Shown here in pieces: positions 1 through 64,000 of a stretch of 64,000 bases of DNA. Origin of the DNA: Burkholderiaceae bacterium (GTDB lineage Bacteria > Pseudomonadota > Gammaproteobacteria > Burkholderiales > Burkholderiaceae_C); NCBI GenBank assembly GCA_017992055.1, contig JAGOPK010000001.1:744001-808000 (forward strand). The letters are read 5' to 3'. Position numbers and translations under genes: made by a program. Each line of letters opens with the position of its first letter. The stretch's first letter is position 1. The notes below the pieces were generated by a model, which worked only from the letters and a program-made list of their open reading frames with translations, did no database searches and had not been told where the DNA came from.

Positions 1-227
1 TCCATGCGGCCGGCCAGGATGAACACCCATTGCGCATCGCCGGTGCAGTGGAACTCGCTGCGAAAGCCGACCGGGCTTTCGCGCAGCTGGTAGCCGGCGC
101 TGGGCAGCAGCGGCGACAACCGCGCCTGCGGCTTGCCCTCGCTGAGCGCGATGGCCGTGTCGCGCCAGCGCGCACGGCCGTCGACGTCGGTGAACAGTTC
201 GACGCGGGTGAAGATGGGCTGGCTCAA
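1..227 (-). CDS. Cupin-like hypothetical protein (partial, N-terminal part)
   Basis: An open frame of 75 codons runs off the left edge of the window. It starts at a TTG (225-227) with GGAGC about nine bases upstream. The only nearby ATG upstream is out of frame and stops at once, so TTG is preferred. The visible protein begins LSQPIFTRVELFTDVDG and reaches a FHCTGDAQWVFILAGRM segment. That segment looks like the beta-strand ladder of small cupin proteins. No metal-binding histidine set is visible in this part, so the function is unknown. It follows the PEP-CTERM gene on the same strand after 77 bases and may or may not belong to that operon. Confidence 0.55.
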   Translation of the reverse strand, partial: MSQPIFTRVELFTDVDGRARWRDTAIALSEGKPQARLSPLLPSAGYQLRESPVGFRSEFHCTGDAQWVFILAGRM

Positions 228-304
228 GGCAAAAGCTCCGGGCTGGATGGACCAGGCCGGAGCATAGGGCCAGACCGCGGGGCCTGGCGCCGGGGGCGAG
301 TCGC

Positions 305-985
305 TTACTCGGCGCGGCGGCGGCGCTTGGCCAGCAGGCCGAACATGCCCAGGCCGGACAGCATCAGGGCCAGGCTGGCGGGTTCGGGCACCGGGGCGGC
401 GGCATAGGTGTAGGTGATGTCGGCATAGCCGCCGGCGCGGGTCTGGATCCACGAGGCCAGGTTGGCCGAGCCGGTGACCGTCGAGGCACTCTTGCCGGTC
501 AGCGGCGCGCTCAGCGAGCCCACGCCGGTGAACAGCAGCAGGTCGGCGGCCGCGGTGCTGCTGTAGCTCTCCGAGCGCGACCCGGTCAGGCCCAGCAGCG
601 TGGCGCCCGAGCTTCCGGACCAGTTCAGGCTGCCATCGAAGGCCGTCAGCGACAGCACCTGGGTCACCAGCGGCACGGTGATGACCAGGGTGGTCTGGTC
701 CGGCCGCGACAGCGTCAGCGTGGAGGCCAGGTTGAGCGTGACCGTGGAGGCCTTGGCGTCGGTGCTTTCGATGCGCGCGTCGCCGATGACGTTGCCGTGC
801 AGCGTGATGTCGACCTGCAGCAGGTCACCCAGCGAGCTGTCGAACAGCGGCAGGCTCAGGCTGCTGGCCCAGTTGGTGGTGGTCAGCGGCACCACGTTGG
901 AGGTGTAGGTCACCTGGGTGGCGGCATTGGCGCCGGCAGCCAGCGAGAACAGCAGGGTCGACAGCAGGGCGGTGGAGAGCTTCAT
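305..985 (-). CDS. PEP-CTERM sorting domain protein, choice-of-anchor E type
   Basis: A 226-residue exported protein. It has a signal peptide of about 21 residues (MKLST...AGANA). A body with TTTNW near residue 35 and FDSSLGDL near 48 resembles the choice-of-anchor E domain of exosortase substrates. The C-terminus is VPEPASLAL, a hydrophobic helix and an RRRR tail. Exosortases cut this type of tail and anchor the protein at the envelope or in the exopolysaccharide matrix. It lies 50 bases downstream of a paralogue with the same architecture (1036-1683), so the two are probably co-transcribed from the sigma-54 promoter at 1748-1763. The molecular role is unknown. The export and sorting assignment is firm. 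Confidence 0.88.
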   Translation of the reverse strand: MKLSTALLSTLLFSLAAGANAATQVTYTSNVVPLTTTNWASSLSLPLFDSSLGDLLQVDITLHGNVIGDARIESTDAKASTVTLNLASTLTLSRPDQTTLVITVPLVTQVLSLTAFDGSLNWSGSSGATLLGLTGSRSESYSSTAAADLLLFTGVGSLSAPLTGKSASTVTGSANLASWIQTRAGGYADITYTYAAAPVPEPASLALMLSGLGMFGLLAKRRRRAE

Positions 986-1035
986 GGGATGTTCCAGGGG
1001 GCGGTGTGCGGGGTGTCGATGGATGCCGGCGCGAC

Positions 1036-1683
1036 TCAGGCGCGGCGGCGGCGGGTCGACAGGCCCACGCCGGCCAGGGCCAGGCCCACCAGCGCCAGCG
1101 AGGCCGGTTCCGGCACCTGGGCATTCGGGGTGTAGTCGTAGGTCACCCGCAGATTGGCGCCGGCCGTGGTCTGGATGATGGTGATCAGGTTGCCCGAGCC
1201 GCTGGCGTTCGAGGTGCCGGCGGCGCTGACGCCGATGCTGTAGAGGTCGCTGCCGATCAGGCCGCCGAAGCCGCTGTTCATGACCGCCAGGCCGCTGTTG
1301 CTGGCCGTCAGCGCTGCGCCGCTGAAGCCGGAGGCGCCGCCGAAATCGACGTCGCCATCAAAGGCCGCGACGTCGCGCGTGCTGCTGTTGCTCAGGTTCA
1401 GCACCACGGAGATCGGCAGGCCGAAGGTCAGCGCGGCCAGCGTATTGGTGCTGATGGTGGTGGCGGCGCTGTCCAGGCTTTCGATGCCGAAGGTCGACGT
1501 CGCCGAGCCGCTGTAGGCAAAGCTCACCGAGTTCAGCGTGCCCAGGCTGGCATCGAACTTCTGGAACGTCAGCGTGCTGTCCCAGTTGGTCGTGGACACC
1601 GCGATCACGGCCGAGGTGCTGATGGTGGCGGCTTGGGCTGCGGTGGCGGCGACCAGGGCGAGGGCGGTGAGCAGGCGCTTCAT
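1036..1683 (-). CDS. PEP-CTERM sorting domain protein, choice-of-anchor E type
   Basis: A 215-residue exported protein starting at the ATG at 1681-1683. A longer in-frame extension upstream has no signal-peptide character and would swallow the sigma-54 promoter. The protein has a signal peptide (MKRLLTALALVAATAAQA), then STTNW and FDASLGTL motifs shared with the downstream paralogue, and ends with VPEPASLAL, a hydrophobic helix and TRRRRA. The domain order and the TNW...FD.SLG.L signature fit the choice-of-anchor E family of PEP-CTERM proteins. It is the first gene of a probable two-gene operon of surface proteins. The exosortase that would process it is not in the window. Confidence 0.88.
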   Translation of the reverse strand: MKRLLTALALVAATAAQAATISTSAVIAVSTTNWDSTLTFQKFDASLGTLNSVSFAYSGSATSTFGIESLDSAATTISTNTLAALTFGLPISVVLNLSNSSTRDVAAFDGDVDFGGASGFSGAALTASNSGLAVMNSGFGGLIGSDLYSIGVSAAGTSNASGSGNLITIIQTTAGANLRVTYDYTPNAQVPEPASLALVGLALAGVGLSTRRRRA

Positions 1684-1747
1684 GGGGTTCCCGAACGACG
1701 TTGTGGTGGTGGAGCCGGGCCGGTGACCTGGCGTTTGAGTTCTCTTA

Positions 1748-1763
1748 AGCGAATGCCGTGCCA
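1748..1763 (-). promoter_or_regulatory. Sigma-54 (RpoN) -24/-12 promoter of the PEP-CTERM operon
   Basis: On the minus strand the sequence TGGCACGGCATTCGCT matches the RpoN consensus TGGCACG-N4-TTGCW with one mismatch. It keeps the obligatory GG and GC at exactly 10 bases spacing. It sits about 65 bases upstream of the start codon at 1683, giving an expected transcription start near 1738. Published PEP-CTERM/exosortase loci often use RpoN with the PrsR activator, so such a promoter is expected in this context. Confidence 0.75.
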
Positions 1764-1792
1764 GGTCTTTTGATGGCAATAAAACCCATATA

Positions 1793-1805
1793 AATCAATT
1801 GCTTG
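1793..1805. promoter_or_regulatory. IHF-type binding site upstream of the sigma-54 promoter
   Basis: AATCAATTGCTTG is an exact match to the IHF consensus WATCAANNNNTTR. It is centred about 60 bases upstream of the expected start of the sigma-54 transcript, the usual place for the IHF bend that brings an enhancer-bound activator to RpoN polymerase. It also lies within a short dyad with AAATCA and TGATTT arms (1792-1815). Confidence 0.6.
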
Positions 1806-2033
1806 AATCTGATTTTGAAGGTGCAACCAGGGTTGGCCCAGGCCCCCCCTTGTTCCTTGTCAAAGTGCCTGACGTGCGTTCTTTCACGGATGGCCGCGGT
1901 TCGTGACGGATCGCACGCCGCGGCCGGCCGCGGGGGGCTTGTGGCTGTCAAGGAATTCGACAGGGCAAGCCTGCACAGCCCGTCGGCGCCGGCGTGACAG
2001 GGCCTTGGCGGGCTGGCTGGCACACTGCGCCGG

Positions 2034-2999
2034 ATGTCTGCTGCCCTCTCTCCTGCGGCCATGCGCCTGCCCCTGCTGGTGACCATGGCCGCCTGGGGCG
2101 CCAATCTGTCGGCGATGAAGCTGCTGCTGGAGCGCTACGACCCGGTGCTGATCTCGGCCTCGCGCATGGCCGTGGCCGCGCTGGCCCTGGCGGTGGTGGC
2201 CTGGCTGAGGCATCTGCGCCGCACCCAGCTCTGGCCGCGGCTGTCGGGCCGGCAGTGGCTGGGACTGCTGGCCTGCGCGGTGCTGATGGTCTATGTCAAC
2301 CAGCTGCTGCTGGTGTGGGGCATCCAGCGCACGGCGGCGGCCAATGCCTCGCTGGTGATTGCGCTGAACCCGCTGGTGTCCTCGCTGCTGGCCGCGGCCC
2401 TGCTGGGCGACCGGCTGACGCCGGCGCGCCTGGCCGGCGTGGGCCTGGGCTTTCTGGGCGTGGCCGCGGTGGTGCTGAACCGGCCCGGCGCCTCGCTGGC
2501 CGGGGCCGGCTTCGGCGACCTGCTGGTGCTGGGCGCGGTTCTGACCTGGGTCGCCGGCGGCGCCCTGGTGCAGCGCCTGGGCCGTGGCCTGGATGCGGCC
2601 AGCATCAGCACCGTGATCCATGTCGCCGGCGGCCTGATGCTGGCCCTGCATGTGGCGCTGCTGTCGCTGCTGGACCTGGGCGTGAGCTGGCCGCCGCTGG
2701 CCGCGGTGCGGGCCCAGGATGTGGCACTGATCGCCGCCACCGGCCTGGTGGCCACGGCCTTCGGCGCCATGGTGTGGAACCGCGCGCTGCAGCTGCTGGG
2801 CGTGGCGCGCACCGCGCTGTATGCCTACTGGGTGCCGATCTTCGGCGTCGGCTTTGCCGTGGCCTGGCTGGGCGAGCCGCTGACCGGCTGGCATGCCTTC
2901 GGCCTGGTGGCCGTGCTGTCGGGCACCTGGCTGGGCACGCGCCGGCCGGCGGCGGCGTTGGTGCAGACTGGCGCTCCCGTCCCCACTTCAAGGCCCTGA
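2034..2999 (+). CDS. EamA/DMT family transporter
   Basis: A 321-residue integral membrane protein with about ten hydrophobic segments arranged as two EamA repeats (roughly residues 12-140 and 160-300). This is the standard layout of drug/metabolite transporters. The first helix carries TMAAWGANLSAMKLL. The second repeat ends in the AYWVPIFGVGFAVAWLGEPLT segment typical of the family. The substrate cannot be read from sequence; amino-acid or metabolite export is usual. A second ATG lies at residue 10. The stop is five bases before the start of the M20 peptidase, so the two genes are probably co-transcribed. Confidence 0.85.
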   Translation: MSAALSPAAMRLPLLVTMAAWGANLSAMKLLLERYDPVLISASRMAVAALALAVVAWLRHLRRTQLWPRLSGRQWLGLLACAVLMVYVNQLLLVWGIQRTAAANASLVIALNPLVSSLLAAALLGDRLTPARLAGVGLGFLGVAAVVLNRPGASLAGAGFGDLLVLGAVLTWVAGGALVQRLGRGLDAASISTVIHVAGGLMLALHVALLSLLDLGVSWPPLAAVRAQDVALIAATGLVATAFGAMVWNRALQLLGVARTALYAYWVPIFGVGFAVAWLGEPLTGWHAFGLVAVLSGTWLGTRRPAAALVQTGAPVPTSRP

Positions 3000-3004
3000 A
3001 GACC

Positions 3005-4258
3005 ATGCGCCGCCTGCCCCGCTTCCTGTCCGTCCTGCCCCTGGCGCTGCTGGCCGCCCAGGGCATCGCCCAACCCCAGCCCCAGCCGGATGCCACCCTG
3101 CTGGCCGCGGCCCGCGCCGCCCAGCCGGCCCTGCTGCAGACGCTGCGCGAGATGGTGGCCATCGAGTCCGGCACCATGGACGCGCCGGGCCTGGCGCGCA
3201 TGCTCGACGACGCCGAGCGCCGGCTCAAGGCCGTGGGCGCCACGGTTGAGCGCCGCCCCGGCGCCGCCGCCGGCACGCCCGAGGTGCTGCTGGGCCGGCT
3301 GGCCGGCACCGGCAAGCGCCGCATCCTGATGATGGCCCATCTGGACACCATCTACTGGCCTGGCGCGCTGAGCACCCAGCCGATCAAGGAAGAAGGCGGC
3401 AAGCTCTACGGTCCCGGCATCGCCGACGACAAGGGCGGCGCGGCCACCATCCTGCATGCGCTGCAGATCCTGCAGGCCGCCGGCTGGAAGGACTATGGCC
3501 AGATTACCGTGCTCTTCAATGCCGACGAAGAATCGGGCTCGCGTGGCTCGGGGGCGCTGATCGCCCAGCAGGCCGCCGAGCACGACGTGGTGCTGAGCTT
3601 CGAGCCCACCGCGGCGCCCGATCCCGGCGTGCTGCTGGCCGCCGCCGGCGTGGCCGAGCTCAAGCTCACGGTCAAGGGCCGGGCCGCGCATGCCGGCGCC
3701 GCGCCGCAGCTGGGCCGCAATGCGGCCATCGAGCTGTCGCACCAGGTGCTGCAGACGGCCGACATCGCCAAGGGCATCCCCGGCGCGCAGCTGAACTGGA
3801 CCACGCTGAGCGCCGGCAAGGTGCGCAACCAGATCCCCGATGCCGCCGAGGCCGGCGCCGACGTGCGCCTGACCGCGCCCGATGCCGCCGACAAGCTGCT
3901 GGCCGCGGTGCAGGCCAAGGTGGCCGAGAAGAAGGCCGTGCCCGACACCGAGGTGGCGGTGAGCCTGAACGTGGGCCGGCCGCCTTTTGTCGGCGATGTG
4001 CGCACCAGGGCCCTGGCCCAGCGCGCCCAGGCCATTGCCGCCGAGCTGGCGCCAGCCAAGCCGCTGTCGCTGCACCCGATCAGCGGTGGCGGCACCGATG
4101 CCGGCTTTGCCGCGCAGTCGGGCAAGGCCACGGTGCTGGAAAGCCTGGGCCTGCCCGGCTGGGGCTACCACGCCCGCGATGAATACATCGACATCGCGCA
4201 GGTCGTGCCGCGCCTGTACCTGGCGCTGCGGCTGCTAGTGGATCTGGGCAAGAACTGA
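3005..4258 (+). CDS. M20 family metallopeptidase, exported (carboxypeptidase G2-like)
   Basis: A 417-residue zinc peptidase with an N-terminal signal peptide (MRRLPRFLSVLPLALLAAQGIA). Metal and catalytic motifs are in order: MAHLDTIYWPG, GPGIADDKGG, FNADEESGSRGS, and the C-terminal HPISGGGTDAG. The insertion between them (TVKGRAAHAGAAPQLGRNA) is the M20 dimerisation lid. This pattern fits the glutamate carboxypeptidase/CPG2 branch, which cleaves C-terminal glutamate or similar residues in the periplasm. The start at 3005 is chosen because it gives a clean signal peptide and a five-base gap to the transporter. The partner transporter could move substrate or product, which is inference. Confidence 0.87.
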   Translation: MRRLPRFLSVLPLALLAAQGIAQPQPQPDATLLAAARAAQPALLQTLREMVAIESGTMDAPGLARMLDDAERRLKAVGATVERRPGAAAGTPEVLLGRLAGTGKRRILMMAHLDTIYWPGALSTQPIKEEGGKLYGPGIADDKGGAATILHALQILQAAGWKDYGQITVLFNADEESGSRGSGALIAQQAAEHDVVLSFEPTAAPDPGVLLAAAGVAELKLTVKGRAAHAGAAPQLGRNAAIELSHQVLQTADIAKGIPGAQLNWTTLSAGKVRNQIPDAAEAGADVRLTAPDAADKLLAAVQAKVAEKKAVPDTEVAVSLNVGRPPFVGDVRTRALAQRAQAIAAELAPAKPLSLHPISGGGTDAGFAAQSGKATVLESLGLPGWGYHARDEYIDIAQVVPRLYLALRLLVDLGKN

Positions 4259-4260
4259 GC

Positions 4261-4340
4261 GGGCCGAGCGCCGGGCCGCTCCCAAGCCGGCCCGCACCCG
4301 CCCGGCGGGTGGCCTCGCGTTCCCGCGAGGCCGGGTGCCC
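4261..4340 (-). repeat. Dispersed approximately 80-base hairpin repeat, copy A
   Basis: Read on the minus strand, this interval aligns along its whole length with 50589-50668 on the plus strand. It has three consecutive hairpins. The first has CTCGCG and CGCGAG arms with a four-base loop. The second is the near-perfect palindrome ACCCGCCGGGCGGGT. The third follows the shared GCTTGGGAGCGGCCCGGCG. It fills the space between two convergent genes (stops at 4258 and 4345) and may also act as a bidirectional terminator. Confidence 0.7.
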
Positions 4341-4344
4341 CAAC

Positions 4345-5184
4345 TCATTCTTTGAAGTACACGACCTGGTGCGTGGTGGCCAGCAGCTGGCCCTGCGCAT
4401 TCCACAGCTGGCCGCTGTGGTCGAAATAGCCGTGGTGGAAGGCCTGGCCCTGGGCCTGGGCCAGCAGATGGCCGGCGCCGCTGGCCGCCAGCAGGCCGCT
4501 GTCGGCATGGAAGTACACCGTCATCGACACCGTGCCCACCGGCACGCGGCGTGCGCGCCGCAGCCAGATGCGCGGAAAGAAGATGTCGGCCAGCGCCGCC
4601 AGCGAGCAGAAGTCCAGCGGCCGCGGCGGCGCATCGCGCACCCACAGCCGGCTCAGGCTGGGCTCGCCGCGGTCGTCCCAGTGCGCCGGGATGTGGCCGG
4701 CCAGCGGCCGCATGTCGTAGCAGGCCAGCCAGGCCACGGCGCCGGGCGGCGGCTGCACCGGCGCCACCGCGTCGGCCGGCGGCACCGTGGGCATGGGCAT
4801 GTCGCTGGCGCCCCAGGTGGCGCGCCGCGCGGCGGTGAACACCGTGGCCGTGGTCGCCACCTCGGGCCGGCCGTCGGCGTCGGGCTGGCTCAGCTCGACC
4901 ATCCAGTGCTGGGTGCTGCGGTTGGTGCGCACCGGCCGGGCCTCGATGCTGAACGGCGCATCGCCCACCGGGCCGGCGAAGTTGACGGTCAGCGACACCG
5001 GCTCGCCCAGGCGCTGCGGATGCAGCATCACCGCATTCAGCATCGTGGCGGCCGTGATGCCGCCATAGGGCCCGACCATGTTGCGCCACAGCGGATGGTT
5101 CTGGCCGGCAAAGTGGTCGCCGCCGGCGGGGCGCAGGGCGATGCCCTGGTCGAAGGGATGAGGTGCAGAGGACAGATCGGTCAT
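4345..5184 (-). CDS. Acyl-CoA thioesterase family protein (double hotdog)
   Basis: A 279-residue protein starting at the ATG at 5182-5184. The N-terminal half (MVGPYGGITAATMLNAVMLHP...LTVNFAGPVGDAPFSIEARPVR) is the TesB-like first hotdog with the glycine-rich GPYGG turn. The C-terminal half (VPVGTVSMTVYFHADSGLL...HGYFDHSGQLWNAQGQLLATTHQVVYFK) is the second hotdog. The length and two-domain layout match the thioesterase superfamily found next to acyl-CoA metabolism genes. It presumably hydrolyses an acyl-CoA, with chain length unknown. It ends against the hairpin repeat and is convergent with the M20 peptidase. The next gene on this strand ends 67 bases upstream. Confidence 0.8.
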   Translation of the reverse strand: MTDLSSAPHPFDQGIALRPAGGDHFAGQNHPLWRNMVGPYGGITAATMLNAVMLHPQRLGEPVSLTVNFAGPVGDAPFSIEARPVRTNRSTQHWMVELSQPDADGRPEVATTATVFTAARRATWGASDMPMPTVPPADAVAPVQPPPGAVAWLACYDMRPLAGHIPAHWDDRGEPSLSRLWVRDAPPRPLDFCSLAALADIFFPRIWLRRARRVPVGTVSMTVYFHADSGLLAASGAGHLLAQAQGQAFHHGYFDHSGQLWNAQGQLLATTHQVVYFKE

Positions 5185-5251
5185 CGCGCCAGTGTGCCGG
5201 CTGGGCAGGGCGCGGCCCGTCGTGCAGGCGACGGCCGGGCCCTGGTCGGCT

Positions 5252-7318
5252 TCAGCGCCAGGCCGCGCCCAGCAGCGCCGCCAGGTCGACGCGGGCCTCC
5301 GGTGCTGCCGCCCAGGCCGCCGGCGGCTGCGGCCCGGCCGGCCCCAGCCGGTCCAACGTGGCCAGCACCGCCGGCGTGACGAAGCGCGACACGCCACCAT
5401 AGAGGTGGCGGTCGCCATGGCGGTGCTGCTGGGTGACATGAAAGCGCAGCGGCGCCAGCAGCTGCAGGTGCTCACGCGCGCGGGTGATGCCCACGTAGAG
5501 CAGGCGCCGCTCCTCGGCCAGCTGGGCGGCGCTGCCGGCCGACACATCGGCCGGCAGGCAGCCGTCGACCACGTTGAGCAGGCTCACCGCCCGCCATTCC
5601 TGGCCCTTGGCCGAGTGCAGGGTGCTGAGGATCAGGTAGTCCTCGTCGCGGTGCGGCGGGCCGGCCTCGTCGCTGCTGGCCGCCGGCGGGTCCAGCGTCA
5701 GCTCGGTCAGAAAGCGCTCGCGGCTGGCCTGGGCCGCGGCCAGGCGCTGCAGCTGGTCCAGGTCGGCCAGGCGCAGTGCGGCATCGTCGGCATGGCGGCG
5801 GTGCAGATGCGGCGCCAGCCAGTCGCGCACCGCGCCCAGCTCGGCCGGCCAGGGCGAATCGGGCGCGGCCAGCGAGCGCAGCAGGGCCAGCAGGGCCGGC
5901 CAGTCGCCGCGCGCGGCCGGCGGCGGCGTCCAGGCGGCCAGCGCGGCGCGTGGATCGTCGGCCGCATCCATGGCATCCAGCAGGCGCCGCGCCGCCGCCG
6001 GGCCGATGCCGGGCAGCTGGGTGGCCACGCGCCAGCCGGCCAGGCGGCAGCGCGGGTTGTGCGCCCAGCGCAGCACGGCCAGGCAGTCCTTGACATGGCC
6101 CGCCTCGATGAACTTGAGGCCGCCGAACTTGACGAACGGGATGGCGCGGCGCGCCAGCTCCAGCTCGAGTGCGGCGCTGTGGCTGGCGGTGCGGAACAGC
6201 ACGGCCTGGTCACGCAGGCGCAGGCCCTGCTCGCGCAGCGCCAGCACGCGGTCGGCCACCTGGCGCGCCTGGTCCAGCTCGTCGGCCACGGTCAGCAGTT
6301 GCGGCCGCGGGCCGCTGTCGCCGCCCTGGCGCTGTGCGCGCAGCGTCTTGGCATGGCGCGAGCCCTCGGGCGCCGCGGCCATCACCGCATTCGCCGCATC
6401 GAGGATGGGCTGGGTGCTGCGGTAGTTGCGCTCCAGCGTCACCACCCGGGCCGGCGGCGCAAAGCGCTGGGCAAAGCCGAGGATGTTGTCGACCTCGGCG
6501 CCGCGGAAGGCGTAGATGCTCTGCGCATCGTCGCCGACCACGGTCAGGCCGCGGCCGTCGGGCTTGAGCCGGGCCAGGATGGCCGCCTGCAGGCGGTTGG
6601 TGTCCTGGTATTCGTCGACCAGCACCTGCTCGAAGCGCTGGCCCAGGTGGGCGGCCAGCGCCGGCTCGCCCAGCAGGCCGTGCCAGGCCACGAGCAGGTC
6701 GTCGTAGTCCAGCACCGCCTGGGCGCGCTTGTCGTCGGCATGGGCGGCAAACAGCCGGCGCAAGCTGTCGTGGTGCTCGGCGCACCAGGGGTAGTCGTCG
6801 GCCAGCACCCGGGCCAGCGGCTGCTGGGTGTTGAGGCAGCGGCTGGCAATCGCCAGGCAGGTGGCGGCCAGCGGAAAGCGGCGCCGGCCGGTGGCCTCGC
6901 CGCCCAGGTCCAGGCGCTCGCGGGCCTGGGCCATCAGCGCCTCGGCATCGGCGCGGTCGATGATGGTGAAGTTCTCGGCCAGGCCCAGCCGGGACGATTG
7001 CTCGCGCAGCAGGCGCGCGGCCACGCTGTGGAAGGTGCCGGCCCAGGGCAGGACCGGCGGCGGCTGGGTCGTGCCCAGGCCCAGGGCCTGGTGGATCAGC
7101 CGGCCGGCACGCTGGGCCAGGGTCTGGGCGGCGCGGCGCGAAAACGTCAGCAGCAGCAGCCGGCCGGGATCGGCGCCGTCCAGCACGCATTGCGCCACGC
7201 GGGCGGCCAGGGTCAGGGTCTTGCCGGTGCCGGCGCCGGCCAGCACCAGCAGCGGGCCGCCGCGGTGGGCCACGGCAGCGGCCTGCTCGGGGTTCAAGGT
7301 GTCGATGATTTGGGCCAC
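5252..7318 (-). CDS. UvrD/Rep/PcrA-type ATP-dependent DNA helicase
   Basis: A superfamily 1A helicase of about 688 residues. Motifs in order: LNPEQAAAV, Walker [63 protein letters not shown] and VGITRARE. It should unwind DNA 3' to 5' in repair or in restarting forks. The start is uncertain. The GTG at 7316-7318 precedes [12 protein letters not shown] and is chosen because the frame farther upstream (to a TTG at 7402) runs through the promoter and LexA-like box of the divergent gene. An SOS role would fit that box. It is shorter than E. coli UvrD (720) but no helicase motif is missing. Confidence 0.86.
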
Positions 7319-7370
7319 GTCAAGACCGCGTTGCGCCAGGGGAGGGACCGGCGCCCGGACCGCGAGATTA

Positions 7371-7386
7371 CTGTATAAATCTCCAG
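7371..7386. promoter_or_regulatory. LexA-like (SOS) box between helicase and ribonucleotide reductase
   Basis: CTGTATAAATCTCCAG keeps the CTGT-N8-nCAG form of the E. coli/betaproteobacterial LexA box, with one change in the right half (ACAG to CCAG). With flanks, the left half reads TACTGTATA, identical to the E. coli consensus. It overlaps a good -10 element (TATAAA, 7374-7379) pointing towards the reductase and lies about 55 bases upstream of the helicase start. LexA could therefore repress both genes. Confidence 0.6.
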
Positions 7387-7434
7387 ATTCTGCACACCCC
7401 AATGCCGATCCCGGCCTGCCGACGCCGCCCCACC

Positions 7435-10400
7435 ATGAGCCCGACCTCGATCACCGCGCCCGCCGCGACCCCTCTCGCCGCCGCCGCCGCCGCAACCGCC
7501 CCCAGCCGCGCCACGCTGCCGCCCCAGCCCATCAGCGCCGAGGTGCTGGTGGAGAAATACGCCAAGGGCGACGAAACCACGCTGGACGATGTGCGCCAGC
7601 GCGTGGCGCGGGCCCTGGCCCAGGCCGAGGCGCCCGAGGCCCGCGCGCTGTGGGAGCAGCGCTTCCTCGATGCCCAGCGGCGCGGCTTCGTGCCCGCCGG
7701 GCGCATCAACTCGGCCGCCGGCACCTCGCTGGCGGCCACGCTGATCAACTGCTTCGTGCAGCCGGTGGGCGACTCCATCGCCGTGGCCGAGGACGGTTTT
7801 GCCGGCATCTATACCGCGCTGACCGAGGCTGCCGAGACCATGCGCCGCGGTGGCGGCGTGGGCTACGACTTCTCGCGCATCCGGCCCTCGGGCGCCTGGG
7901 TCGCGCCCACGCAGAGCAGCGCCTCCGGCCCGGTGAGCTACATGCGCGTGTTCGACCGCAGCTGCGAGACGGTCGAGTCGGCCGGCGCCCGCCGCGGCGC
8001 GCAGATGGCCGTGCTGCGCTGCGACCATCCGGACATCGAGCGCTTCATCCATGCCAAGGACCAGGGCGACCTGCGCAACTTCAACATCTCGGTCGGCGTC
8101 ACCGATGCCTTCATGGCCGCGGTGCTGGCCGATGGCGAGGTGGAGCTGGTGCACAAGGCCGAGCCCGGGCCCAAGCTCAAGGCCGAGGGGGCGCAGCAGC
8201 GCGCCGACGGCCTGTGGATCTACCGCCGCGTGGCCGCACGCGCGCTGTGGGACCAGATCATGCGCAGCACCTACGACCATGCCGAGCCGGGCGTGCTGTT
8301 CCTGGACCGCATCAACCAGGACAACAACCTGGGCTACTGCGAGACCATCGCCGCCACCAATCCCTGCGCCGAGCAGCCGCTGCCGCCCTATGGCTGCTGC
8401 TGCCTGGGCAGCGTGGACCTGACGCATTTCGTGCAGCGCCCGTTCGAGCCCGACGCGGCCTTCGACGACGCCGGCTTCGCCGAGGTCTGCGCGGTGGCCA
8501 CACGCATGCTGGACAACGTGCTCGACGTCACCGTCTGGCCGCTGCCGCAGCAGCACGAAGAGGCGCGCAACAAGCGCCGCGTGGGCCTGGGCTTCACCGG
8601 CCTGGGCGATGCGCTGGTGATGCTGGGCCTGCGCTACGACGGTGAGCCGGCACGCGCCATGGCCCGCCACATTTCGCAGGTGATGCGCGACGCCGCCTAT
8701 GGCGCCAGCGCCGACCTGGCGCGCGAGCGCGGCGCCTTCCCGCTGTTCAATGCCGACCTGTACCTGTCGGGCCGCGCCGGCGACGGGGCCGAGGCCGCCG
8801 ACCGGCCGGCGGCCTCGGTGCGCGGCTCTTTCGCCTCGCGCCTGCCGCAGCCGCTGAAGGACAAGATCCGCGCCCAGGGCCTGCGCAACTCGCACCTGCT
8901 GTCGATCGCGCCCACCGGCACCATCAGCCTGGCCTTTGCCGACAACGCCAGCAACGGCATCGAGCCGGCCTTCAGCTGGAGCTACCAGCGCAAGAAGCGC
9001 GAGGCCGACGGCAGCTTCAAGCAGTACAGCGTTGAAGACCATGCCTGGCGCCTGTACCGCCACCTGAAGGGGGCCGATGCGCCGCTGACCGAGGCCTTTG
9101 TCACCGCGCTGGAAATGAGCGCCGAGGCCCATGCCAGCATGGTGGCGGCGGTGGCGCCCTACATCGACACCTCGATCAGCAAGACCGTCAACGTGCCGGC
9201 CGACTATCCCTACGAGGAGTTCCAGAACCTGTACCTGCAGGCCTGGAACCAGGGGCTCAAGGGCCTGGCCACCTACCGGCCCAACAGCGTGCTGGGCTCG
9301 GTGCTGAGCGTGGAGCCGGCGGCCGTCGCCCCGGCCACCACCACGGCGGCGGCCGTCGCGCCGATGGCGGTGAGCGCGGCCGATGGCGCCCACCAGCGCC
9401 TGCGCGTGGAGCGCCTGCCGGCGCCGGTGCTGGCCTCGTTGCGCTGGCCGGGCCGGCCCGAGCTGCCCGGCGGCAATGCCGCCTGGAGCTACCTGATCCA
9501 GCATCCGCATGGCGACTTTGCGCTGTTTGTCGGCGAGATGCCGGCCGAGGCCGGGCCCGACGGCGGCTTGTTCGGCCGCAGCCTGCCGTTCGAGGTCTGG
9601 GTCAATGGCGCCGAGCAGCCGCGCGGCGTGGGTGCGCTGGCCAAGACCCTGTCGATGGACCTGCGCAGCAACGACGCCGCCTGGCTGCGCCTGAAGCTGG
9701 ACGCGCTGGCCACGGTGGCCGAGGAGCGGGCCTTCGAGATGCCGTCGCCGCCGGTCGGCGACAAGCGCCTGTACCCGGGCGTGGTTGCCGCCACCGCGGC
9801 GGTGATCCGCTGGCGCTGCGAGCAGCTGGGTGCGCTCACCGAGGGCGGCCCCACGCCGGTGGTCGATGCGCTGTTCAGCCGCGACGAGCCGCGCACCGGC
9901 CCCGATGGCACGCTGGCCTGGGCGGTGGACATCGACAACCATGCCACCGGCGAGCACTTCACGCTGACGCTGAAGGAGGTGGCGCTGGCCACGCCCGAGG
10001 GCGGCACGATCAACCGGCCCTGCGCCATCGGCTTCTCGGGCAACTATCCCAAGGCCTACGACGGCCTGGCGCGGCTGCTGTCGCTGGACATGCGCGTGAT
10101 CGACCCGGCCTGGATCGGCATGAAGCTGCGCAAGCTGCTGAACCTGGGCGAGCCGCTGGGGCATTTCATGGCGCCGGTGCCGGGCGAGCGGCGCCAGCAG
10201 GTCTGGCCCAGCACCGTGGCCTACATCGCCCGCCTGGTGATCCACCGCTATGCCCAGCTGGGCGTGCTGGACGAGACCGGCCAGCCGGTGCAGGCCATGG
10301 GCATCCTGGCCGCGCCGCAGTCGCTGCCGGCGCCCGTGGCGGTGGCCGGCGAGGCCGGCGGCGCCGCGCCGGTGATCGCCGGCAAGCCCTGCCCCGAGTG

Positions 10401-10476
10401 CGGCAATGCCACGCTGATCCACAAGGACGGCTGCGAGTTCTGCACCGCCTGCGGCTTTGTGGGGCAGTGCGGCTGA
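7435..10476 (+). CDS. nrdJ: Adenosylcobalamin-dependent (class II) ribonucleoside-diphosphate reductase
   Basis: A 1013-residue enzyme making deoxyribonucleotides with vitamin B12 instead of an oxygen-made radical. The first active-site cysteine is in LINCFVQP (about residue 105). [21 protein letters not shown] (about 309) carries the thiyl-radical cysteine and catalytic glutamate. [10 protein letters not shown] is the phosphate-binding loop. After the barrel (to about 620) there is a TSCPD-like region. The C-terminal zinc ribbon [22 protein letters not shown] contains the redox cysteines that re-reduce the active site. The start is uncertain: ATG at 7402 or 7435, neither with a clear Shine-Dalgarno; 7435 avoids a very short leader. 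It is divergent from the helicase over a LexA-like box. No nrdAB is in view. Confidence 0.9.
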
Positions 10477-10483
10477 GCGAGCT

Positions 10484-10933
10484 TCAATCCGGCCGGCGCA
10501 CCGCTGCCTCGTAGACCGTCACAAACTCCGGCGGCATGCGCCGCGGCGCGCCGCTGGACAGTGCAATGCACACCAGCTCCCAGTGGCCGCGCAGCACCGT
10601 CGCCCGGTCGGCGGCGCGGATCAGCTGGAAGCCGCGGGTCATGGCCAGGCGGCCGTCGCTGGCCAGCAGCCAGGTGCCCAGCACCAGGGCCTCGCCCTCG
10701 GCGGTGGGCAGCAGGTAGTCGTAGTGGGCACTGCGGATGGCCATGGCCCGGTCCAGCCGGTGGTAGTCGGCCAGGCCCAGGCCCAGGGCCTCGGAATGGG
10801 CCCAGGCCACCTGCTCGCACCAGCGCACATAGACCGCGTTGTTGGTGTGCTGCAGGCCGTCGATGTCGGCCGTGGCCGGCGTCACCGCCAGGCAGTGCGG
10901 CTGGGCATGGTCCCAGGGCAGGTCGTGGTTCAT
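10484..10933 (-). CDS. Acyl-CoA thioesterase, single hotdog (YbgC/4HBT type)
   Basis: A 149-residue single-hotdog protein. TADIDGLQHTNNAVYVRWCEQVAWAHSEALG is the signature of the 4-hydroxybenzoyl-CoA thioesterase/YbgC family. The usual catalytic aspartate position (D-x-x-G-H-x-N) is represented by DIDGLQHTNN. It probably hydrolyses short or medium acyl-CoA or acyl-carrier thioesters in the cytosol as a tetramer. It ends seven bases from the convergent reductase gene and is divergent from the FabH-like synthase (76 bases apart), which suggests a shared link to acyl-thioester metabolism. Confidence 0.82.
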   Translation of the reverse strand: MNHDLPWDHAQPHCLAVTPATADIDGLQHTNNAVYVRWCEQVAWAHSEALGLGLADYHRLDRAMAIRSAHYDYLLPTAEGEALVLGTWLLASDGRLAMTRGFQLIRAADRATVLRGHWELVCIALSSGAPRRMPPEFVTVYEAAVRRPD

Positions 10934-11009
10934 CGGCGGCGATTGTGTCGCGGCCGGGGGCCGGGTTCCTGCGCAGGCCGCGCCCTGGGCCGCGGCCTAC
11001 ACTGAGGCC

Positions 11010-12131
11010 ATGAACGACGTCGTCATCTCCGGCACCGGCCTGTACCGGCCGCCGCACGTGATCACCAATGCCGAATTGGTGGCCTCCTACAACGCCTATG
11101 CCGATCTGCAGAATGAGCAGCATGCCGCGGCCATTGCCGCCGGCGAGCGCGCGGCGCTGGTGCATTCCAGCGTCGAGTTCATCGAGAAGGCCTCGGGCAT
11201 CAAGCAGCGCTATGTGATCGAGAAGCAGGGCGTGCTCGATCCCCGGCGCATGAAGCCGCATTTCGCGCCGCGGCCCGACGAGCAGCTGTCGCTGATGGCC
11301 GAGATCGCCGTGGATGCGGCGGCCAAGGCCCTGGTGGCGGCCAATCTGGAGGCCGGCGAGATCGACGCCGTGTACTGCGCCGCCGCCAACATGCAGCGCG
11401 CCTACCCGGCCATGGCCTGCGAGATCCAGGCCGCCGTCGGCGCCAAGGGCTTTGGCTTCGACATGAACGTGGCCTGCTCGTCGGCCACCTTCGCCATCGA
11501 GCAGGCGGCCAATGCCGTGCGCTGCGGCAGCGCGCGGCGGGTGCTGATCGTCAACCCCGAGATCACCTCGGCCCACCTGGAATGGCGCGACCGCGACTGC
11601 CACTTCATCTTTGGGGACGTGTGCACGGCCATCATCGTCGAGGCCGCCGACACCGCGCGCAGCGCAGAGCGCTGGCAGGTGCTGGGCACCCAGCTGGCCA
11701 CGCAGTACAGCAACAACATCCGCAACAACGCCGGCTTCCTGAACCGCTGCGAGGACACCGATCCCGACGCCCGCGACAAGACCTTCATGCAGGAAGGACG
11801 CAAGGTGTTCAAGGAGGTGGTGCCGATGGCCGCGGCCCACATCGAGGCCCACCTGGGCAAGCTGGGCCACACGCCGGCCCAGGTGCGGCGCTACTGGCTG
11901 CACCAGGCCAACCTGGGCATGAACCAGCTGGTGATCAAGAAGCTGGTCGGCGGCGAGGTCGGCGACGACCTGGCGCCCATCATCCTCAGCGAATATGCCA
12001 ACACGGCCTCGGCCGGCTCGATCATCGCCTTCCACCACCACCGCGCCGACCTGCAGGCCGGCGACCTGGGCGTGATCTGCTCCTTCGGCGCCGGTTATTC
12101 GATCGGCAGCGTGGTGCTGCGCCGGCTCTGA
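11010..12131 (+). CDS. Beta-ketoacyl-ACP synthase III family protein (FabH-like, long form)
   Basis: A 373-residue thiolase-fold condensing enzyme, longer than E. coli FabH (317). The catalytic triad is present: Cys in NVACSSATFAIEQ, His in RYWLHQANLGMN, and Asn in SEYANTASAGS. The C-terminus GVICSFGAGYSIGSVVLRR is the usual family end. It should condense an acyl-CoA or acyl-ACP with malonyl-ACP. Long FabH paralogues often serve a side branch, for example feeding degradation intermediates back to synthesis, so the exact substrate is open. The start at 11010 gives the canonical MNDVVISGTGLY N-terminus. Confidence 0.87.
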   Translation: MNDVVISGTGLYRPPHVITNAELVASYNAYADLQNEQHAAAIAAGERAALVHSSVEFIEKASGIKQRYVIEKQGVLDPRRMKPHFAPRPDEQLSLMAEIAVDAAAKALVAANLEAGEIDAVYCAAANMQRAYPAMACEIQAAVGAKGFGFDMNVACSSATFAIEQAANAVRCGSARRVLIVNPEITSAHLEWRDRDCHFIFGDVCTAIIVEAADTARSAERWQVLGTQLATQYSNNIRNNAGFLNRCEDTDPDARDKTFMQEGRKVFKEVVPMAAAHIEAHLGKLGHTPAQVRRYWLHQANLGMNQLVIKKLVGGEVGDDLAPIILSEYANTASAGSIIAFHHHRADLQAGDLGVICSFGAGYSIGSVVLRRL

Positions 12132-12150
12132 GGCGCCGGGGCCTGGGCGA

Positions 12151-13227
12151 TCAGGCTTCGCCGAGGCTCACGCCGATCTGTCGGGCGCAGTCCAGCAGCG
12201 GGTGGTCCAGCGGCACGCGGCGGTTGATGCCGGCCACCTGTTCCAGCGGCAGCTCGACCAGTTCGCCGCGCTGCAGCGACACCATCTGGCCAAAGCGTCC
12301 GGTCAGCACCATCTGCGCCGCCCGGTGGCCGTACTGCGTGGCCAGCACGCGGTCGAACGGCGTGGGGCTGCCGCCGCGCTGCACATGGCCCAGCACGGTG
12401 CTGCGCACCTCGCTGGCGATCAGCGGCTGCAACTGCTCGCGCAGCACATGGCCCACGCCGCCCAGGCGCAGCGGGTCAAAGCGGTCGCCGCTGTCGTCGC
12501 GCCCGGCCACGGTCTGGGCGCCGCCGCGGGCCTTGGCGCCCTCGGCAATGCAGATCAGCGTGTGGCGCTGTCGCTGCTCGCGCTGGCGGCAGACCTCGGC
12601 CACCGCCGCGATGTCGTAATCGATCTCGGGCAGCAGGATCACATCGGCCGCGCCGGCGATGCCGGCTTCCAGCGCAATCCAGCCGGCATGGCGGCCCATG
12701 GTCTCCAGCACCATCACCCGGCCATGGGCCTGTCCGGTGGTCTGCAGCCGGTCCAGCGCCTCGGTGGCGGTGGCCACCGCGGTGTCGTAGCCAAAGCTGC
12801 GCTCGCAGCCCTGGATGTCGTTGTCGATGGTCTTGGGCACGCCCACCAGGGCCAAGCCGATGGCCTGCAGCTGGTGGGCGATGGCCATGGTGCCGTCGCC
12901 GCCGATGGCCACCACCGCGTCCAGGCCCCAGGCGCGGGCCTGGGCCAGCACGTCGGCCGAGCGGTCGCGGCCCTGGTACTGGAACGGGTGGGCGCGGTTG
13001 CTGGTACCCAGCAGCGTGCCGCCGGTGGCCAGGATGCCGCTGACCGAGCGCCAGTCCAGCGGCCGGCCGCGGCCCTCGATCAGGCCCAGGTAGCCGTCTT
13101 CGATGCCCAGCACCTCCACGCCGCCATGGTGGATCAGCGACTTGGTGACGGCGCGGATCACCGCATTCAGGCCCGGGCAGTCGCCGCCGCCGGTGAGCAG
13201 GCCCACGCGCCGCACGCGGCCCGTCAC
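12151..13227 (-). CDS. pfk: 6-phosphofructokinase (ATP/PPi type undecided)
   Basis: A 358-residue phosphofructokinase phosphorylating fructose-6-phosphate. Motifs: LTGGGDCPGLNAVIR near the start, VVAIGGDGTMAIAHQL, GVPKTIDNDIQGCERSFGYDTA, METMGRHAGWIAL-type segment and LGHVQRGGSPTPFDR. The glycine of GGDG is of the ATP-using kind, while the lysine in PKTIDND is typical of pyrophosphate enzymes, so the phosphoryl donor cannot be called. The GTG start (13225-13227) overlaps the stop of the upstream gene as GTGA, indicating translational coupling. It is the last gene of the seven-gene malonate-type run, an unusual place for a glycolytic enzyme. Confidence 0.88.
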   Translation of the reverse strand: MTGRVRRVGLLTGGGDCPGLNAVIRAVTKSLIHHGGVEVLGIEDGYLGLIEGRGRPLDWRSVSGILATGGTLLGTSNRAHPFQYQGRDRSADVLAQARAWGLDAVVAIGGDGTMAIAHQLQAIGLALVGVPKTIDNDIQGCERSFGYDTAVATATEALDRLQTTGQAHGRVMVLETMGRHAGWIALEAGIAGAADVILLPEIDYDIAAVAEVCRQREQRQRHTLICIAEGAKARGGAQTVAGRDDSGDRFDPLRLGGVGHVLREQLQPLIASEVRSTVLGHVQRGGSPTPFDRVLATQYGHRAAQMVLTGRFGQMVSLQRGELVELPLEQVAGINRRVPLDHPLLDCARQIGVSLGEA

Positions 13228-14198
13228 AGCGGCTCCCGGCGCGCGTAGCGCAGCACGGTCACGCCGCGCCGCGCCTGGCGCAGCGAGGGCATCACCAGCA
13301 CGCAGTCGTCGTAGGGCGTGGTGATGGGCTGGCCGGCATTGCGGCCGATCTCGGTGCCGGCGCGCTCGATCAGCGCCAGCGGCGCCACCTGCGGGCCGAA
13401 GCCGACCTCGTCGCCCTGCGCCACCTCGGGGCCGGTGACCTGCAGCGCCCACTGGCGCGGCGCGTCGGCGCCATGCCAGCCGGGCAGCAGGGCGTCGGCC
13501 TGGGCAGCGTCCAGCGTGCCGGCGGCGACCAGAAAGCGCCAGCAGGCATCACGCGCCACCTCGCGGCTGGCCAGCGCGCCGTGGAAGCCGCATTCGATCA
13601 GCAGGCTGCGGCTGTCGCCGGCGCTGGGATCGTCCAGGCCGAAGCGGCCGAAGTCGCGCAGCCGCGTGCCGTCCTGGTGGCCGGCGTCGATGACGATGTG
13701 CTCGGGCGCGGCCAGGGCCTTGGCCAGTGCCAGATTGCGCGGCTGCAGGCCGGTCAGCAGCAGCGGAGGGCCGCCTTCGTGCATGGAATGCAGGTCCAGC
13801 AGCCAGTCGGCGGCCTCGGCAAAGGGCTTCAGCGCCAGCGCGCGCTGGCGCTCCTGCGTGCGGGGCTCGGCCAGCTTGTCGTCCTGCCAGACGCGGTTGA
13901 AGTCCTCGTCGACAAATCGGCTGGCGTCGTGCTGTGCCGGATCAAAGCGGTCAAAGGCCGCCAGATTGCAGAAGGCCAGGGTCAGCACGCCGCGCTGCGG
14001 CCGCAGGCCGGCCTGCAGCAGGCCCAGCAGGGCCCAGGCGCCGCACAGCTCGTTGCCGTGCACCAGGGCCGTGATCAGCACCTGGCGGCCGGGCTGGCCG
14101 CTGTCGAAGCGCCACACGCCCTCGGTGCCGGTGTTGCCGGCGCGCCAGGCGCCCAGCTCCGGCCTGGGCAGCTCGAAGCGCAGCGGTTGCGCGTTCAC
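13224..14198 (-). CDS. Succinylglutamate desuccinylase/aspartoacylase-like zinc hydrolase
   Basis: A 324-residue M14-like amidohydrolase. LVHGNELCGAW (about residue 46) supplies the zinc H-x-x-E pair. DLHSMH (about 135) supplies the third ligand. NRVWQDD fits the substrate-binding segment, and LIECGFHG carries the late catalytic glutamate. Relatives deacylate N-acyl amino acids such as N-acetylaspartate or N-succinylglutamate. The substrate here is unknown. It follows a Bug receptor with a four-base gap and overlaps phosphofructokinase by four bases. It could process an imported acyl amino acid, which is inference from the operon. Confidence 0.83.
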   Translation of the reverse strand: MNAQPLRFELPRPELGAWRAGNTGTEGVWRFDSGQPGRQVLITALVHGNELCGAWALLGLLQAGLRPQRGVLTLAFCNLAAFDRFDPAQHDASRFVDEDFNRVWQDDKLAEPRTQERQRALALKPFAEAADWLLDLHSMHEGGPPLLLTGLQPRNLALAKALAAPEHIVIDAGHQDGTRLRDFGRFGLDDPSAGDSRSLLIECGFHGALASREVARDACWRFLVAAGTLDAAQADALLPGWHGADAPRQWALQVTGPEVAQGDEVGFGPQVAPLALIERAGTEIGRNAGQPITTPYDDCVLVMPSLRQARRGVTVLRYARREPL

Positions 14199-14202
14199 GG
14201 CC

Positions 14203-15198
14203 TCACTCCTTGATCTTGGCGAAGTCGACGATGCGCTGGTACTTGGCGGTCTCGTCCTTCAGGAACCTGGCCATGTCGACGTGGCTGGGCGCGATGGTCG
14301 AGCCGCTGGCCTCCAGCTTGGCGCGCAGCTCGGGCGCGGCCAGGGCCTCGGCCAGCGCGGTCTTCAGCTTGGCCAGCACCGGTGCCGGCAGGCCGGCCGG
14401 GCCCATCAGCGCAAACCAGCTGCTGATGTCGGTGCCCTTCAGCTGCGGATGCTCGGCCAGCGCCGGGATGTCGGGCGTCACCGCCGAGCGTTTGGCCTCG
14501 GTGGTGCCCAGCGCCACCACCTTGCCGGCCTTGATGTGCGGCAGGCCCGAGGACAGCACGTACACGCCGAACTCGATGTTGCCGCCCAGCAGGTCGGTGG
14601 TCAGCGGCGCCACGCCGCGGTAGGGGATGTGGGTCATGAACAGCCGGCCCTGCTCCTTGACCATCTCGGCCGACAGGTGCAGGGCCGTGCCCACGCCCGA
14701 CGAGCCGTAGCTGAACTTGCCGGGATTGCTGCGCACCAGCGTGAAGAACTCGTCCAGGTTCTTCACCTGGGCCTTGGGCCCGGCCACCAGCACCATGGGC
14801 TGGGAGGCGATCAGGCCGATGGGCGTGAAGTCCTCCAGCTTGTACTTGACCGCCGGCGACACCAGGCGGCTGATGGCGATCTCGTTGTTGGCGCCCACCA
14901 GCAGGGTGTAGCCGTCGGGCGCGGCGTTGGCCACCTTCTGCGCGCCGATGGCGCCGCCGGCGCCGCCCAGGTTTTCCACCACCACGGTCACGCCCAGGCG
15001 CTTGGACAGCTGCTCGGCCACGGTGCGGCCGGTCAGGTCGGTGCTGCCGCCGGGTGGGTAGGCGACGACCACGGTGATGGGCTTGCTGGGATAGGCGGCG
15101 GGCTGGGCCTGGGCGGCCGTGCCCAGCGTCAGCATGGACAGCAGGCCGGACAGCAGGCCGGACAACAGCGGGCGGCGGTGGAGGGCGTTGGAGGTCAT
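14203..15198 (-). CDS. Bug family tripartite tricarboxylate transporter substrate-binding protein
   Basis: A 331-residue periplasmic receptor with a signal peptide (LLSGLLSGLLSMLTLGTAAQA), then YPSKPITVVVAYPPGGSTDLTGR, the standard Bug opening where the PGGxTD loop binds a carboxylate. Later family segments are NLGGAGGAIGAQKVANAAPDGYTLL, GSSGVGTALHL and THIPYRGVAP. It lies between malonyl-CoA synthetase and the aspartoacylase-like gene. No TctA/TctB membrane components are nearby, so it is an orphan receptor, as is common in Burkholderiales. A second ATG nine bases upstream (15205-15207) would add MAA. Confidence 0.9.
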   Translation of the reverse strand: MTSNALHRRPLLSGLLSGLLSMLTLGTAAQAQPAAYPSKPITVVVAYPPGGSTDLTGRTVAEQLSKRLGVTVVVENLGGAGGAIGAQKVANAAPDGYTLLVGANNEIAISRLVSPAVKYKLEDFTPIGLIASQPMVLVAGPKAQVKNLDEFFTLVRSNPGKFSYGSSGVGTALHLSAEMVKEQGRLFMTHIPYRGVAPLTTDLLGGNIEFGVYVLSSGLPHIKAGKVVALGTTEAKRSAVTPDIPALAEHPQLKGTDISSWFALMGPAGLPAPVLAKLKTALAEALAAPELRAKLEASGSTIAPSHVDMARFLKDETAKYQRIVDFAKIKE

Positions 15199-15242
15199 GG
15201 CGGCCATTCTGCCGCCGCCCTGGCCGCGGCCCTGAACCTCGG

Positions 15243-16790
15243 TCAGGCGAACAAGCCCTTGTGCTGCTCGCGCAGCAGGTTCTTCTGCACCTTGCCCATG
15301 GCATTGCGCGGCAGGTCGGCCACCACGAACAAGTGCTTGGGCACCTTGAAGTTGGCGATCTGCGACTTCAGCCGCGCCAGCAGGGCCGCGCCGTCCAGCG
15401 TGGCGCCGGGCTTGGCCACCACCACCGCCACCACACCCTCGCCGAAGTCGGGATGCGGCACGCCGATCACCGCGCTCTCGGCCACGCCGGCCATGTCGTT
15501 GATGAAGCCCTCGATCTCGGCCGGGTAGACGTTGTAGCCGCCGCTGATGATCAGGTCCTTGCTGCGGCCGACGATGGTGACGTAGCCGTCGGCGCTGCGC
15601 TGGCCCACGTCGCCGGTCTTGAACCAGCGCTGGCCGTCGGCATCGACGGCAAATTCCTCGGCGGTCTTCTCGGGCATGCGCCAGTAGCCGGCAAACACAT
15701 TCGGCCCGCGCACCTGGATGTGGCCGATCTCGCCGGCCGCGCAGGCCTGGCCGTCGTCGCCCAGCACGCGCAGCTGCACGCCGGGCAGGGCCGGGCCCAC
15801 GGTGCCGCGGCGGCGTTCGCCCTCGGCCGCGCGGCAGGGATTGCTGGTCAGCATCACCGTCTCGCTCATGCCGTAGCGCTCCAGGATGGTGTGGCCGGTG
15901 CGTGAGGTCCAGTCGTCGAAGGTTTCCACCAGCAGCGGCGCCGAGCCGCTGATGAACAGCCGCATGTGCGCCGCCTGCTCGCGGGTCAGCGCCGCCTCGC
16001 CCAGCATGCGCACATACAGCGTGGGCACGCCCATGAACACCGTGGCACGCGGGAACTGCGCGATCACCGTGCGCGGATCGAACTTGTTCAGCCACAGCAT
16101 GGGGCTGCCATTGATCAGCGCGCCATGGCTGGCCACGAACAGGCCGTGCACATGGAAGATCGGCAGCGCGTGGATCAGCACGTCGTCGGCCTGCCAGTCC
16201 CAATACTGCTTCAGCACCTGGGCATTGCTCAGCAGGTTGCCGTGGCTGAGCATGGCGCCCTTGCTGCGCCCGGTGGTGCCGCTGGTGTAGAGGATGGCGG
16301 CCAGGTCGTCGGCGCCGCGCTGCGCCGGCTGGTGCACATCGCTGCAATGCGCGGCGCGCTCCAGCAGGCTGCCCGAGCGGTCGTCGCCCAGCGTGAACAC
16401 ATGGGCGGTGCCGGCATTGAAGGCGATGCGGCTGACCCAGGGGAAGTTCTTCGGCGCGCACACCACCACCGCCGGCTCGGCATTGCCGATGAAGTAGCCG
16501 ATCTCGGCTTCCTGGTAGGCGGTGTTCAGCGGCAGGAACACATGGCCGGCACGCAGCACGGCCAGGTAGAGCATCAGCGCCTCGACGCTTTTTTCCACCT
16601 GCACCGCCACGCGGCTGGCCGGCGGCAGGTCCAGGCCCTGCAGCAGGTTGGCGATCATCGCGCTGGCGCGGTCCAGGTCGCGCCAGCGGTAGCGGCCGCC
16701 GGCCAGCGGGCCGTCCAGCTGCTCGATGGCGGTGGCGTCCAGGTCGGCGGGAAAGGCAGCGCGCAGGGCGCTGAACAGGTTGTGGTTCAT
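15243..16790 (-). CDS. matB: Malonyl-CoA synthetase (malonate-CoA ligase)
   Basis: A 515-residue adenylate-forming ligase. The phosphate loop LYTSGTTGRSKGAMLSHGNL, the PIFHVHGLF segment, ERYGMSETVML, WFKTGDVGQRSADGYVTIVGRSKDLIISGGYNVYP and the catalytic lysine in LPRNAMGKVQKN are all present. Length and motifs fit the MatB branch, which makes malonyl-CoA from malonate, ATP and CoA. The assignment is strengthened by malonyl-CoA decarboxylase three genes upstream in the same run. The start follows the upstream Bug gene's stop by two bases. A broader acyl-CoA synthetase is the alternative without the context. Confidence 0.88.
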   Translation of the reverse strand: MNHNLFSALRAAFPADLDATAIEQLDGPLAGGRYRWRDLDRASAMIANLLQGLDLPPASRVAVQVEKSVEALMLYLAVLRAGHVFLPLNTAYQEAEIGYFIGNAEPAVVVCAPKNFPWVSRIAFNAGTAHVFTLGDDRSGSLLERAAHCSDVHQPAQRGADDLAAILYTSGTTGRSKGAMLSHGNLLSNAQVLKQYWDWQADDVLIHALPIFHVHGLFVASHGALINGSPMLWLNKFDPRTVIAQFPRATVFMGVPTLYVRMLGEAALTREQAAHMRLFISGSAPLLVETFDDWTSRTGHTILERYGMSETVMLTSNPCRAAEGERRRGTVGPALPGVQLRVLGDDGQACAAGEIGHIQVRGPNVFAGYWRMPEKTAEEFAVDADGQRWFKTGDVGQRSADGYVTIVGRSKDLIISGGYNVYPAEIEGFINDMAGVAESAVIGVPHPDFGEGVVAVVVAKPGATLDGAALLARLKSQIANFKVPKHLFVVADLPRNAMGKVQKNLLREQHKGLFA

Positions 16791-16792
16791 GG

Positions 16793-17782
16793 TCAGTCGA
16801 GCTTGGCCCCGGAATTCTTCACCACCTCGGCCCAGCGCTTGACTTCGCTGGACACGAAGCGGCCGAAGTCCGGGCCCCAGCTGTTGGGGGGCAGCGCGCC
16901 CAGGTTGGCCCAGGCGGTCTTCAGCTCGTCGCTGCCCAGGGCCTTCTTCATCTCGGCGGTCATGGCGTCGATCACCGGCTGCGGCGTGCCCTTGGGCGCC
17001 CACAGGCCGTACCAGGTGGCCACCTGGTAGGTGGGCACGCCGCCCTCGGTGCTGGTGGCCACGTCGGGGAAGCCCGGCGCGCGCTGGCCGCTGGCCACCG
17101 CCAGGGCCTTGATGCGGCCGGCCTTGATGTGCGCGGCCGAGCTGCCCAGGCCGTCGAACATCAGGTCCACCTGGCCGGCGATCAGGTCCTGCAGCGCCGG
17201 GCCGGCGCCGCGGTAGGGGATGTGGGTGATGAAGGTCTTGGTCTGCAGCTTGAACAGCTCGCCCGCCAGGTGGTGGCTGGTGCCGTTGCCGGCCGAGCCG
17301 TAGTTGAGCTTGGCCGGGTTCTTGCGCAGATAGTCCAGCAGGCCCTTCAGGTCGGTGGCCGGCACGCGCTGCGGGTTGACGACGATGACCTGGGGCACGC
17401 TGGAGATCAGGCCCACCGGCACGAAGTCGGTCTCGATGTTGTATTCGAGCTTGGGGTACATCGACGGCGCGATCGCATGGTGCACCGCGCCCATGAAGAA
17501 GGTGTAGCCGTCGGGTGCGGCCTTGGACGCCAGCGTGGCGCCCACGGTGCCGCCGGCGCCGCCCTTGTTGTCGATGACGAACTGCTTGCCGGTGGCCCGG
17601 GTCATGGCGGCAAACAGCGGCCGCGCAAAGGCGTCGGTGCCGCCGCCGGCCGGGAAGGGCACGACGATGGTCACCGGCTTGCTGGGCCAGCCCTGGGCCT
17701 GGGCCGGGGGGATGCCGGTCAGGGCCAGGCCGCAGGCCAGGGCGGCGGCGGCCAGCAGCGGGCGGCGCGAGGGACGGTTCAT
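16793..17782 (-). CDS. Bug family tripartite tricarboxylate transporter substrate-binding protein
   Basis: A 329-residue periplasmic receptor with a signal peptide ending PPAQAQ. It then shows WPSKPVTIVVPFPAGGGTDAFAR, DNKGGAGGTVGATLASKAAPDGYTFF and THIPYRGAGPALQDLIAGQVD. These are the conserved Bug-family blocks. Placed between malonyl-CoA decarboxylase and synthetase, it is likely to bind malonate or a related dicarboxylate. Ligand specificity is not visible in the sequence. It differs clearly from the second Bug in the same operon, so the two are not a recent tandem copy. Confidence 0.9.
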   Translation of the reverse strand: MNRPSRRPLLAAAALACGLALTGIPPAQAQGWPSKPVTIVVPFPAGGGTDAFARPLFAAMTRATGKQFVIDNKGGAGGTVGATLASKAAPDGYTFFMGAVHHAIAPSMYPKLEYNIETDFVPVGLISSVPQVIVVNPQRVPATDLKGLLDYLRKNPAKLNYGSAGNGTSHHLAGELFKLQTKTFITHIPYRGAGPALQDLIAGQVDLMFDGLGSSAAHIKAGRIKALAVASGQRAPGFPDVATSTEGGVPTYQVATWYGLWAPKGTPQPVIDAMTAEMKKALGSDELKTAWANLGALPPNSWGPDFGRFVSSEVKRWAEVVKNSGAKLD

Positions 17783-17856
17783 GCGTGTCTCCGGGGTGTG
17801 CGGGCCGTGGTCGGCCCGTCGGTGGTGGTGGGGAAGGGCGGTGTCAGCCCCTGAGG

Positions 17857-19179
17857 CTACAACAGCGCCGTCAGCGTGCGTGCATGCACCACGCGGCCGT
17901 TGACGAAGCGCTGGTGGTGGGCCTCGATGCGGCCCAGGTCGTAGAGGTAGTTGACCATCAGCCCGGCCGACTGCTTGAGCCCCTTGGCCGACAGGTCGGC
18001 CTGGGCATTGAGCCGCTCCAGCCGCGCGCCATTGTCCAGGTGGAAGCGCGCCACCGGATCGCCGCCGCCCTGCGGGCTGCGGTGCACCAGCCAGGTGGCG
18101 GCCAGGCGCCACAGCGCATGGTGGGCGGGCGGCGGCAGCGCGGCCAGGCTGGTGGCGTTGCCCAGGGCCTGCAGCTGGTCGCCGGCGGCCTCGCGCAGCA
18201 GGGCCAGCGCATGCACGGCGCGCTCGGTGGTGGCCTGGGGCAGGCCGGCGAAGGCCCGGCCGGCCTGGGCCGGGTCGCGTGCGCTGTGCAGCCAGGCCAT
18301 CAGGCCGGGGATGGGCGACAGCGTGCAGAAGGTCTTCAGCTGCGGCAGCTCGCGCTTCAGCTCATCGGCCACGCGCTTGATCAGGAAGTTGCCCAGCGAC
18401 ACGCCGCGCAGCCCCGGCTGGCAGTTGCTGATCGAATAGAACACCGCCACCTTGAAGGACTCGGGCGGCAGCGGCTGCGAGGTCTTGTCGATCAGCGGCG
18501 CAATCGCGCCGGCCATCTCGGGCACCAGGGCCACCTCGACAAAGATCAGCGGCTGGTCGGGCAGCTGCGGATGGAAGAAGGCAAAGCAGCGGCGATCGGG
18601 CTGCAGGCGGCGGCGCAGGTCGTCCCAGCCGTCGATGGCATGCACGGCCTCGTGGCGGATCAGCTGCTCCAGCAGCTGGGCCGGCGAGTTCCAGTCCACC
18701 CGCCGCAGCTGCAGAAAGCCGGGGTTGAACCAGCTCGACAGCAGGTGCAGCAGGTCGTGCTCGACGCCGGCCAGCGCCGGCTGGGCCGGCAGGCGCTGCA
18801 GCAGGGCGCGGCGCAGGCGCACGATGGCCGCCGTGCCGCCCGGCGCGCGGTTCAGGCGCCTGAACAGCTCCTGGCGCGGCGGCTCCACCGCCTGGGTCAA
18901 TCGGATCAGCTGCTCGGCGTTCTGCGGCGACTGGGCATAGGCCAGGGCGGCGGCGACCACGGCCTTGGGATCGGGCGCGAAGTCGCGCGCCAGGTGCTCG
19001 AAGAAGCGCGAGCGCGTATCGTCGGCCAGCGCATCGAGCTGGGTCACGATGCCGTGGGCGATGCCCGGGCCATTGGCCTCGCCACGCTCGGACAGCAGGG
19101 CGCGACAGTCCTGCAGCAGCGGGCGCAGGCGCTGGTCGCGGACGGCACGGCGGGGGACGGCGGCAGGGGCGTCAGGCAT
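17857..19179 (-). CDS. matA: Malonyl-CoA decarboxylase
   Basis: A 440-residue enzyme converting malonyl-CoA to acetyl-CoA and CO2. An N-terminal helical domain is followed by the GNAT-fold catalytic domain: HEAVHAIDGWDDLRRRL, RCFAFFHPQLPDQPLIFVEVAL, VAVFYSISNCQPGLRGVSLGNFLIKRVADEL and TFCTLSPIPGLMAWL. The HPQLPDEPLIFVEVAL and SPIPGF-like blocks are hallmarks of the family. Together with MatB it gives malonate to acetyl-CoA. Its start overlaps the end of the GntR regulator by eight bases, so the two are translationally coupled. Confidence 0.93.
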   Translation of the reverse strand: MPDAPAAVPRRAVRDQRLRPLLQDCRALLSERGEANGPGIAHGIVTQLDALADDTRSRFFEHLARDFAPDPKAVVAAALAYAQSPQNAEQLIRLTQAVEPPRQELFRRLNRAPGGTAAIVRLRRALLQRLPAQPALAGVEHDLLHLLSSWFNPGFLQLRRVDWNSPAQLLEQLIRHEAVHAIDGWDDLRRRLQPDRRCFAFFHPQLPDQPLIFVEVALVPEMAGAIAPLIDKTSQPLPPESFKVAVFYSISNCQPGLRGVSLGNFLIKRVADELKRELPQLKTFCTLSPIPGLMAWLHSARDPAQAGRAFAGLPQATTERAVHALALLREAAGDQLQALGNATSLAALPPPAHHALWRLAATWLVHRSPQGGGDPVARFHLDNGARLERLNAQADLSAKGLKQSAGLMVNYLYDLGRIEAHHQRFVNGRVVHARTLTALL

Positions 19180-19918
19180 GGTCGTGCGGGGCGGTGTCGG
19201 GATCGGGAGGGGCGCTGGCCTGCTCCAGCCGGCGCAGCGCCTGCAGCGCCGCCAGCTGGGCCGTCAGGTGGTCGTGCATGGCGCGCTCGGCGCGCCGCGC
19301 ATCGCCCAGCAGCATGGCGTCCAGCAGCACGCGGTGCTCGTTGATCGAGGCCTGCAGCCGGCCCGGCAGCTGCAGCTGGCGGCCGCGCCACAGGCGCATG
19401 AAGCGGCGCAGGTCGCCGGTGACGCGGTCCAGCCAGCGGTTGTCGGCCAGGGCCTGCACCGCGGCATGGAAGTCGTGGTTGGCGCGGTAGTAGCCGTCGA
19501 TGTCGCCGGCCGCCGCATGGCGCTCCAGCGCCTCGTGCAGGTGGCGCAGCCGGGCCCGTGGCTCCTCGCCGCCCTCCTGGCCGCCGGCGCCCAGCGCCAG
19601 CGTGGCCTCGTGGGCGCAGCGGCCCTCCAGCATGGCCATCACCGGGAACAGCTGCTCGGCATCGGCATCGGTCAGCGTGACCACGCGCGAGCCCTGGCGC
19701 GGCACGGCCTCCACCAGGCCCTCGGCGGCCAGCACCTTCAGCGCCTCGCGCAGCGGCGTGCGGCTGATCTGCCAGCGCGCGGCCAGCGCCGCCTCGTCGA
19801 TCAGCTCGCCCGGCCCCAGCTCGCGGTCGAAGACCATGGCGCGCAGCCGCGCGGCCACGCCGTCGTGCATCGAGGTGCCGCGCAGCGGGGGCGCATCGGC
19901 CGCGGAGTGGGTCGCCAT
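19172..19918 (-). CDS. matR: GntR/FCD family regulator, probable malonate operon regulator
   Basis: A 248-residue regulator. The winged helix (residues 20-85: LIDEAALAARWQISRTPLREALKVLAAEGLVEAVPRQGSRV) is the GntR DNA-binding signature. The C-terminal FCD domain includes histidines in HDFHAAVQALADNRWL and MHDHL expected for metal-dependent acid binding. It is the first gene of the malonate run, overlapping matA. Autoregulation and response to malonate are inferred from context and from the known MatR of other bacteria. A palindrome fitting a GntR operator lies 16 bases upstream of the start. Confidence 0.85.
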   Translation of the reverse strand: MATHSAADAPPLRGTSMHDGVAARLRAMVFDRELGPGELIDEAALAARWQISRTPLREALKVLAAEGLVEAVPRQGSRVVTLTDADAEQLFPVMAMLEGRCAHEATLALGAGGQEGGEEPRARLRHLHEALERHAAAGDIDGYYRANHDFHAAVQALADNRWLDRVTGDLRRFMRLWRGRQLQLPGRLQASINEHRVLLDAMLLGDARRAERAMHDHLTAQLAALQALRRLEQASAPPDPDTAPHDHA

Positions 19919-19934
19919 GGACCCACTGTAATGC

Positions 19935-19944
19935 TGTAATTACA
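19935..19944. promoter_or_regulatory. Candidate GntR operator upstream of matR
   Basis: TGTAATTACA is a perfect 10-base palindrome just upstream of the matR start, next to another TGTAAT half (19927-19932). FCD-type GntR proteins bind short TGT-N-ACA palindromes. It lies between possible -35 (TTGTGA) and -10 (TTACAG) elements on the minus strand. Its position also overlaps the stop codon of the DUF2917 gene. Confidence 0.5.
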
Positions 19945-20317
19945 CAATCACAACCGGGTGCAGACCCTGACCCGCAGGCTGGCGCCAGCGCTGCAGGCGC
20001 TGGCCCAGGCGGCGCAGCAGGCCCGCGGGCCGGGCTGCGCCGCGCGACGGGGCCGCCGCGGCCGCCGGCTGGCACAGGCCCAGCGTGCCCTCGCCCAGCA
20101 GGGCCGTCACCAGCAGTGGCTCGTCGGCATCGACCACCCATTCGTCGCCCGGGCCCAGCACCAGGTCGCGGGCATCGCGGTCGATGGTCACCCACAGCTG
20201 GCCGCGCATGCCGCGCAGGTGCAGGCCGCGGGCCTGGGTGAAGCGCAGCGCCTGGCGGGCACGCAGCGGCACCAGCAGCTGTTGCGATTGCTGGCGGGCT
20301 TGGAGGTCGACGTGCAT
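19940..20317 (-). CDS. DUF2917 domain protein
   Basis: A 125-residue protein starting at the ATG at 20315-20317, which has a clear AGGAG seven bases upstream. The ATG 19 codons earlier lacks one. The core (LLVPLRARQALRFTQARGLHLRGMRGQLWVTIDRDARDLVLGPGDEWVVDADEPLLVTALLGEG) is the small beta-rich DUF2917 fold common in Burkholderiales. The tail is Ala/Arg-rich. The function is unknown. It is divergent from a LysR gene and ends inside the presumed operator of matR. Confidence 0.78.
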   Translation of the reverse strand: MHVDLQARQQSQQLLVPLRARQALRFTQARGLHLRGMRGQLWVTIDRDARDLVLGPGDEWVVDADEPLLVTALLGEGTLGLCQPAAAAAPSRGAARPAGLLRRLGQRLQRWRQPAGQGLHPVVIV

Positions 20318-20391
20318 GATCAGCTCCTGCGGACCGGCTGGCCTGGCATGCCGGAAGTGCATGTCATCAGCCAAGCCATGGCGGCAGTGTC

Positions 20392-20426
20392 TGCATTCGG
20401 TGCCGTTGATTCCAACGCTGAATGCA
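20392..20426. promoter_or_regulatory. Nested dyad between DUF2917 gene and LysR gene
   Basis: Outer arms TGCATTC (20392-20398) and GAATGCA (20420-20426) enclose an inner dyad CGTTG-ATTC-CAACG (20404-20417). LysR-type regulators bind interrupted dyads upstream of their own gene. This one is 24 bases from the LysR start and 75 from the divergent DUF2917 start, so it is a good candidate for LysR control of both. Confidence 0.5.
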
Positions 20427-20449
20427 CATGGCTAACATTCGCCACACGC

Positions 20450-21376
20450 ATGCAAGACCATCCCCGCCGACTGCCGCCGCTGGACCTGCTGCTGGCCTTC
20501 GAGGCCGTGGCCCGCCATGGCTCGGTGACGCGTGGCGCGGCCGAGCGCTTCATCACCCAGTCGGCGATGAGCCGGCAGATCCAGGCGCTGGAAGACGAGC
20601 TGGGCACGGCGCTGTTCCTGCGCCGCCACCGCGCGCTGGAGCTCACCGAGGCCGGTCGCCGCCTGCAGGCCGCCTGTGCCCAGGCGCTGGAGCCGCTGCG
20701 CGACATCGTGGCCGAGCTGCGTGCGCCGCCGGCGCGCGAATGGCTGGCCGTGACCACCACGCCCAGCTTTGCCTCGCTGTGGCTGATTCCGCGCCTGGCC
20801 GGCTTCACCCGCGAGCATCCGGGGCTGGACGTGCGCCTGGATGCCAGCTTCGAGCGCCGCGACCTGCGGCGCGATGGCTTCGACCTGGCCGTGCGCTATG
20901 CCCGCGATGGCGCGAGCGAAGGCCAGCGCCTGTTTGGCGAGGCCATCGTGCCGGTGTGCGGCCCGCAGCTGCTGGCCGATGGCGAGGCGCCGCTGCGCAC
21001 GCCGGCCGACCTGGCCGGCCACACCCTGCTGCAGGTGCTGGCGACGCCGGGGGCCACGGCCTCGGGCATGCCGGTGGATTGGGAATCCTGGCTGGCCGCG
21101 CTGGGCCTGCCCCAGGTGCGGCCTCGGGCCACGCTGCAGTTCAGCAGCTACAACGAGGCGGTGGCCGCGGCCGTGGCCGGCCAGGGTCTGGTGCTGGGAC
21201 GCCGGCCCCTGGTCGATGGCCTGATCGCCGAGGGCCGGCTGTGCCTGCCCTTCGGCGTCCAGGCCACCACGGCTTGGGCCTACCACCTGGTGCTGGAGCC
21301 CACCGCGGCGCAGCGGCCGGCCGTGCAGGCCCTGGTGCAGTGGCTGCTGCAGGCCTGCGCCGCGGCGCAGGCCTGA
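20450..21376 (+). CDS. LysR family transcriptional regulator (GcvA-like)
   Basis: A 308-residue regulator. The N-terminal helix-turn-helix (LLAFEAVARHGSVTRGAAERFITQSAMSRQIQALEDELGTALFLRRHRALELTEAG in spans) is typical. The effector domain has LWLIPRLAGFTREHPGLDVRLDAS and GFDLAVRYARDG, the form seen in the GcvA/AmpR branch. The neighbour it would control is the divergent DUF2917 gene. No inducer can be inferred. It is convergent with metF, nine bases apart. Confidence 0.88.
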   Translation: MQDHPRRLPPLDLLLAFEAVARHGSVTRGAAERFITQSAMSRQIQALEDELGTALFLRRHRALELTEAGRRLQAACAQALEPLRDIVAELRAPPAREWLAVTTTPSFASLWLIPRLAGFTREHPGLDVRLDASFERRDLRRDGFDLAVRYARDGASEGQRLFGEAIVPVCGPQLLADGEAPLRTPADLAGHTLLQVLATPGATASGMPVDWESWLAALGLPQVRPRATLQFSSYNEAVAAAVAGQGLVLGRRPLVDGLIAEGRLCLPFGVQATTAWAYHLVLEPTAAQRPAVQALVQWLLQACAAAQA

Positions 21377-21385
21377 ACCTCGGCT

Positions 21386-22222
21386 TCAGCTCTGGACCAG
21401 GCCCAGGCGCCGACCGATCTCCAGCGTCAGCGCGCTCTGGTTCAGCGCGTAGAAGTGGATGGCCGGTGCGCCACCGGCGATCAGCCGCTCGCACAGCCGC
21501 GTCACCACGTCCAGGCCGAAGGCGCGCACGCTGGCGGCATCGTCCAGATAGCCTTCCATCTTCAGCATCACCCAGCGCGGGATCTCGATGCCGTCGCGCG
21601 CCGCAAACTGCACGATGCGCGCGAAGTTGTGGATGGGCATGATGCCCGGCACGATGGGCACCGTGACACCCAGCGCCCGCGCCTCGTCCACGAAGTGGAA
21701 ATAGGCGTCGGGGTTGAAGAAGAACTGCGTGATCGCCGAGTTGGCGCCGGCCTTCACCTTGTCGGCAAAGTGCTGCAGGTCCTTCCTGGCATAACGCTGC
21801 TCCGGGTGGTACTCCGGATAGGCCGCGACCTCGATGTGCCAGTCCGGCCCTTGCGTCTCGCGGATGAAGGACACCAGCTCCGAGGCATAGCGGAACTCGC
21901 CGGCCACCGCCGTGCCGCTGGGCAGGTCGCCGCGCAGCGCCACGATGCGGTGGATGCCCTGGGCCCGGTAGCCGGCCAGGATCTCGGACAGCCCCTCGCG
22001 CGTGGAGCCCACGCAGCTCAGGTGCGGCGCGGCCTCATGGCCCAGGGCCGCGATGTCCCGCACCGTGGCCAGGGTCTTGTCGCGCGTGGCGCCGCCGGCG
22101 CCATAGGTCACCGAGAAGAACTCGGGCCGCAGCGCCGACAGCTCCTGCACCACCGTCTTCAGCTTCTCCGCCCCCACCGGGGTGTTGGGCGGGAAGAACT
22201 CGATGCTGACGGGCAGGGCCAT
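21386..22222 (-). CDS. metF: 5,10-methylenetetrahydrofolate reductase
   Basis: A 278-residue flavin TIM-barrel enzyme reducing methylene-THF to methyl-THF, the methyl donor for methionine synthesis. It begins SIEFFPPNTPVGAEKL and shows SVTYGAGGATRDKT, HLSCVGSTREGL, RIVALRGDLP, NSAITQFFFNPDAYFHF and PGIMPI, all standard MetF blocks. It starts one base after the end of ahcY and is therefore expected to share the SAH-riboswitch transcript. The length matches bacterial MetF (about 275-300). Confidence 0.95.
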   Translation of the reverse strand: MALPVSIEFFPPNTPVGAEKLKTVVQELSALRPEFFSVTYGAGGATRDKTLATVRDIAALGHEAAPHLSCVGSTREGLSEILAGYRAQGIHRIVALRGDLPSGTAVAGEFRYASELVSFIRETQGPDWHIEVAAYPEYHPEQRYARKDLQHFADKVKAGANSAITQFFFNPDAYFHFVDEARALGVTVPIVPGIMPIHNFARIVQFAARDGIEIPRWVMLKMEGYLDDAASVRAFGLDVVTRLCERLIAGGAPAIHFYALNQSALTLEIGRRLGLVQS

Positions 22223-22223
22223 C

Positions 22224-23660
<1,437 letters not shown>

Positions 23661-23743
23661 GGCACGGCGCTCCAGGGGCTTGTGGGTACACGCCGGGGGC
23701 GGGGGGCCTGATGCCACTCACCCTCGGCAGGACGACTGCTGGG

Positions 23744-23872
23744 TGAGCGCGGTTGCAAAACCGGTGCTGGAGGCCGGGGCGGCCACAGCGGTTCGGCAGC
23801 GGTTTCGAGCCTGGGGCCACGCACTGTCCATGAAACCCATGGCAGCCGGCCTTGCAACGCTCCTCGAAACCA
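23744..23872 (-). promoter_or_regulatory. S-adenosylhomocysteine (SAH) riboswitch
   Basis: On the minus strand the leader carries the conserved GGTTTCGAGGAGCGTTGCAA block, then a variable hairpin, then CCCAGGCTCGAAACC, and finally TTGCAACCGCGCTCA. The first and second blocks pair as P1 (GGTTTCGAG with CTCGAAACC). GAGCGTTGCAA pairs with the TTGCAACCGCGCTC block as P2. Order and sequence match the SAH aptamer known from Ralstonia and other betaproteobacteria upstream of ahcY. SAH binding is expected to raise ahcY-metF expression. Confidence 0.92.
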
Positions 23873-23880
23873 GAGCCGGC

Positions 23881-23886
23881 ATTGTA
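23881..23886 (-). promoter_or_regulatory. -10 element of the ahcY leader
   Basis: TACAAT on the minus strand sits so that transcription would begin about 23874, immediately before the riboswitch P1 helix. No good -35 hexamer is visible at 17 bases. The agreement with the aptamer boundary is the main support. Confidence 0.45.
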
Positions 23887-23956
23887 GGCGCATCGCCCAC
23901 CGCCGCCGCATCGACCAGCGTGTGAACTGCCCTGGTTTGCTCGGGCTTTTCGGGCT

Positions 23957-24679
23957 TCAGCCGCCGGCCAGCAGGCGCCGCGCCACCTCGGCGGCGATGG
24001 CCTCGGCGCCGGCCTGCAGCGCGGCGCGGGCGCGCGGGATGTCGCCCAGCAGCGCGGCCATGTTGTCGAAGCGCTCGGGCATGTCCACCACCTCCAGGTG
24101 CGTGGCGCGCGGGTCCAGGCCGCGGAAGCCGGCGGTGAAGATGTGGTCCAGCAGCGGCGTGCCGCCACGCGCCGGCAGGGCCTTGACGCCGATCAGCAGC
24201 GACGGCGCATAGGCCGCCAGTCCATGCAGGGCGACGAAGCGGCCCATCAGGTTGACCAGCATCAGCGCATCGGCCTGCGGCGCCTTGCGGCGCATCTGCA
24301 GCAGCAGCTGGTCTTCGCTGGGCTCGGCGTCCATGGCCACCAGCATCAGCCTGGCCTCGGCATCGGCCAGCTCGCCGGCCAGGGCCTGCACGAAGTGCTC
24401 CAGCAGCCGGGTCTGGGCCGGGTCCAGCGCGGCGGTCAGCTTGTCGGTCTTCAGCTGCTCGTCGGCCTCGCTGACGGCACGGGTCAGCACCTTGGCGATG
24501 GTGCCGCGGGCCAGCGGCGGGGCCATCGCGATGATGACCTCGTACTCTTCCTCGAACGGCGGATCGGCTACCGCCAGGCGGCGGAACGGCGCGCTGGCGC
24601 GGGTCTGGCCCTGGCTGAAGACCGGCAGCGGCAGCCAGGCCAGGCCGGACTGCAGCAGATGGCGGCGGCGGGGAGTCAT
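23957..24679 (-). CDS. Hypothetical exported protein
   Basis: A 240-residue protein with a twin-arginine-like or Sec signal (MTPRRRHLLQSGLAWLPLPVFSQG). The mature part is helical, for example TIAKVLTRAVSEADEQLKTDKLTAALDPAQTRLLEHFVQALAG, with a central segment ADALMLVNLMGRFVALHGLAAYAPSLLIGVKAL. I do not recognise the family. It lies upstream of the ahcY riboswitch on the same strand but a separate promoter intervenes, and it is 30 bases downstream of ppk2. Codon use is like its neighbours. Confidence 0.65.
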   Translation of the reverse strand: MTPRRRHLLQSGLAWLPLPVFSQGQTRASAPFRRLAVADPPFEEEYEVIIAMAPPLARGTIAKVLTRAVSEADEQLKTDKLTAALDPAQTRLLEHFVQALAGELADAEARLMLVAMDAEPSEDQLLLQMRRKAPQADALMLVNLMGRFVALHGLAAYAPSLLIGVKALPARGGTPLLDHIFTAGFRGLDPRATHLEVVDMPERFDNMAALLGDIPRARAALQAGAEAIAAEVARRLLAGG

Positions 24680-24709
24680 GCCGCCGATGCTAGCGCCGGT
24701 GCCGCAAGT

Positions 24710-25819
24710 TCAGGACGGCCCGCCGCCGGCCAGCTGGTCGTCGTTGAGGCTGGACACCAGGGCCGGCCGGCCGACGATCAGCGGATCGACCGGGCCGATG
24801 GTCGCCAGCTCGCGCGAGCGGTAGGCCAGGCGCTGCAGCACATAGCGCATGGCATTGAGCCGCGCGCGCTTCTTGCAATCGCTCTTGATCACCGTCCAGG
24901 GCGCGTCGCTGGTGTCGCAGTGCAGGAACATGGCCTCCTTGGCGCGGGTGTAGTCGTCCCACTTGTCCAGGCTGGCCAGGTCGATGGGGCTGAGCTTCCA
25001 CTGCTTGAGCGGGTGCAGCTTGCGCTCCTCGAAGCGGTGGCGCTGCTCGGCGCGCGAGACCGAGAACCAGAACTTGAACAGGTGGATGCCCGAGCGCACC
25101 AGCTGGCGCTCGAACTCGGGCGCCTGGCGCAGGAACTCGTCGTACTCGCGCTCGCTGCAAAAGCCCATCACCCGCTCGACGCCGGCGCGGTTGTACCAGC
25201 TGCGGTCGAACAGCACGATCTCGCCGGCCGTGGGCAGGTGCTGGATGTAGCGCTGGAAGTACCACTGGCCGCGCTCGACCTCGCTGGGCTTTTCCAGCGC
25301 CACCACGCGCGCGCCGCGTGGATTGAGGTGCTCCATGAAGCGCTTGATGGTGCCGCCCTTGCCGGCGGCGTCGCGGCCCTCGAACAGGATCACCACCCGC
25401 GCGCCGGTGTCCTTGACCCAGGCCTGCAGCTTCAGCAGCTCGACCTGCAGCCGGTACTTCTGGCGCTCGTAGGTCCGGCGCGACAGCAGGTTCTTGTACG
25501 GATAGCCGCCCTCGCGCCAGCCCGGTGCCAGCAGGGTGTCGGCATCGCGCAGCGGCGGCGCCTGGGCCGCCACACGCTCGGCCAGATGGCGGCGCAGGGC
25601 CTGCAACTCGTCGGGCGCGGCGCCGTCCAGCAGGGCCAGGGCGCGCACGGTGCGCGAGCGGGTCTGCGCACGCTGCACCCGCTCGGCCTCCAGCGCTGCC
25701 GGCGCCAGCGAGGCCGCAATGTCGCCGGCGGCCACGGCGCGGGGCGCCGATGCGCGGCGCCTGGCCGCCGGCCGGGCAGGGGTCGCCGGCACAGCGGCGG
25801 AGGCAGGGTCTTTGGCCAT
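24710..25819 (-). CDS. ppk2: Polyphosphate kinase 2 (PPK2, class I)
   Basis: A protein of up to 369 residues moving phosphate between polyphosphate and nucleotides. The Walker A loop FEGRDAAGKGGTIKR, Walker B LFDRSWYNRAGVERVMG and the lid segment LDKWDDYTRAKEAMFLHCD define PPK2. The conserved domain begins about residue 100 (GYPYKNLLSRRTYERQKYRLQ). The first 90 residues are Ala/Arg-rich and variable. A near-perfect Pho box (25830-25847) sits only ten bases before the ATG at 25819. This would put a PhoB-driven transcript start inside the gene, so translation may really begin at a later start such as the GTG at 25735. Confidence 0.92.
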   Translation of the reverse strand: MAKDPASAAVPATPARPAARRRASAPRAVAAGDIAASLAPAALEAERVQRAQTRSRTVRALALLDGAAPDELQALRRHLAERVAAQAPPLRDADTLLAPGWREGGYPYKNLLSRRTYERQKYRLQVELLKLQAWVKDTGARVVILFEGRDAAGKGGTIKRFMEHLNPRGARVVALEKPSEVERGQWYFQRYIQHLPTAGEIVLFDRSWYNRAGVERVMGFCSEREYDEFLRQAPEFERQLVRSGIHLFKFWFSVSRAEQRHRFEERKLHPLKQWKLSPIDLASLDKWDDYTRAKEAMFLHCDTSDAPWTVIKSDCKKRARLNAMRYVLQRLAYRSRELATIGPVDPLIVGRPALVSSLNDDQLAGGGPS

Positions 25820-25829
25820 GGTGGACCTT

Positions 25830-25847
25830 GTGACAGCGTGATGACAG
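25830..25847 (-). promoter_or_regulatory. Pho box (PhoB binding site) facing ppk2
   Basis: On the minus strand CTGTCATCACGCTGTCAC consists of two 7-base half-sites (CTGTCAT and CTGTCAC) separated by four bases. Both half-sites match the PhoB consensus fully and the 11-base period is exact; only the linker differs from the E. coli A/T-rich one. Orientation is towards ppk2. Phosphate-starvation control of a polyphosphate kinase is biologically expected. Confidence 0.72.
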
Positions 25848-25925
25848 TCCGGATGTTGGCGCCGGGGCGGTGGCCCGGTCTTGTCCGGCATCAAGCCCCG
25901 ACCTGCGTGCGAGACTGTCCAGCCG

Positions 25926-26765
25926 ATGAGCCCCAACGAACCCGGCCCCCGCCTGCAGCCGCTGGCCCGGCTGCCGCCACAGCGCCTGGCCGCGCTGCGC
26001 GGCGTATTGACCGACATCGACGACACGCTGACCGCCGATGGCGCCATCGCCCCGGCGGCGCTGGCCGCGCTGGCGGCGCTGCAGGCGAACGGCATTCCGG
26101 TGATCGCCATCACCGGCCGGCCCGCCGGCTGGAGCGAGCCCATGGCCCGGGACTGGCCGGTGGCGGCCATCGTGGCCGAGAACGGCGCGGTGATGCTGCG
26201 CCGCGATCCCGCGGCGGCCGATGGCCTGCGGCGCGACTTCGTCGATGACGCGCCCAAGCGCGCGGCCAACGCCCGCCGCCTGCAGGCCTGCGCGGCGGCG
26301 GTGCTGGCCGGCGTGCCCGGCGCCAGGCTGGCCACCGACAGTGCCGGCCGCCTGACCGACATCGCCATCGACCACGGCGAGCATGCCCACCTGGACGAGC
26401 CCCGCATCCAGCAGGTGCAGGCGCTGATGCGCGCCCATGGGCTGACGGCCACCGTCAGCTCCATCCACATCAACGGCTGGATCGGCGGGCACAGCAAGTG
26501 GACGGCCGCGGCCTGGGCCGTGCGGCAGACCCAGGGGCTGGACTTCGATCCGGCCGAGTGGGTCTATGTCGGCGACTCCACCAACGACCAGCTGATGTTC
26601 GAGCGCATGCCGCTGAGCGTGGGCGTGGCCAACATCGCGCGCTTCGTGCCGCAGCTGCGCTGGCTGCCGGGCTGGGTGACGCAAGGCCTGCGCGGCGAGG
26701 GCTTTGCCGAGCTGGCCGCGGCCGTGCTGGCGGCACGCGGCCGGGCCGGCCCGCCGCTCAGCTGA
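25926..26765 (+). CDS. HAD superfamily (IIB) phosphatase
   Basis: A 279-residue HAD hydrolase. Motif I is [12 protein letters not shown] (nucleophile Asp and acid Asp). Motif II is the ITGRP block. Motif IV is [15 protein letters not shown]. The cap between them resembles type IIB sugar-phosphate phosphatases such as the mannosyl-3-phosphoglycerate or trehalose phosphatase groups. The substrate is unknown. It is divergent from ppk2, with 106 bases between the annotated starts. Its end overlaps the stop of cheB by eight bases tail to tail. The ATG at 25926 is preferred to an earlier start that lacks family residues. Confidence 0.85.
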
Positions 26766-27843
26766 GCTGGGACAGGATCTCGCGTGCCACGTTGTCCAGC
26801 GGCACGCTGCGCTCCACGCCGCCGCGCTTGACCGCCTCCTTGGGCATGCCGTAGACCACGCAGCTGGCCTCGTCCTGGGCCAGCGTGCGGGCGCCGGCCT
26901 GGCGCATCTCCAGCAGGCCGGCGGCGCCGTCGTCGCCCATGCCGGTCATGATGATGCCCAGGGCATTGGCGCCGCTGGCCTTGGCCACCGAGCGGAACAG
27001 CACGTCCACCGACGGCCGGTGGCGGTTGACCACCGGGCCGTCGACCACGTCCACATGGTATTGGGCGCCGCTGCGGCGCAGCAGCATGTGGCGGCCACCC
27101 GGCGCGATCAGCGCGCGGCCGGGCATCACGCGGTCGTTGGGCTCGGCCTCCTTGACCTGGATCTGGCACAGGCTGTCCAGCCGCGCGGCAAAGGCGGCGG
27201 TGAACTTCTCGGGCATGTGCTGCACGATGACGATGCCCGGGCAGACCCGCGGCAGGCTGGTCAGCACCTGCTCCAGCGCCTGCGTGCCGCCGGTGGAGGT
27301 GCCCAGCGCGATCACCCGCTCGGTGGTCTGCACCATGGCCCGGCCCGAGGCCGGCGCCAGGATGGCATCGGCATTCAGCTTGGGCGGGGCGCTCAGCGGC
27401 GCATTCAACGGCGCCTGCGCCGAGCGTGCCGCCAGCCGCCGCACATTGGCCTTGGCCGCGGCGCGCACGGTGGCGATCAGGTCGTCGCTGCCCTCCTGCA
27501 GGAACTGCTTGAGCCCCAGCTTGGGCTTGGTGACGATGGCCACCGCACCGGCGGCCATGGCTTCCATGGTGGTCTTGGCGCCGCGCTCGGTGAGCGTGGA
27601 GCAGATCACCACCGGCGTCGGCCGCTCGGCCATGATCTTCTTCAGGAAGGTGATGCCGTCCATGCGCGGCATCTCCACGTCGAGCACGATCACATCGGGC
27701 CAGGCCTGCTTGAGCCGCTCGATGGCCAGCAGCGGATCGGCCACCGCGGCCTGCACCGCGATGCCCTGGGCCGCGCCCAGCAGGCCGGTCAGCACCTGGC
27801 GCACCACGGCCGAATCGTCGACCACCATCACCTTGATGCTCAC
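26758..27843 (-). CDS. cheB: Chemotaxis response regulator protein-glutamate methylesterase
   Basis: A 361-residue CheB. The receiver domain has the phospho-acceptor Asp55 in [13 protein letters not shown]. After a linker comes the methylesterase domain with Ser183 in [13 protein letters not shown], His in [12 protein letters not shown], and Asp in [13 protein letters not shown], the full catalytic triad. It demethylates or deamidates receptor glutamates. The GTG start (27841-27843) overlaps the cheR stop as GTGA, so the two adaptation enzymes are coupled. It is the last gene of the cluster. Confidence 0.95.
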
Positions 27844-28706
27844 GGCAGCTCCTGCAGCAGCTCGTCGGACTGGCGTCGGCCCAGGCGCGCGGCGCGCTCG
27901 TCGCGGCGCCGGTAGACCGAGGGGCAGACCGCGTCCAGCGGCGCGCTGATGTCGTTCAGGCTCTCGGAATGGCCGATGAAGAACAGGCCGCCGGGCTTGA
28001 GCAGGCCGATCACCCGGCGCACCACCTCGCGCTTGGTGTCGCGGTTGAAGTAGATCAGCACGTTGCGCAGGAACACCACGTCGAACTGGCCCAGCGCCGG
28101 CAGCGGTGCAATCAGGTTGGCATGCACGAAGCGCACGCGCTGGCGCAGGTTGCGCTCGACCAGCAGGGTGCCGTCCTGCTCGCCCAGGCCGCGCAGACAA
28201 TAGCGCCTGAGCAGATGGGGCGGGATGTGGCGCGCCCGCTCCATCGGGTAATGGCCTTGCCGGGCACGGGCCACGATGCGCGAGCTGATGTCGGTGCCCA
28301 CCACCTCCCACGGCGCCTCGCCCAGCACCTCGGCCAGCACCATGGCGGCGCTGTAGGCCTCTTCGCCGGAGGAGCTGGCGGCGCTCCACACGCGCAGCGG
28401 CGCGCCGCCGTCGCGGGCTGCGTCGCGGGCCACGTCGCGCAGCAGGTCGAAGTGCTTGGCCTCGCGGAAGAAGTAGGTCTCGTTGGTGGTCAGCAGGTCC
28501 ACCGCGGTCTGCACCTCCTGGGCCTCGTGGCCGGACAGCAGCAGGCGGTGGTAGTCACCAAAGCTGTTCAGGCCACGCTGCACCAGGCGCTTGGACAGGC
28601 GCCCGGTCACCAGGGCGCGCTTGGAGTCGGCGATGGTGATGCCGGCGCGCTCGAAGATGAAGCGCTGGAACTGCGCGAACTCCTGATCGGTGATGGCGAT
28701 CGTCAT
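27840..28706 (-). CDS. cheR: Chemotaxis protein methyltransferase
   Basis: A 288-residue SAM-dependent methyltransferase for receptor glutamates. The N-terminal four-helix domain includes [16 protein letters not shown]. Then [36 protein letters not shown] (SAM loop), [19 protein letters not shown] and [22 protein letters not shown], standard CheR blocks, follow. It is coupled to cheB by a four-base overlap and follows the receptor gene after 24 bases. The aromatic C-terminal peptides of the two adjacent receptors would be its docking partners. Confidence 0.95.
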
Positions 28707-28730
28707 CGGGAAGACCGGGCAAACACAGGG

Positions 28731-30713
28731 TCAGAAGCGGCCGAACTGCGCCTCGTCGGGGCCACCCTCGGCGACCAGGCTGTCGGCGGCACCGGCGGCG
28801 GCCGGCGCGTTGCCGCGGCGGCGTGCCGGGGCCTGGCCGCTGCGCGCGGCGGCGATGGCCGAGCGCGCCACACGCGCCGGCGACGGCGCCGCGCCACGCG
28901 GGGCGCCGCCGGACTGGCCACTGCCCTCGGCATGGTGGAAGAACGAGATCACCTGGCGCAGCTGCTCGGCCTGGCTGCTCATCTCCTCGCTGGTGGCGGC
29001 CAGCTCTTCCGAGCTGGAGGCGGTCTGCTGCGTGGTCTGGCTGAGCTGGCCGACGGCGCCGTTGATCTGGTTCACGCCCGAGCTCTGCTCTTCAGAAGCG
29101 GCGGTGATCTCCTGCACCAGGTCCGAGGTCTTGCGGATGCTGGGCACCATCTCGCCCAGCAGGCTGCCGGCGCGCTCGGCCAGCTCGACGCTGGAGCTGG
29201 CCACGGTGCTGATCTCCTGAGCCGCCACCTGGCTGCGCTCGGCCAGCTTGCGCACCTCGGCGGCCACCACCGCAAAGCCCTTGCCATGCTCGCCGGCACG
29301 GGCGGCCTCGATGGCGGCATTCAGCGCCAGCAGATTGGTCTGGTAGGCGATGTCGTCGATGATGCCGATCTTCTGCGCGATCTGCTTCATCGCCGAGACC
29401 GTGGCCTTGACGGCCTCGCCACCTTCGGCGGCCTGGGACGCGGCCTTGGCGGCCATGCCGTCGGTGACACGCGCGTTTTCGGTGTTCTGCGAGATCGACG
29501 CCGTCATCTGCTCGATCGAGGCGCTGGTCTCTTCGACGCCGGCGGCCTGCTCGCTGGCGGCCTGGCTCAGGGCCTGGGCGGTGGCGCTGATCTCTTCCGA
29601 CGCGCTGACCAGCGACTCGGCGCTGCTGCTCACGTCGCCCACCACTTGCGACAGGCGCTGCACGGTGTTGTTGACATAGTCCTTCATCTCGCCGAACGCG
29701 CCCTGGTACTGGCCACGGATGCTCTGGCTCAGATCGCCCGAGGCCATCGCACCCATCACCTGCACCACCTCGGAGACGCTGCGGCCGGTGGTCTCGACCA
29801 GGCTGTTGACGCCCTCGGCCATCTCCAGCTGGAAGCCGCGCAGGCCCTGGGTGGGCACGCGGGCGTCGAAGCGGCCGGCATTGGCCGCATCCACCACCTC
29901 GCGCTGGCCGTCGATGACCTGCTGCAGGCGCTGCGACATGGTCTTCACCGCATGCATCAGGCTGCTCTGGTCGTTGGCGCGCAGCTGGATGTCGCTGCTC
30001 AGGTCGCCATCGGCCACACGCTGCAGCAGGGCCGAGGCGTCGTGCGGATCACCGCCCAGCTGACGGCCGACGATGCGTGTCACACCCAGGCCCAGGCCGG
30101 CGGCCACCAGCACCGAGCCGCCAATGACCACCAGCATCACGGTGACGGCACGCTCTATCGAGGCGGTGGCGGCGGCATTGTTGGCCTCGGCCTGGCTGGC
30201 CAGGTCGGCGACGATGTCGTTGAGCAGGTTCTCGATGTTGTTGACCGCCTTGCGCGTCTGGTTGTTGCTCAGCGCCGAGGCATCGCCGGCCTTGCCGGCC
30301 AGGGCCAGCGCCACCACCTGCTCATGCAGGCGCAGGTACTCGGGCATCTGCTTGTCGATCTCGGCCAGCAGCGACCTTTCCTTGTCGGACATATTGGTCT
30401 TGCGGTACTTGTCCAGCGACTTGTTCAGCTTGTCCAGATGGGTGCCGCTGCGCTTGACGGTGTCCTCGATCTCGGCCTTGTCGTCCATGCCGGTGACGCG
30501 CACATAGGCCCGCGAATGGGCACCGACGCGGGTGATGGCCTCGGAGATCATCTGCGCCGGCAGCACCGAGTCGTTGTAGGTGGTGTGCACGCGCTGGCCG
30601 ATGTCGCGGGCCTGGAGCAGGCCGTACAGCCCCACCGCGGCGGTGATCGCCGAGCAGGTGAGAAAGGTCAGCAGCAGCTTGTGCGCCAGCTTGAGGCGGA
30701 GGAACCAGTTCAT
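28731..30713 (-). CDS. Methyl-accepting chemotaxis protein (660 residues)
   Basis: A transmembrane receptor. The first membrane helix is at residues 12-32. A periplasmic helical sensor region spans about 33-185. A second membrane helix ([22 protein letters not shown]) is about 190-212, then HAMP-like segments and a cytoplasmic signalling hairpin with [33 protein letters not shown] in spans. The tail is a long Ala/Pro/Arg-rich linker ending in DEAQFGRF. The final QFGRF has aromatic residues at positions 2 and 5, like the CheR-tethering pentapeptide of E. coli receptors. The signalling half is nearly identical to that of the receptor at 31378-33054. The ligand is unknown. Confidence 0.93.
28960..29570 (-). 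repeat. Duplicated MCP signalling module, copy 1
   Basis: This segment is nearly identical at the nucleotide level to 31590-32200 on the same strand, with only scattered, mostly third-position differences. It covers the methylation helices and the signalling tip. The two copies are direct repeats about 2.6 kb apart flanking cheW. Confidence 0.75.
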
Positions 30714-30767
30714 GGTGGGGGTCTGCGCAGGGAAGGGGTGAGGGGCGGGGCGGCTGGGGACTGGAGC

Positions 30768-31343
30768 TCAGTGGGCCAGGGCGGGTGCGGCCGGAGCGAT
30801 CAGGGTCGGCGCGGCCTCGGCGGCGGGCTCGGTCTCGACCAGCTCGTCCAGGGCCAGGGCATGGCGGGTGTCGAGCAGGATCACGAAGCGCTCCTTGACC
30901 TTGCCCATGCCGAGGATGAAGTCGGCGCGGATGCGCGTGCCGAAGCTGGGCGGCGGCTCGATGTCGCCGGTCGGGATGTCGATGACCTCGTTGACCGCAT
31001 CGACCACCAGGCCCACGACCTGGCGCTCGCCGTCCTGCTCCAGCTCGACGATGACCACGCAGGTGCGCTTGCCCACCGGGCTGCTGGGCCGGCCGAAGCG
31101 CGCCAGCAGGTCCATCACCGGCACCACCGCGCCGCGCAGGTTGATCACGCCACGCACGCAGGCCGGCATCATCGGCACCTCGGTCAGCGCCGGGTACTCG
31201 ATGATCTCCTTGATGCTGAGGATGCCGATGGCGAACATCTCGCCGGCGAGCATGAAGGTCAGGTACTGCACCGGCTCGGTGGTGGCGGCCGGCGGCGTGG
31301 CCGGGCTGCGCGAGGCTTGGCGAATCTGCAGGGCATTGCTCAT
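30768..31343 (-). CDS. cheW: Chemotaxis coupling protein
   Basis: A 191-residue CheW starting at the ATG at 31341-31343. An Ala/Thr-rich leader of about 25 residues precedes the SH3-like core: VQYLTFMLAGEMFAIGILSIKEIIEYPALTEVPMMPACVRGVINLRGAVVPVMDL in spans. The core then has VGLVVDAVNEVIDIP and FVILLDTRHAL. It bridges receptors and CheA. It lies between the two paralogous receptor genes. The tail is Ala/Pro-rich and of no known function. Confidence 0.94.
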   Translation of the reverse strand: MSNALQIRQASRSPATPPAATTEPVQYLTFMLAGEMFAIGILSIKEIIEYPALTEVPMMPACVRGVINLRGAVVPVMDLLARFGRPSSPVGKRTCVVIVELEQDGERQVVGLVVDAVNEVIDIPTGDIEPPPSFGTRIRADFILGMGKVKERFVILLDTRHALALDELVETEPAAEAAPTLIAPAAPALAH

Positions 31344-31377
31344 TGCGGGCTCTTCTCTGGGGACGTCAAGGCGGGGT

Positions 31378-33054
31378 TCAGAACGAGGTGAAGCTGGCTT
31401 CGTCGACTTCGGCATCGCCGGCCGTGCTGCGCTGGCGCGGGGCCGGCTTGGCGCGGCGCGCCGAGCTGCGGGCCGAGTTGCTGGCCGACTGGATGGCGCG
31501 GCGGGCCGGCGCCGCGGCCTGGCCGGCGCCCGGGCCGGCGGTGTCGGAGCCCAGGCGGAAGAAGGCCATGCTGCGCTGCAGCTGCTCGGCCTGGCTGCTC
31601 ATCTCTTCGCTGGTGGCGGCCAGCTCTTCGGAGCTGGAGGCGGTCTGCTGCGTGGTCTGGCTGAGCTGGCCGACCGCGGCATTGATCTGCTTGACGCCCG
31701 AGGTCTGCTCTTCGGACGCGGCGGTGATCTCCTGCACCAGGTCGGAGGTGCGCTTGATGCTGGGCACCATCTCGCCCAGCAGCTCGCCGGCCTTCTCGGC
31801 CAGCTCGACGCTGGAGCTGGCCACGGTGCTGATCTCCTGGGCCGCGACCTGGCTGCGCTCGGCGAGCTTGCGCACCTCGGCGGCCACCACCGCAAAGCCC
31901 TTGCCATGCTCGCCGGCACGGGCGGCCTCGATGGCGGCATTGAGCGCCAGCAGATTGGTCTGGTAGGCGATGTCGTCGATGATGCCGATCTTCTGCGCGA
32001 TCTGCTTCATCGCCGAGACCGTGGCCTTGACGGCCTCGCCACCCTCGGTGGCCTGGGCCGCGGCCTTGGCCGCCATGCCGTCGGTGACGCGGGCGTTTTC
32101 GGTGTTCTGCGAGATCGAGGCGGTCATTTCCTCGATCGAGGCGCTGGTCTCTTCCACGCCGGCGGCCTGCTCGGCCGAGGCCTGGCTCAGCGACTGGGCG
32201 GTGGCGCTGACCTCGTCGGAGGCGCTGGCCAGAGCCTCGGCGCCGTTGTTGACCTCGCTGACCACCTGGGACAGGCGCTGCACCATGTTCTGCATCGCGC
32301 TCAGCAGCTGCGCCGTCTCGTCCTTGCCCTGGACCTCGACCTGCACGCGCAGATCGCCCTGGGCCAGCGCATCGGCCACCTCGACGGCACGGGTCAGCGG
32401 CCGCGTCACGCTGCGGCTGATCAGCACGCCCAGCACCACGCCCAGCAGCACGCCGCCCAGGGCCAGGCCGATCATCAGGTTGCGGCTTTGCTGGTACAGG
32501 GCCTCGACCTCCTCGTTGGCGGCCTGGGCACGCTTTTCCTTCTGCTCGTTGAGTTCGTCGAAGGCCTTCACCAGCACATCGGCCGACTGGCGCACCTTGC
32601 CCATGGCCTGGTCCAGTTCCACGTCCTGCTTGTGCAGCGACTTCTTCGCCGCCAGGGCCATGGTCTCGGCCATGTCCTGCTGGTAGGCGCCCCAGACCTG
32701 GTCGACCTGGGCAAACAGCTGCTTGGCGCGGTCGGACACGAACAGCGGCTTGGCTTGCTCGATGCGCTCCTTGGCGACGGCCGACTGCTTCTTCAGCGAA
32801 GCCAGGTGCTGGGCGCGCTCTTCTTCGCTGTGGGCGAGCAGGAAGTTGGAGCGTGCGCGGCCGATCGAGATCAGCGCCACGTTGGCGTCCTTGATGTGGG
32901 CCAGGCCCATCAGCTCGCGCGAGTACATGGCCTCGGCCAGCTCGTTCATCTGCGCCGAACTGCGCAGCGCCACACCGCCGACGACGGCGGCGATCAGCGC
33001 GGTGAGGATGAAGCCGGCGATCAGCCGCGTGCCGATCTTGAAACGTGAGAACAT
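31378..33054 (-). CDS. Methyl-accepting chemotaxis protein (558 residues)
   Basis: A receptor with an N-terminal membrane helix (residues 10-30) and a 4-helix-bundle sensor (about 35-185: [24 protein letters not shown] is typical of 4HB_MCP). A second membrane helix is at about 190-210, then HAMP ([23 protein letters not shown]) and a signalling hairpin nearly identical to the neighbouring receptor. The tail is Arg/Ala/Ser-rich and ends VDEASFTSF. The last five residues SFTSF again have the aromatic-x-x-aromatic CheR-tether form. Confidence 0.94.
31590..32200 (-). repeat. Duplicated MCP signalling module, copy 2
   Basis: Direct repeat partner of 28960-29570 (see that entry). The similarity drops sharply on both sides, in the HAMP-proximal part and in the C-terminal linker. 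This suggests recent duplication or continuing gene conversion limited to the signalling module. Confidence 0.75.
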
Positions 33055-33106
33055 GACGCAACTCCCTTGGTTGGCTGTGGTGTCCGGTGGTGGCCGGGCC
33101 GTGGAT

Positions 33107-35326
33107 TCAGGCGCCCTGGGTCTGGGCCAGCGTGTCGGGGGCCACTGCGCTGGCAGCCTCCTGCAACAGCGCCGGCACGTCCAGGATCAGCGCCACTTCG
33201 CCGCTGCCCAGGATGGTGGAGCCGCTGACCGCGCGCACGCGCTGGAACATCTTGCCCAGCGGCTTGATCACCGTCTGCAGTTCGCCGTGCAGTGCATCGA
33301 CCACCACACCGGCCTTGCGCCGGCCATGGCGCACGACGACGATGTTCTGCCGCGGCGGCACCTCGCCGGCCTGGCCCAGGTCGAACACCTCGCGCAGGCG
33401 CACAAAGGGCAGCACCTCGCCGCGCAGGTTGGTGTAGTGCTGGCCGGCCTCGCAGCTGTAGGCCACGCACTCCTCCACCATGTCCAGCGGGATCACGAAG
33501 GTGGAGCCGCCGGCCGAGACCTGGAAGCCGTTGATGATGGCCAGGGTGAGCGGCAACCGCACGGTGACGGTGGTGCCCTGGCCCTCGATGCTGTGCACGT
33601 CGACGCTGCCGCGCAGCGCCGTGATGTTGCTCTTGACCACGTCCATGCCGACGCCGCGGCCGGACAGGTTGGTCACCGCCTCGGCGGTGGAGAAGCCGGG
33701 CTCGAAGATCAGCGCATAGACCTCGCCGTCGCTGAGCACGCGGCCGGGCTCGACCAGGCCGCGCTCGACGGCCTTGGCCAGGATGCGCTCGCGCTTCAGG
33801 CCGCCGCCGTCGTCGCCGACCTCGATCACGATGCTGCCCGAGTCGTGGTAGGCGTTCAGGCTCACCGTGCCCTGGGCCGGCTTGCCCTGGGCCAGGCGCT
33901 GCTCGACCGGCTCGATGCCATGGTCCATGGCATTGCGCACCAGGTGGGTCAGCGGGTCGCCGATCTTCTCGACCACGGTCTTGTCCAGCTCGGTGTCCTC
34001 GCCCGACAGCTGCAGCGCGATGTCCTTGCCCAGCTCGCGGGCCACGTCGTGCACCACGCGCTGGAAGCGGCTGAAGGTGGCGCCGATCTTCACCATGCGC
34101 AGCTGCAGCGCGCTGTCGCGCACGCTCTCGACCAGCTGGCTGACGGCGCTGCTGTATTCGATCAGGTCCGCATCGCGGCTGCGGCGCGAGGCCAGGCTGG
34201 CGCTGGCCGAGGCGATGATCAGCTCGCCGATCTGGTTGATCAGCTGGTCCAGCTTGGCCGCATCCACGCGCACCGAGGCCGATTCCTGGTGCCGCGCCTC
34301 GCGCACCTGGCTCTGCTTGCGCAGGGCCGCGTCCACCACCACCGGCGGCACCGCGCCCTGGGCCACCAGGATCTCGCCCAGCGGCGGTGCGGCCTCGCCG
34401 CTGCGCTGCTGCACCTGCAGCGCACGCGCCAGCTCGGCCTCGGTCAGCGTGCCGCAGCGGCTGAGGATCTCGCCCACCCGCGACGGGCCCTCGGGCAGCT
34501 CGGCGATCAGCTGCAGGTAGTCGGCGATGCGGCTGTGCGGCGGCACGATGGCGATGCGGCACTCGTCCTGCACGAACTCGAACACCGAGGCGATCTCGGC
34601 CTTGCTGGCCGCGCTCTCGAAGGCGATCTCGAAGCCCAGGTAGCACTGCTCGGCATCCAGCTCGGCCAGCGGCGGCAGCGCGTCGGCGACGGTGACGATG
34701 GCGGCGATGCGGCCCAGCTTGCCCAGGTAGCGCAGAAAGGCCGCCGGGTCCATGCCGTTGCGCAGCACGTCGGGGCCGAAGCGCAGCGACAGATGCCAGT
34801 GCTGGGCATGGGCCGCGCCCTCGCCGGTGGCCGGGCCGGGCGGCACCGGCGCGCCGTCCTGCAGGCCGCCTTGGGCGCTGGTCTGGGAGGTCAGGGCCAT
34901 GGCCGGCACGGTGGCGGGTGAGGCGCCCCCGGCCATCGCCGCCTGCAGGCCTTCCAGCAGCGGCCGGCCTTCCTGCTCCAGGCCGTCGTCGCTGTCCAGC
35001 TCGCCGGCCTCGACCGCATCCACCTGGCGCTTGCTGTGGTCGGCGCAGCCCAGCAGCAGGGCCACCAGGTCGGGGTTCAGCGCCAGCGTCTGCTCGCGCA
35101 CCCGGTCCAGCAGGCTCTCGACCACATGGGTGAAGTGCACGATGCGGTCCAGGCCGAACAGGCCGGCCGAGCCCTTGATGGTGTGGGCGGCGCGGAAGAT
35201 GGCGTTGATGGCCTCGGCCTCGGGCTGGGCCGGGTCCAGGTCCAGCAGCGCGGCCTCCATGTCGTCGAGCAGCTCGCGCGCCTCGACGATGAAGGTGTGG
35301 ATCGCCTGGTCCATGGCGTCTGACAT
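33107..35326 (-). CDS. cheA: Chemotaxis histidine kinase
   Basis: A 739-residue CheA. The N-terminal HPt domain has the phosphorylated His48 in [16 protein letters not shown] region at about 170-330 ([24 protein letters not shown]...CYLGFEIAF...[11 protein letters not shown]) is the spacer seen in non-enteric CheA proteins. It is followed by the dimerisation helices ([19 protein letters not shown]), the ATPase domain ([23 protein letters not shown]-like [25 protein letters not shown]) and the C-terminal CheW-like domain. It should phosphorylate the adjacent CheY and CheB. The start at 35324-35326 gives the expected HPt N-terminus. Confidence 0.95.
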
Positions 35327-35364
35327 GGCGGGTTCTTTCGCGGGTCGGGTGGCGGGGCCGGGCT

Positions 35365-35694
35365 TCAGGCGGTGGCCACGAGCAGGGGGTCGTCGAGCTG
35401 GGCGGCCAGATCGAACAGCGCGATCAGGTCCAGCACCGCCGGGCTGTGGTCGGTGAACTGCAGCTGACAGCCACGCTGGGCGGCCAGGGCCTTGGCCGCC
35501 AGCAGCAGCTGGGCACCGGCCGAGTCGATCTCGCTGACCTCGGCCAGGCCGATGCGCAGCGTGGCGCCCGCCGGCGTGGCCTGCAGCAGGTCCAGCAGCC
35601 ACTGGCGCAGCTCGGCGGCGCGGTAGATGCTCAGCTCGCCGCTGATGGCCAGCGGGCCGTCGGCGGCCGGGGCCAGCGGGGCGTCGGCGCTCAT
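35365..35694 (-). CDS. STAS domain protein (anti-sigma factor antagonist-like)
   Basis: A 109-residue single STAS domain. ISGELSIYRAAELRQWLLDLL begins the fold. EVSEIDSAGAQLLLAAKALA carries the DSAG loop whose serine is the phosphorylation site in SpoIIAA-type antagonists. Its ATG overlaps the stop of cheY (ATGA), and cheA follows after 38 bases. A STAS protein inside a chemotaxis operon suggests an additional partner-switching or receptor-array role. No kinase or phosphatase partner is in the window. Confidence 0.85.
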   Translation of the reverse strand: MSADAPLAPAADGPLAISGELSIYRAAELRQWLLDLLQATPAGATLRIGLAEVSEIDSAGAQLLLAAKALAAQRGCQLQFTDHSPAVLDLIALFDLAAQLDDPLLVATA

Positions 35695-36068
35695 GGCAGC
35701 ACCAGCTTTTCCACCGCCGACAGCAGCTGCGGCGGGTTGAAGGGCTTGACCACCCAGGCCTTGGCACCGGCGGCCTGGCCTTCGCGCTTCTTGTTCTCCT
35801 GGCTCTCGGTGGTGAGCATGATCACCGGCGTGAAGCGGTAGGCCGGCAGCGCCTTCATGGCCTTGACGAAGCTGATGCCGTCCATGTTGGGCATGTTCAC
35901 GTCGCTGATGACCAGGTTGATCTTCTGCCCGCCCAGGCCTTGCAGCTTGTGCAGAGCCTGGGCGCCGTCGCCGGCCTCCAGCACCTGGTAGCCGGCGCCC
36001 TTCAGCGCAATGCCGACCACCTGCCGCACCGAGGCGGAGTCGTCGACGATCAGGATGGTCTTGGCCAT
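35691..36068 (-). CDS. cheY: CheY-like single-domain response regulator
   Basis: A 125-residue receiver. The acidic pair is in LIVDDSASVR, phospho-acceptor Asp56 in LVISDVNMPNMDG, Thr in IMLTTES and Lys in WVVKPFNP. There is no output domain, so it is a CheY that would act on the flagellar motor or another target. It is coupled to the STAS gene by a four-base overlap and follows the MCP-like gene after 12 bases. Confidence 0.94.
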   Translation of the reverse strand: MAKTILIVDDSASVRQVVGIALKGAGYQVLEAGDGAQALHKLQGLGGQKINLVISDVNMPNMDGISFVKAMKALPAYRFTPVIMLTTESQENKKREGQAAGAKAWVVKPFNPPQLLSAVEKLVLP

Positions 36069-36080
36069 GTGGCGGCTCCC

Positions 36081-37232
36081 TCAGAAGAACGTGATCTCGG
36101 TGGCGGCCGGGGCCGCGGTGGCGGACTTGGCCGACGGGCTGCTGCGGTGCAGGTCGCGCTCCTCGGCCATGGCATAGGTGCTTTCCAGCTCGGCCAGCAG
36201 GCCCTGGGCGCTCAGCGGCGCGGGCGCCGCGCCGTCGCGCTCGGGCGCGGCCATCACCTCGGGCAGGCGGGCGATGTTCTGGCTGACATGGCTCATCACC
36301 TGGCCGATGCGGTCCTGGAACTGCAGGTGCACCAGGCTGTCGTTGATCTCGCCCTTGATGCCCTGGCTCTCGGCCTTCAGCACCTCGGCGGCCTGCACCA
36401 CCGCATCGGTGCTGCCGCGCAGCTCGCCCAGCACGGCGCTGATGCGCTGCTGGGCGGCCTGGGTCTCGGCCTCGTCGCGGGCGGTCGAGGCCTGGGCCGA
36501 GGCACGGGCATCGGCAATCGCCTGGCTGATCAGCGCCACCTTGTCGGCGATGCTGGTGCCGGTGCTGCCCGAGCGGCCCGACAGCGCGCGCACCTCCTGG
36601 GCCAGCACGCCGAAGCCGCGGCCCTCGGGGCCGGCATGGGCGGCCTCGATGGCGGCATTGATGGCCAGCAGATTGGTCTGCGCGGCAATGCTCTGCACCG
36701 CGCCGGCCATCTGCTGCAGCTCGGCGACAAAGCCTTCCAGCGCGCCCACCTGGCGCAGCATCTCCTCGCGGCTGTGCATCACGCGCTGCAGCGCCTCGGC
36801 CACCGTGGACAGCTCCTGCTCGCAGCGGGCAAAGCTGGCGGCCAGCTGGTGGCCATCGTCGCCACCCTGGCCCTGTCCGCCGGCGCCCGACAGGGTCTGG
36901 TCCAGGCGCTGCACGATGGTGGCAAAGCGCTGCGACAGCTCGCCGATGGCGTCTTCCATCTGCTGGCGCGAGTTGTCGATCTGGCGCCGCCAGACCGGGG
37001 CCAGGTCGTTGGCAAACTGCTGGCGGCTGCCCAGGTAGGCCTGCCATTGCTCGCGCTGCTGCGCCTGCTGGCGCCAGGCCTGGCGGGTGGCGACGCCGCC
37101 CCAGGCGGCCAGCACCGCGGCGCAGGCCCAGCCGGCCCAGCTGCCGCCCGACAGCGTGAGGCTGGCGGTGGCCGCGGCCAAGCCCAGGGCGGGGGTCAGG
37201 AACTGCGATCCCGACGCGGTGCGTGCATGCAT
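36081..37232 (-). CDS. MCP-like protein without a periplasmic sensor domain
   Basis: A 383-residue protein with an N-terminal hydrophobic hairpin (about residues 12-45) and no ligand-binding domain. A coiled-coil cytoplasmic region contains a divergent signalling tip ([41 protein letters not shown] in spans). Later it has [21 protein letters not shown], a segment found in MCP-like proteins next to stand-alone CheY and STAS genes. It could sense an internal or membrane state. It is the first gene of the che cluster, about 100 bases downstream of a sigma-28-like promoter. It ends TEITFF, without the pentapeptide of the other two receptors. Confidence 0.82.
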
Positions 37233-37341
37233 CTTGTGGTCCGGTGGTTGATGACCTGCCGGGCCGCGTCGCGGTGCTGGGCAGGTCGGGTCCTTGATTC
37301 GGTGGCATCCGCCGACTGCCCACATGCGGATATCCCCCTCA

Positions 37342-37368
37342 GTATCGGCAGCGCCCGCCGCGGCTTGA
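37342..37368 (-). promoter_or_regulatory. Sigma-28 (FliA)-type promoter of the che cluster
   Basis: On the minus strand TCAA (37368-37365), exactly 15 bases, then GCCGATAC (37349-37342). The FliA consensus is TAAA-N15-GCCGATAA, with TCAA a common -35 form. Transcription would start about 37335, about 100 bases before the MCP-like gene. Flagellar control of a chemotaxis operon is the usual arrangement. Confidence 0.75.
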
Positions 37369-37437
37369 GCCGGGAACAACGGGGTGGAGACTGCACAGTT
37401 CCACGGCATCGACGCCGTGGGCGGGCATTGAGCGGCC

Positions 37438-37464
37438 TCAAGCTGCACGCTCATGGGCCGATAC
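37438..37464 (+). promoter_or_regulatory. Sigma-28 (FliA)-type promoter of the REC-EAL gene
   Basis: On the plus strand TCAA (37438-37441), exactly 15 bases, then GCCGATAC (37457-37464). These are the same hexamers and spacing as the divergent che promoter 90 bases away. The expected start (about 37471) is only about seven bases before the ATG at 37478, so the mRNA would be almost leaderless or translation starts later. Confidence 0.75.
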
Positions 37465-37477
37465 AGGTTGGGCTGGC

Positions 37478-38791
37478 ATGGCCGACGCCTGCCGGCCCGA
37501 TGCCCCGAACATGCCCGATCAACGATCTGCCGCCCGCGCTGCCGCCCAGGCCGAAGCCCAACAGGCCTCGGCAGGGGCCTGGGTGCCCGACAGCGTGCTG
37601 GTGGTCGACGACAGCGCGGTGCAGCGTGCGCACAACGTGGGCGTGATGCGCCGCCTGGGCGTGGGCCTGATCTACGAGGCCGGCGACGGCCAGGAGGCGC
37701 TGGACCTGCTGAAGATGCTGGTGCTGCCGCCGGCCCTGCTGGTCACCGACCTGGAAATGCCGGGCATCGACGGCGTGGAACTGATCGAGCGCCTGAGCCA
37801 GGCCCATCCCGAGCTGCCGCTGATCGTGGTCTCCAGCCGCGAGGACACGCTGATCCACACCGTCGAGGCCATGGCCAGGGCCCTGGGCCAGAAGGTGGTG
37901 ATGGCCATGCGCAAGCCGCTGCAGCAGGAGGCCGTGGCCCAGGCCCTGGCCCAGTGGCGGCCGGCCGGCAGCGGCCCGGCGGCGCGGCGCGCCGAGGCCC
38001 GCATCGACCCCGCCGACCTGCTGCGCGCGCTGGACCAGGGCCTGATCCAGCCGCATTTCCAGCCCAAGGTCGATGTGCAGACCGGCCTGCTGCGTGGCGT
38101 GGAATCGCTGGCGCGCTGGGACGATCCGCTGCTGGGCCGCATCACGCCCGACCGCTTCATCCCGCTGGCCGAGAGCCAGGGCCTGATCCAGCGCCTGACC
38201 ATGGCCATGCTGGACCAGACGCTGACGCATCTGGAAGCCTGGAACGCCCGCGGCCTGCGCCTGTCGGCGGCGGTCAACCTGTCGCCGCAGCTGCTGCTGG
38301 TGCCGGGCCTGGCGCGCGACATCGTCGAGCTGGCCGAATGCCACCAGGTCGACCCGGCGCAGCTGACGCTGGAGATCACCGAGGGCTCGGTGACCTCGCA
38401 GTTCGGCACCGCGCTGGCGGCGCTGGCGCGGCTGCGGCTGAAGGGCTTCGGCCTGTCCATCGACGACTACGGCACCGGCTTCTCGTCGATGCAGCAGCTG
38501 GCGCGCATCCCGTTCACCGAGCTCAAGGTGGACCGCAGCTTCGTGCACGGCGCGCACAAGAAGCGCAACCTGCAGGTCATCCTGCGCTCGGCGCTGGACA
38601 TGGCGCGCCAGCTCAGCCTGCTGACCGTGGCCGAGGGCGTGGAAGAGCTGGACGACTGGCGGCTGCTGCAGGACTGCGGCTGTGCCGTGGCCCAGGGCTG
38701 GCTGATCGGCAAGGCCATGCCGCCGGCCGAGTTGCCGGCCTGGATACGCGGCCACCAGCTGCAGCTGCCGCGGCTGCGGCGGCCGGGTTGA
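37478..38791 (+). CDS. Response regulator with EAL c-di-GMP phosphodiesterase domain
   Basis: A 437-residue REC-EAL protein. The receiver (about 38-150) has acidic VVDDS, phospho-acceptor Asp91 in [13 protein letters not shown] and Lys in MRKPL. The EAL domain (about 170-425) keeps the catalytic set: ESLARW (EAL position), [36 protein letters not shown] and [10 protein letters not shown]. An active c-di-GMP hydrolase is therefore expected. It resembles RocR-type proteins. The promoter at 37438-37464 suggests the true start may be the in-frame ATG at 37511, which costs only low-complexity residues. It probably lowers c-di-GMP when flagellar genes are on. Confidence 0.92.
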
Positions 38792-38794
38792 GCT

Positions 38795-40981
38795 TCAGAC
38801 CACCCACTGGTCGGCGCGGGCCTGGCCACCCATGGCCGGATCGCTGATCGACGGCGCGCCGGTTTCCACCCGGCCGGCGAAACGGCGGCTGAAGCCAGCC
38901 ATCCCGGACACCTTGACGCTGAAGTCATACCAGCGGCCGCTGGCGGCCAGAGGCAGTCGCAGCGCCTGTTCGCTGCGCGCGACCACCGTGTACTGGCCGA
39001 CGGCGCGGCTGGCATAGCGGTTGGCCACCAGCTCGAACACGCAGGGCGTGCCGCCGCTGTTGACCAGCTTGACCAGCAGGTCGCCGCTGCTGCGCTCGGC
39101 GATCACCTGCACATCGGGATTGGCCGCGGTTGGGCTGGTCAGGCCTGCCGCATTGCCGGTGATGTGGCGGTGGAAGCCGTTGGGTCCGAGGATCCACAGG
39201 TCGTAGCCGCCCCGGCCGTCGGGTGCCCAGCTGCCCTGCAGCTGTTTGCCCGGCTCCACCGTGTAGCGGCTGGGGATGTCCGCCAGGCGCAGCCGGTCAT
39301 AGACGTGGAACACGGCCGCCGCACTGCCGGTGTTCTCGAAGCCGATGGTGACGGCGCCGGCTGTCACACGGGCCGTGGCCGCCAGCTCGTAGGGCAGGGC
39401 CGACGAAGGCCGCACGCCACTGGCCTGCACCGGCAGGGTCAACGTGGTGGGCAGCGTGGGGCGCGGCTTGGTGGGGTTGCCCAGCGCGCGGGTCTTGTCG
39501 GCCAGCGCACGGGTGTCGGGCAGCAGGGCCAGGAAGTCGGTGCTGTGGTTCGGGTTGGCGAAGTTGAAGGCGCTGGTCAGGTCACCGCAGACCGCACGGC
39601 GCCAGGCCGAGATGTTGGGTTCCATCACGCCGAAGCGCTGCTCCAGGAAGCGCAGCACCGAGGTGTGGTCGAACACCTGCGAATTGACCCAGCCACCCTT
39701 GCTGAACGGCGAGACCACGTACATCGGCACGCGCGGGCCCAGGCCATAAGGCCAGTGCAGGGTGTCGGGCGCCGGGCTGTGGGGGTTCTCGACCTCGTGG
39801 TACTCGCCCGTGGTGTCCACCGTCGAAGCCCCGGCAAACACCCGCGCGGCGGGATTGCTGCTCCAGCTCAGCACCGACGGGGCGGCGGGCGGCGGCACAT
39901 GGTCGAAGAAGCCGTCGTTCTCGTCGAAGTTGATCAGCAGCACGGTGCTGGCCCAGACCTCGGGATTGGCGGTCAGCGCTTCCAGCACCTTGGCCGTGTA
40001 TTCGGCCCCCTGCGCCGGGCTGGACGGGCCGGGGTGCTCGGAGCCGCCCTCGGTGGCGACGATCCACGACACCTGGGGTAGCTTGCCGTCCACCACATCC
40101 TGGCGCAGCAGGTCCAGGTCGCGGGTGCTGATGCCACGTGCCTTCAGCGCGGCCGAGGCGCCGGGCCGGTTGAACCAGGCATCGCGGAAGGGCTTGAAGC
40201 CGGCCAGCGGGTTGTCGGTGAAGTTGTCGTCCATGTTCTCGTACACCTGCCACGAGATGCCGGCGGCCTGCAGCCGCTCGGGATAGGTGGTCCAGGTGTA
40301 GTCGGGCAGGTTGTCGAACCAGTCGTTGCGGTTGCTGACGGCCGGGCCGCCGCGCTGGCCCAGTGGATCGTTGGTGCCGGTCCATATGAACAGGCGGTTC
40401 GGGTTGGTCGACCCGGCCAGCGAGCAGTGGTAGGCGTCGCAGACGGTGAAGGCATTGGCCAGTGCAAACTGGAACGGGATGTCGTCCTTGCCGTAATAGC
40501 CCATCGAGTGGTTGTGCTTGGTCAGCGGCCACCAGTTCATGCGGCCCTGGTCCCAGTGGCGGTCGCCCCAGCCATGCGGCGTGCCGTCCACGCGCATCAG
40601 GTTGAAGTTGAGCCTGGTATTGAGCTGGAACGGCGCAATGGTCTTGGGCTGGCTGCGGCCCGGCACGGCCGGGTTGCTGGTGGCATTGGTCGGCTCGGTG
40701 GGCTGCACCCAGACGCTTTTGCCCTGGATCAGGCCGGGGCGGTCCACCACCGGGATCGGGAACGGATCGCCAAAGCCACGCACGCCGGCCAGCGTGCCGA
40801 AGTAGTGGTCGAAGGAGCGGTTTTCCTGGGTCAGGATCACCACATGCTGCACGTCCTTGAGGGTGCCGGTGACGACCTTGGCGGGCGCGGCCAGTGCCTT
40901 CTGGATCACCGCCGGAAAGGCGCCGAGCGAGCCGGTGGCGGCCACCGATTGCAGGAAGGTGCGACGTGAGGGATGGCTCAT
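38795..40981 (-). CDS. plcN: Phosphocholine-specific phospholipase C, Tat-exported
   Basis: A 728-residue secreted enzyme cleaving phosphatidylcholine-type lipids. The Tat signal is SRRTFLQSVAATGSLGAFPA. The catalytic core opens with VVILTQENRSFDHYFGTLAGVRGFGDP, the phosphoesterase family hallmark. PHGWGDRHWDQGRMNWWPL, DAYHCSLAGSTNPNRLFIWTG and LLINFDENDGFFDHVPPP follow. Two C-terminal DUF756 domains (about 510-710) are typical of non-haemolytic PLC. The gene follows a PEP-CTERM protein gene by 47 bases on the same strand, so both may be one transcript. No Pho box was found upstream. Confidence 0.93.
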   Translation of the reverse strand: MSHPSRRTFLQSVAATGSLGAFPAVIQKALAAPAKVVTGTLKDVQHVVILTQENRSFDHYFGTLAGVRGFGDPFPIPVVDRPGLIQGKSVWVQPTEPTNATSNPAVPGRSQPKTIAPFQLNTRLNFNLMRVDGTPHGWGDRHWDQGRMNWWPLTKHNHSMGYYGKDDIPFQFALANAFTVCDAYHCSLAGSTNPNRLFIWTGTNDPLGQRGGPAVSNRNDWFDNLPDYTWTTYPERLQAAGISWQVYENMDDNFTDNPLAGFKPFRDAWFNRPGASAALKARGISTRDLDLLRQDVVDGKLPQVSWIVATEGGSEHPGPSSPAQGAEYTAKVLEALTANPEVWASTVLLINFDENDGFFDHVPPPAAPSVLSWSSNPAARVFAGASTVDTTGEYHEVENPHSPAPDTLHWPYGLGPRVPMYVVSPFSKGGWVNSQVFDHTSVLRFLEQRFGVMEPNISAWRRAVCGDLTSAFNFANPNHSTDFLALLPDTRALADKTRALGNPTKPRPTLPTTLTLPVQASGVRPSSALPYELAATARVTAGAVTIGFENTGSAAAVFHVYDRLRLADIPSRYTVEPGKQLQGSWAPDGRGGYDLWILGPNGFHRHITGNAAGLTSPTAANPDVQVIAERSSGDLLVKLVNSGGTPCVFELVANRYASRAVGQYTVVARSEQALRLPLAASGRWYDFSVKVSGMAGFSRRFAGRVETGAPSISDPAMGGQARADQWVV

Positions 40982-41028
40982 CGGGAGTCTCTGTGGGGTG
41001 CTGCGGTTGGGCGTGCGTGCGGTGTGGC

Positions 41029-41694
41029 TCAGCGGGCACGGCGGCGCGCGCCGGCGCCCACGGCCAGCAGGCCCAGCGCCATCAGCGCCCAGGTCTGCGG
41101 CTCGGGCACGGCGGCGGTGAGCGTGAAGCTCAGGTTGTCGGCATAGGCGCCGGTGCTGTCGCCGTCGGGCGCGTCCATCGACAGGCTGAACTGGATGGAG
41201 CGTGTGCCGCCGGGCAGCCAGCCACTGGTGTGGAAACCGCCCAGCACCGTCAGATTGGCGCGCAGGTCCAGGAAGATCGGCCCCAGCTCGGTGTGGCCGA
41301 GCTCGGCGCCCGCCGCGTCCAGGAAGGAGACGTAGAGCAGCGGGTTGTCTTCCTGGTCACCCACGCCACCCAGGTAGGCGTCAAGCTTGAAGCCGATCTG
41401 GCCGGCGTCGATGGCCGCGGCCTGGTCGCTCAGATCCACGCTCTGCCAGCCGGCGGCCAGGCCATTGGCGCTGCCAATGAACATCAGGCTGCCATGCGGC
41501 GCATCCGGGTACAGGAACACCGGGGGCGCATAGCCGGCGGTGGCCAGCGATGCCACGCCGTCGAAGTCGTGCCAGCCGCTGATGCCGGACTCGGCGTCAC
41601 CATTGGCGATCAGGTTGACGTCCAGTGCCGCCGCCTGGGCGTGGATCGTGGCCATCAGCAGTGGCAAGGCGAAAGCAAGGCAGAGTGACTTCAT
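41029..41694 (-). CDS. PEP-CTERM protein with jelly-roll-like domain
   Basis: A 221-residue exported protein with a signal peptide (MKSLCLAFALPLLMATIHAQA), then LDVNLIANGDAESGISGWHDFDG. This is the opening seen in beta-sandwich, carbohydrate-binding-like modules of surface proteins. The C-terminus is VPEPQTWAL, a hydrophobic helix and GARRRAR, the exosortase sorting signal. It lies 47 bases upstream of phospholipase C. Its partner function is unknown; it might bind matrix polysaccharide. The start at 41692-41694 removes an implausible 85-residue extension. Confidence 0.85.
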   Translation of the reverse strand: MKSLCLAFALPLLMATIHAQAAALDVNLIANGDAESGISGWHDFDGVASLATAGYAPPVFLYPDAPHGSLMFIGSANGLAAGWQSVDLSDQAAAIDAGQIGFKLDAYLGGVGDQEDNPLLYVSFLDAAGAELGHTELGPIFLDLRANLTVLGGFHTSGWLPGGTRSIQFSLSMDAPDGDSTGAYADNLSFTLTAAVPEPQTWALMALGLLAVGAGARRRAR

Positions 41695-41815
41695 GGTGGC
41701 CCGGGCGGAGTGATGGAGAGGAGAAGGCGACAAGGGGCGGCCGATGGCCGCCTCGCTCTTCATCGTCTCGGACGCGGGTGACCCGGTCGTGTCGCCCAGC
41801 CGCCCGCCGAACGGC

Positions 41816-42793
41816 CTATGCCGGCGTGCCCATGCTGCTGCGCAGCCGCTCCAGCTCGGCCCGCGGCGGCAGGCCGAACAGGCCGCGGTAGTCGCGGCTG
41901 AACTGCGAGGCGCTTTCGTAACCCACGCGGTGCGCGGCCGCCGCGGCATCCAGGCCTTGGGCCAGCATCAGCCGGCGCGCCTGGTGCAGGCGCAGCTGCT
42001 TCTGGTATTGCAGCGGCGACAGCGAGGTCAGCTGCTTGAAATGCTGGTGCAGGCTGGACGGGCTCATGTGCGCGGCCTGGGCCAGCTCGTCGATGCGCAC
42101 CGGCTCGGCATAGCGCCGCTCCAGCAGGCCGATGGCGCGTGCCAGGCGCTGGGTCCGGCTCTCGGCCACGGCCAGGGCGCGCAGCTGCTGGCCCAGCTCG
42201 CCGATCAGCACGTGGTAGAGGATCTCGCGAAGCACCAGCGGCGCCAGCACCGGCAGATGCTGGGGCGTGTCCAGCAGCCTCAGCAGGCGCAGCACGGCGT
42301 CCAGCAGCGGCAGCGTGACACGCGCCAGGTTGAGGCCGCGCGCCGCGGCCTCGGCCTTGCTGTTCGACGCCGTTCCGGCCGTGCTTTCGAGCAGCAGCGC
42401 CGCCAGCGCCTGGCTGTCCAGCGTCAGGCGCAGGCACAGATACGGCGCCTGCGGCGAGGCCTCGGTGATCTGGCCGCTGGGCAGCATGGTCACCGACACC
42501 AGCAGGCAGTGCAGCGGGTCGTAGCGCAGGATCTCGCGGCCCAGCAGCGCCTGCTTGCGCCCCTGCAGCACCAGCACCAGGCCGGGCTCGTAGACCGTGG
42601 GCAGCGGCAACGCCGGCGTGCTGGCGCGGATCAGCTGCAGGCCCGGCACCGCGGTGGCATGGTGGCCGTCGGCGGGCGCATGGGCCAGCGCCAGCCGCCG
42701 TGCCTGGGCCAGCAGGGCCTGCAGCGCGGCGCTGTCGGGGTCGTCGCAGTCGGCGGGGGTGGTGGCGGTGGTGGTGGTCACGGCATCTGGCAT
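41816..42793 (-). CDS. AraC family regulator (AraC_N type)
   Basis: A 325-residue regulator. The N-terminal cupin-like AraC_N domain includes [40 protein letters not shown] in spans. The C-terminal two helix-turn-helix motifs are [43 protein letters not shown] and [22 protein letters not shown] in spans. Such regulators usually sit opposite an oxidoreductase gene they control. Here the divergent gene is an aldo/keto reductase, 170 bases away. The inducer is unknown. Confidence 0.9.
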
Positions 42794-42963
42794 GGCCGGA
42801 CGATTGTGGGCCGTGGCGTAGCGCGGGCCAGGGTCATGCGGCGCCGGACGGCGTGCATTTGGAGGATCGGGCAAGCATCGGCGAGCTTCCGGCTGGTCTT
42901 GGCACGCCGGCCTGCCTACGCTGGAGGCCCCGTTCATCACTGCAGTTGCCGGAGTTTCCTGCC

Positions 42964-43977
42964 ATGCCCGCCACCTCTCTCACCACCGCCTTCCCCCGCC
43001 GCCGCCTGGGCCGCCACGGCCCCGAGGTGTCCGCCCTGGGCCTGGGCTGCATGGGCATGTCGGACTTCTACGGTCCGGCCGACGATGCGCTGTCGCTGGC
43101 CGTGCTGCACCATGCGCTGGACCTGGGCATCAACCTGCTGGACACCGCCGACATGTATGGCGTGGGCGCCAACGAGCGCCTGCTGGCGCCGCTGCTGGCG
43201 GCGCGCCGCGACGAGGTGGTGCTGGCCACCAAGTTCGGCAATGTGCGTGCGCCGGACGGCCGGCTGCTGCGCATCGACGGCAGCCCGGCCTATGTGAGAA
43301 GCGCCTGCGAGGCCAGCCTGCAGCGCCTGGGCGTGGACCACATCGACCTGTACTACCAGCACCGGGTGGACAAGACCGTGCCGATCGAGGACACCGTGGG
43401 CGCCATGGCCGACCTGGTGCGCGCCGGCAAGGTGCGCCACCTGGGCCTGTCGGAGGCCGCGCCCGAGACCTTGCGCCGTGCCGCCGCCGTGCATCCGATC
43501 GCCGCGCTGCAGACCGAATATTCGCTGTGGACCCGCGATGTCGAGGCTGAGATCCTGCCCACCTGCCGCGCGCTCGGCATTGCCCTGGTGCCCTACAGCC
43601 CGCTGGGCCGCGGCTTTCTGACCGGCGCCTTGCGCAGCGCCGATGCCCTGGCCGCCGACGACTGGCGCCGCGCCAACCCACGCTTCCAGGCCGACAACCT
43701 GGCGCACAACCTGGCCCTGGCCGATGCGCTGGGCGCGCTGGCGGCGCGCCTGGCCGTCACGCCGGCACAGCTGGCCCTGGCCTGGCTGCTGGCGCAGGGC
43801 GAGGACATCGTGCCGATCCCCGGCACGCGGCGCATGGCGCGGCTGGATGAAAACGCCGCCGCCGCCCGGCTGAGCCTGGGCGCCGAAGATCTTGCCGCCG
43901 TGGCCAGTCTGCTGGACCGGCATGCGGTGGCCGGCACACGCTATCCGGCACCGGCTATGGCGGCGCTGAATGGCTGA
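42964..43977 (+). CDS. Aldo/keto reductase
   Basis: A 337-residue NADPH-dependent TIM barrel. Catalytic tetrad: Asp in LLDTADMYG, Tyr in DMYG, Lys in VLATKFGN and His in LYYQHRVD. The cofactor loop is [19 protein letters not shown]. The sequence resembles AKR13/YakC-type enzymes that reduce aldehydes. The divergent AraC protein is its likely regulator. The start at 42964 gives the typical [22 protein letters not shown]-terminus. Confidence 0.92.
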
Positions 43978-44003
43978 GCCTGCGGCGCGCCGGATCGGGC
44001 CCT

Positions 44004-45116
44004 TCAGCCCAGGCCCAGAAAGCCGCTGATGCGCTGCAGCTCGTCGTCCAGCGCCGCGGCAAAGCCGGCCTCGCGCGGCGCCCGGCCCGAGGCCGACTGA
44101 TAGCCGGTCTGGGCCTGCAGCCGGCCATTGGCCACCGACAGATTGGCCCAGCCGATGACCTGGCCGCGCCACAGCAGCGGCAGCGCGTAGTAGCCGCGCA
44201 GGCGCTTGGGCGCCGGCGTATAGGCCTCGAAGCGGTAGGCCCAGCCCCAGAAGAGTTCGAAGCGCCGCCGGTCCCAGACCACCGGGTCGAACGGCGCCAG
44301 CAGGTCCACCCGGTCGTCGCGTGCCGCCGCATGGGCGTGGCGGCGCAGCGCCGGGTTCTCGTCGGCCGGCCAGTACCAGCGCAGGCCGTCGACCTCGGCC
44401 GAGCCCAGCCGCGCCTTGGCCCGGGCCAGGGCGGCGGCGCGCAGGCCGGCCCATTGCGGCGCGCCACCGCGCAGATGGCTGACCAGCTCGGACAGCGAGC
44501 GCTCGGGCAGCGGCGCGTACTGGCCGACGACGATGTCGATCAGCCGGTCCATGGCCGTGGCCGGATCGGCCACTTCGCCGGCCGGCGCCAGCCGCGCCGC
44601 ATACAGCCGCGTGCCGCCCTCGCGCCGCGCCACGCGCAGCAGGCCGCGGTAGTGCATGCCGTCCAGCAGCTGGGTGCTGGCATTGGACGAGCCGCCGAAC
44701 CAGTTGCGCGCCTTGCCATGATGGAACTGGGCATCCACCTCGCGTGGATGCACCACGCCACGCTCGCGCACAAAGGCCAGCACCTCCTGGGCCTGGTGCC
44801 AGCGCGCCGCCGGCCAGGCGGTGGCCGGGCTGCGCGGATGCATCAGGTGGTGGATGTCGCGGGGCAGAAAGCCGTAGTTGACGAAGAAGTCCTCCTCCAC
44901 CGCCAGCCGCGGATAGCGCTGCTCCAGCTCGCCGGCGCGGTAGCCGGCCACGCGGTGGCGCAGCATCAGGTCTTGCGCTCGCGCCGGCGCGCGGATCGGA
45001 TCGGCCTGCACATAGCCCAGGCGCTGGATGGCCCGGGGCAGGGTGGTGGGCTTGAACAGGCTGCGGGCGATGGCGTGCTGGCGCAGCTGGTCCAGGGTCG
45101 GGGGTCGGGAAGCCAT
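44004..45116 (-). CDS. YcaQ-like winged-helix DNA glycosylase (HTH_42 family)
   Basis: A 370-residue protein of the HTH_42/YcaQ family, which includes interstrand-crosslink glycosylases (AlkZ, AlkX). [22 protein letters not shown] near residue 35 contains Gln37-Ala38-Asp39, the Q-x-D motif typical of the YcaQ/AlkX subgroup (AlkZ has Q-x-Q). [28 protein letters not shown] and [26 protein letters not shown] in spans are further family blocks. It probably unhooks alkylated or crosslinked bases. It is convergent with the aldo/keto reductase and divergent from purT (67 bases). Confidence 0.83.
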
Positions 45117-45183
45117 GGGGCGGCAGGTTAGCGCGGCGCGCGACAATCGCCGCTCGACATCCACCCTGACGACGCCTGCTGCC

Positions 45184-46404
45184 ATGTCCACCACGCTCGG
45201 TACCCCGCTGTCCCCCAACGCCACCCGCGTGATGCTGCTGGGCAGCGGCGAGCTGGGCAAGGAGGTGCTGATCGCGCTGCAGCGCCTGGGCGTGGAGACG
45301 ATTGCCGTGGACCGCTACGACAACGCGCCCGGCCAGCAGGTGGCCCACCATGCACGCACCATCGCGATGAGCGATCCCGCCGCGCTGCGCGCGCTGATCG
45401 AGGCCGAGAAGCCCGACCTGGTGGTGCCCGAGATCGAGGCCATCGCCACGCCGGTGCTGGAGGCGCTGGAGGCCGAGGGCCGGGTGCGCGTGATCCCCAC
45501 CGCCCGCGCCGCGCGCCTGACCATGGACCGCGAAGGCATACGCCGCCTGGCCGCCGAGACCCTGGGCCTGCCGACCAGCCCCTACCGCTTCTGCGATTCG
45601 CTCGCCGAGCTGCAGGCGGCCATCGCCGGTGTGGATGGGCAGCCGGGCATCGGCTACCCCTGCATCGTCAAGCCGGTGATGAGCAGCTCGGGCAAGGGCC
45701 AGAGCAAGATCGACGGCCCGGACGATGTGCAGAAGGCCTGGGACTACGCGATGGCCGGCGGCCGCGTCGGCCCCGGCCGGGTCATCGTCGAAGGCTTCAT
45801 CCGCTTCGACTACGAGATCACCCAGCTCACCGTGCGTGCGCTGGGGCCCGACGGCCAGGTGCAGACGCAGTTCTGCGAGCCCATCGGCCACATCCAGGTC
45901 AGCGGCGACTATGTGGAAAGCTGGCAGCCGCATGCGATGAGCGCCACGGCGCTGCAGCGCTCGCGCGAGATCGCCCAGGCCATCACCGACAACCTCGGCG
46001 GCCAGGGCCTGTTCGGCGTGGAGCTGTTCGTGCAGGGCGACCAGGTCTGGTTCAGCGAGGTCAGCCCGCGCCCGCACGACACCGGCATGGTGACCCTGGC
46101 CACGCAGTGGCAGAACGAGTTCGAGCTGCATGCCCGTGCCATCCTCGGCCTGCCGGTGGACACCTCGTTGAAGACGCCCGGCGCCAGCGCGGTGATCTAC
46201 GGCGGCGTCGATGCCCAGGGCATCGTCTTCGACGGCGTGGCCGATGCGCTGGCCGTGCCCGGCACCGAGCTGCGCCTGTTCGGCAAGCCCGAGAGCTTCG
46301 TCAAGCGGCGCATGGGCGTAGCGCTGGCGCGTGATGCCGATGTGGAGACGGCGCGCGAGCGCGCCAAGCTGGCGGCGTCCAAGGTCAAGCCGCGGCGGGC
46401 CTGA
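45184..46404 (+). CDS. purT: Formate-dependent phosphoribosylglycinamide formyltransferase
   Basis: A 406-residue ATP-grasp enzyme using formate and ATP in the third step of purine synthesis. It has [43 protein letters not shown] (ATP lid), [13 protein letters not shown] and [12 protein letters not shown], all PurT signatures. The length matches E. coli PurT (392). The MBL hydrolase gene starts two bases after its stop. Confidence 0.96.
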
Positions 46405-46406
46405 AC

Positions 46407-47381
46407 ATGGCCGCGACGCCCCAGCATGCGCTGGACGGCCTGACCGTGCTGGAGCGCGGCTGGCTGTCGTCCAACAACCTGATCGTGCATCCGGCGCCTG
46501 GCGAGGCCGGCGCCTTGCTGGTCGACACCGGCCATGTCAACCATGTGCAGCAGACCCTGGCCCTGGTGCGCCAGGCGCTGCAGGCTGGCGGTGGCGTACC
46601 GCTGGCGCGCATCGCCAACACCCATCTGCACAGCGACCACTGCGGCGGCAATGCCGCGCTGCAGGCCGCGCATGGCGCGCCGCTGGCCGTGCCGCCGGGC
46701 CAGATCCAGCAGGTGCGCGACTGGTTCGACGGCCGGCCCGAGGTCGATGCCGACGGCGTGGGCCGGGCCTGGGACGGCACCGGCCAGCGGCTGGCGCCGT
46801 TCCGCCCCGATGCGGTGCTGCAGCCCGGCGAGCCCCTGGTCGCCGGCGGCCGCGAATGGCAGGTGATCGAGGCGCCGGGCCACGATCCCGATTCGGTGAT
46901 GCTGTTCGATGCCCGGCACGGCGTGCTGGTGTCGGCCGATGCGCTGTGGGAAAACGGCTTCGGCGTGGTCTTCCCCGAGATCGCCGGCGAGCCCGGCTTC
47001 GACGACGTGGGCGCGGTGCTGGAGCAGATCGCCGCGCTGCCGGTGCGTGTGGTCATCCCCGGCCATGGCCGGCCCTTCGACGATGTGCGTGGCGCGCTGG
47101 ACCGTGCCCGCTCACGCCTGGCCGGCTTCCAGGCCGACCCGTCGCGCCATGCCCGCCATGCGGTCAAGGTGCTGCTGAAGTACCACCTGATGGAAGAGCG
47201 CAGCCAGCCGCTGGACGCGCTGCTGGCCTGGGCCGCGGCCACGCCGATGCTGCAGGGCAGCTGGGCCCTGCACCGGCCGCCCGGCGTGGCCAGCGCCGAG
47301 GCTTGGCTGCGCCAGCTGCTGGAGGAACTGGCCTCGGCCGGCGCGCTGGCGCTGGACGGCGGTGTGGTGCACGACCGCTGA
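46407..47381 (+). CDS. Metallo-beta-lactamase fold hydrolase
   Basis: A 324-residue MBL-fold protein. THLHSDHCGGN is the HxHxDH metal motif, APGHDPDSVMLF gives the next histidine, LVSADALWE the bridging aspartate and VIPGHGRPF the last histidine. All metal ligands are present. The C-terminal helical extension (LLKYHLMEERSQPLDALLAWAAATP) is of the type seen in the larger glyoxalase II-like and flavin-free MBL proteins. The substrate is unknown. It is two bases downstream of purT and convergent with metK. Confidence 0.85.
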   Translation: MAATPQHALDGLTVLERGWLSSNNLIVHPAPGEAGALLVDTGHVNHVQQTLALVRQALQAGGGVPLARIANTHLHSDHCGGNAALQAAHGAPLAVPPGQIQQVRDWFDGRPEVDADGVGRAWDGTGQRLAPFRPDAVLQPGEPLVAGGREWQVIEAPGHDPDSVMLFDARHGVLVSADALWENGFGVVFPEIAGEPGFDDVGAVLEQIAALPVRVVIPGHGRPFDDVRGALDRARSRLAGFQADPSRHARHAVKVLLKYHLMEERSQPLDALLAWAAATPMLQGSWALHRPPGVASAEAWLRQLLEELASAGALALDGGVVHDR

Positions 47382-47400
47382 GGCCGGCCGGCCGCCCATG

Positions 47401-47423
47401 AAAAAGGCGGCCCGCAGGCCGCC
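47401..47423 (-). terminator. Rho-independent terminator of metK
   Basis: On the minus strand a 7-base GGCGGCC/GGCCGCC stem with a four-base loop is followed by five T's. It lies 23 bases after the metK stop and could also end the MBL transcript from the other side. Confidence 0.8.
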
Positions 47424-47446
47424 TTGGCGATGGCAAGGGGCCTGGC

Positions 47447-48628
<1,182 letters not shown>

Positions 48629-48651
48629 TTCAATACACTCCTGTGATGGTG

Positions 48652-48673
48652 TGAAACATGCGTCGCCGTTTCA
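48652..48673. promoter_or_regulatory. Dyad in the metK leader
   Basis: Arms TGAAAC (48652-48657) and GTTTCA (48668-48673) are separated by ten bases and lie just upstream of the metK Shine-Dalgarno. It could be a repressor site or an mRNA hairpin. It does not resemble any SAM riboswitch I know. Confidence 0.4.
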
Positions 48674-48802
48674 AACATCTGGAGGGCGGCGAACGCTTTA
48701 GCGGTATTTGTCGCGCGGTACGGGTCGCCCCATCGCGCATCGCCCCGCAAGTTGTCCTGTTAACTCGGCGATACGCCGCAATCTTAGCAAGCTCCCCCCC
48801 GC

Positions 48803-49696
48803 ATGCTTTCGTTGATGCGCTGGCTATCCAGGCGCCATTTGTCAACTTTGCAGTTCTTCGGCGCCCTGCTGGGCTGGCTGGCCTATGCGCTGTCGGCCAG
48901 CTACCGCCAGCGTCTGGCGGCCCATGTGGCCCAGGCTGGCCTGGGCGCGGCGGTGCGCCGCCAGGCCGTGGCCGCGGCCGGCCGCATGGTGGCCGAGCTG
49001 CCCTGGCTGTGGCTGCGGCCGCAGCACCGCCCGCTGGCCGGCCTGGTGCGCTGGCAGGGCGAGGCGCTGATCGAGCAGGCCGCCGCACGCGGCCAGGGCC
49101 TGGTGCTGCTGACGCCGCACCTGGGCAGCTGGGAGGTCTGCGCCCAGGCGATTGCCGAGCGCTGGGGCGGCAGCGGCCTGCGCCTGACGGCGATGTACCG
49201 GCCGGCGCGCCAGCCCTGGCTGCGCGAGCTGGAGGAAACCGCCCGCGCCCGCCCGGGCCTGGCCACCGCGCCGGCGGCCCTGGCCGGCGTGCGCCAGATG
49301 ATCCGTGCGCTGCGCCGCGGCGAGGCCGTGGGCCTGCTGCCCGACCAGGTGCCGCCCGAGGGCATGGGCGTGTGGGCGCCGTTTTTCGGCCGTCCGGCCT
49401 ACACCATGACCCTGGCCGCGCGCCTGGTGCAGCAGACCGGCGCAGCCCTGCTGCTGATCTGGGCCGAGCGCCTGCCGCGTGGCGCCGGCTGGGTGCTGCG
49501 CGTCAGCTCGCCCGGCCTGCCCCTGCCGGCCACCGCCGCCGACGAGGCGGCGCTGCAGCAGGCCGGTGCGCTGATGGTGAACCAAGAGATGGAACGACTG
49601 ATCGCCCAATGCCCCGGCCAGTACCTGTGGGGCTACCACCGCTACAAGCAGCCGCGCCGCGTGCAGCCGGCCACCGGCGACGAGGTGGCGCCATGA
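48803..49696 (+). CDS. lpxL: Lipid A biosynthesis acyltransferase (LpxL/HtrB family)
   Basis: A 297-residue inner-membrane acyltransferase adding a secondary acyl chain to lipid A. A hydrophobic N-terminal anchor is followed by LLTPHLGSWEV, the catalytic H-x4-E, and LPDQVPPEGMGVWAPFFGRPAYTM. It ends QYLWGYHRYKQPR, the family's usual C-terminus. Its stop overlaps the start of a second acyltransferase gene (ATGA). Confidence 0.9.
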   Translation: MLSLMRWLSRRHLSTLQFFGALLGWLAYALSASYRQRLAAHVAQAGLGAAVRRQAVAAAGRMVAELPWLWLRPQHRPLAGLVRWQGEALIEQAAARGQGLVLLTPHLGSWEVCAQAIAERWGGSGLRLTAMYRPARQPWLRELEETARARPGLATAPAALAGVRQMIRALRRGEAVGLLPDQVPPEGMGVWAPFFGRPAYTMTLAARLVQQTGAALLLIWAERLPRGAGWVLRVSSPGLPLPATAADEAALQQAGALMVNQEMERLIAQCPGQYLWGYHRYKQPRRVQPATGDEVAP

Positions 49697-50586
49697 TGCA
49701 GCGCTGGCTGGCCCAGGCCCTGCTGGGCCTGTTGCGCGGCCTGCAGGCGCTGCCGCTGGGCCTGCAGGCGGCGCTGGGGCGCGGCCTGGGCGCGCTGCTG
49801 TACCGCCTGGCCGGCTCGCGCCGCCGCGTGGCGCTGCGCAATCTGCAGCTGTGCTTTCCCGAGCTGGATGCGGCGGCCCGCGAGGCGCTGGCGCGCCGGC
49901 ATTTCGGCTGGGTGGCGCGCAGCCTGCTGGAGCGTGGCCTGCTGTGGTTTGCCTCGCCGCAGCGCCTCCAGCAACTGATCCAGGTCGAGGGCGCGGTCGA
50001 CTGGGCCCAGCGCCATCCGGACCGGCCGGTGATGTGGCTGGTGCCGCACTTCGTCGCGCTCGATGTCGCCGGTGTCGCCACCCAGCTGTTCCAGACCCGG
50101 CCGGTGGCCTCGATCTACCAGGCGCAGAGCAATCCGGTGTTCGACGCGGCGATGCGCCAGGGCCGCATCCGCTTCGGCCTGGCGCGGGTGTTCGCGCGCA
50201 GCGAGCGGGCGCTGCCGCTGGTGCGCGCCATCCGCCAGGGCGATGTGTTCTTCAACCTGCCGGACATGGACTTCGGCGCCAAGGACGCGGCCTTCGTGCC
50301 GTTTTTCGGCGTCGATGCCGCCACGCTGCTGGCGCCGGCGCGCATGGCGCGCTCGCTGGGCATGGTGGTGCAGCCGGTGGTGGCCGAGATGCTGGACGGC
50401 GGCGCCGGCTACCGCGTGCGCTTTCTGGAGCCCTGGACCGACTTTCCCGGTGCCGACGACGACGAGGCTGCGGCGCGACGCATGAACGCCTGGATCGAGG
50501 CCGAGATCCGCCGCAACCCGGCGCAGTACCTGTGGGTGCACAAGCGCTTCAAGACCCGGCCGCCCGGCGCGCCCGGTCTGTATTGA
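49693..50586 (+). CDS. Lipid A biosynthesis acyltransferase, second copy
   Basis: A 297-residue paralogue of the preceding gene. N-terminal hydrophobic segment, RRVALRNLQLCFPELD, WLVPHFVALDVAG (catalytic H-x4-D), NLPDMDFGAKDAAFVPFFG and QYLWVHKRFKTRP are all typical. It starts at ATGATG overlapping the first gene's stop, so the pair is coupled. The two probably add different secondary chains, as in other Burkholderiales; chain length cannot be read here. Confidence 0.9.
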   Translation: MMQRWLAQALLGLLRGLQALPLGLQAALGRGLGALLYRLAGSRRRVALRNLQLCFPELDAAAREALARRHFGWVARSLLERGLLWFASPQRLQQLIQVEGAVDWAQRHPDRPVMWLVPHFVALDVAGVATQLFQTRPVASIYQAQSNPVFDAAMRQGRIRFGLARVFARSERALPLVRAIRQGDVFFNLPDMDFGAKDAAFVPFFGVDAATLLAPARMARSLGMVVQPVVAEMLDGGAGYRVRFLEPWTDFPGADDDEAAARRMNAWIEAEIRRNPAQYLWVHKRFKTRPPGAPGLY

Positions 50587-50588
50587 CG

Positions 50589-50668
50589 GCACCCGGTCTT
50601 GCGGGTACGCAAGCCCACCCGCCGGGCGGGTACGCGGCCCGCTTGGGAGCGGCCCGGCGCCGGGCCGC
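50589..50668 (+). repeat. Dispersed approximately 80-base hairpin repeat, copy B
   Basis: Aligns with the complement of 4261-4340 over its full length. Hairpin one has CTTGCG and CGCAAG arms; against copy A, a C-G pair has become T-A on both sides, which is covariation. Hairpin two is the palindrome ACCCGCCGGGCGGGT. Hairpin three, GCGGCCCGGC and GCCGGGCCGC, is perfect here. It fills the gap between the second acyltransferase and dapF. Confidence 0.7.
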
Positions 50669-50688
50669 GCGCAGCGGATAATCGGGCC

Positions 50689-51543
50689 ATGCGACTGAAG
50701 TTCACCAAGATGCAGGGCGCGGGCAACGACTTCGTCGTGCTCGACGCCACGCGCGCGCCGCTGGAGCTGACGCGCGACCAGCTGCGCCGCCTGGGCGACC
50801 GGCGCTTCGGCGTCGGCGCCGACCAGATCCTGCTGGTCGAGCCGGCGCGCAGCGACGACGTGGATTTCCGCTACCGCATCTTCAACAACACCGGCGACGA
50901 GGTCGAGCACTGCGGCAACGGCGCGCGCTGCTTTGTGCGCTACGTGCACGGCCACGGCCTGACCGACAAGCGCAGCGTGCGCGTGGAAACCGTCAACAAC
51001 CGGCTCGAGCTGCGCCTGCAGGACGATGGCCGGGTGACGGTGGACATGAACCGGCCGATCTTCGAGCACGAGCGGCTGCCGTTCCGCTCGGCCGGCCTGA
51101 GCCCGCGCACCGAGGGCGGCTTCGAGCTGTGGCCGCTGGACATCGGCGAAGGCCGCCAGGTCGAGGTGGCGGTGCTGTCCATGGGCAATCCGCATGCGGT
51201 GCAGCGCGTGGCCGATGTGCGCGAGGCGCCGGTCGACCTGCTGGGCCCGCTGGTCGAGCACCATGCGCGCTTTGCGCGCCGCGTCAATGCCGGCTTCATG
51301 CAGGTGCTGTCGCGCAGCGAGATCGCGCTGCGCGTCTGGGAACGCGATGCCGGCGAGACCCTGGCCTGTGGCACCGGTGCCTGCGCGGCGGTGGTCGCCG
51401 GCATCCGCCTGGGCTGGCTGGACCGGCGCGTGGATGTGCAGGCCCGTGGCGGCCTGCTGACCATCGAATGGCCGGCCGACGACGCCGGCGTGCTGATGAC
51501 CGGGCCGGCCGAGACGGTCTACGAAGGGGAAATCGAGCTGTGA
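50689..51543 (+). CDS. dapF: Diaminopimelate epimerase
   Basis: A 284-residue cofactor-free epimerase converting LL- to meso-diaminopimelate for lysine and peptidoglycan. The first catalytic cysteine is Cys75 in [10 protein letters not shown] and the second is in [24 protein letters not shown] at the N-terminus and SMGNPHAV are family blocks. The ATG at 50689 gives the canonical start. The stop overlaps the next gene's GTG. Confidence 0.97.
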
Positions 51544-52229
51544 GCATCCAGGGCGCCATCACCGAGGCCGACATCGCCAACTACCTGGCCAATACGCCGG
51601 GCTTCTTCGAGCGCCATGCCGAGCTGCTGGCCAGCATCCAGCTGGCCAGCCCGCATGGCACGCGCGCGGTGTCGCTGCAGGAGCGGCAGATGGAGATGCT
51701 GCGCGACAAGATCCGCGGCCTGGAGCACCGCATCATCGAGATGATCCGCCATGGCAACGACAACATGGCGATTGCCGACCGCATGCACCGCTTCACCCGC
51801 GAGAGCATGCTCACCCGCCATGCCCGGGCCCTGCCCGAGGTGCTGCTGGCGGCGGTCAAGCGCGAGTTCATGATCCCGCAGGCCGCGCTGCGCCTGTGGG
51901 GCGTGGACCCGGCCCATGGCGACCAGCCCTTCGCCCAGGCCGTGGGCGACGACACCCGCGCCTTTGCCGCCAGCCTGAGCCAGCCCTATTGCGGCGCCAA
52001 CAGCGGCTTCGAGGCCGTCAAGTGGCTGGACGACCACCTGGTCACCCAGTCCATCGCCCTGGTGCCGCTGATCGGGCCGGCGGCGGGCGGTGCCGGCGCC
52101 TGCTTCGGCCTGCTGGTGCTGGGCTCGCCCGACCCGACGCGCTACACCGCCGACATGGGCACCGAGTTCCTGGCGCGCCTGGGCGAGATCGCCAGCGCCG
52201 CGCTGACCCGGCTGCTGCCGCTGGACTGA
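51540..52229 (+). CDS. DUF484 family protein
   Basis: A 229-residue GAF-like protein starting at a GTG overlapping the dapF stop (GTGA). [48 protein letters not shown] in spans is the conserved N-terminus. It is followed by a helical linker and a GAF-type domain ending [18 protein letters not shown]. Always found between dapF and xerC in proteobacteria. The function is unknown. Confidence 0.9.
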
Positions 52230-52279
52230 CCGCCGGCCGGGCCGCGCCACGCGATTCCACGCTTGGGCGACGCGCGACG

Positions 52280-53206
52280 ATGGACGCCGCCGAGGCCACG
52301 CCGCAGCGCTTTCTGGAGCATCTGCGCATCGAGCGCCGGCTGGCGCCGCGCACCCTGGCCATGTACGGCGATGCGCTGCGCTGGCTGCAGCGTTCGGCCG
52401 ACGACGACGGCGTGGCCTTGTTCGAGGTCCAGCCGCATCACCTGCGCAGCTGGATCGTGCGCCTGCGCGAGCGTGGCCTGGGGCCGCGCAGCATCGCCAT
52501 CGCGCTGGCCGCCTGGCGCGGCCTGTACCGCTGGTGGGGCCGCGAGCGCCTGGTGCCCAGCAATCCGGTCGAGGGCCTGCGTCCGCCCAAGGCGCCCAAG
52601 CCCCTGCCCAAGGCGCTGAACGTCGACCAGGCCATGGCCCTGGCCGACCAGGCCTCGCCCAGCGAGCATCCGGCGCTGGCCGCGCGCGACCATGCCATCG
52701 TCGAGCTGCTGTACGGCTGCGGCCTGCGCGTGGGCGAGCTGTGCGGGCTGGACGTGGCGGCCAGCGCCCGGGCCGCCGGCTGGATCGACAGCGCCGATGC
52801 CACGGCCCATGTGCTGGGCAAGGGCAGCAAGCGGCGCAGCGTGCCGGTGGGCCAGGCGGCGCTGCAGGCGCTGGCCGGCTGGCTGGCGCTGCGCGGCGAC
52901 ATCGCCCGGCCCGACGAGCCGGCGCTGTTTGTCACCCGCACCGGCACGCGGCTGTCGACCAGCCAGGTGCGCAGCCGGCTCAGCGCCATCGCCCGTGCCG
53001 CCGGCCTGCCCACCGGCGTGCACCCGCACATGCTGCGCCACAGCTATGCCTCGCATTTGCTGCAGAGCAGCGGCGACCTGCGTGGCGTGCAGGAACTGCT
53101 GGGCCATGCCAGCATCAGCAGCACGCAGATCTACACCCAGCTCGACTTCCAGCACCTGGCCAAGGTCTACGACGCGGCCCATCCGCGGGCGCGGCGCAAG
53201 GGCTGA
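52280..53206 (+). CDS. xerC: Tyrosine recombinase XerC
   Basis: A 308-residue site-specific recombinase resolving chromosome dimers at dif. The N-terminal SAM-like core-binding domain is about 5-90. The catalytic domain has Arg in YGCGLRVGELCGL, Lys in GKGSKRRSVP, His-x-x-Arg in HPHMLRHSYASHLL, His in LLGHASISST and the nucleophile Tyr in TQIYTQLDF. The position after DUF484 is the conserved one for xerC. No dif-like site was looked for beyond this window. Confidence 0.94.
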   Translation: MDAAEATPQRFLEHLRIERRLAPRTLAMYGDALRWLQRSADDDGVALFEVQPHHLRSWIVRLRERGLGPRSIAIALAAWRGLYRWWGRERLVPSNPVEGLRPPKAPKPLPKALNVDQAMALADQASPSEHPALAARDHAIVELLYGCGLRVGELCGLDVAASARAAGWIDSADATAHVLGKGSKRRSVPVGQAALQALAGWLALRGDIARPDEPALFVTRTGTRLSTSQVRSRLSAIARAAGLPTGVHPHMLRHSYASHLLQSSGDLRGVQELLGHASISSTQIYTQLDFQHLAKVYDAAHPRARRKG

Positions 53207-53225
53207 TGCGCGGCGGCGGCCGGCC

Positions 53226-53999
53226 TCAGTCGGCCCGCCAGTGCCACATCGCCTGCAGCGAGGCCATGTGGCCGCTGCGGCCATAGACCTTGCCCTGCAG
53301 CCAGGCCGCCTGCCATTGCCAGTGCCCGGCCTGGCCGCCGCTGGGCGCGACGAACAGCGCCGGCCCCAGGCGGTGCGATTGCGCGGCATGCGCCGACCAG
53401 CGGTTCCAGTCGCCCAGCTCGCCAAAGCCCTGCAGGCCCCAGTGCAGGCCGGGCCGCCAGCGCTGGCGCAGCTGCCACTGGTACTTGAGCTGGGCCGCGC
53501 CGGCCAGGCCGCGGCCCAGGCCCTGCTCGGCAAACAGGCCGGCCGTCAGCTGGGTGCGGCCGAGGTCGGTGTTGAGCACCGGGCCCAGCTCCAGGGCATC
53601 GCCATGGCCGTCGAAGCCACGCCGCAGCACGCTGTGCAGGGCCAGGTCCAGCGGCCACTCGCCCTGGGTCAGCAGCACGTCGTTGTGCCATTGCAGGGCC
53701 TCCAGCCGCTGGCCGTCCAGGCTGTGGCCGATGCCGCTGGCCAGCAGGCGCATGGTCCAGCGCGAATTGACGCCCCAGGCCAGGCCCAGCTCGGGCCACA
53801 TCAGGCTGCGTTGGCGCGCGCCGCGGCGGGCATCCCAGTAGCGCAGCTCCAGCGACAGCCGGCCGGCGTCGTCGTAGGGCGTGACCACGTAGTAGCCGGG
53901 GTCGCTGCCGGCCTGCGCCGCGGCGGCGCACAGGCCCATGCCGCAGGCCAGGCCGATCAGGCGGGGGCGAGTGCGGGGCGACGGATGGACGGGGCGCAT
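53226..53999 (-). CDS. Hypothetical exported, probable outer-membrane beta-barrel protein
   Basis: A 257-residue protein with a signal peptide (RLIGLACGMGLCAAAAQA). The mature chain alternates aromatic and polar residues in short strands (LSLELRYWDARRG, LMWPELGLAWGVNSRWTMRLL, LTAGLFAEQGLGRG, HWQWQAAWLQGKVYG, MASLQAMWHWRAD). This is a barrel-like pattern, and the protein ends close to a tryptophan. I do not recognise the family. It is convergent with xerC and lies downstream of ybdK on the same strand. Confidence 0.65.
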   Translation of the reverse strand: MRPVHPSPRTRPRLIGLACGMGLCAAAAQAGSDPGYYVVTPYDDAGRLSLELRYWDARRGARQRSLMWPELGLAWGVNSRWTMRLLASGIGHSLDGQRLEALQWHNDVLLTQGEWPLDLALHSVLRRGFDGHGDALELGPVLNTDLGRTQLTAGLFAEQGLGRGLAGAAQLKYQWQLRQRWRPGLHWGLQGFGELGDWNRWSAHAAQSHRLGPALFVAPSGGQAGHWQWQAAWLQGKVYGRSGHMASLQAMWHWRAD

Positions 54000-54089
54000 G
54001 GCGGTCGCCCATGCTGCCCGGGCCCGGCGCGGTGCGCTGCGTCGAACAGCGGGGCCGCGGGCGGCCAGTCCCGGGCTTGGCCGTCCGGG

Positions 54090-55214
54090 CTAGGTGCCGC
54101 GTCGTCCATCGCGCCAGCAGGCGGCGGCGGCGTCGACCATCGCCGGCAGGCCCGGGGCCGAGCGCTCGCGCAGCCACTGGGCGTCGTTGCCCTGTTCCAG
54201 CAGCCTGGCCATGCCGGCCAGCGCTGCCTCGGCGCCCAGCTGGCGCGACAGCGGCGCCAGCTGTTCCAGCGTGGCGGCGATGTCGTCGCGCAGGCGCAGC
54301 GGCTGCAGCTGGCGTGGCTCGACCAGCATGCCGTCCAGGCCGAAGCGGCAGGCCTGGAAGCGGTTGTAGGTGTAGACCAGGTAGTCGTCCTCGTGTGGTG
54401 CCGGCCGGCCGCCTTCCAGCAGCCAAGCGCACAGCACCTGCAGATAACCCGCCAGGTCGGCGGCCTGGTCGCTGGTCAGCGGCGTGTCGCAGACGCGCAG
54501 CTCGATGGTGCCGTACTCGGGCTTGGGCCGGATGTCCCAGTAGAAGTCCTTCATGCCCTGCACGATGCCGGTGGCCTCCATGCGCTGGAAGTAGCCGTCG
54601 CAGAACTGGCGCCAGTTCAGCACGAAGGGCGCGCGGCCGCTGAGCGGAAAGGCGAACACCGAGTTCAGCCGCGCCGAGTCGAAGGCCGTGTCCTGGCCCT
54701 GCACAAAGGGCGACGAGGCCGACAGCGCGATGAAGTGCGGCACATAGCGGTTCAGCGCGTGCAGCAGGTACAGGGCCTCGTCGCCGCTGCTGCAGCCGAC
54801 ATGGATGTGCTGGCCGAACACGGTGAACTGCTTGGCCAGATAGCCGTACAGCGCCGACACCTGCTGGAAGCGCGGCTTGTCGGAGATGGTGCGCTCGGTC
54901 CACTGCTGGAAGGCGTGGGTGCCGCCGCCGGCGACCTGGGCGCCCACGGTGTCGGCGCCGGCCACCAGGGCCAGGCGCATCTGCTCCAGCTGGGCCTTCA
55001 GCGTACCGTGCCGCGGGTGCACGCCGCTGGCGATCTCGATCATGCTGAGCGTGATCTCGGGCATGGCCTGGCCGGGAAAGCCGCGCCGCTCCAGCAGGGC
55101 CAGCAGTTCGGCGCTGACCGGATGCAGATCGCGTGTGCCCGGGTGCAGCAGCTGCAGTTCCAGCTCGACGCCCAGGGTCAGGGGTTGCGAGGGCTTGAAG
55201 GGCGGCAAGGCCAT
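54090..55214 (-). CDS. ybdK: Carboxylate-amine ligase, YbdK/GCS2 family
   Basis: A 374-residue protein of the glutamate-cysteine ligase 2 family. LTLGVELELQLLHPGTRDL (ATP/Mg site), GGGTHAFQQW, FGQHIHVGCSSGDEAL, WDIRPKPEYGTIELRVCDTP and DDYLVYTYNRFQACRFG are its hallmarks. YbdK of E. coli has only weak glutamate-cysteine ligase activity, so the true product is unclear. A perfect 10-base-arm palindrome lies 24 bases upstream of the start. Confidence 0.9.
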   Translation of the reverse strand: MALPPFKPSQPLTLGVELELQLLHPGTRDLHPVSAELLALLERRGFPGQAMPEITLSMIEIASGVHPRHGTLKAQLEQMRLALVAGADTVGAQVAGGGTHAFQQWTERTISDKPRFQQVSALYGYLAKQFTVFGQHIHVGCSSGDEALYLLHALNRYVPHFIALSASSPFVQGQDTAFDSARLNSVFAFPLSGRAPFVLNWRQFCDGYFQRMEATGIVQGMKDFYWDIRPKPEYGTIELRVCDTPLTSDQAADLAGYLQVLCAWLLEGGRPAPHEDDYLVYTYNRFQACRFGLDGMLVEPRQLQPLRLRDDIAATLEQLAPLSRQLGAEAALAGMARLLEQGNDAQWLRERSAPGLPAMVDAAAACWRDGRRGT

Positions 55215-55237
55215 GTCGGTCTCCTGGAAGTGGGTCT

Positions 55238-55260
55238 TGTTCCAGGCCGCGCCTGGAACA
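55238..55260. promoter_or_regulatory. Perfect palindrome between ybdK and rlmI
   Basis: Arms TGTTCCAGGC and GCCTGGAACA are separated by CGC, with every arm base paired. It sits 24 bases before ybdK and 59 before rlmI, divergent genes. It could be an operator or a transcribed hairpin in the ybdK leader. Confidence 0.5.
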
Positions 55261-55318
55261 GAGGGAGCGCCGGTGGCCGGACAAAGTTCCGCGGCTGGCC
55301 GCGCGAGACAATGCGGCT

Positions 55319-56509
55319 ATGAAGATCATTCGACTGCGCGCGGGCCGCGAGCGCTCGCTGCTGCGCCGCCATCCCTGGGTGTTCCAGGGCAGCGTGGAGC
55401 GGGGTGCCGCCGATGCCGGCGAGACCGTGCGGGTGGAGGCCGCCGACGGCCGCTTTCTGGCCTGGGCGGCCTACAGCCCGAGTTCGGCCATCCGGCTGCG
55501 CGCCTGGAGCTTCGACGAGGCCGAGCGCGTGGATGCAGGCCTGTTCGCCCGGCGCATCGCGCGCGCCGTGGCGCTGCGCAGCCGGCTGGCGCTGGCCAGC
55601 GACGGCCAGCGCCTGGTGCATGGCGAGGCCGACGGCCTGCCGGGGCTGATCGTCGACCGCTATGGCGATGTGCTGTCGGCGCAGTTCCTGTCCACCGGCG
55701 CCGAGCGCTGGCGCGAGGTGATCGCCGACGCCCTGCTGCAGGCCACCGGGCTGTCGCGGCTGTACGAGCGCAGCGATGCCAGCGCACGCTCGCTGGAAGG
55801 GCTGGAGCCGCGCACCGGCTGGCTGCGCGGCGGTGGCGAGGGCGTGGCCACCGAGGTGGTGATCCGCGAGCATGGCTGGCAGCTGGGCCTGGACGTGGCG
55901 GCCGGCCACAAGACCGGTTATTACCTGGACCAGCGCGACAACCGCGCGCGTTTTGCCCAGCTGGTGCGCCAGCTGGGCGCGCGGCGCGTGCTCAACTGCT
56001 ACAGCTACACCGGCGGCTTCAGCGTCGCTGCGCTGGCCGGTGGCGCGGCCGAGGTGACCAGCGTCGATTCCTCGGGCCCGGCGCTGGAGCTGGCCCGCGA
56101 CAACCTGCGCCGCAACGGCTTTGATCCGGCGGCGCAGGCCTTCGTGGATGCCGACGTGAATGCCTTCTTGCGCCAGGCGCTGAAGGAGGGCCGGCAGTAC
56201 GACGCCATCGTGCTCGATCCGCCCAAGTTCGCGCCCACCGTGGCCCATGCCGAGCGCGCCGCTCGGGCCTACAAGGACATCAACCGCCTGGGCCTGCTGC
56301 TGCTGGCGCCGGGCGGGCTGCTGCTGACGTTTTCGTGCTCGGGCGGCGTCAGCGCCGACCTGTTCCACAAGATCGTCGCCGGTGCCGGCCTGGATGCCGG
56401 CGTCAATGCCGCCATCCTGCAGCGGCTGGAGGCCGCGCCGGACCATCCGACGACGCTGGAGTTTCCCGAGGGCGAGTACCTGAAGGGCCTGGTGCTGCTG
56501 CGGCCTTGA
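55319..56509 (+). CDS. rlmI: 23S rRNA (cytosine-C5)-methyltransferase, RlmI family
   Basis: A 396-residue rRNA methyltransferase. The N-terminal PUA domain (about 1-75: RHPWVFQGSVERG) is followed by an EEHEE-type domain. The Rossmann domain has DVAAGHKTGYYLDQRDNR, VLNCYSYTGGFSVAAL, VDSSGPALELARDN, VLDPPKFA and FSCSGGV with the catalytic cysteine. RlmI in E. coli methylates C1962. The length matches (396 in E. coli). It is convergent with the AsnC gene, six bases apart. Confidence 0.92.
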   Translation: MKIIRLRAGRERSLLRRHPWVFQGSVERGAADAGETVRVEAADGRFLAWAAYSPSSAIRLRAWSFDEAERVDAGLFARRIARAVALRSRLALASDGQRLVHGEADGLPGLIVDRYGDVLSAQFLSTGAERWREVIADALLQATGLSRLYERSDASARSLEGLEPRTGWLRGGGEGVATEVVIREHGWQLGLDVAAGHKTGYYLDQRDNRARFAQLVRQLGARRVLNCYSYTGGFSVAALAGGAAEVTSVDSSGPALELARDNLRRNGFDPAAQAFVDADVNAFLRQALKEGRQYDAIVLDPPKFAPTVAHAERAARAYKDINRLGLLLLAPGGLLLTFSCSGGVSADLFHKIVAGAGLDAGVNAAILQRLEAAPDHPTTLEFPEGEYLKGLVLLRP

Positions 56510-56515
56510 CCGCCC

Positions 56516-57001
56516 TCAGCCGGTGCCCAGATCGACCGCCGGCTCGAACTTGGCGCGGTGGGTGGCGAAGAAGGTCTTCACGCCGCGCACATTGGCGTCG
56601 GCGGTGAACAGGCGCTGCACCAGGGCCTGGTAGGCGGGCATGTCGGCCAGCCACAGCACCAGCACCAGGTCGGGCCCGGCGCTGGTGCGCCAGCACTGCT
56701 GCACCGCGGCTTCGGCCACCGCCCGCGCCTCGAAGGCGGCCAGGGCTTCGGCGCCCTGGCGCTCCAGCGTCAGCTCGACGATGGCCTGCAGCCCGCCCGC
56801 CCGTGCCGGCGAGACGATGGCCACCTGGCGCTCGATGACACCGGCCTCGACCAGGCGCCGCACCCGGCGCAGCGCGGTGGCCGGCGACACATGGGCGGCC
56901 TCGGCCAGCGCCTGGTTGGAGCGCGAGGCATCCTGCTGCAGCAGCATCAGCAGGCGGCGGTCGACGGCATCCAGCGGCAGGTCAGAAGTCGGATGGATCA
57001 T
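56516..57001 (-). CDS. Lrp/AsnC family regulator
   Basis: A 161-residue regulator. The helix-turn-helix is DAVDRRLLMLLQQDASRSNQALAEAAHVSPATALRRVRRLVEAGVI in spans, and the C-terminal RAM ligand domain is AIVELTLERQG to LVLVLWLADM. It may control glmS or itself: a TTTCA/TGAAA dyad lies between the divergent genes. Confidence 0.88.
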   Translation of the reverse strand: MIHPTSDLPLDAVDRRLLMLLQQDASRSNQALAEAAHVSPATALRRVRRLVEAGVIERQVAIVSPARAGGLQAIVELTLERQGAEALAAFEARAVAEAAVQQCWRTSAGPDLVLVLWLADMPAYQALVQRLFTADANVRGVKTFFATHRAKFEPAVDLGTG

Positions 57002-57054
57002 GGATCGATCTTGAATGAAAGATTATTCCACTCGACAGAACGCGACATCAATCA

Positions 57055-57072
57055 TTTCATGATCGACTGAAA
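57055..57072. promoter_or_regulatory. AT-rich dyad between AsnC gene and glmS
   Basis: Arms TTTCA (57055-57059) and TGAAA (57068-57072) lie in an AT-rich 141-base gap between the divergent genes, unusual in this GC-rich window. Lrp-type proteins bind AT-rich dyads of this size. Confidence 0.4.
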
Positions 57073-57142
57073 TTTGCACGCCTATTTCAGGCCGCCCTGA
57101 CTACGATGCCGACCACTGCAACCCGTCTCAAGGACCCGAGTC

Positions 57143-58972
57143 ATGTGTGGCATCGTCGGCGCCGTCAGCAACCGCAACATCGTCCCCGTGCTGGTCGAGG
57201 GCCTGAAGCGGCTGGAGTACCGTGGCTACGACAGTTGTGGCGTGGCCGTGCACCAGGACGGCGGCCTGCGCCGCACGCGCAGTACCAGCCGCGTGGCCGA
57301 GCTGGATGCGCAGATCGCCACCGATGCGGTGCAGGGCGGCACCGGCATCGCCCACACGCGCTGGGCCACGCATGGCGCGCCGGCGGTGCACAACGCCCAC
57401 CCGCATTTCTCCGGCGATCGTATTGCCCTGGTGCACAACGGCATCATCGAGAACCATGACGAATTGCGCGCCGAGCTGCAGTCCAAGGGCTACGTCTTCG
57501 CCAGCCAGACCGACACCGAGGTCATCGCCCACCTGATCCACCAGCTTTACGACGGCGACCTGCTCGATGCCGTGCAGCGCGCCGTGGTGCGGCTGAAGGG
57601 TGCCTATGCCATCGCGGTGTTTGCCAAGGACGAGCCGCACCGCGTGATCGGCGCCCGCGAAGGCAGCCCGCTGGTGCTGGGCGTGGGCCAGGGCGAGACC
57701 TTTCTGGCCAGCGATGCCATGGCCCTGGCCGGCGTCACCGACCAGATCGTCTACCTCGAAGAAGGCGATGTGGTCGACCTGAGCCTGGGCAAGCACTGGA
57801 TCAGCGCACGCGATGCCGAGGGCCGGTTCAAGAGCGTGGAGCGCCCGGTGCGCACCGTGCATGCGCACAGCGGCGCGGCCGAGCTGGGCCCGTACCGGCA
57901 CTACATGCAGAAGGAGATCTTCGAGCAGCCCAAGGCCATCGCCGATACGCTGGAAGGCGTGGCCGGCTTCGATGCCGACCTGTTTGGCGAGCGTGCCGGC
58001 GAGGTCTTCGATGCCATCGACCGCGTGCTGATCCTGGCCTGCGGCACCAGCAGCTATGCCGGCATGACGGCCAAGTACTGGCTGGAGGCGATTGCCGGCA
58101 TTCCGTGTGCGGTGGAGATCGCCAGCGAATACCGCTACCGCGAGAGCGTGCCCGATGCGCGCACCCTGGTCGTCACCATCAGCCAGAGCGGCGAGACCGC
58201 CGATACGCTGGCGGCGCTCAAGCATGCGCGCGGCCTGGGCATGACGCACACGCTGACCATCTGCAACGTGGCCACCAGCGCCATGGTGCGCGAGTGCGAG
58301 CTGGCCTACATCACCCGCGCCGGCGTCGAGATCGGCGTGGCCAGCACCAAGGCCTTCACCACCCAGCTGGTGGCGCTGTTCCTGCTGACCATGGTGCTGG
58401 CCAAGCGCCGTGGCAAGCTCGATGCCAAGGGCGAGGCGGCGGCGCTGCGCAATCTGCGCCACCTGCCGGCCGCGCTGCAGGCCGTGCTGGCGCTGGAGCC
58501 GCAGATCATCGGCTGGTCCGAGGCCTTTGTGCCGCGGCAGAACGCGCTGTTCCTGGGCCGCGGCCGCCACTACCCGATCGCGCTGGAAGGGGCGCTGAAG
58601 CTCAAGGAGATCAGCTACATCCATGCCGAGGCCTATCCGGCCGGCGAGTTGAAACACGGCCCGCTGGCCCTGGTGGACGCCAGCATGCCGGTGATCACCG
58701 TGGCCCCGGCCGACGACCTGCTGGAAAAGCTCAAGAGCAATATGCAGGAGGTGCGGGCGCGCTCGGGCGAGCTGTATGTGTTTGCCGATGCCGACACGCA
58801 CATCGACTCCAGCCCCGGCGTGCACGTGATCCGCCTGCCCGAGCACTACGGCGCGCTCAGCCCCATCCTGCACGTGGTGCCGCTGCAGCTGCTGGCCTAT
58901 CACACGGCCTGCGCCCGTGGCACCGATGTCGACAAGCCGCGCAACCTGGCCAAGAGCGTGACGGTGGAGTGA
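57143..58972 (+). CDS. glmS: Glutamine-fructose-6-phosphate aminotransferase (isomerising)
   Basis: A 609-residue enzyme making glucosamine-6-phosphate for cell-wall sugars. The N-terminal glutaminase starts with the nucleophile Cys2 ([12 protein letters not shown]) and has [10 protein letters not shown] and [14 protein letters not shown]. The two SIS domains ([48 protein letters not shown]) end in the conserved NLAKSVTVE. The length matches the family (609 in E. coli). Confidence 0.97.
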
Positions 58973-59099
58973 GCAGCGTCCCCTGATTGAGGGGCCCTCA
59001 AGTCCAGGGATTCTGTAACCCCTTGTGGCAATTGGGCGGTCGGTGCCGGGACAAGCCGCTAAGCTATCGGCAAATTCAAGCGAAGACCGAGGAATCCCC

Positions 59100-59639
59100 A
59101 TGATCCGCAAACTGCTGCTGTCCAGCCTGATCGCGCTCGGCGCCGCCGGTGGCGCCCAGGCCGACAACTACTACTCCACCAACTTCGGCGACATCACGCC
59201 CGAGTTCGACACCGCCGGCACCGCGACCGTCGGCGTCGGCGCCTTCGTCTACGACTTCTTCTTCTCGGCCAGCGTGCCCTACATCGGTTCGGTGACCGTC
59301 GGCGACCTGCCGACCGTCATCCAGAACACGCAGAAGTACGACATCACCGGCCTGTCGCTGTCGCTGTGGGCGGACAACGGAACCGTCGGCAGCAAGGACG
59401 CCGCCGACGTGTTCCTGGGTTCCTTCGGCTCGGGTGAATACATCAGCACCCAGACGCCAGGCGCCTTCACGCCGGGCAGCTACTTCTTCGAGGTCACCGG
59501 CGCCGGCGCGGGCACCAGCGGTGGCCGCTTCGCCTACACCGCCTCGGCGGTTTCGGCGGTGCCGGAACCCGAGACCTATGCGCTGCTGTTCGCCGGTCTG
59601 GGCGTGGTCGGCTTCGTTGCCCGCCGTCGCCGCGCCTGA
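59100..59639 (+). CDS. PEP-CTERM protein (possibly FxDxF-like)
   Basis: A 179-residue exported protein with a signal peptide (MIRKLLLSSLIALGAAGGAQA), a beta-rich body of about 130 residues and the C-terminal VPEPETYALLFAGLGVVGFVARRRRA sorting signal in spans. The body (VGAFVYDFFFSASVPYIGSVTV) loosely resembles the FxDxF subfamily but the motif is not exact. It is alone, followed by a strong terminator. No sigma-54 promoter like the one at 1748 was found upstream. Confidence 0.85.
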   Translation: MIRKLLLSSLIALGAAGGAQADNYYSTNFGDITPEFDTAGTATVGVGAFVYDFFFSASVPYIGSVTVGDLPTVIQNTQKYDITGLSLSLWADNGTVGSKDAADVFLGSFGSGEYISTQTPGAFTPGSYFFEVTGAGAGTSGGRFAYTASAVSAVPEPETYALLFAGLGVVGFVARRRRA

Positions 59640-59659
59640 CGGCCTTCGCCCCAAAGTAG

Positions 59660-59686
59660 ACGGGCCCGCATTGCGGGCCCGTTTTT
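59660..59686 (+). terminator. Rho-independent terminator of the PEP-CTERM gene
   Basis: A 10-base stem (ACGGGCCCGC and GCGGGCCCGT) with a three-base loop ATT, then a run of five T's. It begins 21 bases after the stop codon. Confidence 0.9.
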
Positions 59687-59708
59687 CATAGTGCCGGCGC
59701 CAGCCTGC

Positions 59709-60764
59709 TCAGGCCAGCGCCCCGCGCAGCGCGGCCGTGGCCTGCAGCCGGCCGACCTCGATGCCGTTCCAGTTGCGCTGCACGGCGTCGGCCAGGCCGG
59801 CGATGAAGCCGCGCTCGCCATCGTCCAGGCGCACGCGCGCCGCTATCACCGCGGCCATCACCACCTCGGCGGCGCGGGCGGTGTTGCCGTCGTCCAGCTT
59901 GAGGGCCACGCCCAGGCCCTGCTCGGGCAGGGCCGCGCAATACACGCCTTCGGCGCCGACCTTGCAGCACACGCGTTCGCCCAGGCGTTGCATGACCCGG
60001 GTGTCGAAGCGGCCGCTGCCGGCCACATGCCAGGGCGAGCGGGCCACGGCCTGGCGCAGCCGGCGCGCGGCGCGGGCCTGCTCGGGCGCCAGGCCCTGGC
60101 CGGTGGCCACGCGGGCAAAGCCCAGGGCCAGGGCCCGCAACGGGAGGCCATAGGTCGGGATCGAGCAGCCGTCGGTGCCCACCGGCGTGTCGGCCGATTC
60201 CAGATTGCAGCCGGTGGCCACCGACAGCGCCGCGCTGACCTCGCGCATCACCGGGTGCTGGCGGCCGACATAGCCGCGCAGAAAGGCCGCCGGCTCCTGG
60301 CCCGCGGTGCGTGCCAGCAGGCAGCCCAGGCAGGCAAAGCCGGCGTGCTTGCCCGAGCAGTTGTTGTGCAGCGCCGTGGCCTGGCCGCCGCTGTGCACAA
60401 GCGCCTTCAGCACGGCCTCGTCGCGAGGCCAGTGCGTGCCGCATTCCAGTGCGCCGGCGTCCAGCCCGGCCTTGGCCAGCATGGCGGCGGCGGTGGCCAC
60501 ATGACCGGGCTCGCCGCTGTGCGAGGCGCAGGCCAGGGCCAGCTCGGCATCCACCAGGCCCAGGCTGTCGGCGGCGCCACTGGCCACCAGCGGCAGGGCC
60601 TGCAGCAGCTTGCAGGCCGAGCGTGGAAACACCGGCCGGTGGATGTCGCCCAGGCCCAGCACCAGGCCGCCGTCGCCATCGACGATGGCCAGCGCGCCGC
60701 GGTGGCGCGATTCCACATGGCCGCCACGCAGCAGGGCGACGAGTTCGGGATTGGCTGGGGTCAT
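59709..60764 (-). CDS. L-asparaginase, Rhizobium etli AnsA type (asparaginase II family)
   Basis: A 351-residue amidohydrolase of the R. etli-type class, unrelated to E. coli AnsB. RSACKLLQALPL provides the Ser49-x-x-Lys52 pair. CASHSGEPGHV provides the second serine. LHNNCSGKHAGF provides the cysteine-lysine zinc site. GTDGCSIPTYGLPL carries the later zinc cysteine. It should release ammonia from asparagine. It is convergent with the PEP-CTERM gene over a strong terminator. Confidence 0.9.
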   Translation of the reverse strand: MTPANPELVALLRGGHVESRHRGALAIVDGDGGLVLGLGDIHRPVFPRSACKLLQALPLVASGAADSLGLVDAELALACASHSGEPGHVATAAAMLAKAGLDAGALECGTHWPRDEAVLKALVHSGGQATALHNNCSGKHAGFACLGCLLARTAGQEPAAFLRGYVGRQHPVMREVSAALSVATGCNLESADTPVGTDGCSIPTYGLPLRALALGFARVATGQGLAPEQARAARRLRQAVARSPWHVAGSGRFDTRVMQRLGERVCCKVGAEGVYCAALPEQGLGVALKLDDGNTARAAEVVMAAVIAARVRLDDGERGFIAGLADAVQRNWNGIEVGRLQATAALRGALA

Positions 60765-60782
60765 GGTGCGGCGGGCCGGGCT

Positions 60783-61793
60783 TCAGTGCCGCGACTGTAG
60801 CCGCCGGCGCTGCCAGGCCAGACCGGCCAGGGCCAGCAGGGCCAGCGCCAGCGCGGCGGGTTCGGGCACGTCGTTGCCGGGGTCGGGCAGGGTCATCGGT
60901 GGCAGCAGCGGAGGCACAGGCGCGGGCAGGCCGGGTGGCGTGCCGGTCATCGGCGCATCGTTGACCTGCACGCTGCCGCTCCAGCTGCCCACCACCACCT
61001 GGCCGTTGACGTGGCCCCAGCTGGTGCTGGTGCTGGCCAGCGGCGCCAGGATCGACGCATAGATGCCGCCGCTGAGCGTCAGCTCGGTGGCGTCCACGAA
61101 ATTGAACAGCACCTGGCCGGGCTGGAAGCCCAGCGCGCCACCGGCGTTGAAGCTCACCGACTGGCCGTGCACATTGATGACGATGAGGGCGTCGTCGCCG
61201 AGGTGGTTGATCTTTAGCTCCGAGATGCCCGAGGTCCAGGCATTGAGCTGGCTGCCGCTGATGTCGAACACCGACAGCTGACGGCCCGCGGCGTCAAACG
61301 ACAGCGTGCTCCACAGCAGCGAGCCGCTGCCCATGCCCATGCCGCCCAGCTGTTGCGACAGCGCCAGCAGGCGCTGCTTCTCGGCGGCGAAGTCGAAGCC
61401 CAGTGCCGCGGCGCTGCTGCCCAGGTTGGCGGTGGCCGTGCCGCCGACGATGCTGCCCTGGCCGTTGTTGCTGTGGCTGCCGCCGATCAGCGCATTGCCG
61501 TAGACCGAACCGCCGCTGTAGCTCAGGCTGCCGGCCACCGTGAGGGCCGGTCCGTCGCTGTACAGCGCGCCGGGCACGCCGTTCTTGTGGTTGATCGAAT
61601 AGCCCTGGATGCTGGCATTGCCACCCACGGCGACACGGCCCTCGACATCGCTGTACTGCACGCGGAAGTCGCCGAAGCTCAGCAGGTTGAGCCCGTCGCT
61701 CAGGCTCAGCAGATTGGCCTGGGCCGGCAATGCGGCGGCCAGGGCCAGTGCGGCGGCGGCCAGCGCAGGCCGCAAAAAGGTCGAAAAGCTCAT
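60783..61793 (-). CDS. PEP-CTERM protein, choice-of-anchor A type
   Basis: A 336-residue exported protein starting at the ATG at 61791-61793. Signal peptide (LAAAALALAAALPAQA), then LSLSDGLNLLSFGDFRVQYSDVEGRVAVGGNASIQGYSIN in spans, the opening of the choice-of-anchor A domain. This domain continues through the NVHGQSVSFNAGG and STSWGHVNGQVVVGS segments, and the tail is VPEPAALAL, helix and WQRRRLQSRH. The domain is found on both PEP-CTERM and LPXTG proteins and is thought to be an adhesive or ice-binding-like solenoid. Confidence 0.88.
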   Translation of the reverse strand: MSFSTFLRPALAAAALALAAALPAQANLLSLSDGLNLLSFGDFRVQYSDVEGRVAVGGNASIQGYSINHKNGVPGALYSDGPALTVAGSLSYSGGSVYGNALIGGSHSNNGQGSIVGGTATANLGSSAAALGFDFAAEKQRLLALSQQLGGMGMGSGSLLWSTLSFDAAGRQLSVFDISGSQLNAWTSGISELKINHLGDDALIVINVHGQSVSFNAGGALGFQPGQVLFNFVDATELTLSGGIYASILAPLASTSTSWGHVNGQVVVGSWSGSVQVNDAPMTGTPPGLPAPVPPLLPPMTLPDPGNDVPEPAALALALLALAGLAWQRRRLQSRH

Positions 61794-61963
61794 GCAATGA
61801 TCGGCGGCTTGTGGCCGCGGCAGGGACGGGCGCGCAGCGGTCGCGCGAAGCTGGGCACTGTAGGGGCCGCCGCCGCGTGCAACGGCCGGGCTGGCGCAGC
61901 CCGCGGCCTGCAGCGTGGCAAAGCGCACGGGCCTGGGCACGGCGGCCACGACAATGCGCGGCC

Positions 61964-62797
61964 ATGGACATTCCGTTGATCGGCGTCGACTTCAGCAGCG
62001 CCCCGTCGAAGCGCAAGCCGGTGCTGCTGGCCCAGGGCCGGCTGCAGCCTGCCGGCCAGGTCGCGCTGCTGCGGCTGGACGGCCTGCAGCGCTTCGAGAC
62101 CCTGGTCGCCTTCGGCGATTGGTTGAGCCGGCCCGGGCCCTGGATCGGCGGCTTCGACCTGCCGTTCGGCCTGCCGCGTGAGCTGGTGCAGCAGCTGGGC
62201 TGGGCCAGCGACTGGGCGGCCTGCATGGATTTCTATTGCGCCCAGCCGCGGCCCTGGCTGCGTGAGCGCTTTGTCGCCTTCTGCGCCGCGCGGCCGGCGG
62301 GCGCCAAGTTCGCCCACCGCGCCTGCGACGGCCCGGCCGGCTCCAGCCCGGCTATGAAATGGGTCAACCCGCCGGTGGCCTGGATGCTGCACGCCGGCCT
62401 GCCGCTGTTGCGTGCGGCAGGGGCCAGCCTGCCAGCCCATGCGCCCGGCCTGGGCGATGGCCAGCGCGTGGCGCTGGAGGCCTATCCCGGCCTGCTGGCG
62501 CGCGAGCTGCTGGGCGCACGCAGCTACAAGAGCGACGACAAGGCCCGGCAGACGCCCGAGCGCCTGATCGCGCGCAAGGACCTGATCGAGGCGCTGGAGC
62601 AGGGCCGCAGCGCTCGCCTGCAGGGCCTGCGCCTGAAGCTCAGCGCCGCACAGCGCGACGCGCTGGCCGCCGATGCCAGCGGCGACAGCCTGGACGCCGT
62701 GCTGTGCCTGCTGCAGGCCGGCTGGGCGGCGCAGCAGCCCGGTTATGGGCTGCCGCCGGGGGTGGACCCGCTGGAGGGCTGGATCCTCAGCGCCTGA
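61964..62797 (+). CDS. DUF429 domain protein
   Basis: A 277-residue protein. LIGVDFSSAPSKRKPVLLAQG at the N-terminus and GGFDLPFGLPRELVQQLGWA are typical of DUF429, an RNase H-fold family. EAYPGLLARELLG and the late GDSLDAVLCLLQAGWA give the acidic residues of such a fold. Nuclease activity is possible but unproved. It is divergent from the choice-of-anchor A gene by 170 bases. Confidence 0.82.
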   Translation: MDIPLIGVDFSSAPSKRKPVLLAQGRLQPAGQVALLRLDGLQRFETLVAFGDWLSRPGPWIGGFDLPFGLPRELVQQLGWASDWAACMDFYCAQPRPWLRERFVAFCAARPAGAKFAHRACDGPAGSSPAMKWVNPPVAWMLHAGLPLLRAAGASLPAHAPGLGDGQRVALEAYPGLLARELLGARSYKSDDKARQTPERLIARKDLIEALEQGRSARLQGLRLKLSAAQRDALAADASGDSLDAVLCLLQAGWAAQQPGYGLPPGVDPLEGWILSA

Positions 62798-62812
62798 GTC
62801 GGCGGCCTGACT

Positions 62813-63634
62813 TCAGCGCTGCGTGATCGGCAGGCCGTCCGCGGCCGGCGCCTGGTAGCCACCGTTGAGGCGGGCGAACGTGGCCTCGCGCTCGGCGGCG
62901 ATGAAGCCGCGCAGCGCCTCGGTCTGGAACGGTCGCAGCACCGGCAGCTGGTGCAGCGCGATCTCGGCGGCCAGCGCCCAATCGACCTCGCCGCCCTCGC
63001 CATGCCCGGCGTCCGGCAACAGCCACAGCGGCGCCTCGCCGGGCACGGCCTGCAGCAGCGCGGCCAGCATCGCCGGCGCCTCGGCCGGCAGCAGCAGCAC
63101 CTGCTGCGGCCAGCGCTGGGGCCGCGGCTGCGACGGCGACGGCGGCGCCCACAGCAGGGCCAGGCGGTGCTCGGCATAGGTCTCGACCACCGGCCCGTTG
63201 GCGGTGGTGACGAACTCGGTGCTGGCCTGGCTGAGCACACGCACTGCGGCGATCCAGGCCCCCGGCTGCCAGGCGGCCAGGCGGCGTGGCGAGGCCTCGG
63301 GCCGCAGCATCAGCGCCTGCGGCTCGGGCTGCCAGGCGGCCAGGTCGTCGGGGCGGGCGGCGGCCTGGGCGCCGTCGGCCGCGCTCTGGCTGACGCTGCG
63401 CACCACCGCGGCCACGTCCTCCACATCCTCGGCCGACCAGGTCTGGCCGCTGCGCAGCCGGCCGCCCCGGGCCGGCGGTGCCGCTGCGGCCTCGGGCTGC
63501 AGGCCGGCGTTGAGGGCGCCCAGGTCCAGCAGCACATCGGCCGCTGGCGCAGGGGCCGCCGGGGCGGTGGTCCGCAGGCGCTGCACAAAGCCGTCCAGCG
63601 CGCGGGTCGGGTCGTCGTCAGGGGTGGAGGCCAT
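62813..63634 (-). CDS. Hypothetical protein
   Basis: A 273-residue protein, Ala/Pro-rich in the first half ([33 protein letters not shown]). The second half is more ordered (PGAWIAAVRVLSQASTEFVTTANGPVVETYAEHRLALLW, LPVLRPFQTEALRGFIAAEREATFARLNGGYQ in spans). There is no signal peptide or recognised domain. It lies 38 bases downstream of the RND membrane-fusion gene on the same strand and may be its operon partner. An in-frame start 18 bases upstream is possible. Confidence 0.6.
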   Translation of the reverse strand: MASTPDDDPTRALDGFVQRLRTTAPAAPAPAADVLLDLGALNAGLQPEAAAAPPARGGRLRSGQTWSAEDVEDVAAVVRSVSQSAADGAQAAARPDDLAAWQPEPQALMLRPEASPRRLAAWQPGAWIAAVRVLSQASTEFVTTANGPVVETYAEHRLALLWAPPSPSQPRPQRWPQQVLLLPAEAPAMLAALLQAVPGEAPLWLLPDAGHGEGGEVDWALAAEIALHQLPVLRPFQTEALRGFIAAEREATFARLNGGYQAPAADGLPITQR

Positions 63635-63673
63635 GCCGCATTCTGCGGGCAAGCCGGCCGCTGCGGCCGGTGA

Positions 63674-64000
63674 TCAGCCGGGCGTGTTGCGTGCTTTGAC
63701 GCGCACGCCGTCGGCCACCTCGGCCGGCGGGTAGACGATGACGGTCTCGCCGGCCTTCAGCCCGGCGCCGACCCAGGCCTGGGCGCCGTTGCGCCCGGCC
63801 AGCGTCACCGCGCGCAGCCGGGCGCGGCCGCCGTCGATCACGAACACCGCCGAGCCGGCGCCGTCGCGCGCCGGGAACACCGCGCTCACCGGCACCAGCA
63901 GGGCGCCGTCCTGCTGGCGCGTGAGGATGCGCACGCCGACGCGGTAGCCGTCGCCCAGCGCCGCCCATTGCGCGGCCGGGCTGGTGATGTCGATCAGCAC
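63674..64000 (-). CDS. RND efflux periplasmic adaptor subunit (partial, C-terminal end)
   Basis: The last 108 residues of a membrane-fusion protein whose start is beyond the window. The visible part (LVPVSAVFPARDGAGSAVFVIDGGRARLRAVTLAGRNGAQAWVGAGLKAGETVIVYPPAEVADGVRVKA in spans) is the membrane-proximal beta-barrel of HlyD/RND adaptors, whose hallmark is the VPxxAV then VFVID then L-x-G-x-x-VIV order. It presumably works with an inner-membrane RND or ABC pump encoded to the right. Confidence 0.82.
   Translation of the reverse strand: MLIDITSPAAQWAALGDGYRVGVRILTRQQDGALLVPVSAVFPARDGAGSAVFVIDGGRARLRAVTLAGRNGAQAWVGAGLKAGETVIVYPPAEVADGVRVKARNTPG

Follow-up and report, generated by a model that had tools for sequence, protein, structure and literature searches.

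A dispersed three-hairpin repeat docked at gene boundaries in Burkholderiaceae, very probably a Beta-proteobacterial repeat element or a member of its superfamily

INTRODUCTION

Bacterial genomes commonly contain short palindromic repeats, and how these spread and what they do are old open questions. Both are raised by a stretch of 64,000 nt from a Burkholderiaceae genome, here called the window. A preliminary description had pointed to two intergenic intervals in opposite orientation, alignable as three successive hairpins, and had suggested a dispersed palindromic repeat family, possibly with a RAYT-type transposase or an RNA role. Is there such a family, where do its members sit relative to genes, and what moves them? 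A similar repeat was described in 2011, and the strict placement and pairing-preserving changes reported below make the job of the element testable.

RESULTS

Two copies in the window

Genes were called with a codon-usage caller trained on the window, and these calls confirm that both copies are intergenic (Table 1). The two intervals align in opposite orientation as claimed, over ~84 nt, and copy B is 88% identical to copy A in a blastn search of the host genome with copy A. Copy A lies in an 86-nt gap with convergent genes on both sides; it has the mRNA sense of the thioesterase gene and fills the spacer between the two convergent stop codons. Copy B is contained in the 102-nt gap before dapF, between the upstream stop codon and the GATAAT of dapF, and its first base is the last base of the acyltransferase stop codon. 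The head of copy B is ACGGCACCC, compared with GGGGCACCC in copy A. A search of the window for a third match to the covariance model R1 (see below) gave a best remaining score of only 20.9 bits (E 0.089).

Table 1. Positions of the two window copies, their parts and the adjoining genes.
Feature	Position	Strand	Basis or remark
Peptidase M20 gene, convergent to copy A	3005..4258	+	
Copy A, whole element, type I	4258..4341	-	R1 covariance-model match 75.1 bits, alignment A2
Copy A hairpin 3, variable outer stem around conserved CTTGGGAGCGGCCCGGCG	4260..4294	-	alignment A2
Copy A hairpin 2, ACCCGC-CGG-GCGGGT	4296..4310	-	alignment A2
Copy A hairpin 1, 9 pairs and tetraloop	4311..4332	-	alignment A2
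Copy A head GGGGCACCC	4333..4341	-	3 nt past stop codon (4345-4347)
Acyl-CoA thioesterase gene (PF20789, PF13622), 3' end adjoins copy A	4345..5184	-	
Lipid A biosynthesis acyltransferase gene (PF03279), 3' end adjoins copy B	49693..50586	+	
Copy B, whole element, type I	50586..50670	+	R1 covariance-model match 79.3 bits
Copy B hairpin 1	50595..50616	+	alignment A2
Copy B hairpin 2	50617..50631	+	alignment A2
Copy B hairpin 3	50633..50669	+	alignment A2
GATAAT, kept just 5' of dapF across the genus	50677..50682	+	17/17 loci
dapF (PF01678)	50689..51543	+	

The GATAAT hexamer stands 6-9 nt 5' of the dapF start codon at every one of 17 loci in the genus (window 50677-50691 and 16 orthologues; a partial locus in genome G002 was left out), which suggests a nearly leaderless dapF transcript. 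Elsewhere in the window, an SAH riboswitch (RF01057) at 23738-23871 on the reverse strand scores 47.5 bits, above the gathering score.

Architecture and covariation

In the orientation of the preceding gene the element consists of a head, hairpin 1 with a GGTA-like loop, hairpin 2 and hairpin 3, so that the three successive hairpins described for the window copies are upheld by the alignment. Hairpin 2 of the window copies is ACCCGC-loop-GCGGGT. In hairpin 3 the outer stem varies, whereas its centre is a conserved CTTGGG(A)GCGGCCCGGCG, also written CTTGGG..CGGCCCGGCG, in which TTGGG can pair with CCCGG. The element measures 82-86 nt in 23 of 24 host copies, the remaining copy being 99 nt long with an insert.

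The preliminary description had noted a compensatory pair in hairpin 1, and this pair is indeed C-G in copy A and T-A in copy B; another pair of the same hairpin is C-G in copy A and an unpaired T/C in copy B. Beyond these two copies, alignment A2 (a MAFFT alignment of 23 copies from the host genome, L019 left out, on which the structure was drawn by hand) has 94.1% of its cells paired and double changes at 14 of 30 pairs. Alignments A3 and A4 lean toward the covariance model because they were fitted to it; in A3 (68 copies from other genomes) 96.8% of cells are paired, both sides have changed at 23 of 30 pairs, and there are 341 double-change cells compared with 84.5 in shuffles, while A4 (90 further copies) has 96.2% paired, 23 of 30 pairs doubly changed and 309 double-change cells. 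None of 500 shuffles matches any pairing or covariation measure of A2, A3 or A4, and a control with slid partners yields 32-50% pairing. Structure-keeping substitution, as first proposed, is therefore borne out in all three alignments, and the possibility that relatives would lack covariation is excluded. Hairpin 2 is invariant in A2, and differs between subfamilies with its pairing kept: the arms are ACCCGC/GCGGGT in type I, ATCCCC/GGGGAT in type II and ACCCCC/GGGGGT in type III.

Template-switch repair can also yield compensatory change in palindromes. When each copy is folded alone, copy A exceeds its shuffles in stability on either strand (z -3.1 and -2.2); copy B barely does so (z -1.0 and -0.4), which counts against the explanation we prefer. 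The head may alternatively pair with the 3' arm of hairpin 2, as at least 4 complementary bases occur in 165 of 166 classed copies and in 12 of 178 unclassed ones, but this is weak evidence for a switch because the variation occurs between subfamilies only.

Some copies carry inserts in hairpin 3 or between hairpins 2 and 3 (L019, L041, L116), and partial forms also exist: L030 retains a recognizable hairpin 1 only and L361 is without hairpin 1. The short L361 copies, from a metagenome-assembled genome (MAG) labelled as Bordetella, look as if hairpin 1 had been lost when the head recombined with the 5' arm of hairpin 2, both of which carry the same C-rich word.

Copy number and host range

A blastn search of the 5.9-Mb host genome with copy A finds 28 places at an E-value of 6e-9 or better, and R1, built from 23 of the host's own copies, has 30 matches at E <= 0.001. 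The suggested dispersed family of palindromic repeats is thus real, and it is not confined to the two copies of the window. R1 matches occur in 18 of 40 genomes (the host included), all 18 among the 21 genomes of the host's genus, where counts range from 0 to a maximum of 89 in G012. They also occur in 53 of 150 genomes of the host family and in 3 of 300 genomes of the order (the host, one from the same family and one from another), the last figure being an underestimate because only 15 candidates were scored per genome.

A looser DNA pattern reaches further, with 44 of at least 80 listed loci taken forward. Among the matches listed are Bordetella (the MAG), Achromobacter, Pigmentiphaga, Burkholderia, Paraburkholderia, Trinickia, Delftia, Polaromonas, Rhodoferax, Variovorax, Acidovorax, Rhodocyclaceae and Methylotenera, and the hairpin 3 core is common to named hosts of several families. 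The MAG bears the label 'Bordetella parapertussis', possibly in error; it has 74 matches to its own copy, many of them in tandem. The element has a GC content of 0.67-0.90.

Searches with one type II query found no match at 1e-5 in plasmids and phages, and only weak, chance-like matches at a limit of 10 (best-ranked E 0.8); one type I query had no match in plasmids. A Burkholderia-type copy, however, matches 14 plasmid records at E <= 1e-5, including replicons of Burkholderia, Paraburkholderia, Variovorax and Azoarcus, and a restriction to chromosomes therefore fails for the wider family.

Type I copies follow stop codons

The 30 host matches include 26 of the canonical type I, of which 25 lie in sense orientation and start between -2 and 7 nt past the stop codon of a same-strand gene; at the 26th the called gene extends 46 nt into the element. 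Under random placement in the spacers of contig C17 the fraction docked at a stop would be 0.022-0.19, depending on weighting. Three of the other four host matches adjoin the start of an opposite-strand gene and one adjoins a stop. The neighbouring gene is convergent for 18 of the 26 type I copies, against 0.08-0.17 expected at random. Between convergent genes the head is nearer to its own gene than the tail is to the other in 15 of 17 host copies (L083 left out) and in 21 of 27 other loci, these being 29 flush convergent loci minus two with tails of more than 1.2 kb, both with the head nearer.

Similar placement is seen outside the host. In a further set (6 of 90 matches left out) 54 of 60 loci are flush, and 68 matches from the family and genus divide into 51 flush, 15 far and 2 undetermined. 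Two of eight plasmid records are annotated at the site, and both agree in having the match after an annotated stop, in sense: in Variovorax WDL1 the order is gnd-element-zwf with the blastn match beginning 2 nt after gnd, and in Variovorax PBL-E5 the match lies 15 nt after the stop, between two ABC transporter genes. Docking is weaker in a broader set of named hosts, where 20 of 59 copies lie within 20 nt of a stop compared with 7.6% expected (94 placements, of which 35 covered by noisy gene calls were set aside).

Type II copies adjoin start codons

The type II head is CCCCTCG. Among 57 type II copies, 40 adjoin the start codon of an opposite-strand frame of at least 80 codons, 14 adjoin a stop codon, and 51 have at least one of the two; many lie between co-directional genes. 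In 35 of the 40 start-docked copies the element's GAGGGG is separated from the start codon by exactly 5 nt, whereas random positions at the same loci fall at a start in 21% of cases and at exactly 5 nt in 2.2%. Type II elements thus appear to supply a ribosome site, and the spacing suggests that it may be used. Start docking may be due in part to the element's own letters: part of the CAT may belong to the head, since several type II copies that lack a start there nevertheless have ATG at that position, and the tandem junctions of the Bordetella-labelled MAG repeatedly show CATG.

Turnover and insertion marks

Matching sites differ in occupancy between related genomes. Upstream of dapF, only the host has an R1 match (1 of 17 loci); G012, its nearest relative, has what by eye is a decayed remnant of hairpin 3, and the match of G005 and of G003 (L137, L138) is not before dapF but shortly after it. 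The pair of thioesterase and M20 peptidase genes flanking copy A is shared with G012 and G011 (16 loci compared). G012 has a 40-nt spacer and no element there, and G011 has a type III element in the same orientation directly behind the stop (R1, 34.1 bits). Hairpin 3 of this G011 element (L451, ~1360-1496) is interrupted in its apical part by an insert rich in hairpins. Both flanks of 8 of 41 G012 loci were found in the host DNA fetched, and none of the 8 is filled in the host; at one of the G012 loci (L146) an 83 nt element separates convergent stops that are adjacent in the host.

Tandem arrays of 2-4 units with a period of 80-90 nt occur in G012. In one array (L180, ~1590-1842) each unit includes the bases AGGTGAATGG of the adjoining gene end, so that the stop-codon region must have been duplicated as well.

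At 103 single-copy loci the mean common word of the two flanks is 3.53 compared with 3.40 in shuffles (p 0.058), and 17 loci share at least 5 flank bases where 10.6 are expected, a marginal and unconvincing excess. An earlier positive signal for a target-site duplication came largely from tandem neighbours, and it is the exclusion of arrays that leaves this p-value. The short direct repeat at both flanks that marks a MITE (TIR plus target-site duplication) is thus not clearly seen.

Y1_Tnp genes and the element

The host genome has a single match to the Y1_Tnp domain, a lone gene at 1408-2145 of locus L031 (contig C17, outside the window) beside a gene that, from its translation, we take to be gltB-like. 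We examined the RAYT flanks in the host genome and found no element copy in the 3.2 kb around this gene (best E 6.1), so the proposed link to a RAYT-type transposase is not supported. Nor is a conserved tetramer such as the GTAG or CGTC tag present at the hairpin foot in 23 aligned host copies.

Of the 150 family genomes, 112 have a Y1_Tnp match. R1 and Y1_Tnp are found together in 31 genomes, R1 alone in 22, Y1_Tnp alone in 81 and neither in 16, a negative association (odds ratio 0.28, p 0.0014) whose p-value is only a guide because the genomes are related. A Y1_Tnp match is thus missing from 22 of the 53 element-bearing genomes, and from 11 of the 23 with at least 5 copies. Draft assemblies may miss a gene, but G091 is a one-contig genome with 26 copies and no Y1_Tnp match. 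Another family member, G050, has 20 Y1_Tnp matches, several of them broken at one common point into two neighbouring pieces, but lacks any R1 match.

DISCUSSION

The element occurs in many copies, is present or absent at matching sites, forms tandem arrays, keeps its hairpins by compensatory change and has its head docked at a gene boundary. The reading that we put forward, with belief and doubt about evenly balanced, is a mobile three-hairpin module like the Beta-proteobacterial repeat element (BRE) that forms structured mRNA ends and is spread by an enzyme other than a RAYT. Type I copies, whose heads follow stop codons in sense and mostly between convergent genes, would form 3'-UTRs; type II copies, whose heads mostly adjoin a start codon with a Shine-Dalgarno-like GAGGGG before it, would sometimes form 5'-UTRs. 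Copies would spread through the non-RAYT enzyme and be tolerated, or kept, where they become a structured mRNA end. There the GC-rich hairpins would block 3'-exonucleases and part convergent transcripts, as is supposed for REP elements, a putative barrier function that we propose from the sequence. Placement in sense 3'-UTRs and covariation are consistent with the possible RNA role mentioned in the preliminary description.

What else could account for these observations? A purely selfish miniature element would have no host function, and its docking would reflect target choice, with an insertion machinery that recognizes stop- or start-codon-like sequence or 3' ends, together with the survival of harmless insertions. 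We consider this possible, if on balance unlikely. Tandem arrays, copy numbers that vary so unevenly within one genus and high turnover between sister species all fit; this turnover is no less an argument for selfish spread than for function. Compensatory change at most pairs and a hairpin 3 core shared across families suggest more than decaying insertions, a clear target-site duplication is lacking, and two species have the copy A site occupied by elements that differ in subfamily but share their orientation. That the copies form a family of intrinsic transcription terminators seems to us distinctly improbable. Their position directly behind stop codons and mostly between convergent genes would suit terminators, as would copy B just before the promoter-like hexamer of dapF, but at neither window copy did a terminator scan find a hairpin followed by a T-run, the tails of the host copies are GC-rich, and type II copies lie directly upstream of start codons.

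We regard mobilization by a RAYT, which would make the element a REP/REPIN family, as very improbable indeed. The copies are palindromic and intergenic, prefer 3' ends as REPs do (PMC3733652, accessible text), and share their genome with one Y1_Tnp match; against this, they are 84 nt rather than 20-40 nt long and keep no GTAG or CGTC tag at the foot, and the absence of Y1_Tnp from many element-bearing genomes, the negative association and the lack of flanking copies largely refute such a mobilizer. A bolder extension of the structured-end reading, which we think doubtful, is a portable RNA module for gene boundaries: a non-RAYT scaffold with stop and start docking and its own ribosome site that would act as a mobile translation switch and rewire operons. 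Since an arm of hairpin 2 is the complement of GAGGGG, which stands at a fixed distance from the start, the module could act as such a switch.

The family yields precise predictions, namely a near-fixed distance to the stop or start, a hairpin 3 core across Betaproteobacteria, filled and empty sites, and no RAYT. These features allow placement by function to be separated from placement by insertion chemistry, and the branch docked at starts would represent a naturally occurring, portable module for ribosome binding.

Comparison with known repeat families

The window copies have no match in Rfam at the gathering threshold, and with relaxed limits nothing comes near gathering for copy A, one Bordetella-type pair or one type II copy; membership of an Rfam family was rejected on this basis. 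ERIC, NEMIS/Correia and RUP are small non-coding dispersed repeats able to fold. They are cited as a group in the accessible text of PMC3110155, and the present element, with no clear target-site duplication, is set apart from them by description, not by sequence.

REPs resemble the element in being palindromic, dispersed and near 3' ends. As far as the available text of PMC3733652 goes, most conv-REPs of the diagrammed species are <20 bp away from the 3' end of a flanking ORF, REPs are found mainly between convergent or co-directional ORFs, and some near ORF 5' ends were proposed as post-transcriptional control elements. The element likewise lies near 3' ends and seldom between divergent genes, and it shares with CGTC REPs the lack of a dedicated transposase (PMC3733652; PMC2817692, both from the accessible text). 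Docking as such is therefore not new. Unlike REPs, the element has three different hairpins rather than one, no GTAG/CGTC tag, a single fixed orientation to the upstream gene, and a subfamily docked at starts in which a sequence like a ribosome site keeps a fixed distance. In the accessible literature on BRE and REPs we found no account of a fixed orientation, a three-hairpin scaffold or a start-docked subfamily with a ribosome site of its own.

The closest likeness is to BRE, named by Hot et al. (2011; PMC3110155) from one Bordetella sRNA locus, with its type copy at 3605317-3605401 of B. pertussis Tohama I. The accessible text of that paper describes repeats of ~90 bp (75-91 bp, partial copies of 40-60 bp), mostly intergenic and high in GC, with a transcribed locus of discovery and a function given as unknown; the hosts are Bordetella, Polaromonas, Delftia, Rhodoferax, Acidovorax and Azoarcus. 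The same text reports tandem copies with few spacer bases, in arrays that vary between relatives. Searches of the literature for the BRE name returned, beyond PMC3110155, a lone mention of 'bprJ2', and those for the sequence strings of the element no relevant match. Some differences stand out. The parts of PMC3110155 available to us describe no hairpin covariation, docking rule or subfamilies; they place some BREs wholly inside coding sequences and all on chromosomes only, whereas relatives of the present element are also on secondary replicons. Both are high in GC, the element mostly above the BRE average of ~69% (63.7-78.9%; PMC3110155, accessible text). Within ~1.5 kb at lexA, which is BRE locus 3 of Hot et al., no core was found in the Bordetella-labelled MAG or in five Achromobacter and Pigmentiphaga genomes, a result that says little about identity with BRE.

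The agreement is nevertheless broad. Of the 24 host copies measured, 23 fall in the BRE length range, partial forms exist as in BRE, and tandem arrays occur in G012 and the Bordetella-labelled MAG. Like BRE, the element has hosts in Bordetella, Comamonadaceae and Rhodocyclaceae (PMC3110155, accessible text): the matches listed include the Bordetella-labelled MAG, Polaromonas, Delftia, Rhodoferax, Acidovorax and Rhodocyclaceae, with Azoarcus represented by a plasmid, an agreement at the level of genus and family labels rather than of the strains in Hot's table. The element is very probably BRE or its superfamily, matched by the description of BRE and not by its letters. In all likelihood, it belongs to a Betaproteobacteria-wide family of ~84-nt non-coding repeats of which BRE was the first description.
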